Source of the DNA: Planotetraspora phitsanulokensis | GTDB taxonomy: Bacteria; Actinomycetota; Actinomycetes; Streptosporangiales; Streptosporangiaceae | DNA length: 57,835 nt | Reading direction: 5' to 3' | Assembly (NCBI RefSeq): GCF_016863295.1 | Contig: NZ_BOOP01000055.1 | Coordinates: 1-57,835 of the forward strand | In this document: positions 1 to 57,835 of the stretch, piece after piece | Position numbering within the stretch: the first letter of the stretch is position 1 | Layout of the letters: each line of letters opens with the position of its first letter | Made by a program: the position numbers and the translations under genes | The notes under the pieces: model-generated | What the model saw: only the letters and a program-made list of their open reading frames with translations | Database searches by the model: none | Told to the model about the DNA's origin: nothing

Positions 1-30
1 ACCATCACCCTCATGAGAGGTGCCAGACCG

Positions 31-70
31 TCTCCAATCTGGCCTCCCGAACCGGCCTCTCCAATCTGGC
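31..70. repeat. 13-bp direct repeat pair upstream of the first gene
   Basis: TCTCCAATCTGGC occurs at 31-43 and again at 58-70. The first copy also forms a small inverted repeat with GCCAGA at 22-27. The pair lies about 45 bp upstream of the first start codon, so it may be a regulator site, but nothing in the sequence identifies the factor. Confidence 0.45.
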
Positions 71-103
71 AGGGAGGGCTGGGGTATCGGGTGGGCGAAG
101 CCG

Positions 104-109
104 TACTAT
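104..109 (+). promoter_or_regulatory. -10 element TACTAT, leaderless start
   Basis: TACTAT ends 6 nt before the ATG at 116, which would put the transcription start at the start codon. No Shine-Dalgarno sequence is visible, consistent with leaderless translation. No convincing -35 is seen. Confidence 0.5.
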
Positions 110-115
110 CACGGC

Positions 116-553
116 ATGTTCGGCTTCAAGATCGGCGTCGTCGTGGTGGTGCTCGCCGCGCTTCTCGCGGTGGCCATACTCGTGGTGGTGGTGGCCGCCA
201 TCCGGGCAGGCGCGCGGCCCAGCACATCACTCGGCTGGCGTTCGCCCGGTCTTCCACCGCCGATCTCCGCCGATCTGCAGAACCGGGTGCGCGCTCTGCT
301 CGCCGAAGGCCGGAAGGCTCGAGCCGTCCAGCTGGTCAGAGAGGAAACCGGGATCAGTCCCAGAGAAGGCAAGAGCGTCGTGGACGCCATCGCCGCGGGA
401 CGACCGCTTCCAGGAGACCCCTCTCCGGCCGACCTGGCCTCGCGTGCCCGCGAACTCAAGGCGTCCGGCCATACGCAGCAGGCCGTCATGCTCGTCCGCG
501 ACGAGACCGGAATGGGACAAAAAGAGGCAGAAGCATTCATTAATGCGTTATAA
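116..553 (+). CDS. Membrane-anchored protein with two L7/L12-like C-terminal motifs
   Basis: A 145-residue protein. Residues about 6-30 form one strongly hydrophobic helix rich in Val and Ala. The soluble part carries two related helix-helix units, at about 53-90 (VRALLAEGRKARAVQLVREE) and 104-144 (ARELKASGHTQQAVMLVRDE). Both resemble the factor-binding C-terminal domain of ribosomal protein L7/L12 (pattern A-x-x-L-V-x-E-x-T-G-x-x-x-K-E-A). It is not the ribosomal stalk protein, because the N-terminal dimerisation domain is replaced by a membrane anchor. The start at 116 rather than an upstream codon is chosen because TACTAT sits 6 nt before it and the hydrophobic helix begins there. Function unknown. 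It stands alone and is followed by a strong hairpin. Confidence 0.75.
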   Translation: MFGFKIGVVVVVLAALLAVAILVVVVAAIRAGARPSTSLGWRSPGLPPPISADLQNRVRALLAEGRKARAVQLVREETGISPREGKSVVDAIAAGRPLPGDPSPADLASRARELKASGHTQQAVMLVRDETGMGQKEAEAFINAL

Positions 554-596
554 CTCCCATACCGGACAGAAGGTGAATTCTGTCCGGTATGGGAGT
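553..596 (+). terminator. Perfect 19-bp hairpin overlapping the stop codon
   Basis: The arms at 553-571 and 578-596 are perfectly complementary (left arm begins ACTCCCATACCGGACAG) around the 6-nt loop GGTGAA. No T-run follows, so this is a U-less terminator of the kind common in actinobacteria, or an mRNA-stabilising stem. The left arm begins at the last base of the TAA stop. Confidence 0.7.
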
Positions 597-610
597 GGCA
601 GGCTTCGTAC

Positions 611-1552
611 ATGCACGACCACCTCATGAGCGACCTCGCCGACGCCGAACTCGCGGACTTCATCAGCACCATTCGCGCGCATCCCGGTCCTCCTGCCCGC
701 GACATCGGCCCGGCCGCTCTGCGCGACGCCCAGCGCCGTCGCGTCATGACCGCACCCCGGGGTCCGTCGCTCCCCCTGGTCGACGACTTCCCGATCAACG
801 ATCTGCCTGTGCGGCTCTATCGGCCCGCGTCCGGATCTCTCCCGCTTGTGGTGCTCCTGCACGGCGCCATGTGGACGATCGGCGACCTCGAGTCCCATGA
901 CCGGGCCCGCTGCCGCCTCGCCGCCACCGCCGAGGTCGCGGTCCTGGCCGTGGACGTCCGCCGCGCCCCTGAACACCCCTGGCCGGCCGCGGTCGACGAC
1001 GCGGTGACCGCCGTCCGGTGGGCCGATCAGCACCGGACCCTGCTGGGAACCGCCGGGACGCCTGCGGTCGCGGGTGACAGTTCGGGCGGCAACCTCGCGG
1101 CGCTCACCTGCTTGCGCCTGCGTGACGAGGGTGGCCCCACTCCCCTGGCACAGATCCTGATTTATCCGAACACCGACCTGACCTTGTCGCAGCCCAGCGT
1201 TCTTGAGAAGGGCACCGGGTGGGGCCTCGACGCGGACGCCGTCGCCTGGGGCGCGGAGATGTGGGTCCCCGACGCGTCGATGTGGGCCGATCCGCGGGTC
1301 AGCCCGCTCCACGCGCCCGATCTGGGCGGTCTGCCCCGGGCGCTCGTGGTCACCGCCGAGCACGATCCGCTCAGGGACGAGGGCGACGCCTACGCCCGGC
1401 GCCTCGCCGCGGCGGGCGTTCCGGTGGACCACCACTGTGAGGCGAAGATGGTCCACGGGTTCCTCACGCTCGACGCGGTCTCTCCGGCCGCCGCGGCGGC
1501 GGGAGACAGGCTCTTCGCCCGGATGGCGGACCTCCTCCACGGCCCTGCCTAA
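611..1552 (+). CDS. Alpha/beta hydrolase, HSL (hormone-sensitive lipase) family esterase
   Basis: A 313-residue cytoplasmic carboxylesterase-type protein with no signal peptide. The oxyanion motif is HGAMW at 84-88, a variant of the family's HGGGW. The nucleophile elbow is GDSSGGN (Ser157), the acid is Asp252 in AEHDPL, and the base is His282 in MVHGF, giving a complete triad. Such enzymes hydrolyse short-chain esters. The substrate cannot be inferred. The start could be ATG 611 or ATG 626, as neither has a good Shine-Dalgarno sequence. The stop is immediately followed by the ATG of the recombinase gene, so the two may be co-transcribed. Confidence 0.85.
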   Translation: MHDHLMSDLADAELADFISTIRAHPGPPARDIGPAALRDAQRRRVMTAPRGPSLPLVDDFPINDLPVRLYRPASGSLPLVVLLHGAMWTIGDLESHDRARCRLAATAEVAVLAVDVRRAPEHPWPAAVDDAVTAVRWADQHRTLLGTAGTPAVAGDSSGGNLAALTCLRLRDEGGPTPLAQILIYPNTDLTLSQPSVLEKGTGWGLDADAVAWGAEMWVPDASMWADPRVSPLHAPDLGGLPRALVVTAEHDPLRDEGDAYARRLAAAGVPVDHHCEAKMVHGFLTLDAVSPAAAAAGDRLFARMADLLHGPA

Positions 1553-2623
1553 ATGTCGGTGGCCACCGGTACGGTTTCGATCATGCTGCCCGCTCAGGTG
1601 AACCGGCTGACCGTGGAGGAGGCCGCCGACCGCTACGTCGATCTGGTCAGGGCCAAGACCGTGACCGGGGCGCTGTCCCCCGCCACCGCCGAGGTCTACG
1701 CCCGTGATGTCACCACCTTCGTACGGCTGGCAGGCCCCGGCCGGGTGCTCGACGACCTGACGGGTGAGGACGTCGACGCGGTGCTCCTGGCCTTCGCGAG
1801 GAAACCCGACGAGCGGCGCCGGGCCGACGGCCCACGGGAGCAGGCTCATGTGCAGAGCGCGGCGTCGCAGGCCCGGTTCCGCCGGTCGGTGTCGGCGTTG
1901 TTCAAGCACGCCGCTTCGGTGGGCTGGGTGCAGCTGAATCCGATGGCGACGGCGTCGGTGACGGCGCGGGAACGCGGTGGGTTGCGGGCCGAGCGTCGTG
2001 CGCTGACCAAGGAGCAGGCGGAGGGCCTCATCGGGGCGGCCCGCTCCCCCGCGCCGGCTCCCCCGCGCAGGAGCGACCAGCGGACCGACGTCCGGGACGC
2101 CCTGATCGTGCTGCTGCTCGCGACGCTGGGGCCGCGGGTGTCCGAGCTGGTCAGGGCCAACGTGGAGGATTTCTACACCAACGACGGCGTTCGTTACTGG
2201 CGCATCTTCGGTAAGGGCGGCAAGACGAGGGACGTGCCGCTCCCCCGTGACGTCGCCGAGGTGTTCGACGCCTACCTGGCCGTGCGGGCGCAGGAGCGGG
2301 ACAAGGCGTTGTTGTTGTCGTGGCGTGGCCGCCGGCTCGCGCGGGGCGACGTCCAGGCCGTCATCGACCGGGTGCAGCAGCGGGTCGATCCTGGACGGCG
2401 GCGCAGCGTCACGCCGCACGGCTTACGCCACACCACCGCGACGCATCTCCTCGCGGACGGCACGGACATGGACGCGGTGCGCCGGGTTCTCGGGCACAGC
2501 GACCTGTCCACGCTCGGCCGCTACCGGGACGAGCTTCCCGGAGAGCTGGAGGTGGCGATGCGCTCGCATCCGCTCCTGCGTGACATGAACGGCCACGACG
2601 GCGAAACCGCGCCGAACAGGTGA
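1553..2623 (+). CDS. Stand-alone tyrosine recombinase (phage-integrase family)
   Basis: A 356-residue site-specific recombinase. Residues about 18-130 look like the SAM-like core-binding domain and 150-335 like the catalytic domain. The catalytic set is visible: Arg195 (GPRVSEL), Lys224 (GKGGK), His289 and Arg292 (PHGLRH), His315 (LGHSD) and the nucleophile Tyr324 (GRYRD). The length is closer to XerC/XerD than to most phage integrases, but no excisionase, tRNA att site or phage gene is nearby and the acidic insert is unlike XerC. The start at 1553 directly abuts the upstream stop; ATG 1583 is an alternative. It may be a Xer-like resolvase of unknown target. Confidence 0.85.
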   Translation: MSVATGTVSIMLPAQVNRLTVEEAADRYVDLVRAKTVTGALSPATAEVYARDVTTFVRLAGPGRVLDDLTGEDVDAVLLAFARKPDERRRADGPREQAHVQSAASQARFRRSVSALFKHAASVGWVQLNPMATASVTARERGGLRAERRALTKEQAEGLIGAARSPAPAPPRRSDQRTDVRDALIVLLLATLGPRVSELVRANVEDFYTNDGVRYWRIFGKGGKTRDVPLPRDVAEVFDAYLAVRAQERDKALLLSWRGRRLARGDVQAVIDRVQQRVDPGRRRSVTPHGLRHTTATHLLADGTDMDAVRRVLGHSDLSTLGRYRDELPGELEVAMRSHPLLRDMNGHDGETAPNR

Positions 2624-2681
2624 ACAGACCGCGAACGAATCCCGCCGAGTTGGCGTCCAACCTGTTAAACAGGGAGGGCGC

Positions 2682-3767
2682 ATGCGGTACGTGCTGGTGG
2701 CGGGAGCAGCGGTTCTCGGGTTGACGGGGGTGGTGGTCGTCGCGCCGCCCGCCGGGGCGGGATCGGCGACTCAGGCCCCGCCGGTGTGGAAGCTGGTCAA
2801 GGTCAACACCCTGCCGAGGGACGACGTGCTCAACGACGTGGCCACGCTGAAGAACGGCTCGGTCTGGGCGGCGGGCCACCGGGTGGTGAACGGCAAGGTG
2901 AAGGGCATCGTCGAGCGGTTCGACGGCAAGAAGTGGACGCTGCTGCCCGGCGTGCCGGCGCTCGATCTGACGGCCATAGCCGCGAGTTCGCCGAAGAGCG
3001 TGTGGGTGTTCGGGCAGGGCAAGGCGTCCCGGTGGAACGGGAAGTCCTGGACCACCCGGTCGCTGGGCAAGCGGTTCGCGACCGCCGACGCCGACGCGCT
3101 GAACGTGAAGGACGTCTGGGCCGTCGGGGCCCAGATGGCCTCCGCCCGGCACTGGAACGGCACGTCCTGGCGCAGCTTCGCGCTCCCCGGTCAGGCGAGT
3201 GCGGTCGACATCTACAAGGCGCGCGACGTCTGGGCCGCGGGCCTGAACGGGTCACAACCGTCGATCATGCGGTGGAGAGGGGGTTCCTCGTGGAAACCCG
3301 TCCCCCTTCCCCCGATTGCGCTGCCCTCGCCTGACGCGGAGGTGGGCTTCCGGGACATCCTGGTGATCGGGCCCAAGAACGTCTGGGCGGTCGGCGGGAT
3401 CAGCTGGGAGGGGGCGAACGAGGAGGGTGACGACGTCACGTTCAGCCGTACGCTTCTCATGCACTGGAACGGCACGAAGTGGACGACGATGGTGGGTAAG
3501 ACCGGCGGCCAGCCGTACACCCAGGTGACGCCCGACGGCACGGGTGGGGTCTGGATCGTGCAGGGTGCGTGGAACGCCACGTTGTGGCATGTCACCGGGT
3601 CGGGGTGGAAGAGCACGCCGCTGCCGCGCAAGCCGGGGACGGACGCCGTGTTGTCGTCCATCGCGCGGATACCGGGCACGGCCACGACGTGGGGCGCGGG
3701 GTTCACGGTGCCGCAGGGTGATCCCGATGATCCGTCCGCGAACGGGGCGTTCTGGCGGGCCCGCTGA
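2682..3767 (+). CDS. Secreted repeat protein, probable beta-propeller
   Basis: A 361-residue exported protein. Residues 1-26 form a Sec signal peptide (Arg near the start, hydrophobic core, AGAG cleavage region). The mature part carries repeated units built around SVWAAG, SVWVFG, DVWAVG, DVWAAG, NVWAVG and GVWIVQ, each followed by W-N-G-x-x-W segments, as in bacterial beta-propeller repeats. GGGAGG lies 6 nt before the ATG. No catalytic motif is seen, so a binding or surface role is an inference. It is monocistronic, with a promoter-bearing gap to the MerR gene downstream. Confidence 0.75.
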   Translation: MRYVLVAGAAVLGLTGVVVVAPPAGAGSATQAPPVWKLVKVNTLPRDDVLNDVATLKNGSVWAAGHRVVNGKVKGIVERFDGKKWTLLPGVPALDLTAIAASSPKSVWVFGQGKASRWNGKSWTTRSLGKRFATADADALNVKDVWAVGAQMASARHWNGTSWRSFALPGQASAVDIYKARDVWAAGLNGSQPSIMRWRGGSSWKPVPLPPIALPSPDAEVGFRDILVIGPKNVWAVGGISWEGANEEGDDVTFSRTLLMHWNGTKWTTMVGKTGGQPYTQVTPDGTGGVWIVQGAWNATLWHVTGSGWKSTPLPRKPGTDAVLSSIARIPGTATTWGAGFTVPQGDPDDPSANGAFWRAR

Positions 3768-3787
3768 TCAACCGGCGGGTATTCGGG

Positions 3788-3818
3788 TTGACCCTCACGT
3801 GACGTCAGGCCACACGCT
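3788..3818 (+). promoter_or_regulatory. tipA-like MerR-dependent promoter with 19-bp spacer
   Basis: TTGACC (3788-3793) is separated by exactly 19 bp from CACGCT (3813-3818). The long spacer is typical of MerR-activated promoters. The spacer holds an interrupted palindrome, CCTCACGT-G-ACGTCAGG (3793-3809, one mismatch). From memory it resembles the thiostrepton-inducible Streptomyces tipA promoter in -35, spacer length and CTCACGT core. It lies 23 bp before the TipAL-like gene, suggesting autoregulation. Confidence 0.75.
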
Positions 3819-3841
3819 GGATCCTGAAAGGGGGTGAACCC

Positions 3842-4600
3842 ATGGGCTATTCGGTCGGGCAGGTCGCCGCGTTCGCCGGCGTGACGGTGCGCACGCTGCA
3901 TCATTACGACGAGATCGGGCTGCTGTCGCCGGGTGAGCGGACGAGGGCGGGTTACCGGCGGTACGCCGAGCCGGATCTCGACCGGTTGCAGCGGATCCTG
4001 TTCTACCGCGAGCTCGGGTTCTCCCTGGAGGAGATCGCCACCATCCTGGACGAGCCGGGCTCCGAGCCGGTGACGCATCTGCGTCGGCAGCACGAGTTGC
4101 TGCTGCGGCGGATCGGCAGGCTCCAGGAGATGGTGGCGGCGGTGGAGAAGGCGATGGAGGCACAGACGATGGGGATCTCGCTGACCCCGCAGGAGCGGTT
4201 CGAGGTGTTCGGCGACTTCGATCCGGACGAGCACGCACAGGAGGCCGAGGAGCGGTGGGGCGGCACCGACGCGTTCGAGCAGAGCCGCCGCCGCACCGCC
4301 GCGTACACGAAGGAGGACTGGCTGAAGATCCAGGAGGAGGCCGGTGCGGTGGTGCGGGACTTCGCCGCGGCGTTCGAGGGCGGCGTTCCGGCCGACGGGG
4401 CGCAGGCGATGGACGTGGCCGAGCGGCATCGTGAGCACATCAGCCGGTGGTTCTACAACTGCTCCCTCGAGATGCACAGGGGTCTGAGCGACATGTACGT
4501 CGCCGATCCCCGGTTCGCGGCGAACTACGAGCAGGTCGCGGAGGGGCTGGCGGCGTACATACGGGACGCCGTGCACGCGAACGCGGAGCGGCGTTCCTGA
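3842..4600 (+). CDS. MerR-family regulator with TipAS drug-binding domain (TipAL-like)
   Basis: A 252-residue regulator. Residues 1-70 form the MerR winged helix-turn-helix (YSVGQVAAFAGVTVRTLHHYDE) and 75-105 the dimerisation coiled coil. Residues about 115-245 match the TipAS domain (TPQERFEVFG start, YTKEDWLKI, conserved RHREHISRWFY and C-terminal YVADPRFAANYE). TipAS domains bind thiopeptides such as thiostrepton, and the regulator then activates its own promoter. The predicted promoter upstream has the expected 19-bp spacer. A strong AAAGGGGGTG Shine-Dalgarno precedes the ATG. No adjacent target operon is obvious, so it may act mainly on itself. Confidence 0.92.
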   Translation: MGYSVGQVAAFAGVTVRTLHHYDEIGLLSPGERTRAGYRRYAEPDLDRLQRILFYRELGFSLEEIATILDEPGSEPVTHLRRQHELLLRRIGRLQEMVAAVEKAMEAQTMGISLTPQERFEVFGDFDPDEHAQEAEERWGGTDAFEQSRRRTAAYTKEDWLKIQEEAGAVVRDFAAAFEGGVPADGAQAMDVAERHREHISRWFYNCSLEMHRGLSDMYVADPRFAANYEQVAEGLAAYIRDAVHANAERRS

Positions 4601-4718
4601 CCGGCGCCAATAGGCGCCGAGCCAGCCGGGCCGTCCCCGGCCGGCGCCTGAAGAGGCCGGTCACGGGCTTTCATCCCGAGGAAATCCGGGTGAAACACCG
4701 GCCGGTCACGATGGCTTG

Positions 4719-5552
4719 ATGATCAGGGCCATTCTGTTCGACCTCGACGAGACCCTTTTCGATCATCGCCGGGCCGTCGCGTACGCCGCGACGAGCTGGA
4801 CGGAGTCGGTCTCCCCCGGGCATCCCCTGGTGATGGAGACGCCCGCGTTGTGGCTGGATCTGGAGAACAGGCATCTTCCGGCGTGGCATGCCGGCGAGTG
4901 CTCGTTCGCCGAGCAGCGGCGGTGCAGGCTCAGGGACTTCTGCGGCCGGATGGGGCTTCGGGTACCGCCGGACCTGGACGCGGCCTATGCGGACTTCCTC
5001 GTGCACTACGAGGCCGCCTGGGCCGCCTTCCCCGACGCGGCCGAGGTGATAGACGCGCTGGCGGGCAGCGGGCTGACTCTGGGGGTGCTCACCAACGGGG
5101 TTCCCGTGCAGCAGGAGGCCAAGCTGCGCCGAATCGGGCTGATGGACCGCCTCGACCCGGTCCTGACGCCCGATTCGCTCGGCGGGAACTTCAAGCCGTC
5201 GGCGGAGTGCTATCTGCGGGCCGCCGCCAAGCTGGGGCTGCGGCCGCAGGAGGTCGTCCTGGTCGGTGACAACCTTCAGCTCGACGCGGTCGGCCCGGCC
5301 AGGGTCGGCATGCACGGAGTCTGGCTCGACCGTTACGGCAGCTCGCCCGCGGCCGCGTCGACGCCCGGCCCCGAGACCAACGCGAAGATCGCGACGATCA
5401 GGTCGCTGAACGAGCTGCCCGGCGTCCTGCGCCCCCTCGACGCCGGGTCCGGGGCCGCCGCTCCCCCACGACGTTCGGCACGGGCCGGTCAGGCGAGGCG
5501 CATGTCGGCCGCGGCGCCGACGAGGCGGCGGGCGAAGCCCAGACGCTCGTAG
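4719..5552 (+). CDS. HAD-superfamily hydrolase
   Basis: A 277-residue HAD phosphatase-like protein. Motif I is FDLDET (nucleophile Asp near residue 8), motif II LTNG, motif III the Lys in NFKPS, and motif IV GDNLQLD. The cap lies between motifs I and II, as in subfamily IA phosphatases. The substrate is not predictable. ATG 4719 is preferred over TTG 4716. The last 21 residues are Arg/Ala-rich and unlike the family; they overlap the end of the convergent GNAT gene by 64 bp, which suggests the stop was lost and the frame extended. Confidence 0.85.
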   Translation: MIRAILFDLDETLFDHRRAVAYAATSWTESVSPGHPLVMETPALWLDLENRHLPAWHAGECSFAEQRRCRLRDFCGRMGLRVPPDLDAAYADFLVHYEAAWAAFPDAAEVIDALAGSGLTLGVLTNGVPVQQEAKLRRIGLMDRLDPVLTPDSLGGNFKPSAECYLRAAAKLGLRPQEVVLVGDNLQLDAVGPARVGMHGVWLDRYGSSPAAASTPGPETNAKIATIRSLNELPGVLRPLDAGSGAAAPPRRSARAGQARRMSAAAPTRRRAKPRRS

Positions 5553-6241
5553 ACGCCGAGCGCGGCGTGGTTCCCGTCGTCCACCATCAGTGCCGCCCGG
5601 TCGTGCTCGGCCAGCAGGGCCTGGGTGACGAAGCGGCAGATCCGCTCCCCCAGCCCGCGTCCTCTGGCCTGTACGGCTGTCGCGACACCGGCGAGCAGGC
5701 CCACGGTGGGCGCCGACCATGCGTCGGCGGCGACGGCGAGCAGTTCGCCGCCCGTGTCCCGGATGCCCGCCCACCGGCGGACCTCGGGGAGGCCCGGAAC
5801 GGCGTACGAGTCGGGGTTGGCGGCCTTGAGGAGGTCGGCGACGTCCGGTTCCTCCTCGGGGGTGAGCCACGCGGCGTCCTGAACCACGCCAGGGGCCTGG
5901 GCCGGCGGCGGTGAGGTGGTGGTGACCATCCAGGAGAAGGAACCGCTGAACTCCAGCTCGTCGATGTTCTCCGACAGTTCGCGGATGAGGTGGACGTCGC
6001 CGAACGGCCGGAACTCCGGGCCCATCTCGGCCAGGGCGTGCCGTACCAGCCGGGCGGCGTTGGTCGAGCCGCCGCAGACGGCCAGCCGGTCGCGGCGGGA
6101 CGCCCGGGGGCTGGCCACGGCCACCGCGTCGCTGGCGGCCCATGCCCGCACGCCGCGCTTCATGCCCTGGGCGGCCCACACGATGAGGTCGTCGTCGGCG
6201 GAGGCGTCCACGACCTCCGCCGTACGGGTGAGCTCCCTCAA
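5489..6241 (-). CDS. GNAT-family N-acetyltransferase
   Basis: A 250-residue protein. The C-terminal half (about 150-245) is a GNAT fold, with the acetyl-CoA loop QARGRGLGERI (the Q/R-x-x-G-x-G signature) and the terminal YERLGFARR element. The N-terminal half is a poorly conserved extra domain. Its ATG overlaps the purB stop by 4 bp, so translation is probably coupled. The acceptor is unknown, and nothing in the context ties it to purine synthesis beyond co-transcription. Confidence 0.82.
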   Translation of the reverse strand: MRELTRTAEVVDASADDDLIVWAAQGMKRGVRAWAASDAVAVASPRASRRDRLAVCGGSTNAARLVRHALAEMGPEFRPFGDVHLIRELSENIDELEFSGSFSWMVTTTSPPPAQAPGVVQDAAWLTPEEEPDVADLLKAANPDSYAVPGLPEVRRWAGIRDTGGELLAVAADAWSAPTVGLLAGVATAVQARGRGLGERICRFVTQALLAEHDRAALMVDDGNHAALGVYERLGFARRLVGAAADMRLA

Positions 6242-7665
6242 AGGATCGCGCCGGGCGCGTAGGCGGCGGCCGCGGGGTGAGCGGCGGTGATCCGCCCGAC
6301 GTGTTCGACGATCTGGGTGACCTGCTCGGGCGCGGCGCCGGTGAAGGAGATCCGGTCGGCGAGCAGCGCGTCGAGTTCCGCTCTGCCGAGCGGGAACCGG
6401 GTGTCGGCGGCCAGCCGGTCGAGGAGTTCGTTGGCCCTGCCCTCGGAGCGCATGGCGAGCGCGGACGCGACCGCGTGTTCCTTGATCAGCTCGTGGGCGG
6501 TCTCACGGCCCACCCCGGCGCGGACCGCGGCCATGAGCATCTTGGTGGTGGCGAGGAACGGGAGGTAACGGTTCAGTTCGGCCTCGATGACGGCGGGGAA
6601 CGCGCCGAACTCGTCGAGGACGGTGAGCATGGTCTCCACGAGGCCGTCGAAGGCGAAGAACGCGTCGGGCAGGGCGACCCTGCGCACGACCGAGCAGGAC
6701 ACGTCGCCCTCGTTCCACTGGTCGCCTGCCAGCTCCGCCCCCATGGACGCGTAGCCGCGCAGGATGACGGTGAGGCCGTTGACTCGTTCGCAGGAGCGGG
6801 TGTTCATCTTGTGCGGCATCGCGGAGGATCCGACCTGGCCCTCCTTGAACCCCTCGGTGACGAGCTCGTGGCCGGCCATCAGGCGGATGGTCTTGGCCAG
6901 CGACGACGGAGCGGCGGCCAGTTGCACCAGGGTCGTGAGGACGTCGTAGTCGAGCGAGCGCGGGTAGACCTGTCCCACGCTGGTGAAGCGGCGGGTGAAT
7001 CCGAGGTGCCCGGCGACGCGGTCCTCCAGCTCGGTGAGGCGGTCGCCGGATCCGAGGAGGTCGAGCATGTCCTGCGCGGTGCCGACGGGGCCCTTGACGC
7101 CGCGCAGCGGGTACCGGTCGAGCAGGTTCTCGAGGCGTTCGTAGGCGACGAGCAGTTCGTCGGCGGCGGTGGCGAAGCGCTTCCCGAGCGTGGTGGCCTG
7201 TGCGGCGACGTTGTGCGAGCGGCCGGCCATCACCGTCGGCGAGTGCTCGGCGGCCAGGCGGGCAAGGCGGGCGAGCAGTGCGACGACGCGGTTCCTGACG
7301 AGCAGGAGGCTGTCCCGGATCTGGAGTTGCTCGACGTTCTCGGTCAGGTCGCGCGAGGTCATGCCCTTGTGGACGTGTTCGTGCCCGGCCAGGGCGTTGA
7401 ACTCCTCGATCCGGGCCTTCACGTCGTGGCGGGTGACTCGTTCGCGTTCGGCGATGGAGCCGAGGTCGACCTGGTCGACGACCTTCTCGTAGTCGGCGAC
7501 CACGTCCGGCGGCACGTCGATCCCGAGGTCGGTCTGGGCCTTCAGCACGGCCAGCCAGAGCCTGCGCTCCAGCGCGACCTTGTGCTCGGGGGACCACAGG
7601 CGGGCCAGCTCCGCTGACGCGTAGCGGGCGGCCAGGACATTCGGGATTCGCGGCTTGGCACTCAC
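6238..7665 (-). CDS. purB: Adenylosuccinate lyase
   Basis: A 475-residue enzyme of the fumarase/aspartase superfamily. It cleaves SAICAR and adenylosuccinate, releasing fumarate, in purine synthesis. The superfamily signature GSSAMPHKMN is at 279-288 with the catalytic Ser loop. Other landmarks are TRHDVKARI, the GHEHVHKGMTSRD substrate loop and RSHNVAAQATT (catalytic His near 151). The length is normal. The GTG start is supported by TAGACT 8 nt upstream, indicating a leaderless message. The GNAT gene follows with a 4-bp overlap. Confidence 0.95.
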   Translation of the reverse strand: MSAKPRIPNVLAARYASAELARLWSPEHKVALERRLWLAVLKAQTDLGIDVPPDVVADYEKVVDQVDLGSIAERERVTRHDVKARIEEFNALAGHEHVHKGMTSRDLTENVEQLQIRDSLLLVRNRVVALLARLARLAAEHSPTVMAGRSHNVAAQATTLGKRFATAADELLVAYERLENLLDRYPLRGVKGPVGTAQDMLDLLGSGDRLTELEDRVAGHLGFTRRFTSVGQVYPRSLDYDVLTTLVQLAAAPSSLAKTIRLMAGHELVTEGFKEGQVGSSAMPHKMNTRSCERVNGLTVILRGYASMGAELAGDQWNEGDVSCSVVRRVALPDAFFAFDGLVETMLTVLDEFGAFPAVIEAELNRYLPFLATTKMLMAAVRAGVGRETAHELIKEHAVASALAMRSEGRANELLDRLAADTRFPLGRAELDALLADRISFTGAAPEQVTQIVEHVGRITAAHPAAAAYAPGAIL

Positions 7666-7673
7666 GTTGGGTC

Positions 7674-7679
7674 AGTCTA
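7674..7679 (-). promoter_or_regulatory. -10 element TAGACT of purB
   Basis: On the minus strand TAGACT ends 8 nt before the GTG of purB, and no Shine-Dalgarno is present. This fits a leaderless transcript. The -35 is not convincing. Confidence 0.4.
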
Positions 7680-7731
7680 TTGAGACCGGGCGGCCTGCTG
7701 CCCCGCCGCCCCGCCGCAGCGGGTCCCGGTG

Positions 7732-7774
7732 CCCGTACGGCGGGGCCGCTCGTCGCGCGGTCCCGCCGTACGGG
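7732..7774 (-). terminator. Long hairpin terminator after the RND exporter gene
   Basis: Perfect 13-bp arms CCCGTACGGCGGG (7732-7744) and its complement (7762-7774) extend inward through a G-T pair and four more pairs to a 7-nt loop. It starts 6 bp beyond the RND stop codon and lies between that gene and purB. No T-run follows. Confidence 0.75.
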
Positions 7775-7780
7775 GGCGGC

Positions 7781-10700
7781 TCAGGGGGCCGGGGTGAGGG
7801 CCTCCTTCTCGTAGACCTTGAGGTCGCCGGCGCCCGACGGGGCCTTGGGCGTACGGCGCATGCGCTCCTTGGTCCGCTCGACCATCGTGTAGAGGGTGGG
7901 CACGAGGACCAGCGTGAGCAGGGTCGAGGAGATCAGTCCGCCGATCACGACGATCGCCAGCGGCTGGGAGATGAAGCCGCCCGAGCCGGTCACGCCGAGC
8001 GCCATCGGGGTCAGCGCGCAGATCGTCGCGATGGCCGTCATGAGGATCGGGCGCAGGCGGCGCCTGCCGCCCTCGATGACCGCCTCGGTGATGCCGAGGC
8101 CCTTGGCGCGGTACTGGTTGATCAGGTCGATGAGCACGATCGCGTTGGTGACCACGATGCCGATCAGCATGAGCATGCCGATGAGCGCGGGGACGCCGAG
8201 CGCGGTGTCGGTGGCCAGCAGCAGTCCGATCGCGCCGGTCGCCGCGAACGGGATCGACACGAGCAGGATCAGCGGCTGCACGAGGCTGCGGAACGTCGCG
8301 ACCATGATCATGAAGACGATCGCGATCGCGAGCAACATCGCGATGCCGAGGCTGGAGAACGCCTCCTGCTGGTCGGAGCTGGCGCCGCCCATCTCGTAGG
8401 TCACGCCGGCGGGCAGGGTGAGCGTGTCCAGCTTGTCGGTCACCTTGGTGGTGATCGCGCCGAGGTCGGAGGCGTCGGCCGCGCCGGAGACCGTCGCGGT
8501 CCGGTCGCCGTCCTGGCGGGTGATCTGCGTCGGCCCGTCGGTCTTGGCCACCTCGGCGACCGAGCTCAGCTTGACCAGCCCGGTGGGCGTGGGCAGCTGG
8601 ATCGCCTTGATCGCGTCGAGGTCGTCGGGTGCGTCGCCCACGCGGAGCACGATGTCGCTCGAGCGCTCGTCGATGTCGAGCGAACCGATCGGCGCTCCGC
8701 GGAAGGACTGCGCGACGATCTGGCCGATCGCGGCCTCGGTCAGTCCCTTGGCCGCGGCCTTCTCCCTGTCGACGTGGACCTCGACCCGCGGGGCGCTGTC
8801 CTCGAGGTTGGAGGTCACGTCACGCAGCCCGTCGATCCCGGCCATCGCGTCCCGCACGGTGGTGGCGGCCGTCTTCAGCTCGGCGGCGTCGGAACCCTGG
8901 AGGACCACCTGGACCTGGTTGGAGTTGAAGCCGCCGCCTCCCCCGCCGACGGTGATCTCGCCGACGCCGGTCAGCGGCTTGAGCCGGTCGCGCAGCGCCT
9001 GCTCGAGCGTCGGGGTGTCGGTGCCCTGGGCCAGCGTGATCGAGTAGGACGCGCGGTCGGCGCCTCCGCCCACGCCCGCGAGGAACTGGTTGCCGCCGCC
9101 GACGGTCACCTGGTAGGACGCGATGCCCTTGACCGAGGACAGGACGTCCTCGACCTTTTTGGCCGCGGCGTCGGTGGTCGCGAGGTCGGTGCCGACCGGC
9201 ATCCGCTGGCTGATCTGGGTGGTGTCGTTGCCCGAGGAGTCGATGAAGTTGGTCTTCAGGTTGGGGGCGAGCCCCATGGTGCCGATGAAGACGACCACCC
9301 CGATCAGCAGGGTGACCAGGCGCCGCTTGGTCGCGAACCGCAGCACCGGCAGGTACATGCGCTGCAGCGGGCTGCGCAGTTCCCTGCGCTCGGCGTCCTC
9401 ACGTGCCGCCTCTGCCTCCTGCGGCGTGAACTTCGGCGTCTTGAGGAACCAGTACGCCAGGACCGGGATCACGGTCAGCGCCACCAGCAGCGAGGCGAGC
9501 AGGGCCACCGTCACCGTGATCGCGAAGGGGCTGAAGAGCTGGCCGACCAGGCCGCCGACGAACGCGATCGGCAGGAACACCGCCACCGTCGTCAGCGTGG
9601 AGGCGGTGACCGCCCCCGAGACCTCGCGTACGGCGCCGAGGATGGCCTGGCGTTTCGGCTCGCCGTACGCCAGATGCCGTTTGATGTTCTCCAGCACGAC
9701 GATGGAGTCGTCGACCACGCGGCCGATGGCGATGGTCAGCGCACCCAGGGTGAGCAGGTTGAGCGAGTAGTCCCCGATCCACAACGCGATCAGGGCGATG
9801 ACCACCGACATCGGGATCGAGACCGCCGTCACCAGCGTCGACCGCACCGACAGCAGGAACACCAGGATGATCAGGACGGCGAAGACCAGTCCGAGCAGGC
9901 CCTCGGTCGTCAGGTCCTCGATCGAGCGCTCGACGTAGGGCGCCTGGTCGAACACGACGGTCAACTGGGAGACGTCGCCGAGCGAGCGGGTCAGCTCCGG
10001 CAGCGCGTCGCGCACGTCGTGGGAGATCTGCACGGCGTTGCCGTCGGGCGTCATCGTGATCGACACGCCGAGGCTGGACTTGCCGTTCGTCCGGGTCAGC
10101 GTGGTGGCGGGGGCGTCCTTGATGTCGATGGTCGCGATGTCGCCCAGCTTGACCGGCCGCAGCCGTGCCTGCGCGTTGCCCTGGGGCGCGTCGGGCTGCC
10201 CGGTGCGGGCTCCCCCGGCCGGTACGGCCTGGCCTCCCTGCGCTCCGGGCCGGCCGGCTCCGGCGGACGGCATGGCGGGGGTGAGGTAGAGGTTCTTGAG
10301 GTCGTCGACGCTCTGCAGGCGGTCGCCCGTCTGCACGGTGAGGGACTTGCCGTCCTCGGTGAGGCTGCCGGCGGGGATCAGCGCGCCGTTCGATCGGAGC
10401 AGGTCGGGGATCGAGGCGGCGGACAGGCCGAGGAATGCGAGCTTGCGTGCGTCGGGGGTGACCACGACCTGCTTCTCACCGGCGCCGCTCACGGTCACGT
10501 CGCGGACGCCCGTGATCGACTGCAGCTTGGGCACCATGACCCGCTCGAGCTTCTCGAACGTGCCGTGCTTGTCGCCCGCGTCGTCGACCGCGATGGCCAT
10601 GACGGGGATGTCGTCGGTGCTGCCGGCGACCACCTGCGGGTCCACGTTCTGCGGGAGCTGCGGCTTGACCCGGGTGATCGCCTGCTGCATCTTGCCGACG

Positions 10701-11014
10701 ACGTCGTCGATGTCGGTGCCGAACTCGTAGGCCACCTGGATCTGGGCCACCCCCTCCTTCGAGGTGGAGGTGATCTCCGTCACGCCGGGCAGCCCCTGGA
10801 AGCCGCTCTCGATCGGCTTGGTGACCTGTTCCTCGACAATCTCGGGCGAGGCGCCGGGATAGCTCGCCACAGCGAACGCCGCCGGGAACTCCAGCGAGGG
10901 GAAAAGCTGTTGCTTCAGCGAGGGGATCGCGAAGGCGCCGAAAAGGCCGAGGACAACCGCAATCATGATCACCAGACTGCGGTTGGCCAGACTCAGCCTG
11001 GCCAGGGAGGTCAT
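7781..11014 (-). CDS. RND-family efflux transporter (HAE1/SwrC-like)
   Basis: A 1077-residue inner-membrane, proton-driven exporter. It shows the RND plan: TM1 at 12-30 (LVIMIAVVLGLFGAF), a porter loop, TM2-6 (about 345-540), a second porter loop and a second TM bundle (about 870-1040). The proton-relay helix includes GRVVDDSIVVLENIKRH, with the conserved Asp pair of AcrB-type pumps. The first porter loop holds a low-complexity Pro/Gly/Gln insert at about 253-290. Actinobacterial members act without an outer-membrane channel. A Shine-Dalgarno AAGGAG precedes the ATG. It is divergent from the MarR gene, its probable regulator. Confidence 0.9.
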   Translation of the reverse strand: MTSLARLSLANRSLVIMIAVVLGLFGAFAIPSLKQQLFPSLEFPAAFAVASYPGASPEIVEEQVTKPIESGFQGLPGVTEITSTSKEGVAQIQVAYEFGTDIDDVVGKMQQAITRVKPQLPQNVDPQVVAGSTDDIPVMAIAVDDAGDKHGTFEKLERVMVPKLQSITGVRDVTVSGAGEKQVVVTPDARKLAFLGLSAASIPDLLRSNGALIPAGSLTEDGKSLTVQTGDRLQSVDDLKNLYLTPAMPSAGAGRPGAQGGQAVPAGGARTGQPDAPQGNAQARLRPVKLGDIATIDIKDAPATTLTRTNGKSSLGVSITMTPDGNAVQISHDVRDALPELTRSLGDVSQLTVVFDQAPYVERSIEDLTTEGLLGLVFAVLIILVFLLSVRSTLVTAVSIPMSVVIALIALWIGDYSLNLLTLGALTIAIGRVVDDSIVVLENIKRHLAYGEPKRQAILGAVREVSGAVTASTLTTVAVFLPIAFVGGLVGQLFSPFAITVTVALLASLLVALTVIPVLAYWFLKTPKFTPQEAEAAREDAERRELRSPLQRMYLPVLRFATKRRLVTLLIGVVVFIGTMGLAPNLKTNFIDSSGNDTTQISQRMPVGTDLATTDAAAKKVEDVLSSVKGIASYQVTVGGGNQFLAGVGGGADRASYSITLAQGTDTPTLEQALRDRLKPLTGVGEITVGGGGGGFNSNQVQVVLQGSDAAELKTAATTVRDAMAGIDGLRDVTSNLEDSAPRVEVHVDREKAAAKGLTEAAIGQIVAQSFRGAPIGSLDIDERSSDIVLRVGDAPDDLDAIKAIQLPTPTGLVKLSSVAEVAKTDGPTQITRQDGDRTATVSGAADASDLGAITTKVTDKLDTLTLPAGVTYEMGGASSDQQEAFSSLGIAMLLAIAIVFMIMVATFRSLVQPLILLVSIPFAATGAIGLLLATDTALGVPALIGMLMLIGIVVTNAIVLIDLINQYRAKGLGITEAVIEGGRRRLRPILMTAIATICALTPMALGVTGSGGFISQPLAIVVIGGLISSTLLTLVLVPTLYTMVERTKERMRRTPKAPSGAGDLKVYEKEALTPAP

Positions 11015-11143
11015 CTGGCAAGCTCCTTAAGCGTGATATCGGGGTAACTCATTAAAGTGCTTTGCCCAACGATAACACTTCGCCTAGCACGAACATTTAG
11101 CCTGGCATTAACTTCTGGTAACCTCTCCCGGCGAGAGGTGAAC

Positions 11144-11677
11144 GTGAACGACTGTCGAACAGGGCGGCCCGGCGGCGCGGACGTCGGCACGCAGGGCCCC
11201 GGTCAGGACCAGGCCGACGAGCGGGACGAGATCATCACCCGGCTCGCCGAACTGCAGCGAGGCATGGGCCGCTTCTTCGCCCGTGACCGGTCGTTGCCCA
11301 TCATGGCCTCCAACCTGACCATGCAGCAGCTCAAGGTCGTGATGTTCCTGTCCTTCCACGGGTCGACCTCCGGGCAGGAGCTGGCCCGCCACCTCCACGT
11401 CGGCCTCGGAACCGTGACCGGGATCGTCGACCGCGTCGTCGCCCAGGGCCTGGCCACCCGCCGGGAGGACCCGAACGACCGCCGCATCCGCCGGGTGGAG
11501 CTCACCGACGCGGGCAAGCGGCTCACCGCCGAGATCATCGACGCCGGGACCACCGGCTACCGCCGGCTCCTCGAGCATCTCGACACCGAGACGCTGCGGA
11601 CGATGGAGACCGTCATGCGGAAGATACAGCAGGCCATGCGGGACATGGCGGCGGAAGAACACTCCCCCTCACACTGA
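11144..11677 (+). CDS. MarR-family transcriptional regulator
   Basis: A 177-residue regulator starting at GTG 11144, chosen because GAGAGG ends 5 nt upstream (GTG 11138 is the alternative). The winged helix-turn-helix spans about 50-125: TSGQELARHLHVGLGTVTGI is the recognition helix region and REDPNDRRIRRVELT the wing with the family's DxRxxR pattern. MarR dimers usually repress adjacent exporters and are released by small ligands. The 129-bp divergent gap to the RND gene carries AT-rich half-sites (AAGTG at 11055-11059 facing CACTT) that could be its operator. Confidence 0.9.
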   Translation: MNDCRTGRPGGADVGTQGPGQDQADERDEIITRLAELQRGMGRFFARDRSLPIMASNLTMQQLKVVMFLSFHGSTSGQELARHLHVGLGTVTGIVDRVVAQGLATRREDPNDRRIRRVELTDAGKRLTAEIIDAGTTGYRRLLEHLDTETLRTMETVMRKIQQAMRDMAAEEHSPSH

Positions 11678-11693
11678 CGATGATCAGCACTGA

Positions 11694-11699
11694 TAGCTT
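11694..11699 (+). promoter_or_regulatory. -10 element TAGCTT of the SDR gene
   Basis: TAGCTT ends 8 nt before ATG 11708 and no Shine-Dalgarno is seen, suggesting a leaderless message. Confidence 0.4.
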
Positions 11700-11707
11700 T
11701 CCGCCAC

Positions 11708-12481
11708 ATGTCGGCATATCTCGAGTCGCTGTTCTCTCTCGCTGACCGCGTCGCGCTGGTGACCGGCGGGAGCTCCGGCATCGGCGCCACCATCGCCGAG
11801 GCACTCGGCCGGGCGGGCGCCGCCGTCGTCATCGTGGCCCGGCGCGAGCGGGAGCTGGCCGAATCCGTCCGCCGCCTCGAAGGACACGGTGTCCGCGCCG
11901 CCGCCATCAGCGCCGACCTCGCCGACCGCGCCGCCGTCGCCCGGGTGTGCGAACAGGCGCCCCGCTTCTTCGGCGACATCGACATCCTCGTCAACGACGC
12001 GGCCAACAACATCCGGCTGCCCATGGCCGAGCTCACCGTCGACGACTACGACCAGACCATCGCGGTCAACCTCACCGCGCCCTTCCTGCTCGGCGGTCAC
12101 TTCGGCCCGCGCATGGCCGCCCGCGGCTGGGGCCGGATCATCAACATCGGCTCCCAGCAGTCGATCAGCGCCTTCGGCGACAGCGGCGCCTACGGAGCCT
12201 CCAAGGCGGGCATCTGCGGGCTGACGCGCTCCCAGGCCGAGGCGTGGTCGGCGTCGGGGGTCACGAGCAACACGATCATCCCCGGCTTCGTGCTCACTCC
12301 TCTGACCGAGGAGGCCCAGGCCGTGCCCGGCCGCGTGGAGAAACTCGCCGCCCGCTCGATGACCGGCCGCAACGCCGTCCCCGCCGACTTCGCCGGCGCC
12401 GCGGTCTTCCTGGCCGGTGACGCCTCCGCGTATGTCACCGGTCAGGAAATCCGCGTCGACGGGGGCTTCAGCGTGCACTGA
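11708..12481 (+). CDS. SDR-family oxidoreductase (gluconate 5-dehydrogenase-like)
   Basis: A 257-residue classical short-chain dehydrogenase. The cofactor loop is TGGSSGIG at 19-26, and ARRERE after beta-2 suggests NADP. The structural motif is NDAAN instead of the usual NNAG. The catalytic Ser and Tyr-x-x-x-Lys are in NIGSQQS and AYGASK. The C-terminus DGGFSVH is typical. Closest in style to gluconate 5-dehydrogenase or 3-oxoacyl-ACP reductase-like SDRs; the substrate is not determined. It follows the MarR gene by 30 bp but appears to have its own promoter. Confidence 0.87.
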
Positions 12482-12550
12482 GGCGCAACGGCTGCCCGCA
12501 CGTCGGCCGTCCACGCACGCCGGCCGCCCCCGCATTGGCCGACGGGCCGG

Positions 12551-13030
12551 TCACTTGCGGCGGACCACCCGGTGTCCCTCACCCTCGTGCCACATCTCGA
12601 CCACGAGGTGCTCCCCCGCTGCGTCGACCTTCGTCAGCACGACCTCGGTGACGTCCACCCGGAACAGGTCGGAGCCCGCCTCCGGCGGCCCGCCGAACCG
12701 CTCGAGCACCGCCGGATCGGTGATCTCGACCGCCGTGCCCGCGAGCTTCGCGTCGCCGCCCCACGCGCCCGGATCCGACTCGTCCGGGTCGTCCGACGTG
12801 CCGTGGATCGCCACCCGTGGATCCCGCTTCAGGTCGCGCCCCTTCACCGCGCCGGCCATCGAGCCCAGCCACACCTCGCCGTCCTTGAACTCGACCTCGA
12901 TCCCGCTGATCCGCGGCGATCCGTCCCTGCGGAGCGTGGCCATCGTCTTGTGCTTGCGCTCCCCCATGAGCGCCAGCACGCGCGCGGCCAGGTCGGGAAT
13001 CTCCTTCTCGATCTCCTGCCATGAAGCCAT
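12551..13030 (-). CDS. PPOX-class flavin/F420-binding split-barrel protein
   Basis: A 159-residue protein with the pyridoxamine 5'-phosphate oxidase-like split barrel. The typical core is [22 protein letters not shown] followed by [20 protein letters not shown]. Actinobacterial members of this size are often F420- or FMN-binding. The true activity is unknown. The start MASWQEIEK at 13030 is chosen because that is where homologous proteins begin; longer upstream readings run into low-complexity sequence and the repeat array. Confidence 0.8.
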
Positions 13031-13226
13031 GCCGCCATGGTGCCCGCCCCCACCGACAGTTTCCAGAAACGGCAGGTCCCGGCCCGCCCCGCCGTCTGAC
13101 CGGGCTCCCCCGGCCAGACACCCGCGAAGGTCCTCGCACCGCCGATCCGGGGGTCGCTTCGCACGGGGCACGCCCCGAGGAGAAGACTTGATCTCGGAGA
13201 TCGCGGCGCCACCCCCGCGACCGGCC

Positions 13227-13292
13227 ACCACGACACGACCACGACACGACCACGACACGACCACGACACGACCACGACACGACCACGACACG
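13227..13292. repeat. Six-copy 11-bp tandem repeat
   Basis: ACCACGACACG is repeated six times without a mismatch. It fills the gap between the PPOX gene and the divergent aldo/keto reductase gene and ends 27 bp before the latter's ATG. Eleven bp is about one helical turn, so copy-number change would shift spacing by whole turns. Confidence 0.95.
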
Positions 13293-13319
13293 ACGCACGC
13301 ACCCGATGATGGGGGAGCA

Positions 13320-14297
13320 ATGAAGCAGCGCACACTCGGCCAGGGCCTGCGCACGTCCGCGCTCGGACTCGGCTGCATGGGGATGAGCGACTTCTACGGT
13401 CCCGGCGACGACACCGAGTCGACCGCCACGATCCACCGCGCGCTCGATCTGGGGATCACCTTTCTCGACACGTCCGACGCGTACGGGCCCTTCACCAACG
13501 AGCGGCTCGTCGGTGCGGCCGTCCGCGACCGCCGCGACGAGGCCGTCCTCGCCACCAAGTTCGGCATCGAGCGCCTGCCCGACGGCACCCGGCTGGGGCA
13601 CAACGGCCGGCCGGACTACGTGCGCAAGGCCTGCGACGCCTCCCTCGAACGGCTCGGCGTCGACCACATCGACCTCTACTACCAGCACAGGATCGACCCG
13701 GACGTCCCAATCGAGGACACCTGGGGAGCGCTCAAGGAACTGGTCGAGGCCGGCAAGGTCCGCCACCTGGGCATCTCCGAGGCGGCCCCCGCGACCGTAC
13801 GGCGAGCCCACGCGGTCCACCCGATCACCGCGGGACAGTACGAGTACTCGCTGTTCACCCGGGACATCGAAAGCGAGCTGCTGCCGACGCTGCGCGAGCT
13901 CGGCATCGGGCTCGTCGCCTACAGCCCGCTGGGCCGCGGCTTCCTGACCGGCGCGTTCAGCGGGCCGGGCGATCTCGCGGCCGACGACGTCCGTCACACG
14001 CACCCGCGCTGGCAGGGTGACAACTTCGCCGCCAACCACGCTCTCGCGGCGAAGTTCGGTGAGGTGGCGTCAGGCGCCGGCGCGACGCCGGCGCAGGTCG
14101 CGCTCGCCTGGGTGCTGGCCCAGGGTGAGGACGTGGTGCCGATCCCCGGCACCAAGCGCGTCGGCCGCCTGGAGGAGAACGCCGCCGCCGCCGGGATCGA
14201 GCTCGGCTCCGCCGACGCGGAGGCCCTCGAGTCGCTGGCCGCCCAGGTGTCCGGCCCGCGCTACAACGCCGCGCAGATGTCCGGGGTCAACCGCTGA
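13320..14297 (+). CDS. Aldo/keto reductase
   Basis: A 325-residue NADPH-dependent oxidoreductase with a TIM barrel. It starts [21 protein letters not shown], typical of the YhdN/AKR13-like group. The tetrad residues are visible: Asp50 and Tyr55 (FLDTSDAYG), Lys in LATKFG and His in YYQHRID. The C-terminal cofactor segment is [22 protein letters not shown] lies 3 nt upstream of the ATG. The substrate is unknown. The gene is divergent from the PPOX gene across the tandem repeat, which probably sits in its promoter or leader. Confidence 0.9.
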
Positions 14298-14371
14298 CGA
14301 CCGGGAGCCGCGTGTCGTTTCGGCGCGGATTTGCGGGTTCGGCGAGTGCCACCACCTCGCCGAACCCGGCG

Positions 14372-14387
14372 CCTTTACAATGTAGAT
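14372..14387. repeat. 16-bp direct repeat, copy 1 (3' side of the WYL gene)
   Basis: CCTTTACAATGTAGAT, identical to 15396-15411. It contains the palindrome TACA-A-TGTA. This copy lies at the 3' end of the WYL gene, between two convergent genes, where an operator is not expected. Confidence 0.85.
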
Positions 14388-15379
14388 CAACTAAGCGGGA
14401 GCTCGTCGCCGGCTTCGCCGTACATGACGGACAGCTCGGCCACGGTCCTCGCGATCCGGTCCCGCACCTCGGCCGGTCCCAGCACCTCGATCGAGGAACC
14501 CAGCCGCAGCAGTTGCCACGCCGCGTGGTTGACCGACTCGATCGGCAGGGTGATGCGCGTCCACCCCTCCGCGTCGGCCACCCCGTCCGCCAGGGCCTTG
14601 TCGGTGACGTCCGCGCCCATGGTGTAGCGCAGCAGGCTCTCCATTCCCGGCGCGACCCGGATGTCCGCCTTGGCGGTGTACATCCGCGCGGCGAACTCCA
14701 CGGCGAACTCCCGCCAGAAGGCCGCGAGGTCGAAGTCGGGCGCCCGGGTGAACGTCTCGTCCAGCACCTCGGCCGTGACGATGCGGCTGACCCGGTACGT
14801 GCGGACGCTGCCCTCGCACGACGCCGCGAGATACCACGAACCTCCCTTGAGGATGAGACCGTACGGGTGGACGACCCGTTCCACCTCGGCCGGGCCCCAC
14901 CGGCGGTAACGCAACCGGACGACGCGGTCGCCCCATACCGCCTCCGCCACGTCCATCAGGAACGGCACGTCGTCGTTGCTCCGATACCAGCCGGGCACGT
15001 CGAGATGGAACCGCTCACGCATCCGGGCCGCACGCGAACGGGGCTCGGGCGGGAGGGCGGCGAGCAGCTTCAGCTCGGCCGTGGCGGCGACGTCGGCGCG
15101 GCCGAGCTCGGCGGCCGGCCCGGGAAGCCCCGCGAGGAACAGCGCCGAGGCCTCCTCCGCGGTCAGCCCGTTCAGCCGGGTGCGGTATCCGTCGAGCAGC
15201 TGGTATCCCCCCAGCGGGCCGCGATCGGCGTACACCGGCACTCCGGCCGACGACAGGGCCTCCACGTCGCGGTAGACCGTCCGCACCGAGACCTCCAGCT
15301 CCACGGCGAGTTCGGGCGCGGTCATCCTGCCGCGGGTCTGGAGGAGTAGCAGGAGGGAGAGCAGTCGGCTCGCGCGCAT
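14387..15379 (-). CDS. WYL-domain transcriptional regulator (YafY-like)
   Basis: A 330-residue regulator. An N-terminal DeoR-type helix-turn-helix (about 1-60: MTAPELAVELEVSVRTVYRD) is followed by a WYL domain at about 140-235 (VVRLRYRRW, PYGLILKGGSWYLAASC, RTYRVSRI) and the C-terminal WCX extension. WYL proteins sense nucleic acids or small ligands; this subclass usually acts as a local regulator. A TACAATGTA palindrome sits 17-32 bp upstream of the ATG, compatible with autoregulation. On the minus strand CAGACT lies 7 nt before the ATG, suggesting a leaderless message. Confidence 0.88.
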   Translation of the reverse strand: MRASRLLSLLLLLQTRGRMTAPELAVELEVSVRTVYRDVEALSSAGVPVYADRGPLGGYQLLDGYRTRLNGLTAEEASALFLAGLPGPAAELGRADVAATAELKLLAALPPEPRSRAARMRERFHLDVPGWYRSNDDVPFLMDVAEAVWGDRVVRLRYRRWGPAEVERVVHPYGLILKGGSWYLAASCEGSVRTYRVSRIVTAEVLDETFTRAPDFDLAAFWREFAVEFAARMYTAKADIRVAPGMESLLRYTMGADVTDKALADGVADAEGWTRITLPIESVNHAAWQLLRLGSSIEVLGPAEVRDRIARTVAELSVMYGEAGDELPLS

Positions 15380-15395
15380 GCCGTCCAGTCTGCCA

Positions 15396-15411
15396 CCTTT
15401 ACAATGTAGAT
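15396..15411. promoter_or_regulatory. 16-bp direct repeat, copy 2: candidate operator of the WYL gene
   Basis: CCTTTACAATGTAGAT with the palindromic core TACAATGTA. It lies between the divergent WYL and DeoR genes, just where the WYL promoter spacer would be. Identical to 14372-14387. Confidence 0.6.
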
Positions 15412-15436
15412 TTATTTGCTTTCAAACATCGATGGT

Positions 15437-15448
15437 GTTCAAATGAAC
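15437..15448. promoter_or_regulatory. Candidate DeoR operator GTTCAAATGAAC
   Basis: The inverted repeat GTTCA-AA-TGAAC lies 2 bp before the DeoR ATG. A related half-site, TTCAAAC, is at 15421-15427. TTCAAA elements are typical of DeoR/GlpR-family sites, and the position would allow autorepression. Confidence 0.5.
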
Positions 15449-15450
15449 GC

Positions 15451-16215
15451 ATGGAAAGTGTCGACCGGATCCGCGCCATCATGAACGAGCTGCGGACCTC
15501 CGACAGCGTCTCGGTGGCCGAGCTCGCCGCTCTGCACGGCGTCTCGGAGATGACCATCCGCCGCGACCTCGACGAGCTGGCGCAGCAGGGCGTGGTGCGG
15601 CGGGTCCGCGGAGGCGCGCTCAGCCTGCTCCTGCGCGGCGAGGAACCGCCCTTCGGCGTCCGCGAGCGCGAGGCGGTCGCCGCCAAACAGCGGATCGGCG
15701 CGGAGGTGGCGAGCCTGATCGCGGACGGCGAGGCCGTCCTGCTCGACGGCGGCACGACCGTGCTCGAGGTCGCCAGGGCGATACACGATCGCCGGCTCAC
15801 GGTGCTTCCGCTCGCCCTGCAGGCGACACAGGAGCTCGCCGGGGCTCCGCGGATCCGCCTCGTCCTTCCCGGCGGCGAGGTCCGGCACGGCGAGATGAAC
15901 TTCGTCGGCCCGCTGACCGAGGCCTCCATCAGGTCGTTGCGGTTCGACACCGCGGTCATCGGCTGCTGCGGCCTGTCCGCCGAGCACGGCCTGACCGCCC
16001 ACGACCTGCCGGAAGTCTCGATCAAACAGACCGCGATCGCCTCCGCCCGCCGCGTCGTGGTGGCCTGCGACTCGGGGAAGTTCTCCCGCACGGCGTTCGG
16101 CTCGGTCTGCGCGCTCGACAGGCTGGACGTGGTCGTCACCGACGAGGGCATCCCCCAGGAGCAGCACGACGCCCTGACCGCCGCCGGCGTCACCGTCCGC
16201 ATCCCCTCCCCGTGA
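15451..16215 (+). CDS. DeoR/GlpR-family transcriptional regulator
   Basis: A 254-residue repressor. The DeoR helix-turn-helix spans about 5-58 (SVAELAALHGVSEMTIRRDL, with VVRRVRGGA closing the wing). The DeoR C-terminal sensor, a phosphosugar-isomerase-like fold, covers about 75-235 and includes LLDGGTTVLEVAR and FVGPLTEASIR. Such proteins respond to a phosphorylated sugar or related metabolite. No sugar catabolic genes adjoin it; the downstream MFS gene is the likeliest local target. Confidence 0.9.
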   Translation: MESVDRIRAIMNELRTSDSVSVAELAALHGVSEMTIRRDLDELAQQGVVRRVRGGALSLLLRGEEPPFGVREREAVAAKQRIGAEVASLIADGEAVLLDGGTTVLEVARAIHDRRLTVLPLALQATQELAGAPRIRLVLPGGEVRHGEMNFVGPLTEASIRSLRFDTAVIGCCGLSAEHGLTAHDLPEVSIKQTAIASARRVVVACDSGKFSRTAFGSVCALDRLDVVVTDEGIPQEQHDALTAAGVTVRIPSP

Positions 16216-16261
16216 CCACGCCCGCGCCCCCTCCCGCGTGACCGCGTGTGACCCCTCCCGC

Positions 16262-16380
16262 GTGATCATGCGCACGTTCGTGAGGACCCCGTCTCACCTG
16301 CGCCTTCCCGATTCGTGACCATGCACGGATTCGGCCGCATCACCGCTCACCTGGCCGAACCCTCTCCGTGATCATGCCTT
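16262..16380 (+). repeat. 53-bp periodic repeat, array A (three direct units)
   Basis: Units begin at 16262 (GTGATCATGCGCACGTTCG), 16315 (GTGACCATGCACGGATTCG) and 16368 (GTGATCATGC, then diverges), exactly 53 bp apart. In the first two units CACCTGC and CACCTGG occur at unit positions 34-40. The third unit merges into the 5' region of the MFS gene. The same design recurs at 33699-33998. Confidence 0.8.
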
Positions 16381-16403
16381 CCTCACCGTTGGAGCCCTGC
16401 CTC

Positions 16404-17642
16404 ATGGCGCTACTCGCCACCGCCCGGCCGTCCCTGCGGCGCGCCCGCCTCGCCGTCTTCGGACTGTTCCTGCTGGCCGGGATGGCCATCGGCACCTGGA
16501 CGGCCCGCATCCCGGCCATCAAGCACGACCTCGCTCTCTCGGACGGGCGCCTGAGCCTGGCGCTGCTCGGCATCGCGGCGGGCGCCATCACCGGGATGCT
16601 GGTCATCGGCCGTCTCGTCGACCGGTACGGCAGCGACCGCGTCATGATCCCGGCGGCGCTCGCCCAGGGAGCCGTCCTGGTGCTCCCGGCCCTCGCCCCC
16701 GACCTGCCGGTGCTCGCGCTGTCCCTGTTCCTGTTCGGCGTCGTCAACGGCACACTCGACGTCTCGATGAACGCCAACGCCGTCACCGTCGAACGCGCGT
16801 ACGGCCGGCCGATCATGTCGGCCTTCCACGCCGTGTTCAGCGTGGGCGGCTTCGCCGGGTCGGCGCTGGGCGGGGTGTTCGCAAGCGCCGACGTGGACCC
16901 GGCCGTCACCTTCGCGGTCGCCGGGGCGCTCATCCTGGTCGTCGCGGTGCTGTCGGCCCGCTGGGCCCTGCGCGACACCCCGCACCCCCGGGAGCCGGAG
17001 ACCCCCGCAACCGGCATCGCCGATCGGACCGCCGCGCCCCGGCGCCGGTTGCCGCAAGGCGCCTTCTTCCTCGGCGTGCTGGCCTTCTGCGGTCTGATCG
17101 GCGAGGGAGCCTCAGCCGACTGGAGCTCGGTCTACCTCCACGACGATCTCGGCTCCTCCCCCGGATTCGCGGCCGCCGCGTTCGCCGCCTTCTCGGTCAT
17201 GATGACCGCCGGGCGCTTCGCCGGCGACCGGCTCGCCGCCCGGCTGGGCCCGGTGGCCCTGGTGCGCGGATGCGGTCTGCTCGGCGCCGCCGGCCTCGCG
17301 GTCAACCTCCTCATCGGCACACCGGTCGCCGGGGTCGTCGGGTTCGCGCTGTTCGGCGCGGGACTTTCCTGCGTCATCCCGCAGGTCTTCTCCGCCGCCG
17401 GGCACCGCGACCCCGCGCAGTCCGGGCGCGCGCTCGCGGTGGTGGCGAGCCTCGGATACACCGGTTTCCTCGCCGGGCCGGTGATCATCGGCGCCCTCGC
17501 GGAACTCGTGACGCTGCCGAGGGCCCTGCTGATCCCCGCCCTGCTCACGCTTCTCGTCGCCCTGGCCGCCCCCGCCGTACGGCCGGCGCGAACCGGTGGA
17601 ACGGACGCCGCCGCCGTGCCCACTCAGGCGAACTGGTCGTAG
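16404..17642 (+). CDS. MFS transporter
   Basis: A 412-residue integral membrane permease with about 12 hydrophobic helices and a central loop at about 195-225. The conserved inter-helix loop GRLVDRYGSDR follows TM2, as in MFS proteins. It resembles the YbjJ-like sugar/drug group, but the substrate is not predictable. Start ATG 16404 is chosen because GGAG lies 9 nt upstream; an in-frame GTG at 16368 and ATG at 16374 fall inside the repeat array. Its 3' end overlaps the convergent TauE/SafE gene by 19 bp. Confidence 0.85.
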   Translation: MALLATARPSLRRARLAVFGLFLLAGMAIGTWTARIPAIKHDLALSDGRLSLALLGIAAGAITGMLVIGRLVDRYGSDRVMIPAALAQGAVLVLPALAPDLPVLALSLFLFGVVNGTLDVSMNANAVTVERAYGRPIMSAFHAVFSVGGFAGSALGGVFASADVDPAVTFAVAGALILVVAVLSARWALRDTPHPREPETPATGIADRTAAPRRRLPQGAFFLGVLAFCGLIGEGASADWSSVYLHDDLGSSPGFAAAAFAAFSVMMTAGRFAGDRLAARLGPVALVRGCGLLGAAGLAVNLLIGTPVAGVVGFALFGAGLSCVIPQVFSAAGHRDPAQSGRALAVVASLGYTGFLAGPVIIGALAELVTLPRALLIPALLTLLVALAAPAVRPARTGGTDAAAVPTQANWS

Positions 17643-18385
17643 CCGAGCTTCAGGACCAGCGCGGCCACCACGCACAGCAGAACCACGCGGACGAACCCGG
17701 CGCCGCGCCGCAACGCCATCCGCACACCCAACTGGGCGCCGATGATGTTGCAGACGGCCATGCACAGGCCGAGCGCCCACATCACGTGCCCCTGCGAGCC
17801 GAACACGATCAGCGCGCCGAGGTTCGTCCCCGTATTGATCACCTTCGCGGTCGCCGAGGCGTGCACGAAGTCCATCCCCAGCAGCGAGGTGAACGCGATG
17901 AGCAGGAACGTCCCCGTACCGGGGCCGACGATGCCGTCGTAGAACGCGATCCCGACGCCCGCGACCAGGACCGCGCCGACCACCCGGGCCGTCGTCCGGA
18001 GATGAGGATGCGGCAGCCTGCCGAAAGCAGGACGGAACGTCACGAACGCCGCCACCGCCAGCAGCACGACCATGACCAGCGGCTTGAGCATCGAGGCGTC
18101 GAGAAGGGCGGCCGACGCGGCGCCGACTCCCGCGAAGACCACCGCGAGCAGGCCCGCCGGCAGGGCGACCGCCCGGTCCAGCTTCGTCCCGCGCACGTAC
18201 GTCACCGCGGCGGACGCCGTGCCGAAGATGGCGGCGGACTTGTTGGTGGCCAGCGCCTGCACTGGTGACAGGCCCGCGAGGATCAGCACCGGAAGCTGGA
18301 GCAGTCCTCCTCCGCCCACGACGGCGTCGACCCACCCCGCGGCCACCGCCGCCAGAAGCAGCAGCACGATCGTCCCGGCGTGCAT
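17624..18385 (-). CDS. TauE/SafE (DUF81) family membrane protein
   Basis: A 253-residue protein with about 7-8 hydrophobic helices. It carries the family's two glycine-rich repeats, GWVDAVVGGGGLLQLPVL near the N-terminus and GIVGPGTGTFLLIAF in the middle. The family exports organosulfonates, sulfite or related anions across the cytoplasmic membrane; the substrate here is unknown. Start ATG 18385 is preferred over GTG 18403 because GGGGGAT lies about 9 nt before it. Confidence 0.87.
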   Translation of the reverse strand: MHAGTIVLLLLAAVAAGWVDAVVGGGGLLQLPVLILAGLSPVQALATNKSAAIFGTASAAVTYVRGTKLDRAVALPAGLLAVVFAGVGAASAALLDASMLKPLVMVVLLAVAAFVTFRPAFGRLPHPHLRTTARVVGAVLVAGVGIAFYDGIVGPGTGTFLLIAFTSLLGMDFVHASATAKVINTGTNLGALIVFGSQGHVMWALGLCMAVCNIIGAQLGVRMALRRGAGFVRVVLLCVVAALVLKLGYDQFA

Positions 18386-18468
18386 TTGCGGCGCATCCCC
18401 CACGTTTCGTCAGCGTTCGGCAACGCCGAGGGTAGCGGCAGGGAAGATCAGCACGTCACAGGGGTCGG

Positions 18469-19233
18469 TCAGATGTCCTCTCCCCCGTTGTCGCTGCTCC
18501 GGGGCAACGGACTCTGGCTGCCCGAACCGCCTTCCGACGGCGTCGGCGAGGGCTCCTGCGGTTCCGGCGACGTCGGAACGGGCGGCGGCGTCGGAACGAA
18601 GTTCGTCGCGGGCAGCGGCCGCGCCGGCTCCTGTTCCTCGTCGCCGCGGAAGACCAGTAGCCACAACATGACCAGCAGCAGCAGGGTCAGCGTGGCCAGC
18701 AGCGCCGAGGCCAGCACCACCTGACGCCGCGTGCCGACCGGCGGCGGAGGCGGCGGCGGCGGCCCGGGGAAGGCGGGACTGCGGTCGCCCAGCCAGTGCG
18801 GCACGAACTCGGGCCCCTGCCGCCTGCCGATCAGCGTGCCCGACACCATGACCGGGTCGAGGAACCGCTCGGCCCCCGGCCCGCCCGGCACGTACGGCAC
18901 GGCCACCCACGGAGCCCGCCCGTCGTGCATGGCGACGACGGGAGGCGTGTCGGCGGGGGCATGCCCGCGGACCCGGTGCAGCAGCGTGGCGCCCCAGCCG
19001 AGGACGCCGGCGCGTGGCTGCTCGGCGTCCCTGATGGCGGTCACGAACCTGTCCCGCGCGGCGGCGTCGAGTGCCGCGCCGCTGGTGAGGACGGCGACGG
19101 ACACCGCGCGGCCGTCCGGGGCCTGTCCCAGATAGACGAGCCCGGCAGGCGCCGTGCGCAGTCTCGCCTGCAACACAAAAGGCCCCAGGTGGGGCGGGTC
19201 GCCGTACTGCAGCGGAGTGACCATCATCCTCAT
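18469..19233 (-). CDS. Membrane protein with degenerate Ser/Thr-kinase-like N-lobe
   Basis: A 254-residue protein. Residues 6-125 read like the N-lobe and hinge of actinobacterial Ser/Thr kinases: PLQYGDPPHLGPFVLQARL, then GLVYLGQAPDGRAVSVAVL, DRFVTAIRDAE and PWVAVPYVPGG. The glycine-rich loop is lost, the usual VAVK lysine is Ala, and there is no C-lobe (no HRD or DFG). A polyproline stretch (about 157-165), one TM helix (about 173-194) and a Pro/Ser/Glu-rich tail follow. The tail is probably extracytoplasmic. Catalysis is excluded; a scaffold or sensor role is a guess. The likeness is by eye. Confidence 0.65.
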   Translation of the reverse strand: MRMMVTPLQYGDPPHLGPFVLQARLRTAPAGLVYLGQAPDGRAVSVAVLTSGAALDAAARDRFVTAIRDAEQPRAGVLGWGATLLHRVRGHAPADTPPVVAMHDGRAPWVAVPYVPGGPGAERFLDPVMVSGTLIGRRQGPEFVPHWLGDRSPAFPGPPPPPPPPVGTRRQVVLASALLATLTLLLLVMLWLLVFRGDEEQEPARPLPATNFVPTPPPVPTSPEPQEPSPTPSEGGSGSQSPLPRSSDNGGEDI

Positions 19234-19397
19234 GAAAACACACGCGGGCGGCGGTCGCGCCGGTCCGCGGCCGGGCCCGCACCTGTGAATCGCGTCGGCG
19301 CACGTTCAGATCCCGCCCGGTCATGCCTCATGGAGCTTCGCGCGGCGCCTCGCCGGCTTCCGCTTGTGCCTCGCCGCGCCGACTCGCCGGACATCCT

Positions 19398-20300
19398 CTA
19401 GCCCTCACGAGAGGATGAGTCGTCGACCTGCTCTTCGCTCACTTCCCAGAGGCGGCGTGCGGCGTCCATGTCCCGGGCGGCCTCGGAGGGGGCCTTCGGT
19501 CGCATGTCGCCGAAATAGGTTCCGTCGTCCTCGGCCACGTCCGCGGAATCGGCGAGCCACACCAGCGTTTCCGCGCCCTTCTCCGGACTGCGTGAGAAAG
19601 GCCGCCTGACGACCATGTTCCACCGGACCAGCGCGCCGTTGTTCATGGCGAAGCCGGTGGCCACCAGGCCGGGATCGAAGCAGTACGCGCTGACGCCGCT
19701 CCCCCGCAACCGCCGGGCGAGTTCGGCGGTGAACAGGATGTTCGCGAGCTTGGTCTCGGCATAACGCATGAACCCGCCCCCCACCAACGTGCGGCGGCCG
19801 TAGAGGCGCTCACCATTCAGGTCGTCGAAATCGATCCCCTTCCGGGCGGCTCTGTGCCCGTGAGACGACGTGGTGATGATCCGGGCCGGCGCGTTCTCCT
19901 TCAGCCGGTGGAGCAGCAACGAGGTGAGCAGGAACGGCGCCAGATGATTGACCGCCCACGTCATCTCCAGCCCGTCCTCGGTCAGTTGGCGCTGATAGTG
20001 GAGAGCGCCTGCATTGTTGACCAGGACGTCCACCCTGGGACACCGCTCGAGGATCTCGTCCGCCACCCGGCGGACAGACCGTTGTGAAGCCAGGTCCGCG
20101 ACGAACACACCGGCGACCGCCGAGCCGTCGGCTGCCCCGGCGAGTTGGGCCGCCACCTCGTTCGCCTTGGCCTCGTCACGCGCCACGATCGCGAGCCTCG
20201 CGCCGCGCGCGGCGAGTTCGACGGCCGCCGCGCGCCCGATGCCGCTGGTGGCACCGGTGATCACCACGTATTTCCCGCTGACACCGGTCCACTCGTTCAT
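19398..20300 (-). CDS. SDR-family oxidoreductase (retinol dehydrogenase-like)
   Basis: A 300-residue extended-loop SDR. The motifs are TGATSGIG (about 15-22), NNAG in VDVLVNNAGALHY, catalytic Ser in TTSSHGH and Tyr/Lys in MRYAETKLAN. The spacing and the WAVNHLAPFLLT segment match the WW-domain oxidoreductase/retinol dehydrogenase group. The substrate is not inferable. GGAAG lies 7 nt before the ATG. It stands alone. Confidence 0.85.
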   Translation of the reverse strand: MNEWTGVSGKYVVITGATSGIGRAAAVELAARGARLAIVARDEAKANEVAAQLAGAADGSAVAGVFVADLASQRSVRRVADEILERCPRVDVLVNNAGALHYQRQLTEDGLEMTWAVNHLAPFLLTSLLLHRLKENAPARIITTSSHGHRAARKGIDFDDLNGERLYGRRTLVGGGFMRYAETKLANILFTAELARRLRGSGVSAYCFDPGLVATGFAMNNGALVRWNMVVRRPFSRSPEKGAETLVWLADSADVAEDDGTYFGDMRPKAPSEAARDMDAARRLWEVSEEQVDDSSSREG

Positions 20301-20661
20301 GGCGCCGCTTCCATTCCATTACGCCGGGCCGTACGGAATCCACGTTGAGCATTACATTCGCCCTACAGGGAGACAAGGGCGGCGGCGGCCCGGAACCCGG
20401 CGGGCGGCGGCAGGGGGTCACCGCTGTTTGCCGACGCGCAAACGGAGCAGAAGACAAGGTGGCCATCTCCACGAGGCGACGAGACCGCAGGCACACCACA
20501 CCGAGATCACACGAAACCAGACGAGACGCATCCACGGGACCCGGGACCGGCGTGAGGCGGTCGTCCACCTGGCATCGCGAATCGGGACGATGCAGCTATT
20601 TGTCACATCCCAAATGGGAGAGAAATGGATTCTCCTCCCGAGTCACGATTGAATAACGTGC
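20301..20661. other. 361-bp gene-free interval
   Basis: No credible coding region. It separates the divergent SDR and moxR genes. The only structure seen is an imperfect hairpin at 20616-20639 (GGGAGAGAA facing TTCTCCTCCC) shortly before moxR. Confidence 0.5.
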
Positions 20662-21711
20662 ATGAGCGTTGCCGATGAACTCAGTGACCCGGAGCCGGGC
20701 AAGGCGATCGCGGCCAAGGCGGACGCCGGCCCGGCGGACGTCGGGCTCCTCCGTGACGCCCTGGACGAGGTGCGACGTGTGATCGTCGGCCAGGACCACA
20801 TGGTGGAGCGGCTGCTGGTGGCCCTGCTCGCGCGAGGACACTGCCTGCTCGAGGGCGTGCCCGGCGTGGCCAAGACCCTCGCCGCGTCCACGCTGGCCAC
20901 GGTCGTGGGCGGCACGTTCGCCCGGATCCAGTTCACCCCCGACCTCGTGCCGAGCGACATCGTCGGCACCCGCGTCTACCACCCGAGCACCGAACGGTTC
21001 GACATCGAGCTCGGGCCGGTGTTCGTCAACTTCCTGCTGGCCGACGAGATCAACCGCGCGCCGGCGAAGGTCCAGTCGGCTCTCCTCGAGGTCATGGCCG
21101 AGCGGCAGGTCACCCTGGCGGGGCGGACCCACACCCTGCCGCGGCCGTTCATCGTGCTGGCGACGCAGAACCCCATCGAGTCCGAAGGCGTCTACCCGCT
21201 TCCCGAGGTGCAGCGGGACCGGTTCCTGTTCAAGGTCCGGGTGTCGCATCCGAGCGCCCACGAGGAGCTGGAGATCCTGCAGCGGATGAGCGTCCGCCCG
21301 CCGGTGGCCGCGCCGGTGCTCGACCCCGAGCGGCTGCTGCGGCTGCAGGAGATGGCCGAGGAGGTGTCGGTGCACCAGCTCGTCGCCGACTACGTCGTAC
21401 GGCTGGTCATGGCCACCCGCACGCCCTCCGACTACGGCCTGCGCGAGCTGGGGGAGGTCATCGAGATCGGCGTCAGCCCCCGGGCGACCCTCGGCCTGAT
21501 CGCGGCCGGGCGCGCCCTCGCCCTCCTCCGGGGGCGCGACTACCTGCTGCCCGACGACGTGCGGGACGTCGCCGTCGACGTGATGTCGCACCGGCTGATG
21601 CTCACCTTCGACGCGCTGGCCGACGACGTCGACGCCGAGGGCGTGGTGCGCCAGATCCTGATGGCCGTGCCGCCGCCTCTCGTCGTGTGGAACAACCAGG
21701 GTCCCCGGTGA
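20662..21711 (+). CDS. MoxR-family AAA+ ATPase
   Basis: A 349-residue ATPase. Walker A is GVPGVAKT (about 70-77), Walker B LLADEIN, sensor 1 in LATQNP and the arginine finger region in LPEVQRDRFLF. MoxR proteins act as chaperones that mature or activate partner complexes, working with DUF58 and VWA proteins. Here it is the first gene of exactly that set. ATG 20662 has no obvious Shine-Dalgarno. The DUF58 gene starts 7 bp after its stop. Confidence 0.93.
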   Translation: MSVADELSDPEPGKAIAAKADAGPADVGLLRDALDEVRRVIVGQDHMVERLLVALLARGHCLLEGVPGVAKTLAASTLATVVGGTFARIQFTPDLVPSDIVGTRVYHPSTERFDIELGPVFVNFLLADEINRAPAKVQSALLEVMAERQVTLAGRTHTLPRPFIVLATQNPIESEGVYPLPEVQRDRFLFKVRVSHPSAHEELEILQRMSVRPPVAAPVLDPERLLRLQEMAEEVSVHQLVADYVVRLVMATRTPSDYGLRELGEVIEIGVSPRATLGLIAAGRALALLRGRDYLLPDDVRDVAVDVMSHRLMLTFDALADDVDAEGVVRQILMAVPPPLVVWNNQGPR

Positions 21712-21718
21712 TCGGGCG

Positions 21719-22642
21719 ATGAGCCCGGCCACGCCCGACCAGGCGCTGCGGCGCCTGGAGCTCACCGTGGTACGGCGGCTCGACGGCCTGCTGCACGGCG
21801 GCCACCAGGGCCTGATCCCCGGCCCGGGAAGCGAACTCGGCGACACCCGCGTCTACGTGCCGGGCGAGGACGACATCCGCCGGATGGACTGGGCCGTCAC
21901 CGCCCGCACCACCACCCCGCACGTGCGCGACCTCATCGCCGACCGGGAGCTGGAGACGTGGGCGCTGGCGGACCTGTCGGCCAGCATGGACTTCGGCACG
22001 GCCGACGTCGCCAAGCGCGACCTGGTCATCTCCGCCGTCGGCGCCATCGGATTCCTGGCCAGCCGCGTCGGCGACCGGTTCGGCGCGTACATCCTGCACG
22101 GTGACGACGTCCACCGTTACCCGGCCCGGCCGGGACGGCCGCCGCTCTACGCGCTGCTGCACTCCCTGCTGAGCGCCCCGCCGTCCGGCGGCTCGGTGGA
22201 GCTGGGCCCCGCGATCGAGATGATGGCCGCCGCCCACCGCAAGCGCGGCCTGCGCGTGATCGTCTCGGACTTCCTCGACGACCCGGACGGCTGGGAGCCC
22301 GCCCTGCGCCGGCTCGCCTCCCGCCACCAGGTGCTCGCCGTCGAGATCATCGACCCGCGCGAGCTCGAACTGCCCGACGTGGGCCTGGTCACCCTCGCCG
22401 ACCCCGAGACCGGCCGCAGCCGCGACATCTACCTGTCGAGGGAGATCCGGCAGAGGTATGCCGAAGCGGCCGCCGCGCAGCGTGAGTCCAACCGGATCGC
22501 CCTGCGCCGCAGCGGCGCCTCCCATCTGGTGCTGCGGACCGACCGGGACTGGGTCTTCGACATCGCGCAGTTCGTCCTGCGGCAGCGGCGGACCGCCTAC
22601 CTGATGCGCCGGTCGGCCTCCACCAGAGGGGCGGCAAAGTGA
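21719..22642 (+). CDS. DUF58 domain protein
   Basis: A 307-residue cytoplasmic protein. The DUF58 signature is at about 45-60 ([19 protein letters not shown]), followed by a degenerate VWA-like fold with [10 protein letters not shown] near residue 85. The family is consistently linked to MoxR ATPases. Its GTGA junction overlaps the downstream VWA gene by 4 bp, indicating coupling. The molecular role is not known. Confidence 0.9.
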
Positions 22643-23586
22643 TCTTCCTGTCTCCTGGCTGGTTGTGGTTGTTCACCCTGGTCGCGGCGCTCGCCGTCGG
22701 CTACGTGCTGGTGCAGCTGACCCGCCGTCGTTACGCCATGCGCTTCACCAACCTGGCGCTGCTGTCGCTGGTCGCCCCCGAGCGCCCGGCCTGGCGCCGG
22801 CATGTGCCCGCCCTGCTGTTCCTCCTGATGCTGATCCTGCTCGTGCTGGGCTCGGCCAGACCCGCCGACGCCGTACGGGTGCCCCGCGACCGCGCCACCA
22901 TCATCATCGCCGTGGACATCTCGTTGTCGATGGAGTCCGCGGACGTCCCGCCCACCCGCCTGATCGCGGCCAAGCAGGCGGCCCAGCAGTTCGTCGACGA
23001 CCTGCCGGAGCGGTTCAACGTCGGCGTGGTCGCCTTCGCCAGGTCGGCGGCCGTGGTGATCTCCCCCACGACCGACCACGTGGCGGTCACCACCGCGATC
23101 TCCAACCTGACCACGCGGCCCGGCACCGCGATCGGCGAGGCCGTCTTCAACTCCCTCGACTCGATCAGGTCCTTCGACCAGCGCGCGGTCACCGACCCGC
23201 CCCCGTCCGCGATCGTGCTGCTCTCCGACGGCGACAACACCTCCGGCCGGTCGGTCAACGAGGCCATCGAGGCGTCCGTCGGCGCCAAGGTGCCGGTCTC
23301 GACCATCGCGTACGGCACGCCGGACGGGACGGTGAACATCGACAACCGGCCGGTCCAGGTCCCGGTCAACAAGACCACGCTGAAGTCGCTCTCGGACGGC
23401 ACGGGCGGCCGCGCGTACACCGCGGAGTCGGGCAGCGAGCTGCGGGACGTGTACTCCCAGATCGGCACGTCGCTCGGGTACCGCGTCGTCCACGAGGAGA
23501 TCACGCAGCGGTTCCTCATCGGGGCGATCATCGCCGGGATCCTCGTGGCGGCGTCGGCGATGCTCCTGGGCTCGCGCATACCGTGA
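22639..23586 (+). CDS. VWA-domain membrane protein (BatA-like)
   Basis: A 315-residue protein with N-terminal hydrophobic helices (about 8-26 and 54-72), a von Willebrand A domain (about 85-285) and a C-terminal helix (about 293-312). The metal-ion adhesion site is intact: [10 protein letters not shown] near 93 (DxSxS), a Thr in RPGTAIGE and Asp in [11 protein letters not shown] start, with GAGGGG upstream. It completes the MoxR-DUF58-VWA operon, which is thought to build or activate a cell-envelope complex. Confidence 0.9.
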
Positions 23587-23597
23587 ATGCCCCCAGC

Positions 23598-23632
23598 GCT
23601 GTCCACAGGCTGTCCACAGACCTGTGGACAGC
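23598..23632. repeat. Three DnaA-box-like elements: two tandem, one inverted
   Basis: GCTGTCCACAG occurs twice back-to-back (23598-23608 and 23609-23619) and then inverted (23622-23632). Copies 2 and 3 form a perfect 11-bp hairpin with a 2-bp centre. TGTCCACA resembles the actinobacterial DnaA box TTGTCCACA. It may instead be the terminator of the MoxR operon. Confidence 0.7.
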
Positions 23633-23664
23633 GGCGACCGGCGATCACCGCTGTCAGGCGTTGG

Positions 23665-23670
23665 TACGTT
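23665..23670 (+). promoter_or_regulatory. -10 element TACGTT of the methyltransferase gene
   Basis: TACGTT ends 7 nt before GTG 23678, supporting that codon as a leaderless start. Confidence 0.45.
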
Positions 23671-23677
23671 TGTGCAC

Positions 23678-24271
23678 GTGGCACATTACTTCGAGGAAAG
23701 CCCCCAGGCGGCCAGCCGTCCCGGCGTGGTCAACCTGGTCCTCCCGGACCTGCATCTGCGGCTGGAGACCGACCGGGGCGTGTTCTCCCCCGACCGGATC
23801 GACTCCGGCACGCGGGTGCTGCTGGAGACCGTGCCACCGCCGCCCGCGGGCGGAGACCTGCTCGACCTCGGCTGCGGGTACGGCCCCATCGCGCTGACCA
23901 TGGCGTCGAGGGCGCCCGGCGCGACGGTCTGGGCCGTCGACGTCAACCGCCGTTCCGTGGAGCTGTGCGAGCGGAACGCCAAGAGCGCCGGCCTTGACAA
24001 AGTAAGGCCGGTTCTTCCCGACGAGGTGCCGGACGACGTGCGGTTCCAGGCCATCTGGTCCAATCCCGCGATCCGCATCGGCAAGGCCGCCCTCCACGAG
24101 ATGCTCACCCGGTGGCTGGGCCGCCTCGCGCACGGCGGTTCGGCGTACCTGGTCGTCCAGAAGCACCTCGGCTCCGACTCCCTGCAGCGCTGGCTCAACG
24201 ACCAGGGTCTGCCCACCTCCCGGCTCGCCTCCCGCGCCGCCTACCGAATCCTGAAAGTGAACGCCCGATGA
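23678..24271 (+). CDS. Class I SAM-dependent methyltransferase, RsmC-like
   Basis: A 197-residue protein matching the catalytic half of RsmC, the 16S rRNA m2G methyltransferase. It starts VAHYFEESP; SAM motif I is LLDLGCGYGP (about 66-75). Motif IV reads SNPAIRIGK where the family normally has NPP. GTG 23678 is chosen because TACGTT lies 7 nt upstream; GTG 23672 is also possible. The stop overlaps the TrmH-like gene by 4 bp. Both would modify RNA. The substrate is inferred from the family only. Confidence 0.85.
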   Translation: MAHYFEESPQAASRPGVVNLVLPDLHLRLETDRGVFSPDRIDSGTRVLLETVPPPPAGGDLLDLGCGYGPIALTMASRAPGATVWAVDVNRRSVELCERNAKSAGLDKVRPVLPDEVPDDVRFQAIWSNPAIRIGKAALHEMLTRWLGRLAHGGSAYLVVQKHLGSDSLQRWLNDQGLPTSRLASRAAYRILKVNAR

Positions 24272-24822
24272 CCACGCCCAACCCGCGCAGGCAACTGCGG
24301 CCGACCGACGTGAAGCGGCTGAACCGGAACTGGCGCCGCGCCACCACCGGCCGCATGGCGCTGATCCTGGAGTCGGTGACCAGCCCGTTCAACGTCGGCT
24401 CGATCTTCCGCAGCGCCGCGGCGTTCGGTGTGAACACGGTCTGGCTGGCCGGGAACGCCACCCCGCCGAGCAACCCAAAGGTGCAGAAAACCGCGCTCGG
24501 CACCGACCGCCTGGTCGAATGGCACGAACCCGTCCCCGTCTCCGACGCCGTGAAGGCCGCGAAGGAGGAGGGCTTCAGGGTCGTCGCCGTCGAACTCACC
24601 GGAGACGCCGTCCCCCTGCACGCCGCCGACCTCACCGGCGACGTCTGCCTGCTGGTCGGCAGCGAGGACCACGGCTGCTCCCCCGCCTCGCTGGAGGCGG
24701 CCGACGCCGTCGTCTACATCCCTCAGGTCGGCAGGGTCGGCTCGTTCAACGTGTCGGTCGCCGCCGCCATCGTGATCGCCGAGTCACGGCGCCAGGAATG
24801 GGCGTCGAAGGGGGACTCGTGA
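24268..24822 (+). CDS. TrmH/SpoU-family RNA 2'-O-methyltransferase
   Basis: A 184-residue SPOUT enzyme. All three motifs are present: FNVGSIFRSAAAFG (about 36-49), LVGSEDHGCS and IPQVGRVGSFNVSVAAAIV, which form the knotted SAM site. It is a minimal catalytic domain similar to TrmH/TrmL proteins that methylate tRNA or rRNA ribose. The ATG overlaps the RsmC-like stop by 4 bp, so the two are translationally coupled. Confidence 0.9.
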   Translation: MTTPNPRRQLRPTDVKRLNRNWRRATTGRMALILESVTSPFNVGSIFRSAAAFGVNTVWLAGNATPPSNPKVQKTALGTDRLVEWHEPVPVSDAVKAAKEEGFRVVAVELTGDAVPLHAADLTGDVCLLVGSEDHGCSPASLEAADAVVYIPQVGRVGSFNVSVAAAIVIAESRRQEWASKGDS

Positions 24823-24881
24823 CGCAAATGTTCACTTCCGCTCGGTGACGGTCCGGCTCCGTAACCGGCATACTCCTCCTC

Positions 24882-25679
24882 GTGCAACGCCGCTATCCGT
24901 TCCTCGACTTTCCCGGGCCGCTCGCCTTCGCCCATCGCGGCGGAGCGGCGGAGGGCCGTGAGAACACCATGGCCGCCTTCTCCCGGGCGGTCGACCTCGG
25001 CTACACCTATCTCGAGACCGACGCGCACGCGACGTCCGACGGGGTGCTGCTGGCGTTCCACGACCACACCCTCGACCGGGTCACCGACCGCACGGGACGG
25101 ATCTCCGCGCTTCCCTATCGGGAGGTCGGCAAGGCGCGCATCGGCGGCAAGGACGAGATCCCGCTCATCGAGGACCTGCTCGGCACCTGGCCCGACGTCC
25201 GGCTGAACATCGACGTCAAGGAGAGCCCGGCCATCGTGCCGCTGGCCCGCGCGATCCGCCGCACCAACGCCTACGACCGCGTCTGCCTCACCTCCTTCTC
25301 CGACCTGCGGCTCGAGGGGGCGCGCAAGGCGATCGGCCGCGAGGTGTGCTCGGCTCTCGGCCCGCGCGGCATCGCCGCCCTGCGCGCCGCCGCGCTCGCG
25401 GGCGGGTACGGCCGGCTGCTCAGCGGGCTGGCCCGCGCCCGCGTCCCCTGCGCCCAGGTCCCCATCGGGTTCCGCGGTCTGCGGGTCACCACCCGCGCCT
25501 TCGTCCGCACGGCCCATGCCATCGGCATGCAGGTGCACGTCTGGACGATCGACAACCCCGTCACGATGGAGGTCCTGCTCGACCTCGGCGTCGACGGCAT
25601 CATGACCGACAACATCACCGGCCTGCGCGACGTCCTCGACAGGCGTGGCCAGTGGCACCCCGGTACGGCGAGCAGCTAG
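24882..25679 (+). CDS. Glycerophosphodiester phosphodiesterase
   Basis: A 265-residue enzyme with the GDPD TIM barrel. It hydrolyses glycerophosphodiesters to glycerol 3-phosphate and an alcohol. HRGGAAEGRENT (about 18-29), ETDAHATSDGVLLAFHD (metal and catalytic His) and the C-terminal VHVWTID and GVDGIMTDN are diagnostic. There is no signal peptide, so it is cytoplasmic (UgpQ-like). GTG start with CATACT 7 nt upstream, consistent with leaderless translation. The UMF1 transporter follows by 13 bp, likely in the same operon. Confidence 0.92.
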   Translation: MQRRYPFLDFPGPLAFAHRGGAAEGRENTMAAFSRAVDLGYTYLETDAHATSDGVLLAFHDHTLDRVTDRTGRISALPYREVGKARIGGKDEIPLIEDLLGTWPDVRLNIDVKESPAIVPLARAIRRTNAYDRVCLTSFSDLRLEGARKAIGREVCSALGPRGIAALRAAALAGGYGRLLSGLARARVPCAQVPIGFRGLRVTTRAFVRTAHAIGMQVHVWTIDNPVTMEVLLDLGVDGIMTDNITGLRDVLDRRGQWHPGTASS

Positions 25680-25692
25680 GCGAGGAGACACC

Positions 25693-27114
25693 ATGACCTC
25701 CCCCCCGGTCACCATCGAAGAGACGCCCCGGGCGCAGGGGCGAGAACGGCGCGGCTGGTATTGGTACGACTGGGCGAACTCCGCCTTCTACACCACGATC
25801 ATCTCGGTGTTCCTCGGGCCGTACCTCATCCCGATCGCCAAGACGGCCGCCTGCGAGCAGGACTTCGCGTCCACGCCGATCGACGTGTGCACCAGGGACT
25901 TCGACAAGCTGACCACCTCCCAGCTCGGCTACGTCGACGTGCTCGGCTTCGACATCCGGCCCGCGGCCTACTTCGGGCTGATCCTCACGGTGTCGACGCT
26001 GCTGCAGATCGTCCTGCTGCCCGTCGCGGGCGCGCTGGCCGACCACACGGGCCGCAAGAGGGAACTGCTGGGCGCCTTCGCCTACGTCGGCGCGCTGGCG
26101 ACCGTGGGTCTGTTCTTCCTGGAGGGTGACCGCTACCTGCTCGGCGGCGGCCTGTTCATCCTGGCCAACGTCGCCTACGGGGCGTCGGTCGTCGTCTACG
26201 ACTCCTTCCTGCCGCAGATCTCGGCTCCCTCCGAGCGCGACAAGGTCTCCTCCCGCGGCTGGGCGTTCGGCTATCTCGGCGGCTTCCTGCTGCTCGCCCT
26301 CAACCTCGTCCTCTACCTCGGCCACGAGACGTTCGGCGTCACCGAGGGCATGGCCGTGCGCATCTGCATGATGTCAGCGGGCCTGTGGTGGGCCATCTTC
26401 ACGATCATCCCGCTCCTCAGGCTGCGCAACCGGCCCGTCCCCGCGCATGAGAGCACCGCGCTGCGCTCAGTCGGCGGCAGCTTCCGCCAGCTGGGCCGGA
26501 CGATCGCCGAGCTGCGCCGCTACCCGGGCACGCTGCTGTTCCTGGTCGCCTACCTGATCTACAACGACGGTGTGCAGACGGTGATCGGCAACTCGGCCGC
26601 CTACGCCTCGGAGGCGCTCAAGCTCGACACCAGCGTGCAGATCACCGCGATCCTGATGGTCCAGTTCGTCGCGTTCGGCGGCGCGCTGCTGCTCGGCAGG
26701 CTCGCCCGCCGGTACGGCACCAAGCGGACCGTGCTCGCCAGCCTGGTCGTGTGGATCGTGATCGTCGTGGTGGCCGTATTCCTCTCGGAGGGCGCCCAGG
26801 TGCAGTTCTACGCCCTCGGCTTCGCCATCGCCATCGTCCTCGGCGGCACCCAGGCGCTGTCGCGGTCGCTCTACTCCCACGTCATCCCCCGGGGCAAGGA
26901 GGCGGAGTTCTTCAGCCTTCTGCAGATCAGCGACAAGGGATCGGCGTTCATCGGCTCGCTCACCATCACCCTCGCGGTGCAGTTCACCAACAGCTACCGG
27001 ATCGCGATCGTGTCGCTCGTGGTGTTCTTCGTGGTCGGCTTCGTGATGCTGCTGTCCGTCAACCTGCCCAAGGCCATCCGTGCGGCAGGAAATGAGGTTC
27101 CAGAGCACCTCTGA
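25693..27114 (+). CDS. MFS transporter, UMF1 (Atg22-like) family
   Basis: A 473-residue integral membrane protein with about 12 helices. It opens with the UMF1/Atg22 hallmark YWYDWANSAFYTTI after a short hydrophilic N-terminus. In eukaryotes Atg22 exports vacuolar amino acids; the bacterial substrate is unknown. ATG 25693 has GAGGAG 7 nt upstream. The gene probably shares a transcript with the glycerophosphodiesterase gene. Confidence 0.9.
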   Translation: MTSPPVTIEETPRAQGRERRGWYWYDWANSAFYTTIISVFLGPYLIPIAKTAACEQDFASTPIDVCTRDFDKLTTSQLGYVDVLGFDIRPAAYFGLILTVSTLLQIVLLPVAGALADHTGRKRELLGAFAYVGALATVGLFFLEGDRYLLGGGLFILANVAYGASVVVYDSFLPQISAPSERDKVSSRGWAFGYLGGFLLLALNLVLYLGHETFGVTEGMAVRICMMSAGLWWAIFTIIPLLRLRNRPVPAHESTALRSVGGSFRQLGRTIAELRRYPGTLLFLVAYLIYNDGVQTVIGNSAAYASEALKLDTSVQITAILMVQFVAFGGALLLGRLARRYGTKRTVLASLVVWIVIVVVAVFLSEGAQVQFYALGFAIAIVLGGTQALSRSLYSHVIPRGKEAEFFSLLQISDKGSAFIGSLTITLAVQFTNSYRIAIVSLVVFFVVGFVMLLSVNLPKAIRAAGNEVPEHL

Positions 27115-27157
27115 GGCGTGCGCGCCGTAAAAAGCGCGATTGGATCAGGTCTCTGGT

Positions 27158-27184
27158 GGGAATCCACAAACGGTATCAGGCGTT
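27158..27184 (+). promoter_or_regulatory. Sigma-R type promoter of rbpA
   Basis: GGGAAT (27158-27163) and GTT (27182-27184) are separated by 18 bp, matching the GGGAAT-N18-GTT pattern of the thiol-oxidative-stress factor SigR/SigH. It lies 54 bp before the rbpA ATG. Streptomyces rbpA is a known SigR target. Confidence 0.8.
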
Positions 27185-27238
27185 GTACGCGGTGGAGACA
27201 AACCCCTCTCATGGCGGGGACCTCAGGAGGCTTAGAAC

Positions 27239-27583
27239 ATGGGCGAGCGTGCACTTCGCGGTACCCGGCTCGGGGCGACCAGCTACGAGAACGACCGCAA
27301 CACCGATCTGGCTCCGCGCCAGGAGGTGTCCTACACCTGCCCCAAGGGCCATCTCACCACCGTGCCCCTCGCCGCTGAGGCGGAGATCCCGACGAACTGG
27401 GAGTGCCGCAGCTGCGGCGCCCCCGCGCTGCGGGTGGACGCCGAGGAGCCCCAGCAGAAGAAGTCCAAGGCGCCGCGTACGCACTGGGACATGCTTCTGG
27501 AGCGCCGCTCCATCGAGGACCTCGAAGAGGTGCTCAACGAGCGGCTCGCGATCCTCAGGGCGCAGCGACGCAAGAGCGCGTAG
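27239..27583 (+). CDS. rbpA: RNA polymerase-binding protein RbpA
   Basis: A 114-residue actinobacterial transcription factor that binds the principal sigma factor and RNA polymerase, stabilises the open complex and affects rifampicin tolerance. The zinc-type ligands Cys34, His38, Cys56 and Cys59 are all present (YTCPKGH and WECRSCG). The basic linker (QQKKSKAPRTHWDML) and C-terminal sigma-interaction helix (ERRSIEDLEEVLNERLA) complete it. AGGAGG lies 8 nt before the ATG. A sigma-R type promoter precedes it and an intrinsic hairpin follows. Confidence 0.97.
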   Translation: MGERALRGTRLGATSYENDRNTDLAPRQEVSYTCPKGHLTTVPLAAEAEIPTNWECRSCGAPALRVDAEEPQQKKSKAPRTHWDMLLERRSIEDLEEVLNERLAILRAQRRKSA

Positions 27584-27598
27584 ACGGCAGGTGTGAAG

Positions 27599-27633
27599 AC
27601 GCCCCCGGATGGCCGGCAGGCCGACGGGGGCGT
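27599..27633 (+). terminator. rbpA hairpin terminator
   Basis: ACGCCCCC-GGAT-GGCC pairs with GGCC-GAC-GGGGGCGT around the loop GGCA. It begins 15 bp after the rbpA stop, and T-rich sequence follows. Confidence 0.8.
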
Positions 27634-27796
27634 TCTCGTTGTTCCGGGGTCAGTGGTTCACGGGCCAGTTGTTGAGGCGCAGCTCTGTTCAGGGAGCAAA
27701 AGGGGCCTTCCAGCCGCTCTCTGAGCGCCTCCGGGACCCCAGGAGGGTCTGACCGCCCCGAAGTGCCACAGGCGCCCCAAAGAGCGCTCAGGCCCT

Positions 27797-28315
27797 TCAG
27801 GCCTCCTTGCGCCGCCGGGGCTCCTCGTCGAGGACCTCACCCTCGATCACTTCACCGTCGATCACGTGCCCGCGCGCTCCGCCGTCCGGACGCTGGAACC
27901 CGCCTCCGGGGGTGAACATCGGCCCGTACGGCGAGCGGGCCGCCAGCACCTGGACCCGGCGCCGCAGGAACCACGACAGCCCCCGCCGGGCGATGGGCCG
28001 CGTGAACGGCAGGATGAGGATGAACCCCAGGACGTCGGTCAGGAACCCGGGGGTCAGCAGCAGCGCCCCTCCGGCGACGACCATCCCGCCGTCGGCCAGT
28101 TCGCGATCCGGCATCCGGCCCGACTGGACGGCGCTCTGCAGGGCCGCCCACGCCCGCCGGCCTTCACGGCGGACCAGCCAGGCCCCCACGATGCTGTCGG
28201 CGATGAGAAGGGCGACCGTCTGCCAGCCGCCGATCACGGATCCGATCCTGATCAGCAGCCAGATCTCCAGAACCGGGACGACCAGGAAGGCCAGGAAGAG
28301 CCCGATACGCAACAT
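27797..28315 (-). CDS. fxsA: FxsA family membrane protein
   Basis: A 172-residue cytoplasmic-membrane protein. It has hydrophobic helices at about 5-45 (with GSVIGGWQTVALLIADSIVGA, the FxsA core) and about 75-105 (GALLLTPGFLTDVLGFILIL), then a basic segment and an acidic C-terminal tail. E. coli FxsA affects phage T7 exclusion by F plasmids; the normal role is unknown. Start ATG 28315 rather than the preceding TTG. The neighbourhood with rbpA, ppm and lnt is conserved in actinobacteria. Confidence 0.9.
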   Translation of the reverse strand: MLRIGLFLAFLVVPVLEIWLLIRIGSVIGGWQTVALLIADSIVGAWLVRREGRRAWAALQSAVQSGRMPDRELADGGMVVAGGALLLTPGFLTDVLGFILILPFTRPIARRGLSWFLRRRVQVLAARSPYGPMFTPGGGFQRPDGGARGHVIDGEVIEGEVLDEEPRRRKEA

Positions 28316-28419
28316 CAACTTGCCTCACTCGCCGCGACAGCCGTACAAACCCGTCAACGCTTCCGTGGCGGTCCTGGTTCCTCGCCGGCCCGCACCGGGT
28401 CGCCGCCGCCCGCGGTGGG

Positions 28420-29166
28420 CTATCGCCGCCTGCGGCGAAGCCGCTCGGGCAGCCCGTCGACGCCCCAGACGGCCACCCGCCCGAAGGCCTCCAGGATGAT
28501 GGCGCGGCTCATCTTGCTCGTGCCGATGGTCCGCTCCACGAACGTGATCGGCACCTCGGCCACCCGCAGGCCGTGCCGTACGGTCCGCAGGGTGAGGTCG
28601 ACCTGGAAGCAGTACCCCTGGGACTCGACGTCGTCGATGCCGATCTTGTCCAGCGTGGCGGCCCGGTAGGCGCGGAACCCGGCGGTCGCGTCGCGCACCG
28701 GGATGCCCAGCATCCACCGCACGTAGATGTTCGCGCCCCGCGAAAGGATCTGGCGGGAGGCCGGCCAGTTGAGCACGCGGCCGCCCCGCACCCAGCGCGA
28801 GCCGATCGCCAGGTCGGCCCCGCGTGCCACCCGGTTGAGCAGCTTGTGCAGCTCCTCCGGCTGGTGGGAGCCGTCGGCGTCCATCTCGACGAGGACGTCG
28901 TAGCCCTCGGCCAGGCCCCAGCGGAATCCGGCGATGTAGGCGGAGCCCAGACCCTGCTTGCCGGGACGGTGGAGCACGTGGATGTGGTCGTCCTGCTCCG
29001 CGAGCCGGTCGGCGATCTCGCCGGTCCCGTCGGGGCTGTTGTCGTCGGCGACGAGCAGATGCACCTCCGGCAGCGCCTCGCGCAACCTCGCGGCGATCAA
29101 CGGCAGGTTCTCACGTTCGTTGTACGTAGGAACGATCACGAGAACCCGCCCGGGGGTCCGCTCCAT
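28420..29166 (-). CDS. ppm1: Polyprenol monophosphomannose synthase (GT2)
   Basis: A 248-residue family-2 glycosyltransferase transferring mannose from GDP-mannose to polyprenyl phosphate at the inner face of the membrane, the donor for mannosylated lipids and secreted glycoproteins. It shows [13 protein letters not shown] (about 8-20), DDNSPDGTG and the metal-binding [11 protein letters not shown]. Start ATG 29166 shares one base with the lnt stop, so translation is coupled. In M. tuberculosis the equivalent enzyme is fused to an Lnt-like domain; here the two are separate adjacent genes. The C-terminus lacks membrane helices. Confidence 0.93.
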
Positions 29167-30728
29167 CAGCTCTTCCTCCGTGCCGCAAACGACGCCGCCG
29201 CCACGGCTCCGGCCCCCATCAGTATCAAAACCCACTCCGGTAGCGCACCTACCTCGGTGGCCAGCGTGTTCTCCGTCCGTACCGGGACTTTGAGCACGTT
29301 CATGGCCGGGACGAGTTCATCGGTCCGCCACTCCACCCTGCCATCTGGAGAGACATACGCCGAAATTCCGGTAGTCGCGGCCGTCACGACCGCCCGGTTG
29401 TGCTCCACCGCCCGCAACTGCGACATCGCGAGCTGCTGCGCGGGGAGGTTGGTCAGCGCGTAGGTGGCGTTGTTGGTCTGGACGACCAGCGGGCTCCCCC
29501 CGGCCTTGACGGTGCTGCGCACGTCGTCGTCGAAGGCCACCTCGTAACACTCCACGGTGCCGACCGTGACGGGGCCCATCCGCAGCGCCCCGGGGACGTC
29601 GCCCGCGATCGACTGACGGCCGACCAGGTTCGCCCGCTTCGACAGGGCCAGCACGATGCTCTTGAACGGCGTGTACTCCCCGAACGGCACGAGCTTGCGC
29701 TTGTCGTAGTAGGCGCCGGGACCGGTGACCGGGTCCCACACGAGCCCCCGGGTCGCCCGGTTGGCGTCCCCGACGTTCACGACCGCCCCGACGAGGATGG
29801 GCACGCCGATGTCCTTGGCCGCGGCGTCGATGATCCCGCTCGCGAAGGCGCTGCGGTACGGGTCGATGTCGGTCGAGTTCTCCGGCCAGACCACGATGTC
29901 CGGCTTGGGAAGCTTGCCGGCCCGGACCGCCTCGGCCATCTTGTGGGTCTCGTCGGCGTGGTTGCGGAGCACGATCGAGGGCTCGTCGCCGAGGAAGTCC
30001 ATCCCCCGGCCGGGCACGTTGCCCTGGACGATGCCGACGGTCACCGTCTTGCCCGCGTCGCCCGGCCGCGGCACCGCGAACCCCAGCACGGGCACGGCCA
30101 CGGCGGCCAGGAGCGTCCCGGCGACCAGGCGGTCCCGCCGGAACCCGCGGCCGATCCGGACGACCAGGTAGCAGAGCAGGGCGCCGGACAGGGCGACCGC
30201 GAAGCTCACCAGCGGCGCGCCGCCGAGTGCGGCGTAGGGCGTGAAGGGCGACTCGCCCTGGCTGAACGCCAGCCTCGCCCAGGGGAAGCCCCCCACCGGG
30301 AACAGTCCGCGCGCCCACTCCTGGGCGACCCACAGGCAGGCCACCCACAGCGGCCACAGCCGCAGGCGCATGACGAGCACGGCCAGACACGCCAGGGCGG
30401 CCCAGAAGAGGCTCTCGATCGCCGACAGGGCCAGCCAGGCGTCATAGCCGATGGGGCGCACCCAGGCCAGCGTGGGCATCAGGAACGCGAGGCCTCCGGC
30501 GTACCCGAGCCAGGCCGCCCGGCGCAGGCGGACGCCGTACAGGGCGAGCGCGAGGAGGGCGACACCCGGCGGCGCCAGGAACCACAGACCGATCGGGGGA
30601 AACGCCAGAAACAGCACCAGGCCGCCCACGACCGATGCGCCGAGACGGAGCAACGGATGCCCCACCGGCAACGCCGTACGCCTCTCGGGCGCGGGGAGCG
30701 GTGCCTCGTCCTTGACTTCCAGTGCCAC
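29166..30728 (-). CDS. lnt: Apolipoprotein N-acyltransferase
   Basis: A 520-residue membrane enzyme that N-acylates the diacylglyceryl-Cys of lipoproteins. About six to eight N-terminal helices are followed by a carbon-nitrogen hydrolase domain with the triad Glu (VWPENSTD), Lys ([14 protein letters not shown]) and Cys ([11 protein letters not shown]). A last TM helix is at about 495-512. The start GTG 30728 has GAGGAG 10 nt upstream; a longer reading frame further upstream has no support. The pairing with ppm1 matches the actinobacterial Lnt/Ppm linkage. Confidence 0.93.
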
Positions 30729-31401
30729 GGGGCGGTGTCTCCTCGTGCGTGAGTGTGCCCTCCCGGCGCCGGTCCACGCGACGCGAAGTCCTGTACCGGC
30801 CAGTGCGGACAGCTTCCCAGATCCCGCTGAACAGCGCCAATTCAAGAGGCCGATTTCGGCCGGGCCGCTGGAGATGAGGACGGCGCCGAGGGGCGCTCAC
30901 GAGCGGGCCCGGCGGCTCGCACGGGCCGATGTGATCCTTGAGTCCCTCGCGGAGGACCCAAGGACCACCTGGCGTGTCTCCACGCACGGGTTTCGCCGCG
31001 CACGGCGGAAGGGGGCCCGGACGGCCCTTCGGACCGGTTCCCGTCCCGTCGGCGGCGGGCGCGGAGTTCCGTTGTCTACTGGGTGTCCGGACCCCTCCCC
31101 GGGTCCAACCCCCCGGCCGGTTGGGGTGCCCCGACTCGACGGAACGCCGACCTGCGCCTGGCTGTGCAGACGGAGTCACGCTCCGTCACGGACGCAGAAT
31201 CCGGTGATGTCTTGAGACGGCCAACCAGTCAGTCCCGTGCTGGACTGCGCAGCAAACTACCGACCTCAGCGCAGATGTCAACCGTGTCCCGATCAGCGAA
31301 AATACCAAGTTTTCGCAGCTAGGACAGGCTCCGTGAGCGGTGTCGATCCGGGGTCTTCCAGTGATGTCCCCCACATCGTGCCACCTCCCGCTATTCCCCC
31401 A
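30729..31401. other. 673-bp gene-free interval
   Basis: No credible coding region on either strand; it presumably contains the lnt promoter. The one clear structure is a perfect inverted repeat, GCGAAAA-7 nt-TTTTCGC, at 31296-31316. A weak CCAACC/GGTTGG stem lies near 31105-31124. No tRNA or recognisable riboswitch fold was seen. Confidence 0.5.
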
Positions 31402-33648
31402 TCACCGGACCCGCTGATCAAGGGGCGTCAAAACGGCTGGCAGTCCGCCGGTGTAGATCACGCCAAGCCGTCGCGTGGCCCGGGTCAGCGCCACATAAAG
31501 ATCGCTTGGGCCGCGCGGGGACTCGCGGAGAATCCGTTCCGGCTCGACGACGATCACGGCGTCGAACTCCAGACCCTTGGCGTCCGCCACCGACATGACC
31601 GAGACGGGGGCGTCCAGGGCGGCGGGGCCCGCGCCGGTCACCGCGCCCGGCACCTCGGCCGCGACCGCCGCGCCGAGCCGGGCCTCGTCCGAGGAGGGGA
31701 CGATCACGACGAGCCGCCCGCCGTCGACGACCTCGTCCTGAACGACGCGCCCCAGTTCGGCGACGAGGTCGTCCACCCGCGTCGCCCACGGGTGCTCGCC
31801 GGTCTCCCGCACCGACTCCGGCGCCTTGAGATCCGGCCCGACCAGCTCGAGCACCCGTGCGGCGACCTCCATCAGCTCGGAGGGCGTGCGGTAGTTCACA
31901 CTGAGCGCGGCCTCCCGCCAGCGCTTCTGGAGATACGGCTCGAGCACCCGGCCCCAGCTGGCCGCTCCCGCCGCCGACCCGGTCTGGGCGATGTCCCCGA
32001 CGATGGTCATCGACCTGCTCGGGCAGCGTCGCATGACGGTCCGCCACGCCATCTCGGACAGCTCCTGCGCCTCGTCGACGATCACATGGCCGAAGGCCCA
32101 GGTGCGGTCCCCCGCGGCGCGTTCCGCCGTCGTCAGATAGACCTCGTCGGCCTGCTGGCGTTCGGCGAAGCGCTCGGCGTCCAGGATGTCGGCCATGCCG
32201 GTCAGCTCGAGGACCTCCTTGGCGTAGGCGATGCGCTCCTCACGCTCCTGCTCGGCGCGGCGGGCGGCTCTGAGCACTCCCTCGTCGATCTCGCCGAGGA
32301 GCTCGGCGGCCTCGTCCAGGAGCGGCACGTCGGCCGCGCTCCACCAGTTCTCGCCCGGCCGCGGCGGCTCCCGCAGCAGCAGGCCCTGCTCCTCCGGCGA
32401 CAGGCCGGCCTCCGCCATCCGCTCCTTGGAGGTGTACAGGCCGATCAGCAGCTGCTGCGGCGTCAGGTACGGCCAGAGCCGGTTGAGCGCGGCCCGGACG
32501 GGCTCCTCGGTCCGTAGGTCCTCCCGCAGCTCGGCGAAGTCGGCGTCGTCGAGCATGCTCCGGCCGAGGTGCCGGGCGGCCTGCCGGGTCAGGACGTTCA
32601 GCAGGTGCCGGACGAACACGGCACGCGCCTGGTTGTGCGCCTTCCGCGAGCGGACCGCCCGCGATCGGGCGGCGTCGAAGGTCTGGCGGTCGAGCTTGAG
32701 GGTGAACTTGTCGAGCCGGATCTCCAGCGGCTTCCTCGGGACCCGCTGCCGTTCCCGTACGGCTTTCGCGATCACCTCGGCCATCCGGATCGACCCCTTG
32801 ACGACCGCCGCCTCGGGCGGGTCCTGCCGGGTGCCCTTCACTCCGGGGTAGAGCTCGCCCACGGTGGACAGCAGAACGTCGGTCTCGCCCAGTGAGGGGA
32901 GCACCTGTTCGATGTAGCGCACGAAGGTCGGGTTCGGCCCGATGATCAGGACGCCCCTCCGTTCCAGGCGCTCCCGGTAGGTGTAGAGGAGGTAGGCGGC
33001 CCGGTGCAGGGCCACGACCGTCTTGCCGGTGCCCGGCCCGCCCTGGACGACGAGCACGCCGTTCAGATCACTTCGAATGATCTTGTCCTGCTCGGACTGG
33101 ATCGTCGCCACGATGTCGCGCATCCGGCCGGTGCGCTTCTCGCCGAGCGCGGCGAGCAACGCGGCCTCTCCGTTCAGGGAGGCCCGGTCGGCGTCGCTCA
33201 GGGCGTCGAGGTCGAGGAGGTCGTCGTCGACCCCGGTGACAGTGCGGCCTCTGGTGTGGAGGTGGCGGCGCCGGGTGACGCCCATGGGGGCGGCCGGAGT
33301 GGCGCGGTAGAAAGGCTGGGCGACGGGCGCCCGCCAGTCGATGAGCAGGCGCTGCTGGTCGTCGTCGGAGAGGCCGAGGCGGCCGATGTAGAGGCGGGTC
33401 TCGTCGGCGTGGTCGAGACGGCCGAAGCACAGGCTGTTCTCCACCGCCCACAGCCGGGCGAGCCGCTGCGCGTACATGCCGGCGAAGGAGTCGCGCTCGG
33501 ACCGGTTCTGATGGGTGCCCGTGGCCCCTTGGGCCAGCACGTCGTCGAGCTGTCCGCGCGTGCGCACCCGCAACACGTCGAGGCGCTCGTAGAGCGCGGC
33601 GACGTACTTCTGCTCCCGGGCCAGCTCGCCCGCCGTTGACTCAGACAT
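31402..33648 (-). CDS. helR: HelR-type UvrD-like helicase, RNA polymerase recycling ATPase
   Basis: A 748-residue superfamily-1 ATPase. An N-terminal coiled-coil arm (about 1-75) inserts into RNA polymerase channels in this family. Walker A is GGPGTGKT at 203-210; Walker B VIVDEAQEL and the motif region VGDIAQTGS follow in domain 1A, and SVMSVADAKGLEFDAVIVVEP and LYVALTRATRRL lie near the C-terminus. HelR/HelD release stalled or rifampicin-bound polymerase. Start ATG 33648 is chosen because the coiled coil begins there. No rifamycin-associated element was found upstream. Distinguishing HelR from HelD needs a phylogeny. Confidence 0.88.
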   Translation of the reverse strand: MSESTAGELAREQKYVAALYERLDVLRVRTRGQLDDVLAQGATGTHQNRSERDSFAGMYAQRLARLWAVENSLCFGRLDHADETRLYIGRLGLSDDDQQRLLIDWRAPVAQPFYRATPAAPMGVTRRRHLHTRGRTVTGVDDDLLDLDALSDADRASLNGEAALLAALGEKRTGRMRDIVATIQSEQDKIIRSDLNGVLVVQGGPGTGKTVVALHRAAYLLYTYRERLERRGVLIIGPNPTFVRYIEQVLPSLGETDVLLSTVGELYPGVKGTRQDPPEAAVVKGSIRMAEVIAKAVRERQRVPRKPLEIRLDKFTLKLDRQTFDAARSRAVRSRKAHNQARAVFVRHLLNVLTRQAARHLGRSMLDDADFAELREDLRTEEPVRAALNRLWPYLTPQQLLIGLYTSKERMAEAGLSPEEQGLLLREPPRPGENWWSAADVPLLDEAAELLGEIDEGVLRAARRAEQEREERIAYAKEVLELTGMADILDAERFAERQQADEVYLTTAERAAGDRTWAFGHVIVDEAQELSEMAWRTVMRRCPSRSMTIVGDIAQTGSAAGAASWGRVLEPYLQKRWREAALSVNYRTPSELMEVAARVLELVGPDLKAPESVRETGEHPWATRVDDLVAELGRVVQDEVVDGGRLVVIVPSSDEARLGAAVAAEVPGAVTGAGPAALDAPVSVMSVADAKGLEFDAVIVVEPERILRESPRGPSDLYVALTRATRRLGVIYTGGLPAVLTPLDQRVR

Positions 33649-33698
33649 AGGCCGCCAGATTCTACGTCGCGTGTCCCCCCACCCGTCAGCCAAGGGGC

Positions 33699-33998
33699 GT
33701 GATCATGCACAGATTCGGAAGGAGGGGGTGTGACCTGCGACTTCCCCAGACGTGATCATGCACAGATTCGTGATCAACGCCTCCGACCTGCTGCGATTCT
33801 ATTCGTGATCTGGCACGCCGCGACGCACTACATGATCGCCTAGGGCGGAGCCGCAGGAAGGGCCGCACAACCACGAAACCGTGCAGGATCGCGTACGGCG
33901 AAGCCGCAGGTGGGGCCATGAAAGCACGAATGTGTGCATGATCACGAAACGTGAAACGGCTGGTCGGCGGCGCTTTTACCGAACCCGTGCATGATCAC
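33699..33998. repeat. 53-bp periodic repeat, array B (direct then inverted units)
   Basis: Direct anchors are at 33699 and 33752 (both GTGATCATGCACAGATTCG) and 33805 (GTGATCTGGCAC). Inverted anchors CATGATCGC, CAGGATCGC, CATGATCAC and CATGATCAC begin at 33831, 33884, 33937 and 33990. Every same-orientation step is exactly 53 bp. GACCTGC is at unit positions 34-40 in both full direct units. Its complement (GCAGGTG, GCAGGAA, GCTGGTC) is in the mirrored place in the inverted ones. The array fills the gap between helR and the ROK operon promoter. Confidence 0.85.
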
Positions 33999-34062
33999 GG
34001 CGGAGGGGCAACGAATAAGGGGCGATTACGGTCACGAGTCGATTTCGAGGACTTACGGGGCC

Positions 34063-34092
34063 TTGACGTGCGTGAAGACGATTACTTACCGT
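34063..34092 (+). promoter_or_regulatory. Promoter of the ROK regulator/sugar operon
   Basis: TTGACG (34063-34068), an 18-bp spacer and TACCGT (34087-34092). The predicted start, near 34099, lies just before the ROK operator. Confidence 0.6.
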
Positions 34093-34101
34093 CCCTCCAC
34101 A

Positions 34102-34122
34102 AGTTAGGAAACTTTCCTAACT
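34102..34122. promoter_or_regulatory. ROK-family operator
   Basis: AGTTAGGAAA-C-TTTCCTAACT is a perfect 10-bp inverted repeat with a 1-bp centre. It matches the TTAGGAAA/TTTCCTAA palindrome known for actinobacterial ROK repressors. Lying at the predicted transcription start, it would block the promoter when bound. Confidence 0.85.
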
Positions 34123-34142
34123 CGCCGCGGAAGGACGTGCCG

Positions 34143-35423
34143 TTGAGCCAGCCCACGCCTGGGACGCCGAGCCTTCTGCGCGCCATCAACGACCGCGCCG
34201 CGCTGATGGTCCTCCTCGAGCGGGGGCCCCTCACCCGTCCCGAGCTCGGCGCGCTGACCGGCCTGTCCAAGCCGACCGCCTCCCAGTTGCTGGCACGCCT
34301 TCAGGAGGCGGGCCTCGTCGTCCTCGACGGCATCCGTGAAGGGCTTCCCGGCCGCACCGCCGAGCTGTACCGGATCAACCCCCGCGCGGCGCACGTGGCC
34401 GCCCTGGACGTCACCCCCGGCCGGATCGACGTCGCCCTGGCCGACATCACCGGCACGGTCGTCGCCGAGCACCGGCTGGCAACCCCCGGCCGCACCGCGG
34501 GCGACGTCGTCGAGAGGGTTCGCGACTCGCTCGCGGGGGCATGCGCGGACGCTCAACTCGACCTCGCGGCCCTCAGCCGGGTGGTGATCGGCATCGGGGG
34601 CGCGATCGACCCCTCGACCGGACGGCTGGGCTACGCCGCGCACATCCCCGGCTGGCACATCCCCGACCTCGTCGGCACCCTGCGCGACGGGATCGGCGTG
34701 CCGGTCGACATCGAGAACGACGTGAACCTGGTGGCGCAGGCCGAGCAGGCCCGCGGGGCCGCCCAGGGCCACCAGGACTACGTGCTGCTGTGGGCCGACG
34801 AGGGCCTCGGCTCCGCCCTGGTGCTCGGCGGCAGGCTGCACCGGGGCGCCACGGGCGGGGCCGGCGAGGTCGGATACATGCCGGTCCTCGGGGCGCCGAT
34901 CGCCCGGGACGTCGGCAAGCGGGCCGACCACGGCTTCCAGGCCCTTTCCGGTGGCCCCGCCGTACTGAGGATCCTGCGGGCGCACGGGCTGCGCGGGGCG
35001 ACACCCCCCGCGGCCGTGCGGAACGCGGTGAAGGCGGTCGAGGGCGGCGGCGCGCAGGCCGAGAAGGCACGTGAGGCGCTGCGCGAGCTCGCCGGCCGCC
35101 TCGCGGTCGGCCTGGCCGCGATCACGGCTGTCGTCGACCCCGAGATCGTCGTCCTGTCGGGCGGCGTGCTGCTGTCGGGCGGCGAGATCCTGCGCGAGCT
35201 CATCGAGCAGGAGCTGCACGCCCTGACCATCCCCCGGCCGCCTCTGCGGCTGTCCACCGTGGAGGGCAACCCCGTCCTCGCCGGTGCCCTCGACCTCGCC
35301 CTCGGCATCGCCAGAGACGAGACCTTCGGGGCGGTCCACCGTCCCGAGACAACTTCCCGGCGCGAAGCGCACGACCGGACCCGCGGCGAGCACGACCGCA
35401 GGCACCCATCCATCCCCTCCTGA
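34143..35423 (+). CDS. ROK-family transcriptional regulator
   Basis: A 426-residue repressor. A MarR-like winged helix (about 12-75: LTRPELGALTGLSKPTASQLL) is joined to a ROK sugar-binding/kinase-like fold (about 85-400) that includes VVIGIGGAIDPSTG and DIENDVNLVAQ. Start TTG 34143 is chosen because GGAAGGA lies 7 nt upstream; GTG 34137 would leave no room for it. The kinase-type Cys-rich zinc motif common in ROK proteins is not evident. It leads the sugar operon, with only 29 bp to the binding-protein gene, and has a ROK operator at its own promoter. Confidence 0.9.
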   Translation: MSQPTPGTPSLLRAINDRAALMVLLERGPLTRPELGALTGLSKPTASQLLARLQEAGLVVLDGIREGLPGRTAELYRINPRAAHVAALDVTPGRIDVALADITGTVVAEHRLATPGRTAGDVVERVRDSLAGACADAQLDLAALSRVVIGIGGAIDPSTGRLGYAAHIPGWHIPDLVGTLRDGIGVPVDIENDVNLVAQAEQARGAAQGHQDYVLLWADEGLGSALVLGGRLHRGATGGAGEVGYMPVLGAPIARDVGKRADHGFQALSGGPAVLRILRAHGLRGATPPAAVRNAVKAVEGGGAQAEKAREALRELAGRLAVGLAAITAVVDPEIVVLSGGVLLSGGEILRELIEQELHALTIPRPPLRLSTVEGNPVLAGALDLALGIARDETFGAVHRPETTSRREAHDRTRGEHDRRHPSIPS

Positions 35424-35452
35424 CATCCACCACGCACCTGGGAGGCATCCCC

Positions 35453-36778
35453 GTGAAACGACTGCTGGTCCTGTCGGCCACGGCCGGCCTGTTCCTCATG
35501 ACCGCCTGTACGGCCGGCACCGAGACGAGCGCGCCGAAGATCGATGCGAGCTCCACCAGCCACGAGCCGGTCACCATCGAGTTCTGGCACGGCTTCAGCG
35601 CCGACAACGAGCTCAAGGCCTTCCAGGACACCCTCGAAGGCTTCAAGAAGCAGTACCCCTGGATCACCGTCAACGCCACCAAGGCCGTCCAGGACGACCA
35701 GATCATCCAGTCGGTCCGCGGCGGCAACCCGCCCGACGTGGCCCTGTCGTTCACGACCGACAGCGTGGCCCAGTTCTGCAAGGCCAACATCTTCCAGGAC
35801 CTGAACCCGTACCTGACCGCCAGCAAGATCAACGCGAGCACGCTGTTCCCCAAGGTCATCGACGAGTACACGCAGTACGCGGGCAAGCGGTGCGTGATGC
35901 CGATGCTGGCCGACACCTACGGCCTCTACTACAACAAGAAGCTGATGAAGGGGAACGAGCCGCCCAAGACCCTGAGCGAGCTCGCCGACCTCGCCAAGAA
36001 GCTCACGGTCAAGGACTCCAAGGGCGACATCAAGGTCGCCGGCTTCGTCCCCACCAGCCAGATGTACGAGAACGCGCCCATCCACACCGGCGTGATGGTC
36101 GGCGCCAAGTGGACCAACCCGGACGGCACCTCGGCGATCGGCGCCGACCCCCAGTGGAAGACGCTGCTGACCTGGCAGAAGGATCTCACCGACTGGTACG
36201 GCTACGACAAGATCGAGAAGTTCCGCAAGAGCTTCGGCGACGAGTGGTCGGCGGACAACCCGTTCAACAAGGGCCAGGTCGCGATGGCCGTCGACGGTGA
36301 GTGGCGCAACGCCATGCTCGCCGCGGACGCCCCGGACCTCGACTACGGCACCGCCCCGATGCCGGTCGCCGACGACCAGGCGCAGCGCTACGGCGCGGGC
36401 TTCATCGCCGGCACGGTCATCGGCATCCCGCGCGGCGCCAAGAACCCCGAGGCGGCCTGGGACCTGGTCAAGTACCTGACCACCGACACGAACGCCCTGG
36501 TCACGCTGTCCAACGCGATCCGCAACGTGCCGAGCACGCTGCCCGCGCTGCAGTCGCCCGACCTCAAGAAGGACACGAACTTCCAGACCTTCCTCGACAT
36601 CTTCGCCAACCCGAACAGCACCACGCTGCCCGCCCACATCAACTCGGCCTTCAACCAGCAGACACTGCAGGAGGCCCAGATCAAGTGGGAGTCGGGCCGG
36701 GCGCCCGACCTGAACGCGCTCCTCGCCGGGGTGGACAAGACGATCAACGAGAAGCTGAAGCTCACGGCGGGCGACTGA
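35453..36778 (+). CDS. ABC transporter sugar-binding lipoprotein
   Basis: A 441-residue extracellular solute-binding protein of family 1. Residues 1-19 form a lipoprotein signal with lipobox LMTAC, acylated at Cys19. The mature N-terminus VTIEFWHGFSADNE and the WDLVKYLTT element are typical of oligosaccharide binders. GTG start with GGGAGG 7 nt upstream. It delivers sugar to the two following permeases. The ligand is unknown; the GH4 and kinase genes suggest a beta-glucoside or amino-sugar disaccharide. Confidence 0.93.
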   Translation: MKRLLVLSATAGLFLMTACTAGTETSAPKIDASSTSHEPVTIEFWHGFSADNELKAFQDTLEGFKKQYPWITVNATKAVQDDQIIQSVRGGNPPDVALSFTTDSVAQFCKANIFQDLNPYLTASKINASTLFPKVIDEYTQYAGKRCVMPMLADTYGLYYNKKLMKGNEPPKTLSELADLAKKLTVKDSKGDIKVAGFVPTSQMYENAPIHTGVMVGAKWTNPDGTSAIGADPQWKTLLTWQKDLTDWYGYDKIEKFRKSFGDEWSADNPFNKGQVAMAVDGEWRNAMLAADAPDLDYGTAPMPVADDQAQRYGAGFIAGTVIGIPRGAKNPEAAWDLVKYLTTDTNALVTLSNAIRNVPSTLPALQSPDLKKDTNFQTFLDIFANPNSTTLPAHINSAFNQQTLQEAQIKWESGRAPDLNALLAGVDKTINEKLKLTAGD

Positions 36779-36781
36779 TCG

Positions 36782-37747
36782 ATGGCCACCGCGACGCTCG
36801 GGCGTCGGGGGAAGGCGGCGCCGTTCCGCACCAGGGAACGGCGCCGCGCCAACCTCCGCGCGCTGCTCTACCTCTCCCCGTGGATCGTGGGGTTCGGCGT
36901 CTTCTTCGCCTACCCCCTCATCTCCACGGTGTACTTCTCCTTCCAGCGCTATGACATGTTCACGCTGGAGCCCGTCGGGCTGCTCAACTGGAAGTACTTC
37001 CTGCGGGACGACGCCGCCTGGACCTCGATCAAGAACACGCTCTGGCTCGTCGTGGTGATGGTCCCGCTGCGGGTCGTGTTCGGCCTCGGCGTGGCCCAGC
37101 TGGTCACCAAGCTCAAGGCCGGCGCCGGGGTCTTCCGCACGATCTTCTACCTGCCGTCGCTCGTGCCCCTGGTGGCGGGGACGCTCGGCTTCGTCTATCT
37201 GCTCAACCCGGGCACCGGCCCGGTCCAGGCGATCCTGGGCGCGGTCGGGATCCCGTCGCCGGACTGGTTCGGCGACCCCGCGTGGTCGAAGTGGGGCCTC
37301 ACCCTGCTCGCTCTGTGGTCCGTCGGCGACCTGATGGTCATCTTCATGGCCGCCCTGCTCGACGTGCCGAAACAGCTCTACGAGGCCGCCGCGCTCGACG
37401 GGGCGAGCGCGTGGCAGCAGTTCACGCGGATCACCCTGCCGGTCATCCGCCCGGTGGTGATGTTCTCCGCCGTGACCGGGGTGATCCAGACCCTGCAGTA
37501 CTTCACCCAGGCGATGGTGGCGGCACGGGTCGCATCGGGCGCCACCGATTCGGCGGGCTCGGTGTTCACCCCCGGCTACCCCGACGGGTCGACGCTGACC
37601 TTTCCCGAATGGCTGTTCCAGGAGGGCTTCCGGGACTTCGCCATGGGGTACGCCTGCGTCCTCGCGCTGATCCTGTTCGCCGTCTCGATGATCTTCACCC
37701 TGATCCTGCTGCGGCAGTTCCGGGGGTTCTCGGAGGAGGAGGCATGA
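36782..37747 (+). CDS. ABC sugar permease, MalF-type
   Basis: A 321-residue membrane subunit with six helices. The EAA loop is YEAAALDGASAWQQFTRITLPVIRP (about 199-223), which contacts the ATPase. It starts 3 bp after the binding-protein stop. A periplasmic-side insert of about 30 residues before the last TM (VAARVASGATDSAGSV) is longer than usual. Its stop overlaps the second permease by 4 bp. Confidence 0.92.
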   Translation: MATATLGRRGKAAPFRTRERRRANLRALLYLSPWIVGFGVFFAYPLISTVYFSFQRYDMFTLEPVGLLNWKYFLRDDAAWTSIKNTLWLVVVMVPLRVVFGLGVAQLVTKLKAGAGVFRTIFYLPSLVPLVAGTLGFVYLLNPGTGPVQAILGAVGIPSPDWFGDPAWSKWGLTLLALWSVGDLMVIFMAALLDVPKQLYEAAALDGASAWQQFTRITLPVIRPVVMFSAVTGVIQTLQYFTQAMVAARVASGATDSAGSVFTPGYPDGSTLTFPEWLFQEGFRDFAMGYACVLALILFAVSMIFTLILLRQFRGFSEEEA

Positions 37748-38628
37748 CCGCGACGCTCGCTCCCGAGACGATCGCCCGGCGACCCGCGGCGAGCACGCGC
37801 TCCCCCCGGGGCCGCGCGCTGCTCTACTGGATCGCCAAGCACGCGATCGCCGTGGCTTTGTCGATCATGTTCCTGGGGCCGCTGGTCTTCATCATCCTCA
37901 CGGCGTTCATGAGCAACCGTCAGGCGCTCACGTCGCAGTTGTGGCCCCAGACCTGGAACTGGAGCAACTTCGCGGACATCTTCGAGAAGGCGCCGCTGCT
38001 GACCTGGATCAGCAACACGGTCATGTACTCGGTGCTCGCCACCGCGTTCATGCTCGTGTCGTCGATCCCCGTGGCGTACGCGCTGGCGAAGTTCCGCTTC
38101 CGCGGCAGGAAGCTGGCGTTCCTGCTGGTCATCACCACGATGATGCTGCCTCCCCAGGTCGTCGCCGTGCCCATCTACCTCGTCTGGGCACGGTTCCACC
38201 TGACCGGCACGCTGTGGCCGCTGATCATCCCGATGCTCCTCGGGGACGCGTTCTCGATCTTCCTGCTCCGCCAGTTCCTGGTGACGATCCCGCGGGAGTA
38301 CTCCGACGCGGCCAGGGTGGACGGGTGCGGCGAGTTCCGTACGCTCATCCGGGTGATCCTCCCGATGGCGCGGCCCGCAATCGCCGCAGTGGGCCTGTTC
38401 CAGTTCTTCTTCTGCTGGAACGACTACTACGGCCCCCTCCTGTACGCGGGGACCGACCAGAGCCACTGGACCCTGTCCCTGGGGCTGGCGGCGTTCAAAT
38501 CGCAGCACAGCACCCAGTGGAACCTCACCATGGCCGCGACCATCCTGGCGATGGCCCCTGTGATCGTCGTGTTCTTCTTCGCCCAGAAGGTCTTCATCGA
38601 AGGAGTGAAGCTCACGGGCGTCAAATAG
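37744..38628 (+). CDS. ABC sugar permease, MalG-type
   Basis: A 294-residue permease with six helices and the EAA-type loop YSDAARVDGCGEFRTLIRV. ATG 37744 has GGAGGAGG immediately upstream and overlaps the preceding stop. No ATPase gene follows in the operon. In streptomycetes such sugar importers share the multipurpose ATPase MsiK, and the same is inferred here. Confidence 0.92.
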   Translation: MTATLAPETIARRPAASTRSPRGRALLYWIAKHAIAVALSIMFLGPLVFIILTAFMSNRQALTSQLWPQTWNWSNFADIFEKAPLLTWISNTVMYSVLATAFMLVSSIPVAYALAKFRFRGRKLAFLLVITTMMLPPQVVAVPIYLVWARFHLTGTLWPLIIPMLLGDAFSIFLLRQFLVTIPREYSDAARVDGCGEFRTLIRVILPMARPAIAAVGLFQFFFCWNDYYGPLLYAGTDQSHWTLSLGLAAFKSQHSTQWNLTMAATILAMAPVIVVFFFAQKVFIEGVKLTGVK

Positions 38629-38678
38629 CTCCGCAGCCACACATCGTCACGTCTCAATCCTTGGAAGGAGGATGGCGT

Positions 38679-38700
38679 CCCGGCCTACTGCGAGGCCGGG
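38679..38700 (+). promoter_or_regulatory. Intergenic hairpin between permease and GH4 genes
   Basis: CCCGGCCT-ACTGCG-AGGCCGGG is a perfect 8-bp stem in the 86-bp gap. It may attenuate or stabilise the mRNA at the transporter-to-enzyme boundary. AAGGAGG at 38665-38671 directly precedes it but has no suitably spaced start codon. Confidence 0.6.
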
Positions 38701-38714
38701 CCGCCACACACGCT

Positions 38715-39977
38715 ATGAAACTCGCCGTTGTCGGGGGCGGTTCCACCTACACACCGGAACTGATCGACGGTTTCGCGCGCCTGCGCGACGAACTGCCCCT
38801 ATCGGAGATCACCCTGGTCGACCCGGACGAGCGCCGCCTGGGGCTCGTCGGCGGGATGGCCCGGCGCATGCTGGCCCGCGCGGGCCACCCGGCCAAGGTG
38901 AGCACGACCACCGTGGTCGAGGAGGGGGTCGCGGGCGCGGGAGCCGTGCTGCTCCAGCTGCGCGTCGGCGGCCAGGCCGCCAGGAACGTCGACGAGACGC
39001 TCCCGCTCGAGTGCGGCTGCATCGGGCAGGAGACCACGGGCGCGGGCGGACTGGCCAAGGCCCTGCGCACCGTCCCCATCGTGCTCGACATCGCCGAGAA
39101 GGTCCGCGAGCACGCGCCCGGCGCCTGGATCGTGGACTTCACCAACCCCGTCGGCATCGTCACCAAGGCGCTGCTCGACGCCGGTCACCGCGCCATCGGC
39201 CTGTGCAACGTGGCGATCGGGTTCCAGCGCCGCTTCGCCGCCGGCCTGGGCGTCACCCCCGACCGCATCTCCCTCGGCCACGTCGGGCTCAACCACCTCA
39301 CCTGGGAGCGCTCCGTCGAGCTCGACGGCGTCGACGTGCTGCCGAGGATCCTCGACGAGCACGGCGAGGAGATCGCCGGCAGCGTCGGCCTGCCGGTCGA
39401 GTTCCTCCGCCACCTGGGCGTCATCCCGTCCTACTACCTGCGGTACTTCTACGAGCACGACCTCGTCGTCGAGGAGCAGCGGACCAAGCCGACCCGGGCC
39501 GCCGAGGTCGCGGCCATGGAGGCCACCCTGCTGGAGATGTACGGCGACCCGTCGGTCGACACCAAGCCCGAACTCCTGGAGAAGCGGGGCGGCGCGTTCT
39601 ACTCCGAGGCGGCGGTCGCGCTGATCGCCTCCCTCGTCAACGACCGCGGTGACGTCCAGGTCGTCAACACCCGCAACGACGGGACGCTGCCGTTCCTCGA
39701 CGACGACGCCGTCATCGAGGTGCCCGCCACCATCGGCGCGCACGGAGCCACGCCGTTGCCGGTCGCTCCGGTCGAGCCGCTCTACCGCGGCCTGATCGGC
39801 CACGTCTCCGCGTACGAGACGCTGGCCATCGACGCGGCCCTGCGGGGCGGCGAGGAGCGCGTGAAGGACGCCCTGCTGTGCCACCCGCTGATCGGCCAGG
39901 CCTCGCTCTCCGGCGACCTCGCCCGGCGGCTGATCGAGGCCAACCGCGCGTTCCTGCCCTGGGCGGAGTCCCGGTGA
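38715..39977 (+). CDS. GH4 family glycosidase (6-phospho-beta-glucosidase type)
   Basis: A 420-residue NAD+- and Mn2+-dependent glycosidase of family GH4, which cleaves by an oxidation-elimination route. The NAD loop is VVGGGSTYTPE (5-15). FTNP is at 142-145, metal ligand Cys164 is in GLCNVAIGF (the family usually has CNVP) and His194 in GLNHLTWE. GH4 6-phospho-glucosidases need a phosphorylated disaccharide, yet here the importer is an ABC system, so a kinase is needed first; one follows with a 4-bp overlap. ATG 38715 begins the nucleotide-binding strand directly. Confidence 0.92.
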   Translation: MKLAVVGGGSTYTPELIDGFARLRDELPLSEITLVDPDERRLGLVGGMARRMLARAGHPAKVSTTTVVEEGVAGAGAVLLQLRVGGQAARNVDETLPLECGCIGQETTGAGGLAKALRTVPIVLDIAEKVREHAPGAWIVDFTNPVGIVTKALLDAGHRAIGLCNVAIGFQRRFAAGLGVTPDRISLGHVGLNHLTWERSVELDGVDVLPRILDEHGEEIAGSVGLPVEFLRHLGVIPSYYLRYFYEHDLVVEEQRTKPTRAAEVAAMEATLLEMYGDPSVDTKPELLEKRGGAFYSEAAVALIASLVNDRGDVQVVNTRNDGTLPFLDDDAVIEVPATIGAHGATPLPVAPVEPLYRGLIGHVSAYETLAIDAALRGGEERVKDALLCHPLIGQASLSGDLARRLIEANRAFLPWAESR

Positions 39978-41026
39978 CCACTGCCGAGGGCTCGGATCAG
40001 CGCCTCCGCACGATCCTCGCGGTCGACGGGGGCAACAGCAAGACCGACGTGGCCCTGGTCCGCGAGGACGGAGCCGTCCTCGCGACCGGCCGCGGCGCGG
40101 CCTTCATCCCGCAGAGCGCCGGCGTCGCGGCCGCCATCGACGTGGTCGGAGACGCCGTACGGCAGGCCCTGCGGGACGCCGGGGCGCCCGTGGACCCTCC
40201 GTACGCCGACCACATCGCGGCCTACGTCGCGGGAGCCGACCTGCCGATCGAGGAGGAGCGGCTCCGCGACGAACTGCTGGCCCGGGGATACGGCCGGGAC
40301 GCGGTCGTCGGCAACGACACCTTCGCCCTGCTGCGGGCCGGAGCGGGCACGGCCTGGGGCGTGGCCGTGGTGTGCGGTGCGGGGATCAACGCCGTGGGCG
40401 TGTCCCCCTCCGGCGGCGTCGCCCGGTTCCCGGCGCTCGGCCGTCTCAGCGGCGACTGGGGCGGCGGCTTCGGGCTCGGCGAGGAGACCCTGTGGCATGC
40501 CGTGCGCGCCGAGGACGGCCGGGGCCCCGCCACCGTCCTGACCGACGTCGTGCGCAGGTGTTTCGGCACGGCGACGGTCGAGCAGGCCGTTGTGGGGCTG
40601 CACTTCGGCCACCTGCCGATCGCGCGGCTGCACGCGCTGGTGCCGCCCCTGCTCGTGGCGGCCCGCCACGACGCGGTCGCGCGGTCCCTGGTGGAACGGC
40701 TGGCCGACGAGGTCGCCGTGCTCGGGATGGTCGCGATGCGGCGGCTCGACCTGCTCGGTGGGCCGTGTGAGGTCGTGCTCGGCGGCGGCGTCCTCACGGC
40801 GGGCGACGACCTGCTGATGTCGCTCATCGCGGAGCGCTACGCCGACCAGGCGCCCCACGCCCGGCTCGTCGTCGCGGACGTGCCGCCCATCGTCGGGGCG
40901 GCTCTGCTCGGCCTCGACCGGCTGGGCGCCTCCGCCGAGGCGCGGGAGCGGGTGCGGGCGTACTTCCTCGGCTCTCCGCGGGAGGACGAGGAGATCGACC
41001 CGCCCGTGCCCGCTCAGGCGGGCTGA
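39974..41026 (+). CDS. BadF/BadG-type sugar kinase (N-acetylglucosamine kinase-like)
   Basis: A 350-residue ATPase of the ASKHA fold. Phosphate-1 is ILAVDGGNSKTDVALV (about 12-27), phosphate-2 VVCGAGINAVG, and the adenosine loop VVLGGGVLTAG. RLSGDWGGGFGLGEE is typical of N-acetylglucosamine kinases of this family. GTG 39974 overlaps the GH4 stop. It probably phosphorylates the imported sugar or the released monosaccharide. Which one is unresolved and decides the pathway order. Confidence 0.88.
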   Translation: MTTAEGSDQRLRTILAVDGGNSKTDVALVREDGAVLATGRGAAFIPQSAGVAAAIDVVGDAVRQALRDAGAPVDPPYADHIAAYVAGADLPIEEERLRDELLARGYGRDAVVGNDTFALLRAGAGTAWGVAVVCGAGINAVGVSPSGGVARFPALGRLSGDWGGGFGLGEETLWHAVRAEDGRGPATVLTDVVRRCFGTATVEQAVVGLHFGHLPIARLHALVPPLLVAARHDAVARSLVERLADEVAVLGMVAMRRLDLLGGPCEVVLGGGVLTAGDDLLMSLIAERYADQAPHARLVVADVPPIVGAALLGLDRLGASAEARERVRAYFLGSPREDEEIDPPVPAQAG

Positions 41027-41054
41027 AAGATCCGGCGGGGACGCCGGGCGCGGC

Positions 41055-41528
41055 TCAGCGCTCGGCGTCCTCGTCTTCCACGCCCGCGTCCGTACCGGGC
41101 GACCGGTAGTCGTAGGGCGTGCTGAGAACGACGGTGGTCCGCGTGCTGACGTTGGCCGAAGCCCTGATCTGCTGCAGCAATTCCTCGAGGGCGAGCGGCG
41201 AGGCGACGCGGACCTTGAGGATGTAGCTCTCCTCGCCCGCCACGCTGTGGCACGCCTCGATGGCGTCGAGGTGGCTGAGCCGCTCCGGCGCGTCGTCCGG
41301 CGCGGACGGGTCGTTCGGCTTGATCGAGACGAACGCCGTCAGGGGAAGGCCGATCTCGTCGTAGTTCACCAGGGCCCGGTAGCCGTGGATCACTCCGCGC
41401 TTCTCCAGCCTCCGCACCCTCTGGTGCACGGCCGAGACCGACAGCCCGGTCTCCTTGGCCAGATCGGTGAAGCTCATCCGGCCGTCCGTCGCCAGCAGCG
41501 TCACGATTCGGCGATCGATCTCTTCCAC
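41055..41528 (-). CDS. Lrp/AsnC-family transcriptional regulator
   Basis: A 157-residue regulator. The helix-turn-helix spans about 4-55 (MSFTDLAKETGLSVSAVHQRVRRLEKRGVI) and the RAM ligand/oligomerisation domain about 62-140 (LTAFVSIKP, CHSVAGEESYILKVRV). Family members sense amino acids. GTG 41528 is chosen because TACCGT lies 7 nt upstream, giving a leaderless message. An acidic tail (GVEDEDAER) ends it. It diverges from a hydrolase gene; no amino-acid genes adjoin. Confidence 0.9.
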   Translation of the reverse strand: MEEIDRRIVTLLATDGRMSFTDLAKETGLSVSAVHQRVRRLEKRGVIHGYRALVNYDEIGLPLTAFVSIKPNDPSAPDDAPERLSHLDAIEACHSVAGEESYILKVRVASPLALEELLQQIRASANVSTRTTVVLSTPYDYRSPGTDAGVEDEDAER

Positions 41529-41535
41529 CCCTGCA

Positions 41536-41541
41536 ACGGTA
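41536..41541 (-). promoter_or_regulatory. -10 element TACCGT of the Lrp gene
   Basis: On the minus strand TACCGT ends 7 nt before GTG 41528, with no Shine-Dalgarno. Confidence 0.45.
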
Positions 41542-41679
41542 GCGCCGCGAAAACCACGCCGTGTCCGTAAGTGGTCACGGCATGATTCCATCCCAATTCG
41601 TGGAACATACATGAAAACGGACTGACGCTGACAGCGAATCAGGAAGGATCGCGAACCTGGCGAGGAGCATCATTTACCC

Positions 41680-42363
41680 GTGATGATGACGAGCGTCGCC
41701 GATGTGAACGGGATCCGCCTGGTGTACGGCACGGCGGGCGACCACGAGGCGCCGCCGGTGGTGCTCCTACACGGGCGCGGGTTCGACCACACCGACTGGG
41801 AGACCGTCGCCGGTGGCCTCGCCGGGTCGTGGCGGATCCTCGCACCCGACCTGCGCGGCCACGGCCGCAGCGAGTGGCCGGGGTCCTACCGGCTGGAGGC
41901 GATGCGCGACGACGTCATCGGCCTGCTCGACGCGCTGGGGACACCACCGGTGGTCCTCATCGGCCACTCCCTGGGCGGCGTCGTCGCGTGCCTGGTCGCG
42001 CAGAGGCGCCCCGGCCTGGTCGGCCGCCTGATCCTCGAGGACGTGCCCGCCCCGTGGCCCGCCGACGTCCAGGTGCCCGACCGGCCCGCGGGCGCCCTGC
42101 CGTACGACTGGGAGATGGTCGAGCAGACCACCCTGCAGCGGCGCGATCCCGACCCCGCCTGGCTGGACGGCCTCGCCGCGATCACCTCGCCGGCTCTGGC
42201 CCTGGCCGGAGGCCCGGAGAGCCACATCCCCCAGACCGATGTCACGGAGCTGGCCGCGCGGATCCCCGGCGCCAGGCTCGTCACCGTCGGCGGCGGGCAC
42301 GAGATCCACGGCAACCGGCCGGAGGAGTTCCTCGCGGCCGTCACCGGCTTCCTGGGCGGCTGA
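41680..42363 (+). CDS. Alpha/beta hydrolase
   Basis: A 227-residue hydrolase. HGRGFDHTDW forms the oxyanion region (about 28-37), the nucleophile elbow is GHSLGG (Ser near 92) and the catalytic His is in GGGHEIHG near the C-terminus. It is shorter than typical members because the cap domain is small. The start may be GTG 41680, ATG 41683 or ATG 41686. GAGGAG lies 14-20 nt upstream, too far to decide. The substrate is unknown. Confidence 0.85.
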   Translation: MMMTSVADVNGIRLVYGTAGDHEAPPVVLLHGRGFDHTDWETVAGGLAGSWRILAPDLRGHGRSEWPGSYRLEAMRDDVIGLLDALGTPPVVLIGHSLGGVVACLVAQRRPGLVGRLILEDVPAPWPADVQVPDRPAGALPYDWEMVEQTTLQRRDPDPAWLDGLAAITSPALALAGGPESHIPQTDVTELAARIPGARLVTVGGGHEIHGNRPEEFLAAVTGFLGG

Positions 42364-42393
42364 GCGACTTGCCCCGCTTCTGCCGGGCGCCTA

Positions 42394-43545
42394 TCAGGCG
42401 CTGCCCCGGGCGACGGCCCGGCTGATGACCAGGCGCTGGATCTGGTTGGTGCCCTCGACGATCTGCAGGACCTTGGCCTCCCGCATGTGCCGCTCCACCG
42501 GGAAGTCCTCCACGTACCCGTAGCCGCCGAGCACCTGGACCGCGTCCGTGGTGACCTTCATGCACATGTCGGTGGCGAACAGCTTGGCCATCGCCGCGCG
42601 CGTGCCGTACGGACGGCCGGCGTCGCGCAGCCGCGCCGCCTCCAGGTACAGGGACCGCGCCGCGGCGATCGAGGTGGCCATGTCCGCCAGCATGAAGCCG
42701 AGGCCCTGGAAGTCCACCAGGCGGGAGCCGAACTGGCGGCGTTCGCGCGCGTAGGCGGAGGCGACGTCGAAGGCGGCCTGGGCCACGCCGACCGCGCACG
42801 CCGCGATGCCGAGCCGCCCGCCGTCCAGTGCGGCCAGCGCGATGCGGAACCCCTGCCCGGGAGAGCCGATGAGGGACTCCCGCGGGAGCCGTACGCCGTC
42901 GAAGCGGACCTGGGCGGTCGGGGAGGACCGCATGCCCATCTTCCGCTCGGGGGCGCCGAACGACAGCCCGTCCAGACCCGCGGGGACGTGGAAGCAGGAC
43001 ACCCCCCTGGCGCCCTCCCCGGACGTCCGCGCCATCAGCGTGTAGAAGTCGGCGACGCCGCCATGGGTGATCCACGCCTTGACCCCGTCGACCAGGTAGC
43101 CGTCGGCGTCCTCCGCCGCGCGGGTGCTCAGCGCGGCCGCGTCAGACCCCGACTGGGGCTCCGACAGGCAGTAGGCCCCCAGCAGCTCCCCGCCGATCAG
43201 CGAGGGCATCAGCTCCGCCCGCTGCCCGGCGCCGCCGTACGCGGAGACGGGGAAGCACGACAGTGTGTGCACGGAGACGCCCAGCCCCACGGCCAGCCAG
43301 GCGCCCGCCAGTTCCTCGATCACCTGGAGGTACACCTCGTACGGCTGGGCGGCGCCGCCGTACTCCTCGGCGTACGGCAGGCCGAGCAGCCCGGAGGAGC
43401 CCAGCAGGGTGTACAGGTCACGGGGGAACCGCCCCGCCGCCTCATCGGCCGCGGCTCGCGGCGCGATCTCCTTGGCGGCCAGCTCACGAACGAGATCGAG
43501 CAGGTCGTGGGCCTCGGGCGTGGGCAGAATACGGTCGACGCTCAT
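42394..43545 (-). CDS. Acyl-CoA dehydrogenase
   Basis: A 383-residue flavoenzyme catalysing alpha-beta dehydrogenation of acyl-CoA. It shows the three-domain plan: an N-terminal helical domain, the middle strand signature AYCLSEPQSGSDAAAL, and a C-terminal domain with RRQFGSRLVDFQ and the catalytic Glu in QIVEGTNQIQR. The length is standard. Chain-length preference cannot be read. It is monocistronic. Confidence 0.93.
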   Translation of the reverse strand: MSVDRILPTPEAHDLLDLVRELAAKEIAPRAAADEAAGRFPRDLYTLLGSSGLLGLPYAEEYGGAAQPYEVYLQVIEELAGAWLAVGLGVSVHTLSCFPVSAYGGAGQRAELMPSLIGGELLGAYCLSEPQSGSDAAALSTRAAEDADGYLVDGVKAWITHGGVADFYTLMARTSGEGARGVSCFHVPAGLDGLSFGAPERKMGMRSSPTAQVRFDGVRLPRESLIGSPGQGFRIALAALDGGRLGIAACAVGVAQAAFDVASAYARERRQFGSRLVDFQGLGFMLADMATSIAAARSLYLEAARLRDAGRPYGTRAAMAKLFATDMCMKVTTDAVQVLGGYGYVEDFPVERHMREAKVLQIVEGTNQIQRLVISRAVARGSA

Positions 43546-43601
43546 CGCAATGCTCTCCTACCCGGTGGGGTACGGCTGTCGCAGAACAGGTCGAAACAAA
43601 A

Positions 43602-43628
43602 AGGGCGGCCGGGGTCGCCGGCCGCCCT
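43602..43628 (-). terminator. Intrinsic terminator of the M24 peptidase gene
   Basis: The perfect 11-bp stem AGGGCGGCCGG/CCGGCCGCCCT has a 5-nt loop. Read on the minus strand it is followed by TTTTTGTTT, a proper T-run. It lies 62 bp beyond the M24 stop. Confidence 0.88.
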
Positions 43629-43689
43629 GATTGTTACACCTTGCCGCATCCGTTGGACAGACCTGTCATACGAGCATCACGCGGAGAAT

Positions 43690-44805
43690 TCAGATGATCA
43701 CGAGTTCCCGGGTCGTGTTGTTCAGCAGCTGTCCCGCCGTCTCGCCGCAGATCACGATGTCCTCGATCCGCGCGCCGTGCTGACCCGGCAGGTAGATGCC
43801 CGGCTCGACGGAGAACGCGAATCCCGGCTCGATGAGCTCGGTGTTGCCGGAGACGATGTAGGGCTCCTCGTGGGTCTCCAGGCCGATCCCGTGACCGGTC
43901 CGGTGGATGAAGCGGTCGCCGAAGCCCGCCTCCTCGATCACCTCGCGCGCGGCCGCGTCGACGGACTCGCACGTCACCCCCGGGCGCACGTGGGCGCAGG
44001 CCGCCTCCTGGGCGCGCTTGAGCACCGCGTAGTAGGCGGCGAACTCGGCGGGCGGCTCGCCCAGGGAGTAGACCCGGGTCGAGTCGGAGCAGTAGCCGGT
44101 CGGCATCGTCCCGCCGATGTCGACGACGACGGGCTCGCCCGCCTGGATGACGCGGTCGGACAGCTCGTGGTGGGGGCTCGCGCCGTTCGGCCCGGAGCCG
44201 ACGATCACGAAGTCGACGCGCTCGTGACCCGCGGCGATGATGGCCTCCGCGATGTCCTTGCCCACCTCCCGCTCGGTGCGGCCCGGCTTGAGGAAGCCCG
44301 CGACCTGGTTGTGCACGGAGTCGATCGCCGCCCCCGCCTCGGCGAGCGCGGCCGCCTCCGCGGGGGACTTGCGCATGCGCAGCTCACGCAGCACGCTGCC
44401 GGCCAGGCTCTGCTCGGCGCCCGGCATCGCGTCGCGGAACCGCAGCGACTGCATCGCCCACATCCGGTCCGCGAGCCCCACTGAGGCGACCGAGCCGAGC
44501 CGAGCCGCCACCTGGGCGTACGGATCATCGGTCTCGTCCCACGGGACGAACTCGATCCCGAGCCGGGCCGCGGGCGAGTGCTCGGCGGCCGGGAGCTCCA
44601 GGCGCGGGACCATGAGGAAGGGCTCCCCGGAGGCCGGGACGGCGAGGCAGGTCAGCCGCTCCAGCGGCATGGCGTCATAGCCGGTCACGTAGCGCAGGTC
44701 CGGGCCGGGCGTCAGCAGCAGCGCGCCGAGCCCGGAACGCTCGGTGGCCTCGCGGACCTCGGCAAGGCGGGTCACGGGATACAGGTCAGTGGGCATCGTT
44801 GTCAC
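43690..44805 (-). CDS. M24-family metallopeptidase (Xaa-Pro peptidase)
   Basis: A 371-residue pita-bread fold enzyme that removes N-terminal residues before proline. The N-terminal creatinase-like domain covers about 1-140. The five metal ligands are present: Asp in VVVDIGG, Asp in YCSDSTR, His in HRTGHGIGL, Glu in FSVEPGIY and Glu in ARIEDI. The enzyme is cytoplasmic. A T-run terminator follows. Confidence 0.92.
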   Translation of the reverse strand: MTTMPTDLYPVTRLAEVREATERSGLGALLLTPGPDLRYVTGYDAMPLERLTCLAVPASGEPFLMVPRLELPAAEHSPAARLGIEFVPWDETDDPYAQVAARLGSVASVGLADRMWAMQSLRFRDAMPGAEQSLAGSVLRELRMRKSPAEAAALAEAGAAIDSVHNQVAGFLKPGRTEREVGKDIAEAIIAAGHERVDFVIVGSGPNGASPHHELSDRVIQAGEPVVVDIGGTMPTGYCSDSTRVYSLGEPPAEFAAYYAVLKRAQEAACAHVRPGVTCESVDAAAREVIEEAGFGDRFIHRTGHGIGLETHEEPYIVSGNTELIEPGFAFSVEPGIYLPGQHGARIEDIVICGETAGQLLNNTTRELVII

Positions 44806-45030
44806 GGGCCCAATCTAACGAGCCGGAGAGACACCCAGGGTCTCCCGGGTCCGCCGGAGCGACATGCCGCCCTGTCGCCGCACACCGGGCACGCCGCCCG
44901 GCGCGTGTCCGAAGCCGCGTGGCTCTTCTCCCTCCGCGTAGAAGAAAACCTCACCCGAGCGGTCGAGAGGACTGCTACGCTCCGCGCTAGGACGCTTACT
45001 GTCCGCATCCAGAATGTCCCGAATTACCAC

Positions 45031-45083
45031 GTTAATCAGCACGTTAAATCAGCACCTTGATCAGCACTTTTGATCAGCACTTT
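45031..45083. repeat. Four-copy ATCAGCAC array
   Basis: ATCAGCAC begins at 45035, 45048, 45060 and 45073 (steps 13, 12, 13 bp), each preceded by a TT-rich triplet. A degenerate copy (TTACCAC) precedes the first. The array ends 14 bp before the SpoIIE phosphatase ATG. The rest of the 291-bp gap holds a TACGCT hexamer at 44974-44979. Confidence 0.85.
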
Positions 45084-45096
45084 GAGAGCGAGTCAC

Positions 45097-46425
45097 ATGG
45101 TCGGCGTAGCGGGTGGCCCACAGCCGCCCCTCCCTCCCGCGGACGGCCGCGACCTCGGCGCCCCACCCTGCGCCGCACTCGACGGCGCCATCGGCGACGT
45201 CATGGACGACCTGTCGGACGCGGGGATCGGCGGCGCGCTCGAACCGCCTCGTCTGCCGCAGCAGGCCGACCGGTCGGCGGAGCCGGCTCCCGCGGAGCCC
45301 TCTCCCGAGCAGCTCGCGCACGCCCAGCGGCTGGGCGGGATCGGCTGGAGCCAGTGGGACCTCGTCACCGGTGAGACCTCCTGGTCCGAGCACATGTACG
45401 CGATCTTCGGGAGGAACACGGCGCAGGGTCCCGTGCGCCTCCACGACCTGCCCACGCTGGCAGAGCCCGCCGACCGGCAGACGCTCGCCGGCGTGGTCTC
45501 CCGGGTGGCCGAAGGCTCCGAGCCTGTTCAAGCGGAGTTCCGCGTCCGGGCCGACGACGGCGTACGGAATCTGCGGGCGGTCCTGGAACCCGCGGCCACG
45601 GGGGTCCACGGCGTCGTCCAGGACGTCACCGCGCGGCTCGAGGCCGAGCGGATCGTGGCGGAGTCCCAGCGGCAGCTGCTCGAGGTACGCGAGCGGGCGG
45701 AGGAGGAGCGCCATGTGACGCTGGCACTGCGCGACGCGATCCTCCCCCAGCCCGGCGCGTCCATCTCCCTGCCCTACGCGCGGATCTCGGTGCGTTACGT
45801 GCCCGCCGAGAACGCCGCGAGCCTCGGCGGCGACTGGTACGAGGCCGCCCCGCTGCCCGGCGGGCGGATGTTCCTCGCGGTGGGCGACGTCTCCGGCCAC
45901 GGGCTTCCCGCCATGGCGGAGATGGCGCAGCTGCGGCACGCGCTGGTCGGGCTGACCATGACCACCGCCTCGCCCGATCTGCTTCTCGCGTGGCTCAACG
46001 CGCTCGTCCTGAACCGGCTCGACGACACCACGGCCACCGTGGTCTGCGGCTACTTCGACCCGCCCACCCGGCTGTTCACCTGGGCCCAGGCGGGCCATCT
46101 CGCCCCGATCCTCGTACGGCACGGCGCGGCCGAGCAGCTCACGCCGCCGCACGGAGTCGTCCTCGGGGCCGTCTCGGGCCAGCCGTACGGCGTGGCGGAG
46201 ATCCGGCTGGAGCCGGGCGACCTGCTGCTGATGTTCACCGACGGCCTGATCGAGCGGCGCTCGCGGGATATCAGCGAGGGGCTCGCCCTGACCCTCAAGG
46301 CGGCCGGAGCGATCCCCCGGCACGGCGACGGCCTCGACGCGGGCCTCGACCGCCTGATCGAGGAGATCGGCGGCCCCAACCCGGAGGACGACACGTGCCT
46401 CCTCGCGGTCGGCGTCCTCGAGTAG
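45097..46425 (+). CDS. PAS-SpoIIE (PP2C) phosphatase
   Basis: A 442-residue signalling protein. A Pro/Ala-rich N-terminus is followed by a PAS-fold domain (about 80-190: LGGIGWSQWDLVTGETSWSEH, RVRADDGVRNLRAVLEP), a coiled coil (about 190-215) and a PP2C/SpoIIE domain (about 225-440) with GGDWYEA, VGDVSGHG, TDGLIERR and DDTCLLAV metal-binding motifs. Such phosphatases dephosphorylate anti-anti-sigma factors and release alternative sigma factors in response to PAS signals. ATG 45097 is used; TTG 45070 lies inside the repeat array. No anti-sigma gene is adjacent. Confidence 0.9.
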   Translation: MVGVAGGPQPPLPPADGRDLGAPPCAALDGAIGDVMDDLSDAGIGGALEPPRLPQQADRSAEPAPAEPSPEQLAHAQRLGGIGWSQWDLVTGETSWSEHMYAIFGRNTAQGPVRLHDLPTLAEPADRQTLAGVVSRVAEGSEPVQAEFRVRADDGVRNLRAVLEPAATGVHGVVQDVTARLEAERIVAESQRQLLEVRERAEEERHVTLALRDAILPQPGASISLPYARISVRYVPAENAASLGGDWYEAAPLPGGRMFLAVGDVSGHGLPAMAEMAQLRHALVGLTMTTASPDLLLAWLNALVLNRLDDTTATVVCGYFDPPTRLFTWAQAGHLAPILVRHGAAEQLTPPHGVVLGAVSGQPYGVAEIRLEPGDLLLMFTDGLIERRSRDISEGLALTLKAAGAIPRHGDGLDAGLDRLIEEIGGPNPEDDTCLLAVGVLE

Positions 46426-46454
46426 ATCCCGGGCGCGGGATGTCACGGAGGCGT

Positions 46455-46460
46455 GACAAT
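46455..46460 (+). promoter_or_regulatory. -10-like GACAAT of the exonuclease gene
   Basis: GACAAT ends 6 nt before GTG 46467, favouring that leaderless start over ATG 46440. Confidence 0.35.
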
Positions 46461-46466
46461 GGACGG

Positions 46467-47369
46467 GTGCTGATGCTTCTCGACACCCCGTCGCTCTACT
46501 TCCGCGCCTACTACGGCGTCCCGGAGTCGATGACCGCACCCGACGGCATGCCGATCAACGCGGTCCGCGGGCTCATCGACATGATCGCCACGCTGGTCCG
46601 GCAACATTCCCCCACCGAGCTCGTGGCCTGCATGGACGCCGACTGGCGCCCGGCGTTCCGGGTGGCCGCCATCCCGACGTACAAGGCCCACCGGGTGGCC
46701 TCCGGTAACGAGGAGTCCGTGCCCGACACGCTTGTGCCCCAGGTGCCGGTCATCGAGGACGTCCTCGACGCGCTCGGCATCGCCCGGATCGGCGTCCCCG
46801 GATACGAGGCCGACGACGTCATCGGCACGCTGGCGACCAAGGCGTCCGGCGCGGTCGACATCGTCACCGGCGATCGCGACCTCTTCCAGCTCGTCGACGA
46901 CGCGAAACCGTGCCGGGCCCTTTACACAGTAAGGGGGATTCGTAACCTTCAAATGGTCGATGAGGCTTTTGTCGCCGACAAATACGGCATCCCGGGCCGG
47001 ACTTACGCCGACTTCGCCACGCTGCGCGGCGACCCCAGCGACGGCCTCCCCGGCGTCGCGGGAATCGGCGAGAAGACGGCCGCCGCCCTGATCACCCGCT
47101 TCGGCTCGCTCACGGCGCTGATGGCCGCGCTCGACTCCGGGGTGACCGACGGCTTCCCCGCGGGCGCGCGCACCAAGCTCGCCGCCGCCCGCGACTATCT
47201 CTCCGTGGCGCCGGGGGTGGTCGAGGTCGCCCGCGACGCGCCCGTCCCCGATCTCGACCTGACCTGCCCGGCCAAACCCCGGGATCCCGAGCGCCTGGTC
47301 GCCCTGGCCGACCGGTACGGCCTCGACGGCCCCCTCAACCGGCTCCTGGCCACGCTCGCCGACCGGTGA
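46467..47369 (+). CDS. 5'-3' exonuclease, Pol I N-terminal-like
   Basis: A 300-residue stand-alone flap-endonuclease/exonuclease related to the N-terminal domain of DNA polymerase I. Acidic metal ligands are visible in VLMLLDTPSLYFRAY (Asp near 6), VACMDADW, YEADDVIGTLA, VTGDRDLFQL and GDPSDGLPGVAGIGEKTA (helix-hairpin-helix). It may remove RNA primers or flaps. The start is uncertain: GTG 46467 (GACAAT 6 nt upstream), ATG 46473 or ATG 46440. GGAGG at 46446-46450 is 16 nt from the GTG. Confidence 0.88.
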   Translation: MLMLLDTPSLYFRAYYGVPESMTAPDGMPINAVRGLIDMIATLVRQHSPTELVACMDADWRPAFRVAAIPTYKAHRVASGNEESVPDTLVPQVPVIEDVLDALGIARIGVPGYEADDVIGTLATKASGAVDIVTGDRDLFQLVDDAKPCRALYTVRGIRNLQMVDEAFVADKYGIPGRTYADFATLRGDPSDGLPGVAGIGEKTAAALITRFGSLTALMAALDSGVTDGFPAGARTKLAAARDYLSVAPGVVEVARDAPVPDLDLTCPAKPRDPERLVALADRYGLDGPLNRLLATLADR

Positions 47370-47402
47370 CGCCGGCCACTGCGCGTACGGCTCGCTCAGG
47401 AG

Positions 47403-47408
47403 TAGGTT
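47403..47408 (+). promoter_or_regulatory. -10 element TAGGTT of the RNB gene
   Basis: TAGGTT ends 7 nt before GTG 47416, matching the leaderless pattern seen elsewhere in the window. Confidence 0.4.
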
Positions 47409-47415
47409 GACCCGC

Positions 47416-48870
47416 GTGCCGCACACCACCATCCGCCTCTCCGGCGAGCAGGCGGGAAAACGAGCAGGCCGTCCGGACGGTGACGACCTCGCGACCGGAC
47501 TCGCCCGCATCCGCCACGAGTTCGGCCTGCCTGGGGACTTCCCGCCGGCCGTCCTGGACGAGGCCCAGCAGGCCGCCCGGAGCCTGGCAGTCCCCGATGA
47601 GGACCGGACCGACCTGCCGTTCGTCACCATCGACCCGCCCGGATCCATGGACCTCGACCAGGCTCTGTGCATCGAGAAGCGCCTGGGCGGCTACCGGGTC
47701 TGGTACGCCATCGCCGACGTCGCCGCGTTCGTCCGCCCAGGTGGGGCGATGGACCTGGAGGCGAGGACCCGGGGCGAGACCGTGTATCTGCCCGACTCCC
47801 GCGTCCCGTTGCACCCCACGGTCCTGTCCGAGGGCGCGGCCAGCCTGCTGCCCGGCCAGGTCCGCCCCGCGGCATTGTGGTGCGTCGATCTCGACTCGGA
47901 CGGAGAGCTGGTCGGCGTCGACCTGCGGCGCGCGATGGTGCGCAGCCGCGAGCGGCTCGATTACGCGACCGTGCAGGCGGCCGTCGACGCGGGCAGGGCG
48001 GAGGGCACCCTCAAGCTGCTCTCCAAGGTGGGTCCCCTGCGGCTCGCCCTCGAGCGGGCGCGCGGTGGAGTCAGCCTCCCGACCCCCGAGCAGGAGGTCG
48101 TCCACAACGGCGACGGCTATGCGCTGGAGTTTCGCGCCACTCTTCCCTGCGAGGCATGGAACGCCCAGATCTCCCTGCTCACCGGCATGTCGGCGGCGCA
48201 GTTGATGCTCGACGCCGGAATCGGGGTGCTGCGCGTGCTGCCCCCGCCCGCGCCGCGCGACATCGTGAAGGCCCGCCGGGTGGCGGCCGCGCTCGGCGTC
48301 CCCTGGCCCGAGAACGCGTCGTACGGAGACGTCGTCCACGATCTCGATCCCAAGGTCCCCGGCCACGCCGCGTTCCTCCGCGAGTCGACGATCCTGCTCC
48401 GGGGCGCCGCGTACACCGCCTTCGACGGCGCGCCGCCGCGGGTCACCGGGCACTCCGCCGTGGCCGCGCCGTACACGCATGTGACGGCGCCGCTGCGGCG
48501 CCTGGTCGACCGCTACGCCACCGAGGTGTGCGTGGCCGTCGCCGCGGGCGAGCCGGTGACCGAGCAGGTCCAGGAGGCCCTCTCCGTGCTGCCCGAGCAG
48601 ATGTCGGTCGCGGGCAGGCGCGCGAGCGGGGTCGAGCGCGCGTGCGTCGACCTCGTCGAGGCGGCCGTGCTGCACCGCCGTCTCGGGCAGTCGTTCGACG
48701 CCGTCGTCATCGACGTCGACGAGGGCAGGCCCGGCGGGCAGGTGCAGGTGACCGATCCGGCCGTCGTCGCACGCTGCGACGGCGACCGTCTGCCTCTCGG
48801 CGAGCGGGTCCGGGTACGGCTCACGCGAGCCGACCCGGCGACCCGCGAGGTCAGGTTCGCGCTCGCCTGA
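47416..48870 (+). CDS. RNB-domain ribonuclease
   Basis: A 484-residue 3'-5' exoribonuclease of the RNase II/R superfamily. The RNB core is complete: TIDPPGSMDLDQAL (catalytic aspartates, about 74-87), YAIADVAAFV, PLHPTVLSEGAASLLPG and TAPLRRLVDRYA. N-terminal cold-shock and C-terminal S1 domains of RNase R are absent or vestigial, which is usual for this short actinobacterial class. GTG 47416 is chosen because TAGGTT lies 7 nt upstream; TTG 47407 is possible. Confidence 0.9.
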   Translation: MPHTTIRLSGEQAGKRAGRPDGDDLATGLARIRHEFGLPGDFPPAVLDEAQQAARSLAVPDEDRTDLPFVTIDPPGSMDLDQALCIEKRLGGYRVWYAIADVAAFVRPGGAMDLEARTRGETVYLPDSRVPLHPTVLSEGAASLLPGQVRPAALWCVDLDSDGELVGVDLRRAMVRSRERLDYATVQAAVDAGRAEGTLKLLSKVGPLRLALERARGGVSLPTPEQEVVHNGDGYALEFRATLPCEAWNAQISLLTGMSAAQLMLDAGIGVLRVLPPPAPRDIVKARRVAAALGVPWPENASYGDVVHDLDPKVPGHAAFLRESTILLRGAAYTAFDGAPPRVTGHSAVAAPYTHVTAPLRRLVDRYATEVCVAVAAGEPVTEQVQEALSVLPEQMSVAGRRASGVERACVDLVEAAVLHRRLGQSFDAVVIDVDEGRPGGQVQVTDPAVVARCDGDRLPLGERVRVRLTRADPATREVRFALA

Positions 48871-48930
48871 GTCCCGGCACCGCCGGGGCGCCCGGCACGA
48901 CCACGGTCACGACCACCCTCACGAGCACTC

Positions 48931-51645
48931 TCACGACACCGAGGAGTACGCGACCACGCCCCGGCGCATGGCGTCGATCGCCTTCACCGCGTTCGCGCGG
49001 ACCTTGCTCCCCTTCGGCGCGGCGTCCTTGAGCTGCGCGAGCAGGTCGAGCAGCTGCTTGATCCAGCGGACGAAGTCGCCGGCCGCCATGTCGCCGTCGG
49101 TCAGCACCGCGTCGAGGGTGTGCCCCCGGGCCCAGCGGAACGCCGACCAGGCGAAACCGAGGTCGGGCTCCCTGATGAAGGACAGCCCGTGGTCCTGCTC
49201 GATGCCCTCGAGCTCGCCCCACAGCCGGATCATCGCGGCCAGCGCCTCCTTGGCCGCCCCCGCCGGGATCTTCGGGCTGCGGGCGTCGTCGGACTGCCGC
49301 GACTCGTAGACCAGCGACGACACGCAGGCGGCGAGTTCGGCCGGGTCGAGAGCCTCCCAGATGCCGGCGCGCAGGCACTCCGCGGTGAGCAGGTCGAGCT
49401 CGGTGTAGAGCTTGGCCAACCGCCTGCCCTCCTCGGTGACGCTCTCGTCTTCGAGGTATCCCAGCTGGTCGAGCACGCCGCACACCTTGTCGAAGGTGCG
49501 GGCGATCACGTGCGAGCGGCCCTCGACCCGGCGCCTGAGCGCTTCGGTCTCCCGGTACAGCTTGTGGTAGCGCTCCCCCAAGCGCGCGTGGTCCTCCCGC
49601 TCGTCGCAGCCGTGGCACGGATGGCGGCGCAGCTCCACCCGCAGGCGGCCGATCTCCTCGTCCTCGGTCGTGTGGTCGCGCGCCCTGGCGGGCTTGCCGA
49701 GGTCGCGATCACCGAGCTTGGCGTGCAGCGTGGAGACCAGGTTCGCCCGCTCCTTGGGCGACCGGGCGTTGAAGTTCTTCGGGATCCGGATCGTGTCGAC
49801 GGGCTCGACCGGCACAGGGAAGTCCGCGGGCGATAACTTCTTCACCTGCTTGCCGATGGTCAGCACCAGCGGCGACGGCCCCTCGCCGCGCATGCTCGTC
49901 CCGGGGTCCAGGACGACGGCGAGGCCCGCCCGCCGCCCTCCGGGCACACGGATGACGTCCCCGGGCTTCAGCGCCTCCAGCGACTGCACGGCCTGCGCCC
50001 TCCTTGCCGCGCCGCGCTGGCGGGACAGCTCGGCCTCCCGGTCGGACAGGCGGCGGCGCAGCGCCGCGTACTCCTGGAAGTCCCCGAGATGGCAGGTCAT
50101 CGCCTCGGCGTAGCCTTCGAGGGCCTGCTCCGACTTGCGGAGCTGCCGAGCCAGCCCGACGACGGCCCGGTCTGCCTGGAATTGGGCGAAGGAGTCCTCC
50201 AGGAGGGTCCGGGCCCGCTCCCGGCCGACCTGCCCGACCAGGTTGACCGCCATGTTGTACGAGGGCTGGAAGCTCGACCGCAACGGGTAGGTGCGGGTGC
50301 TGGCGAGCCCGGCCACGCTCAGCGGGTCGGTGCCCGGCTGCCACAACACGACCGCGTGGCCCTCGACGTCGATGCCGCGCCGGCCTGCCCGGCCGGTGAG
50401 CTGGGTGTACTCGCCCGGGGTCAGGTCGGCGTGCGTCTCGCCGTTCCACTTGTCGAGCTTCTCGATCACGACCGACCTGGCGGGCATGTTGATCCCCAGC
50501 GCCAGGGTCTCGGTCGCGAACACGGCCTTGACCAGACCCTTGGTGAACAGCTCCTCCACGACCTCCTTGAACGCGGGGAGCATGCCGGCGTGGTGGGCGG
50601 CGAGGCCGCGTTCGAGGCAGTCGCGCCACTCCAGATAACCGAGGACGGCCAGGTCCTCGTCGGGCAGGTGCGCGGTCCGCTCGTCGACGATCTGGCGGAT
50701 CTCGTGCCGCTCGCTGTCGGTCGTCAGCCGGAGCCCGGCGGTGAGGCACTGCATGACCGCGGCGTCGCAGCCGGCCCGGGAGAAGATGAACGTGATCGCC
50801 GGCAGCAGGCCTTCGGCGTCGAGCTTCTCGATCACGTCCGACCTGCTTGAGCCGTTGGCCCGACCCGGCCGGGTGTAGCCCCGCTTGCCCCGCATCTGCG
50901 CGAGCCGCATCTCGTCGCGGGAGATCCGCATGACCGTCGGGTTGATCCGCAGCGTGTCGTCGCCCTCGTTGACGAACAGGTCGTACAGGCGGTTGCCGAC
51001 CATCAGGTGCTGCCAGAGCGGCACGGGCCGGACCTCGTCGACGATCACCGTGGTGTCGCCCCTGACCTCGCCGAGCCACTCGCCGAACTCCTCGGCGTTG
51101 CTGACGGTGGCGGACAGGGCGACCACGCGGACCGACTCGGGCAGGTGGATGATCACCTCTTCCCAGACGGCGCCGCGGAACCGGTCGGCGAGGTAGTGCA
51201 CCTCGTCCATCACGACGTAGCCGAGGCCGGCCAGCGTGGCCGACCCCGCGTAGAGCATGTTGCGCAGGACCTCGGTGGTCATGACCACGATCGGGGCCTC
51301 GCCGTTGACGCTGTTGTCGCCGGTCAGCAGGCCGACCTTGGCCGCGCCGTACCGCCTGACGAGGTCGTTGTACTTCTGGTTCGACAGAGCCTTGATCGGC
51401 GTCGTGTAGAAGCACTTGCGGCCCTGCTCGAGGGCGATGTGGACGGCGAACTCGCCGACGACGGTCTTGCCCGACCCCGTCGGAGCCGCCACCAGGACGC
51501 CGTCTCCCGCCTCGAGCGCCTCGCAGGCGTCGATCTGGAACTCGTCCAGATCGAAGTCGTACAGTCCGCGGAACGAGGCGAGAGCGGGCCCCTGCCCGGT
51601 CTGCTCCTGGCGGAATGCGGCGTAGCGTTCCGCTGGCGTGCTCAT
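48931..51645 (-). CDS. helY: DEAD/DEAH RNA helicase, HelY/Mtr4-like
   Basis: A 904-residue superfamily-2 helicase of the Ski2/Mtr4 type. Motif I APTGSGKT (about 54-61), Ia TTPIKALSNQK, II MDEVHYLAD, III ALSATVSN, V FATETLALGINMP and VI QLTGRAGRRGID are all present, followed by the long C-terminal arch and helical region. A Cys pair in HPCHGCDERE (about 665) may bind metal. GAGGAGAGAG precedes the ATG. The position downstream of tatC-dagK is conserved in actinobacteria. The role is probably RNA decay or quality control, inferred from the family. Confidence 0.93.
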   Translation of the reverse strand: MSTPAERYAAFRQEQTGQGPALASFRGLYDFDLDEFQIDACEALEAGDGVLVAAPTGSGKTVVGEFAVHIALEQGRKCFYTTPIKALSNQKYNDLVRRYGAAKVGLLTGDNSVNGEAPIVVMTTEVLRNMLYAGSATLAGLGYVVMDEVHYLADRFRGAVWEEVIIHLPESVRVVALSATVSNAEEFGEWLGEVRGDTTVIVDEVRPVPLWQHLMVGNRLYDLFVNEGDDTLRINPTVMRISRDEMRLAQMRGKRGYTRPGRANGSSRSDVIEKLDAEGLLPAITFIFSRAGCDAAVMQCLTAGLRLTTDSERHEIRQIVDERTAHLPDEDLAVLGYLEWRDCLERGLAAHHAGMLPAFKEVVEELFTKGLVKAVFATETLALGINMPARSVVIEKLDKWNGETHADLTPGEYTQLTGRAGRRGIDVEGHAVVLWQPGTDPLSVAGLASTRTYPLRSSFQPSYNMAVNLVGQVGRERARTLLEDSFAQFQADRAVVGLARQLRKSEQALEGYAEAMTCHLGDFQEYAALRRRLSDREAELSRQRGAARRAQAVQSLEALKPGDVIRVPGGRRAGLAVVLDPGTSMRGEGPSPLVLTIGKQVKKLSPADFPVPVEPVDTIRIPKNFNARSPKERANLVSTLHAKLGDRDLGKPARARDHTTEDEEIGRLRVELRRHPCHGCDEREDHARLGERYHKLYRETEALRRRVEGRSHVIARTFDKVCGVLDQLGYLEDESVTEEGRRLAKLYTELDLLTAECLRAGIWEALDPAELAACVSSLVYESRQSDDARSPKIPAGAAKEALAAMIRLWGELEGIEQDHGLSFIREPDLGFAWSAFRWARGHTLDAVLTDGDMAAGDFVRWIKQLLDLLAQLKDAAPKGSKVRANAVKAIDAMRRGVVAYSSVS

Positions 51646-51658
51646 ACTCTCTCCTCGA

Positions 51659-51724
51659 TTAGCGGCTCGTCCGAGTGTTCAGGGACTGTCCATCTCCGTC
51701 GTCTCGTTCGGTCCGCTCGTTCAT
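51659..51724 (-). CDS. Possible 21-codon leader ORF upstream of helY
   Basis: On the minus strand an ATG at 51724 opens a 21-residue frame (MNERTERDDGDGQSLNTRTS plus a final Arg) ending in TAA, 13 bp before helY. TAGGGT (51731-51736) ends 6 nt before the ATG, so the helY message could be leaderless for this peptide. A CCGATATCGG palindrome (51737-51746) abuts the -10. The peptide is very hydrophilic. It may simply be untranslated leader. Confidence 0.3.
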   Translation of the reverse strand: MNERTERDDGDGQSLNTRTSR

Positions 51725-51819
51725 GAGTCAACCCTACCGATATCGGGATTCCGGACCGCTCGTCACCACGCGCCGTAATCGCCGATTCCGTCCGCCGGCG
51801 GCATCTGCTCGCTGCGGTG

Positions 51820-51845
51820 CCGGAGGCCGGAGGCCGGAGGCCGGA
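51820..51845. repeat. 7-bp tandem repeat CCGGAGG
   Basis: Three full copies and one partial copy, in the 320-bp gap between dagK and helY. The same gap has an unusually AT-rich patch at 51901-51955, just beyond the dagK stop. Otherwise only the helY promoter region is seen there. Confidence 0.7.
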
Positions 51846-51965
51846 CATGCGGATGACCCTGGAGTTCTCGCACTCCCTCAGGCCGCCGCTCACCCGATGA
51901 TCATACCAAGTCGATATTTGGTTCGAATGCAATTATTGATCGGGGGTATTTTTCGACTCGGTCCA

Positions 51966-52886
51966 TCATTCGGCGGGAACGAGGACACGGAGGGCTCCGG
52001 GCACGACGGCGCAGTACACCGGAGCGGAGCCCACCCGCTCTCCGTCGGCGTAGGCGACCACGTCAGGCGCCTCCAGCGTCACGCTCCGGGCGCGCTTGAC
52101 CGTCACACCGGGGTGGTTGAGGTGGCTGCCCCGGTAGACGCGCGGAAACGTACGGAGGAACTCCCCACGGGACATCGCCCCCAGGGTCAGCACGTCGAGC
52201 AGGCCGTCGTCGGGACGGGCGTCGGGGCAGACCCGCATGCCCGCGCCGTACGAGGAGGTGTTGGCGACGGCGACCAGCACGGCCTCCTGTTCGGCGACCT
52301 CACCGTCCAGCGTGATCCTGAAGGGGATCGGCGCCCAGGAGCGCAGTTCCCGCACGAGGGCGACCACGTATTTGGCCATGCCGGGCGGGCGGGTCATCTC
52401 GTTGGCCCGTTCGTTGACGCGGGAGTCGAATCCGCAGGCCATGACCCCGGCGAACCACTCTCCTCCGCCGTCACCGTGACCATCACCGTGGCCTTCGCCG
52501 GTGCTGAGCCTGGCGGCGTCGATCACACGGTGGTGCCCCGCGGTCACGACGTCCGCGGCGGCCATCGGATCGCGGCGGGCGATCCCCAGGGCGCCGGCGA
52601 TGTCGTTGCCGGTTCCCGCCGGGATGATGCCAAGGGGAACGTCTGTTCCGGCGACCGCCTGCAGAGCCAGGTGGACCAGCCCGTCGCCCCCGAAGGCGAC
52701 GAGCGCCTCCGGACCGTCCGCGACGATGGAACGAGCACGCTCGAGGGAGTCCTCCGGCGACGTGCCGACGATCACCGAAACGGGACGCCCGCCCGCCCGC
52801 AACCGCTGGACGACGGGGTCCAGCAGTCGCATCGTGCGGCCGCCTCGGGCGGCGGGGTTCACGAGAACGACGATCTCTCCGGACAT
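51966..52886 (-). CDS. Diacylglycerol kinase family lipid kinase
   Basis: A 306-residue kinase of the YegS/BmrU/DgkB type. It begins IVVLVNPAARGGRT. The nucleotide loop GGDGLVHLALQAV (about 63-75) and IPAGTGNDIAGALG (about 86-99) are diagnostic, and a beta-rich C-terminal domain binds lipid. It phosphorylates diacylglycerol or a related lipid at the membrane. The ATG has TAGGTT 6 nt upstream, consistent with a leaderless promoter separate from tatC. Confidence 0.9.
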   Translation of the reverse strand: MSGEIVVLVNPAARGGRTMRLLDPVVQRLRAGGRPVSVIVGTSPEDSLERARSIVADGPEALVAFGGDGLVHLALQAVAGTDVPLGIIPAGTGNDIAGALGIARRDPMAAADVVTAGHHRVIDAARLSTGEGHGDGHGDGGGEWFAGVMACGFDSRVNERANEMTRPPGMAKYVVALVRELRSWAPIPFRITLDGEVAEQEAVLVAVANTSSYGAGMRVCPDARPDDGLLDVLTLGAMSRGEFLRTFPRVYRGSHLNHPGVTVKRARSVTLEAPDVVAYADGERVGSAPVYCAVVPGALRVLVPAE

Positions 52887-52892
52887 GTCCGG

Positions 52893-52898
52893 AACCTA
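52893..52898 (-). promoter_or_regulatory. -10 element TAGGTT of the lipid kinase gene
   Basis: On the minus strand TAGGTT ends 6 nt before ATG 52886. It directly follows the inverted repeat at 52902-52963. Confidence 0.45.
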
Positions 52899-52901
52899 AT
52901 G

Positions 52902-52963
52902 CAGGAATCCGGCGCGCAACAGCCCCGCTGCCGATCTGTGACAGCGTCTGCGCCGGATTCCTG
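52902..52963 (-). terminator. 14-bp perfect inverted repeat between tatC and the lipid kinase gene
   Basis: CAGGAATCCGGCGC (52902-52915) and its exact complement (52950-52963) enclose 34 bp, starting 3 bp after the tatC stop. It is probably a terminator or processing stem, though the loop is long for an intrinsic terminator. Confidence 0.6.
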
Positions 52964-52966
52964 GAG

Positions 52967-53842
52967 CTACTCCCTCGTGTCGACCGAATCCGCGGAGCCA
53001 GTGGGCGCCGACGGTCCGTCGAGTTCCTCTTCGAGCGCCCGCAACCGCTCCGCCTCGGCCACGTCCTTCTTCTTGTCGTGGAAGTACATGAAGATCTCCG
53101 CGACAAAGAACAGCACCACCATGGGAGCCGAGAGGGCCAGCATGGTGAACGGGTCCTGGCTGGGCGTCGCCACCGCGGCGAAGACGAACAGCAGGAAGAT
53201 GATCATCCGCTGGTGTTTGGACACCACCGAGTACCGCAGCACGCCGATGACGTTGAGGAACACCATGAGCAGCGGCATCAGGAACGAGACGCCGAAGACG
53301 ACGAGCATCAGGATCAGGAACCCGAGATAGTCGTCCACGTTGATGAGCGGGATCGCGTTGCTGGGCACGAAGCTGAACAGGAGGGCGAGCCCTCGGTCCA
53401 TCGTGAGATAGGCCAGCGCGGCACCGGCCGCGAACAGCGGAACCGCCAGGCCGAGGAAGCCCAGCGAGTAACGCCGCTCGTTCTTGTAGAGCCCGGGCGT
53501 GACGAAGGCCCAGATCTGGTACAGCCAGATCGGCGCGCTCACGACCGCGCCGAAGATCATCGCGACCTTGAGGTTGATGAAGAAACCATCCAGCACGCCG
53601 TTGACCACCAGGGTGCAGCTTTCCCCACTGGTGATCCTGTAGGCCGCCGGCAGCCGGCAGAACGGCCCGGTCATGAACCGCCAGATCGGGTCGAAGAACA
53701 TGAACCCGACCACTGTGCCCGCGATCACGGCCAAGAGCATCTTGACCACCCGGTTGCGCAGCTCGCGGACATGGTCCATGAGCGACATCCGGCCGTCGTC
53801 GTCGGTGGGAGACTTCGAGCTCGCCCGCTTCAGCAGCGCCAT
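52967..53842 (-). CDS. tatC: Twin-arginine translocase subunit TatC
   Basis: A 291-residue polytopic protein with six helices, the signal-peptide receptor of the Tat export system. Family landmarks are MSLMDHVRELRNRVVKM near the N-terminus, IWLYQIWAFVTPGLYKNERRY, and LFVFAAVATPSQDPFTM before TM6. The C-terminus is acidic and Ser/Thr-rich. The start at ATG 53842 gives the usual length. It follows tatA in the same orientation, 49 bp away. Confidence 0.96.
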   Translation of the reverse strand: MALLKRASSKSPTDDDGRMSLMDHVRELRNRVVKMLLAVIAGTVVGFMFFDPIWRFMTGPFCRLPAAYRITSGESCTLVVNGVLDGFFINLKVAMIFGAVVSAPIWLYQIWAFVTPGLYKNERRYSLGFLGLAVPLFAAGAALAYLTMDRGLALLFSFVPSNAIPLINVDDYLGFLILMLVVFGVSFLMPLLMVFLNVIGVLRYSVVSKHQRMIIFLLFVFAAVATPSQDPFTMLALSAPMVVLFFVAEIFMYFHDKKKDVAEAERLRALEEELDGPSAPTGSADSVDTRE

Positions 53843-53891
53843 GTCAGTGATCCTGCTCCGGGGGTGGGGGCCAAGGGCAGGGCCCTGACGA

Positions 53892-54221
53892 TCAGCTGGA
53901 CCTCTGGTCGTTCTGCGGCTGCGCGGCGGGCGCACCATTCACCGTGGGCTCGGAGGTGGCCTTGAGGCGGCGGTTCTCCTCCTCCAGGAGGCGCAGGCGC
54001 TCCTCGACCGACGGGCCGGCCGCGGTGACCTGCTGCGGCGGCACGGGCTCGGCCTTGACGACCACCGGCTCGCCGTCCTCCCGCATGCTGGTCGTCTCCT
54101 TCTTGAACAGGCGCAGCGACTGCCCAAGAGCTCTCGCCGTGTCCGGCAACTTCTTGGCTCCGAACAGCAAGATCAAAACCACGCCGATAATGATCAGCTC
54201 AGGCGCACCTAGTCCACCCAT
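53892..54221 (-). CDS. tatA: Twin-arginine translocase subunit TatA
   Basis: A 109-residue pore-forming subunit. One N-terminal TM helix (ELIIIGVVLILLFGAKKLP, with the Phe-Gly hinge) is followed by the amphipathic helix ARALGQSLRLFKKE. The C-terminal tail includes a coiled-coil-like segment (VEERLRLLEEENRRLKA, about 72-88) not found in short TatA proteins. AAGGAA precedes the ATG. No tatB is adjacent, as is usual for actinobacteria where tatB lies elsewhere. Confidence 0.95.
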   Translation of the reverse strand: MGGLGAPELIIIGVVLILLFGAKKLPDTARALGQSLRLFKKETTSMREDGEPVVVKAEPVPPQQVTAAGPSVEERLRLLEEENRRLKATSEPTVNGAPAAQPQNDQRSS

Positions 54222-54327
54222 TATGTTTCCTTAAGCGCAGGGGTCGTTCCTCAAGACCGATCGTACGCGCAACTGGCGGCGCTGTTACCCGCGCCCGTCC
54301 TCGATTGCGCCGATGGCCATGTGGAAT

Positions 54328-54492
54328 TCACCGGGGACGATCGGATGAGGATGCCAGACGCTGCCGGCTGCGGTCGATTTCCCGGGTCAGCCCCCGTGCG
54401 GCGACCAGGACCCGGACGGACAGGAATCCCAGCACGACAAGCCCCGCCATCCCGAGACCCACCGCCGCGAAGATCCAGAACATGCCCGCCAT
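54328..54492 (-). CDS. Small membrane protein between pafC and tatA
   Basis: A 54-residue protein beginning MAGMFWIFAAVG. One TM helix (about 4-27) is followed by a basic cytoplasmic tail (LTREIDRSRQRL). It is read in the same direction as tatA and pafC and sits in the gap between them. Single-TM proteins of this size are easily missed by annotation. The function is unknown; a link to Tat or to the damage response is only positional. Confidence 0.6.
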   Translation of the reverse strand: MAGMFWIFAAVGLGMAGLVVLGFLSVRVLVAARGLTREIDRSRQRLASSSDRPR

Positions 54493-54568
54493 GCTAACGG
54501 GCCTTTCGCCTCCGCGGGCGCACCGCCTCCGGACCGTGACGCCGGCGGGTGACGCCAAGTTGTTGCCG

Positions 54569-55522
54569 TCAGGCCACGGAGTCGTAATTGGCGAGCGCCT
54601 GCTCTGCCGTCTCCCTGACGCGGTCGGCCAGCGACGCCGGCGAGGACACCCGGCCGCTGTCGCCCAGCCGCAGCGCGAGCCGTACGAGCCAGGACTGGTC
54701 GCGCGCACGGAGCGAGACCCGCAGGCGGCCCTCGCCCAGCTCCACGACCTCCTCGCAGGGGTAGTACTCGGCGACCCAGCGGCCCGCGGGCGTGAGCTCC
54801 AGCTCGACCAACTCGTCGCTGTCCGAGGGCCGGAAGACGCCTTCGGTGACGTCCATCGGCTCGGCCTCCGCCGGCGGGTCCGCGGCCACGTCGAGGACCT
54901 CCACGTCGAGGATCCTGTCGAGCCGGAACATCCGCATGGCCTCGGCTCGGTAGCACCAGCCCTCGATGTAGTGGCGGCCGTCGACCATGACGACCCGCAG
55001 CGGGTCGACCTCACGGGGGGTGATCTCGTCACGTCCCGGCACGTAGTAGCGCAGGGACAGCCGCCTGCCCCTGCGGGTCGCGTCGGCGATCACCGAGTGC
55101 GCCCCGGGAGCGGCGCCCACCTCGATCTGAACTTGGCTGCTGACCGTGGCCGCGCCGTCGCCCGCCGCCTGTTCCAGCTTCGCGATCACGCGGGCCAGCA
55201 CGTCGCGGCCTTCGAACTCGGGCAGTTCGTCGAGCATGCGCAGCGCGACGAGCAACGCGCTCGCCTCGTCCACGCCCAGCTTCAGCGGCCGGGCGATCGT
55301 GTCGGCGTTCTCGATCGTGATCTCGCCGCCGTCCCACGACACGTCGATCAGGTCGCCGGGGGTGTGCCCCGGCAGGCCGCACATCCACACGAGCTGGAGA
55401 TCGTCGATGAGCTGCTTCTCGGACAGGCCGAACAGCCGCGCCACCTCCGGCACCTCCGCACCCGGATGCGACATCAGGTACGGCACCAGCGCGAGCAGCC
55501 TCGGCAGCCGGTCGGAACTCAT
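54569..55522 (-). CDS. pafC: WYL-domain regulator PafC
   Basis: A 317-residue regulator with an atypical N-terminal helix-turn-helix (VPEVARLFGLSEKQLIDDL), a WYL domain (about 145-215: LSLRYYVPGRDE, VMVDGRHYIEGWCY, RMFRLDRI) and a WCX extension. With PafB it forms the activator of the LexA-independent DNA-damage response in mycobacteria. GAGAGG lies upstream of the ATG. It is separated by 7 bp from pafB and evidently co-transcribed. Confidence 0.92.
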   Translation of the reverse strand: MSSDRLPRLLALVPYLMSHPGAEVPEVARLFGLSEKQLIDDLQLVWMCGLPGHTPGDLIDVSWDGGEITIENADTIARPLKLGVDEASALLVALRMLDELPEFEGRDVLARVIAKLEQAAGDGAATVSSQVQIEVGAAPGAHSVIADATRRGRRLSLRYYVPGRDEITPREVDPLRVVMVDGRHYIEGWCYRAEAMRMFRLDRILDVEVLDVAADPPAEAEPMDVTEGVFRPSDSDELVELELTPAGRWVAEYYPCEEVVELGEGRLRVSLRARDQSWLVRLALRLGDSGRVSSPASLADRVRETAEQALANYDSVA

Positions 55523-55529
55523 CGAACGC

Positions 55530-56498
55530 TCACCTCTCGCAGTTCGGGTCGCCGGCCGTCTGGAAAGCGCCCTTCAGGCGGCGGATCACGGCCTCCCGGG
55601 CGTCGGGGGGGTCGATGACCTCGGCGTCGGAGCCGAGGCTGGCGATCCACCCGGCCAGCCGCTCGGGGTCGGCGAACGTGACGTCCGCCTCGTCCCACTC
55701 GCCCGGCCCCGTCCGCACCTCGCGGGCGGCGTGCCGGAGGCCGGCGCAGGTGCCCTGCCGCACCTTGATCAGGGCGACCCTCTCGTTGGGCGCCTCCTGG
55801 AAGCCGACCATGGACCGCAGGTCGACGCCCTCGGGGACGGTGACGGCTCCCGGCCGTCCCACGGGCGACACCGGACCGGCGATCCGGCTCAGCCGGAAGA
55901 CCCGGGGCGCGTCGCGGTCACGATCGTGGCCGACGGCGTACCACCGGCCGCCCCGGCTCACCACTCCCCAGGGCTCGACGACCCGGGTGAGGACGGACTC
56001 GCTGCCCGCCGACCGGTAGGCGAAGGTGACCGCGCGGCGGTCCCGTACGGCCTCCCACAGTGCGGGGAAAGCGGGGTCGCGGGTGTCCAGCCGCAACTCG
56101 AGCGGGCTCTCCGCCAGGTCGGCCGGCGCTCCGCCCGCCTGGAGCTTGATCAGAGCGCCGCTGGCCGCCTCCGCGAGGCTGGCCCGCTGCCACACCTGGG
56201 CGGCCAGGCCGATCACCGCGGCCTCGTCCGCCTCCAGGGTGATCTCGGGAAGCTCGTAGGCCTGCCGTACGATCCGGTAGCCGGGATCGTCCTCCCACGG
56301 GTCCCTGTGGACCTCGATGGGGATGCCGATCTCGCGCAGCTCGGTCTTGTCCCGCTCGAACATCCGCTGGAAGGCCTCGTCGTTCTCCGGGTCGTACCCG
56401 GGAACGGCGTGCCGGATCTGCTCGGCGCTCAGCGGCCGCCGCGTCGCGAGCAGGCAGATCACCAGATTGAGCAGCCGCTCGGTCTTCCGCCGCGACAT
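55530..56498 (-). CDS. pafB: WYL-domain regulator PafB
   Basis: A 322-residue partner of PafC. It starts SRRKTERLLNLVICLLATRR with the winged helix-turn-helix characteristic of PafB. The WYL domain spans about 145-215 (AVTFAYRSAG, EPWGVVSRGGRWYAVGHD, RVFRLSRI). ATG 56498 has GGAGGGGAGG upstream; longer reading upstream crosses the divergent DUF3866 gene. It is the first gene of the paf-tat cluster, 39 bp from the divergent start. Confidence 0.94.
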   Translation of the reverse strand: MSRRKTERLLNLVICLLATRRPLSAEQIRHAVPGYDPENDEAFQRMFERDKTELREIGIPIEVHRDPWEDDPGYRIVRQAYELPEITLEADEAAVIGLAAQVWQRASLAEAASGALIKLQAGGAPADLAESPLELRLDTRDPAFPALWEAVRDRRAVTFAYRSAGSESVLTRVVEPWGVVSRGGRWYAVGHDRDRDAPRVFRLSRIAGPVSPVGRPGAVTVPEGVDLRSMVGFQEAPNERVALIKVRQGTCAGLRHAAREVRTGPGEWDEADVTFADPERLAGWIASLGSDAEVIDPPDAREAVIRRLKGAFQTAGDPNCER

Positions 56499-56524
56499 CG
56501 GGCCTCCCCTCCAATCGAGAACGC

Positions 56525-56530
56525 TACCCT
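56525..56530 (+). promoter_or_regulatory. -10 element TACCCT of the DUF3866 gene
   Basis: TACCCT ends 7 nt before GTG 56538, with no Shine-Dalgarno, again consistent with a leaderless message. Confidence 0.45.
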
Positions 56531-56537
56531 TTTCGGC

Positions 56538-57611
56538 GTGATCAGATGGCGCAAGGGCGAGGTGACCAGGATCCGGCGCGAATGGCCGGGGGCCATGGAG
56601 CTGGACGTCACCCTCGACGAGGGACAGTGCCGCGCACTCGCCTACCCCTCGCTGGTGGGACGCCCGGAGCCCGGAGACACCGTGCTTCTCAACACGACCG
56701 CGCTGGCCATGGGCCTCGGTACGGGAGGGTACGCCATGGTGGTGGCCGTTCCCGACCGTTTGCCGGAAGATCCCTCCGGCCCCGGCCACCTGGTCAAGGC
56801 CCGCTACACCCCGTTGCAGGCCACCGTGCTCGGCGCCGACGAGCAGGACTCTCCGTACCACGAGGTCCTGAAGGACGCCGACTCGCTCGACGGCATGCCC
56901 GTCGTGATCGCCGACCTGCACTCGGCCCTGCCCGCGATCCTCTGCGGTTTCTACGCCGCCGCCGGACGGGACGCGCGGGTGGCCTACGTGATGCTCGACG
57001 GAGGGGCGCTGCCCGCCTGGTTCTCGATGTCGTGTGCCGAGCTGCGGACGCGCGACTGGCTGTGCGGCGTCGTGACGGTCGGGCAGGCGTTCGGCGGCGA
57101 CGTCGAGGCGGTCACGCTTCACACGGGCTTGCTCGCCGCCAGGCACGTCCTGAACGCCGACGTCGCGATCGTCACCCAGGGGCCCGGCAATCTGGGCACC
57201 GGCACCCGGTGGGGGTTCTCCGGCGTCTCCGCCGGCGAGGCCGTGAACGCGGCCGCCGTGCTGGCGGGACGGCCCGTGGCCGCGCTCCGCGTCAGCGAAG
57301 GCGACAAGCGGGAGCGGCACATCGGGGTCTCGCATCACTCGCTCACGGCCTACGGCCGGGTCGCGCTGGCCCCCGCCCAGGTCGTCGTGCCGGAGTTGCC
57401 CGATTCGTTCGGCGCGATGGTGCGCGAGCAGGCGGCCCCCCTGGCGGTACGGCACGAGCTCGTGAACGTGCCGATCGACGGTCTCCACGAAGCCCTCCAT
57501 GAATCGCCCGTCCGCCTGTCCACGATGGGCCGCGGCCTGGATGAGGATCTCGCCTACTTTCTGACCTCGGCCGCCGCAGGCAGGCACGCCGCAGCCCTGC
57601 TGGATGCCTAG
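56538..57611 (+). CDS. DUF3866 family protein
   Basis: A 357-residue cytoplasmic protein. It starts VIRWRKGEVTRIRREWPG and contains ALAYPSLVGRPEPGD, ARYTPLQ, VIADLHSALPAI and IVTQGPGNLGTGT, recognised as the DUF3866 family of actinobacteria and firmicutes. No enzymatic motif is established. It is divergent from pafB, a neighbour relationship common in actinobacteria, which hints at a link with the damage response or protein turnover without proving it. Confidence 0.88.
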   Translation: MIRWRKGEVTRIRREWPGAMELDVTLDEGQCRALAYPSLVGRPEPGDTVLLNTTALAMGLGTGGYAMVVAVPDRLPEDPSGPGHLVKARYTPLQATVLGADEQDSPYHEVLKDADSLDGMPVVIADLHSALPAILCGFYAAAGRDARVAYVMLDGGALPAWFSMSCAELRTRDWLCGVVTVGQAFGGDVEAVTLHTGLLAARHVLNADVAIVTQGPGNLGTGTRWGFSGVSAGEAVNAAAVLAGRPVAALRVSEGDKRERHIGVSHHSLTAYGRVALAPAQVVVPELPDSFGAMVREQAAPLAVRHELVNVPIDGLHEALHESPVRLSTMGRGLDEDLAYFLTSAAAGRHAAALLDA

Positions 57612-57694
57612 CTTCCATGCAGGCAGGCTTCGCCGCGTAAGCAGGCTTAGGCGCGCGGGTAGAAGATCATCCCGGGTGACCGCTCCCCCGGCGA

Positions 57695-57835
57695 TCATGT
57701 TCGCGTGGGGTGGTTGATGCGCTGTCCGGTGGTCCGGGCGGTGTAGGTGAAGGCCCAGCGGTCTTTGCCTGCTTTCCGGCGTTGGTAGTGGTGGGGGCGC
57801 CGGTAGCGGACGCGGTTGTGGAACTGGCAGGCGGG
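57695..57835 (-). CDS. C-terminal fragment of an unidentified protein
   Basis: The reading frame enters from the right edge and ends with TGA at 57695-57697; 46 residues are visible. They are very basic, beginning PACQFHNRVRYRRPHHYQRR and then WAFTYTARTTGQRI. The CxxHN spacing recalls the end of some HNH nucleases, but this is too short to assign. The start and most of the gene lie outside the window. Confidence 0.4.
   Translation of the reverse strand, partial: PACQFHNRVRYRRPHHYQRRKAGKDRWAFTYTARTTGQRINHPTRT

What the first reader, a model, noticed from the sequence alone, without database searches (positions are those of the whole stretch)
33699..33998. Orientation-switching repeat array with an exact 53-bp period
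Three direct anchors (33699, 33752, 33805) and four inverted anchors (33831, 33884, 33937, 33990) are each spaced exactly 53 bp. The unit has a 19-bp box near GTGATCATGCACAGATTCG and a second box, SACCTGC, at unit positions 34-40; the complement is found at the mirrored place in inverted units. Sequence between boxes varies. 53 bp equals about five turns of DNA, so all boxes would lie on one face of the helix. This fits a cooperative DNA-binding protein or a nucleoid or segregation site better than random duplication. It lies between helR and a sugar operon. I know of no named element of this design.
Basis: partly seen in the sequence, partly recalled or inferred. Interest (0 to 1): 0.75.

Follow-up and report, generated by a model that had tools for sequence, protein, structure and literature searches.

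The report
Genome-wide 53-bp convergent intergenic arrays
The repeat between two genes in this soil bacterium is one of many similar modular DNA arrays spread between genes over its chromosome and kept by selection; they look like docking sites for a protein that has not been identified.

Summary
The 12-bp core occurs 231 times in the 9.17-Mb genome (reversed control 0). Of 66 genome-wide core pairs found with a free gap, 56 have a period of exactly 53 bp. The genus is Planotetraspora.

The anatomy is stricter than reported. An arm is core-[TTCG-N-GACCTGC-N]-core-[...]-core: n modules of 53 bp bounded by n+1 cores, the innermost core nearly always bare. Arms point inward. The window element (33698-33999) has 2+3 modules around the commonest centre, two bare cores 13 bp apart.

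Array sites are shared between species. Core, TTCG and GACCTGC resist change (3, 3 and 9% mismatch; spacers 21-24%). Elements lie between genes, typically about 16 bp past a stop codon. In one species the base after the core differs in all 84 modules listed.

Variants occur in a minority of other actinobacteria, including two distant families. RAYT-type transposase, Tas (Nop) and target-site duplications were not found; RNA covariation is not supported.

Best reading: cooperative binding arrays of an unidentified, co-evolving DNA-binding factor. This is inferred; no factor was found. Main rival: a new REP/BIME-like repeat family with an unknown mobiliser.

The parts
33698..33750 (+). plus arm, outer module 1 (core CGTGATCATGCA, TTCG, GACCTGC)
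33751..33803 (+). plus arm, module 2
   Evidence: exact 53-bp step
33804..33815 (+). plus arm, bare inner core (CGTGATCTGGCA; no TTCG, no second box)
   Evidence: rule from 179 arms
33816..33828 (.). 13-bp centre between the two bare cores
   Evidence: same 37-bp core-to-core centre in 18 of 56 two-armed elements
33829..33840 (-). minus arm, bare inner core (GGCGATCATGTA, 3 mismatches)
   Evidence: intact at the same place in P. silvatica and P. mira
33841..33893 (-). minus arm, innermost module
33894..33946 (-). minus arm, middle module
33947..33999 (-). minus arm, outer module
16261..16313 (+). second element of the window (one-armed), module 1
16314..16366 (+). second element, module 2
   Evidence: orthologous array in P. 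kaengkrachanensis L072
16367..16378 (+). second element, bare inner core
34137..35423 (+). neighbour: ROK-family regulator; its 5' end faces the array
15451..16215 (+). neighbour of the second element: DeoR-family regulator, stop codon 46 bp before the first core
16404..17642 (+). neighbour of the second element: MFS transporter

Best explanation
The element is one of many chromosomal binding arrays for a sequence-specific DNA-binding factor that is not yet identified. SHOWN: arms are made of 53-bp modules (TTCG, 12-13 bp spacer, GACCTGC, spacer) set between shared 12-bp cores; arms point inward; positions are kept between species; core, TTCG and GACCTGC are constrained while spacers drift; unit length is constrained; arrays lie between genes; in one species the base after the core is changed in every module seen. 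INFERRED: the factor contacts core, TTCG and GACCTGC over about five helical turns, neighbouring molecules meet on a shared core (hence n+1 cores and a bare last core), so it loads as an oriented chain from the gene-side edge towards the middle of the intergenic region. In two-armed elements two chains meet at the centre. Likely consequence (speculative): a compact nucleoprotein block at gene boundaries that insulates neighbouring transcription units or organises the nucleoid. Its specificity has shifted at least once, with all arrays following.
For: 231 cores, reversed control 0; 56 of 66 pairs at exactly 53 bp. n+1 cores: in 179 arms TTCG at 97-100% of inner positions but 9-13% of last cores, second box 78-98% versus 0-2%; in stretches not chosen by pattern, 78 of 88 non-last cores have TTC(G) and 62 of 88 the second box, last cores 6 of 40 and 0 of 40. 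Constraint: 74 orthologous module pairs, mismatch core 0.027, TTCG 0.027, GACCTGC 0.087, spacers 0.21-0.24. Of 108 candidate orthologous pairs 106 are 53/53. Inward arms: 48 '><', 30 '>', 22 '<', 2 '><><', 0 '<>' of 102. 4 of 713 cores inside predicted genes. Shift: base after core C 62, T 4, G 0 in own genome, G 84 of 84 listed in G001; the helR-ROK site itself carries the variant in G001. No covariation for the candidate stem and no stacked helix of note.
Against: No factor was found and no binding or expression data exist. Distribution is patchy even within one genus (g69: G111, G115, G117, G120, G121 with 15-31 module matches; G110, G112, G123 with none; G118 and G119 with one weak match), odd for a core nucleoid function. 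In G371 and G421 the same core occurs with other 3' halves and irregular spacing, so a strict module is not general. Direct-repeat cores can pair with each other as RNA through G-U pairs, and nine one-armed strands fold with z -0.5 to -2.9 (mean about -1.8). Ten of 56 two-armed elements hold a near-identical module in both arms, which points to copying between arms. The TTCG figure is partly ascertained: each of the 110 loci was fetched for holding at least one module with TTCG.
Confidence: 0.52

Rival explanations
1. A new REP/BIME/REPIN-like family: short extragenic repeats spread by a transposase in trans, which settle where they do least harm, behind stop codons.
For: Hundreds of copies; almost only extragenic; outer core a median 16 bp from gene 3' ends and 3' ends over-used (113:54 against 287:381); patchy distribution with lineage-specific sequences; hairpin-like single pairs in G028, G078, G421; exact 53-bp unit duplication and whole-unit indels.
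Against: Y1 transposase (PF01797), the RAYT signature, is absent at E<=0.001 from 12 of 14 array-bearing genomes tested, and present in 4 of 8 without or nearly without arrays. No target-site duplication among 56 elements. Sites are shared between species (59 of 62 comparisons, biased set). Boxes are constrained base by base in place. No GTAG-type head. No exact two-core array in viral contigs.
Confidence: 0.28
2. RNA-level 3' elements: transcribed stem-loops acting as bidirectional terminators or stabilisers behind genes.
For: Preference for 3' ends and convergent gene pairs (31 of 91 arrays against 71 of 436 intergenic regions); perfect hairpins in G078 and G028 and many 40-41-bp-spaced pairs near stops in G421; folding z of one-armed strands mean about -1.8.
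Against: 54 of 167 arms abut a 5' end, typically 100 bp away; one-armed arrays are common (52 of 102) and need no hairpin partner; spacers of the two arms are hardly mirrored (0.384 against 0.364 shuffled); candidate stem between the box and GACCTGC shows no covariation (z -0.76 to 0.08) in 371 modules; the window's own centre folds no better than shuffles (z 0.58).
Confidence: 0.13
3. Dispersed CRISPR- or TIGR-like guide arrays: variable spacers between conserved boxes are the business part.
For: Repeat-spacer-box-spacer layout with n+1 boundary cores, two short variable stretches per module.
Against: No Nop/Tas domain in 22 genomes; spacers drift at 21-24% between orthologues like unconstrained DNA; two to five modules per arm at very many loci instead of one locus. 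Cas genes were not searched.
Confidence: 0.02

Closest known systems
REP/BIME/REPIN elements with RAYT (TnpA-REP) transposases (PMC2817692: abstract and passages seen; others in listing only)
   Same: Over 100 extragenic copies per genome, combined in larger composite elements, lineage-specific sequences that co-evolve with a genome-specific factor, frequent at gene 3' ends (last point recalled).
   Different: No GTAG-type head, no RAYT-type gene in most bearers, same-orientation repeats in fixed 53-bp steps with a second box inside, inward arms, bare terminal core, base-by-base constraint in place.
Plasmid centromere arrays such as F sopC (12 direct repeats of 43 bp; recalled, not searched)
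   Same: Tandem direct repeats with one conserved protein site per unit and a fixed period near a whole number of turns.
   Different: Hundreds of cores at many chromosomal loci, convergent arms, no partition genes beside the two window elements.
CRISPR and TIGR arrays (TIGR-Tas: PMC12045711, listing only)
   Same: n variable stretches between n+1 conserved boundaries, with a polarity along the array.
   Different: Spacers are not the conserved or selected part; dispersed; no Tas domain found.
Chromosome-organising site families such as parS, matS or SlmA sites (recalled)
   Same: A short motif repeated over the chromosome and kept between species.
   Different: Those are single palindromic sites; here multi-module arrays with obligatory spacing, confined to intergenic DNA.

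Membership tests
REP/REPIN-RAYT | More than 100 short extragenic copies per genome | tested here: met
   231 to 698 exact 12-mers in the five Planotetraspora except G001 with 165 (G001 has 940 of the shared core CGTGATCATGCA); 4 of 713 cores inside predicted genes
REP/REPIN-RAYT | Genome encodes a Y1 (PF01797) RAYT flanked by inverted copies | tested here: not met
   match in only 2 of 14 array-bearing genomes; none in G000, G002, G003, G004, G105
REP/REPIN-RAYT | GTAG-type head plus imperfect palindrome in each repeat | tested here: not met
   Consensus CGTGATCATGCAC-NNN-TTCG has no GTAG/GTGG head as in the table passages of PMC2817692; the core alone is only quasi-palindromic
BIME | Regularly spaced copies in alternating orientation | tested here: not met
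   Same orientation within an arm, arms convergent; in genus g56 alternation does occur
MITE / IS-derived element | Target-site duplication flanking the element | tested here: not met
   56 two-armed elements, 43 offsets x 7 widths, largest excess 8 against 3.8 expected at width 2; nothing at width 4 or more beyond 2 against 0.5
TIGR-Tas | Nop-domain Tas protein encoded | tested here: not met
   0 of 22 genomes
CRISPR array | cas genes | not tested
   no search was made
Plasmid-type centromere array | Adjacent ParA/ParB-type genes | tested here: not met
   Only for the two window elements: neighbours are helicase, ROK, DeoR and MFS genes; other loci show varied ordinary neighbours by reading of the translations
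Plasmid-type centromere array / NAP site | Bound by a specific protein with cooperativity | not testable with these tools
   needs a binding assay
Structured RNA element | Compensatory base changes | tested here: not met
   candidate stem z -0.76 to 0.08; isolated column pair 15-47 at z 3.6 (shuffle maxima 2.5-3.3, one 8.5) without a stacked helix
Known Rfam family | Match above gathering score in the window | tested here: not met
   0 matches among 4227 families

The most novel reading that the evidence does not exclude
A previously undescribed class of chromosomal element in actinobacteria: oriented multi-module arrays that load chains of an unknown protein from gene edges inward, marking intergenic regions as insulators or nucleoid anchors, with array and protein specificity co-evolving as dialects: a constant core CGTGATCATGCA and a lineage-specific 3' half.
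Probability: 0.3. Interest if true: 0.87.

Novelty: new variant of a known kind. Interest (0 to 1): 0.7.

Why it matters
Planotetraspora genomes devote many of their intergenic regions to a strictly built element whose boxes are under selection, and nothing is known of it. If the reading is right, there is an undiscovered sequence-specific DNA-organising or regulatory protein, with natural specificity variants (G000 type CAC, G001 type CAG, g69 type CTTGTAG) that make the recognition code directly testable. If the rival is right, it is a REP-like family that spreads without the one transposase so far tied to such repeats. Either outcome is testable with one DNA pull-down.

Tried and rejected
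RAYT/IS200 transposase (PF01797): not co-distributed. TIGR-Tas (Nop): 0 of 22 genomes. Arrays in viral contigs: two patterns with exact cores, 0 matches each. Rfam: 0 matches in the window. Autonomous element bracketed by boxes: a 2661-bp bracket shared by G111 and G117 holds ordinary metabolic genes; a 1.8-kb insert in the centre of the P. mira array L080 is an unrelated insertion, judged from its ORFs alone. Shared unusual neighbour genes: none seen by reading translations of the loci and of the uncut part. Mirrored arms as a long hairpin: only a marginal excess (0.384 against 0.364, equal to the maximum of 300 shuffles; best module pair between arms 0.564 against 0.507, sd 0.009, caused by 10 of 56 elements with a near-copy). 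RNA covariation: none that stacks. Literature: by words and by the letters of the core found no description; one search hits are by their titles incidental, and one (PMC5839063, passage seen) is a predicted ArgR site upstream of SCO5864 in S. coelicolor containing CGTGATCATGCAC. That search covers only the held open-licence library.

Biases to keep in mind. Arms chains were allowed 52-54 bp steps only. One search counts some sites in both directions. Arms of related species are not independent in the Fisher test. Gene calls are my own codon-usage calls. One search scored only 26 candidates a genome, so its counts saturate near 30. In one search only 31 shared intergenic regions were available: arrays in both species 2, in G001 only 1, in neither 28.

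Full report
1. The window holds two elements: a two-armed one at 33698-33999 and a one-armed one at 16261-16378. The 12-mer GTGATCATGCAC occurs 231 times in the 9.17-Mb genome and its reversed control 0 times. With the gap between two exact cores left free (28-58 bases) the own genome gives 66 pairs, 56 of them at a period of exactly 53 bp (5 at 52, 2 at 51, 2 at 50, 1 at 46).

2. Where it is. Contig lengths identify G002, G003 and G004 as P. kaengkrachanensis, P. mira and P. silvatica. The own genome is probably P. thailandica and G001 P. phitsanulokensis; this is inference. Exact 12-mers: own 231, G001 165, G002 652, G003 623, G004 698; 0 to 6 in the other 55 relatives searched.

3. Anatomy. 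A profile of 382 units with an exact core showed core, TTCG and YGACCTGC. Sorting 179 arms of at least three cores by position gave the rule: TTCG (up to 1 mismatch) stands behind 97-100% of all cores except the last, where it stands behind 9-13%; GACCTGC (up to 2 mismatches) 78-98% against 0-2%; yet the last core itself is conserved, 0.42-0.54 mismatches in 12 (arms of 3, 4 and 5 cores, 177 of the 179). In stretches not chosen by pattern, plus the window, the figures are TTC(G) 78 of 88 non-last and 6 of 40 last cores, GACCTGC 62 of 88 and 0 of 40. So n modules lie between n+1 shared cores. In the window: plus arm 2 modules and a bare core at 33804; minus arm 3 modules and a bare core at 33840. 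The two bare cores are 13 bp apart, which is the commonest centre (18 of 56 two-armed elements).

4. Orientation and place. Of 102 arrays with at least two profile hits 48 are '><', 30 '>', 22 '<', 2 '><><', none '<>'. With a looser core search in unselected contigs a few '<>' clusters appear (2 of 12 in the own contig, 1 of 8 in G001, 1 of 7 in G002, 0 of 13 in G105), some of them from overlapping readings of the near-palindromic core on both strands. 11 of 496 boxes and 4 of 713 cores fall in predicted genes. Arrays are over-represented between convergent genes (31 of 91 with both neighbours called, against 71 of 436 intergenic regions of at least 100 bp) and under-represented between divergent ones (15 of 91 against 149 of 436). 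The window element is one of those between divergent genes. The outermost core lies a median 16 bp from a gene 3' end (113 arms) and 100 bp from a 5' end (54 arms); ends facing intergenic regions in general are 287 and 381 (Fisher p 1.3e-8, arms not independent). In 17 rows the core overlaps the neighbouring stop codon (GTGA).

5. Evolution. Arrays sit at the same intergenic places in different species: 59 of 62 comparisons keep at least two boxes (loci selected for arrays, some sites counted twice). Seen from the own genome, where the orthologous sites were not selected, 6 of 8 distinct sites keep at least two boxes, 1 a single, 1 none, and 5 of the 6 are shorter than in the other species. 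Whole 53-bp units are lost or gained, and one P. mira array ends in two identical units. In 74 reciprocal-best orthologous modules, found by spacer similarity, mismatch is 0.027 in the core, 0.027 in TTCG, 0.087 in GACCTGC, 0.225 in the three bases before TTCG and 0.21-0.24 in spacers; 106 of 108 candidate pairs are 53/53 in length. This is the signature of selection on boxes and spacing, with the caveat that the core and partly TTCG were used to collect the loci; GACCTGC was not.

6. A dialect switch. In the own genome the base after the core is C in 62, T in 4 and G in 0 of 66 modules; in G001 it is G in all 84 modules listed of 592. The helR-ROK site carries an array in G002, G003, P. silvatica and G001, and in G001 all six non-terminal boxes are of the CAG type. 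No core within two mismatches is found at that site in G105. The same sites bearing different letters in different species is what a changed trans-acting factor would cause; copying between arrays would also do it.

7. Wider distribution. The core CGTGATCATGCA is enriched in 16 of 342 genomes of the order (17 to 940 copies; seven genera), all others 0-9. A sequence-only model of 61 modules finds at least 14 matches in 13 of 200 genomes (5 of 45 genera), one weak match in 11 and none in 176. The 53-bp module is shared by Planotetraspora, G105 and g69; G130 uses 41 bp. Genera g56, g58 and g25 have mainly inverted pairs. In two distant families the core appears 310 and 307 times as a 10-mer (typical genomes about 2-89) with other 3' halves: GTGATCATGCAATCCCGCCACCC in G371 and CGTGATCATGCASRTCCTGGG in G421, with irregular spacing and, for G421, pairs 40-41 bp apart near stops. 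A genus-mate of G421, G384, has 11.

8. Mechanism. Independent spacers (adjacent modules 0.418 and non-adjacent ones 0.377 identical against 0.360 at random), fixed length, several short constrained boxes and a preference for no particular gene function point to recognition of double-stranded DNA. RNA is not excluded: cores in direct repeat can pair through G-U, and nine one-armed strands fold somewhat better than shuffles. But covariation is lacking and the window's centre folds no better than shuffles. A RAYT-type mobiliser is not supported, target-site duplications are absent, and Tas is absent. I therefore rank a cooperative DNA-binding factor first, an unknown REP-like system second.

9. 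What is known. No description was found in the searches made, which cover open-licence papers only. REP/BIME elements are the nearest named kind (PMC2817692, abstract and passages); three of their defining features were tested and not met. I therefore call it a new variant of the broad kind 'dispersed extragenic repeat', with an architecture that I could not match to any named family.

Noticed in passing
window 34103-34121: Perfect 19-bp palindrome GTTAGGAAACTTTCCTAAC just upstream of the ROK regulator, a likely ROK operator (inference), separate from the array.
   Followed up: no
L065 about 2770-2865 (minus strand): Outside one P. kaengkrachanensis arm the core recurs in degenerate form about every 21 bp, as if a two-turn version of the array existed.
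   Followed up: no
L080 2300-4115: A 1.8-kb insert with a small excisionase-like ORF splits the array of P. mira between its arms, compared with P. silvatica L058.
   Followed up: partly
L324, L325, L326, L310, L315, L317 (genus g69): In g69 arms the outermost unit is repeatedly CGTGATCTTGTAGTTTGTCGCA while inner units differ, so units seem to have fixed places in the arm.
   Followed up: partly
own genome against G002-G004: Own-genome arrays are shorter and fewer (231 exact 12-mers against 623-698), as if the system were decaying in this species.
   Followed up: partly
L257, L258 (G078) and L255 (G028): Long near-perfect hairpins built on the same core, for example CTCGCCGTGATCATGCAGTTTT-17 nt-AAAACTGCATGATCACGGCGAG in G028.
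   Followed up: no
L178 5514-8362 (G028): A core hairpin lies between two near-identical XRE-type regulator genes in tandem.
   Followed up: no
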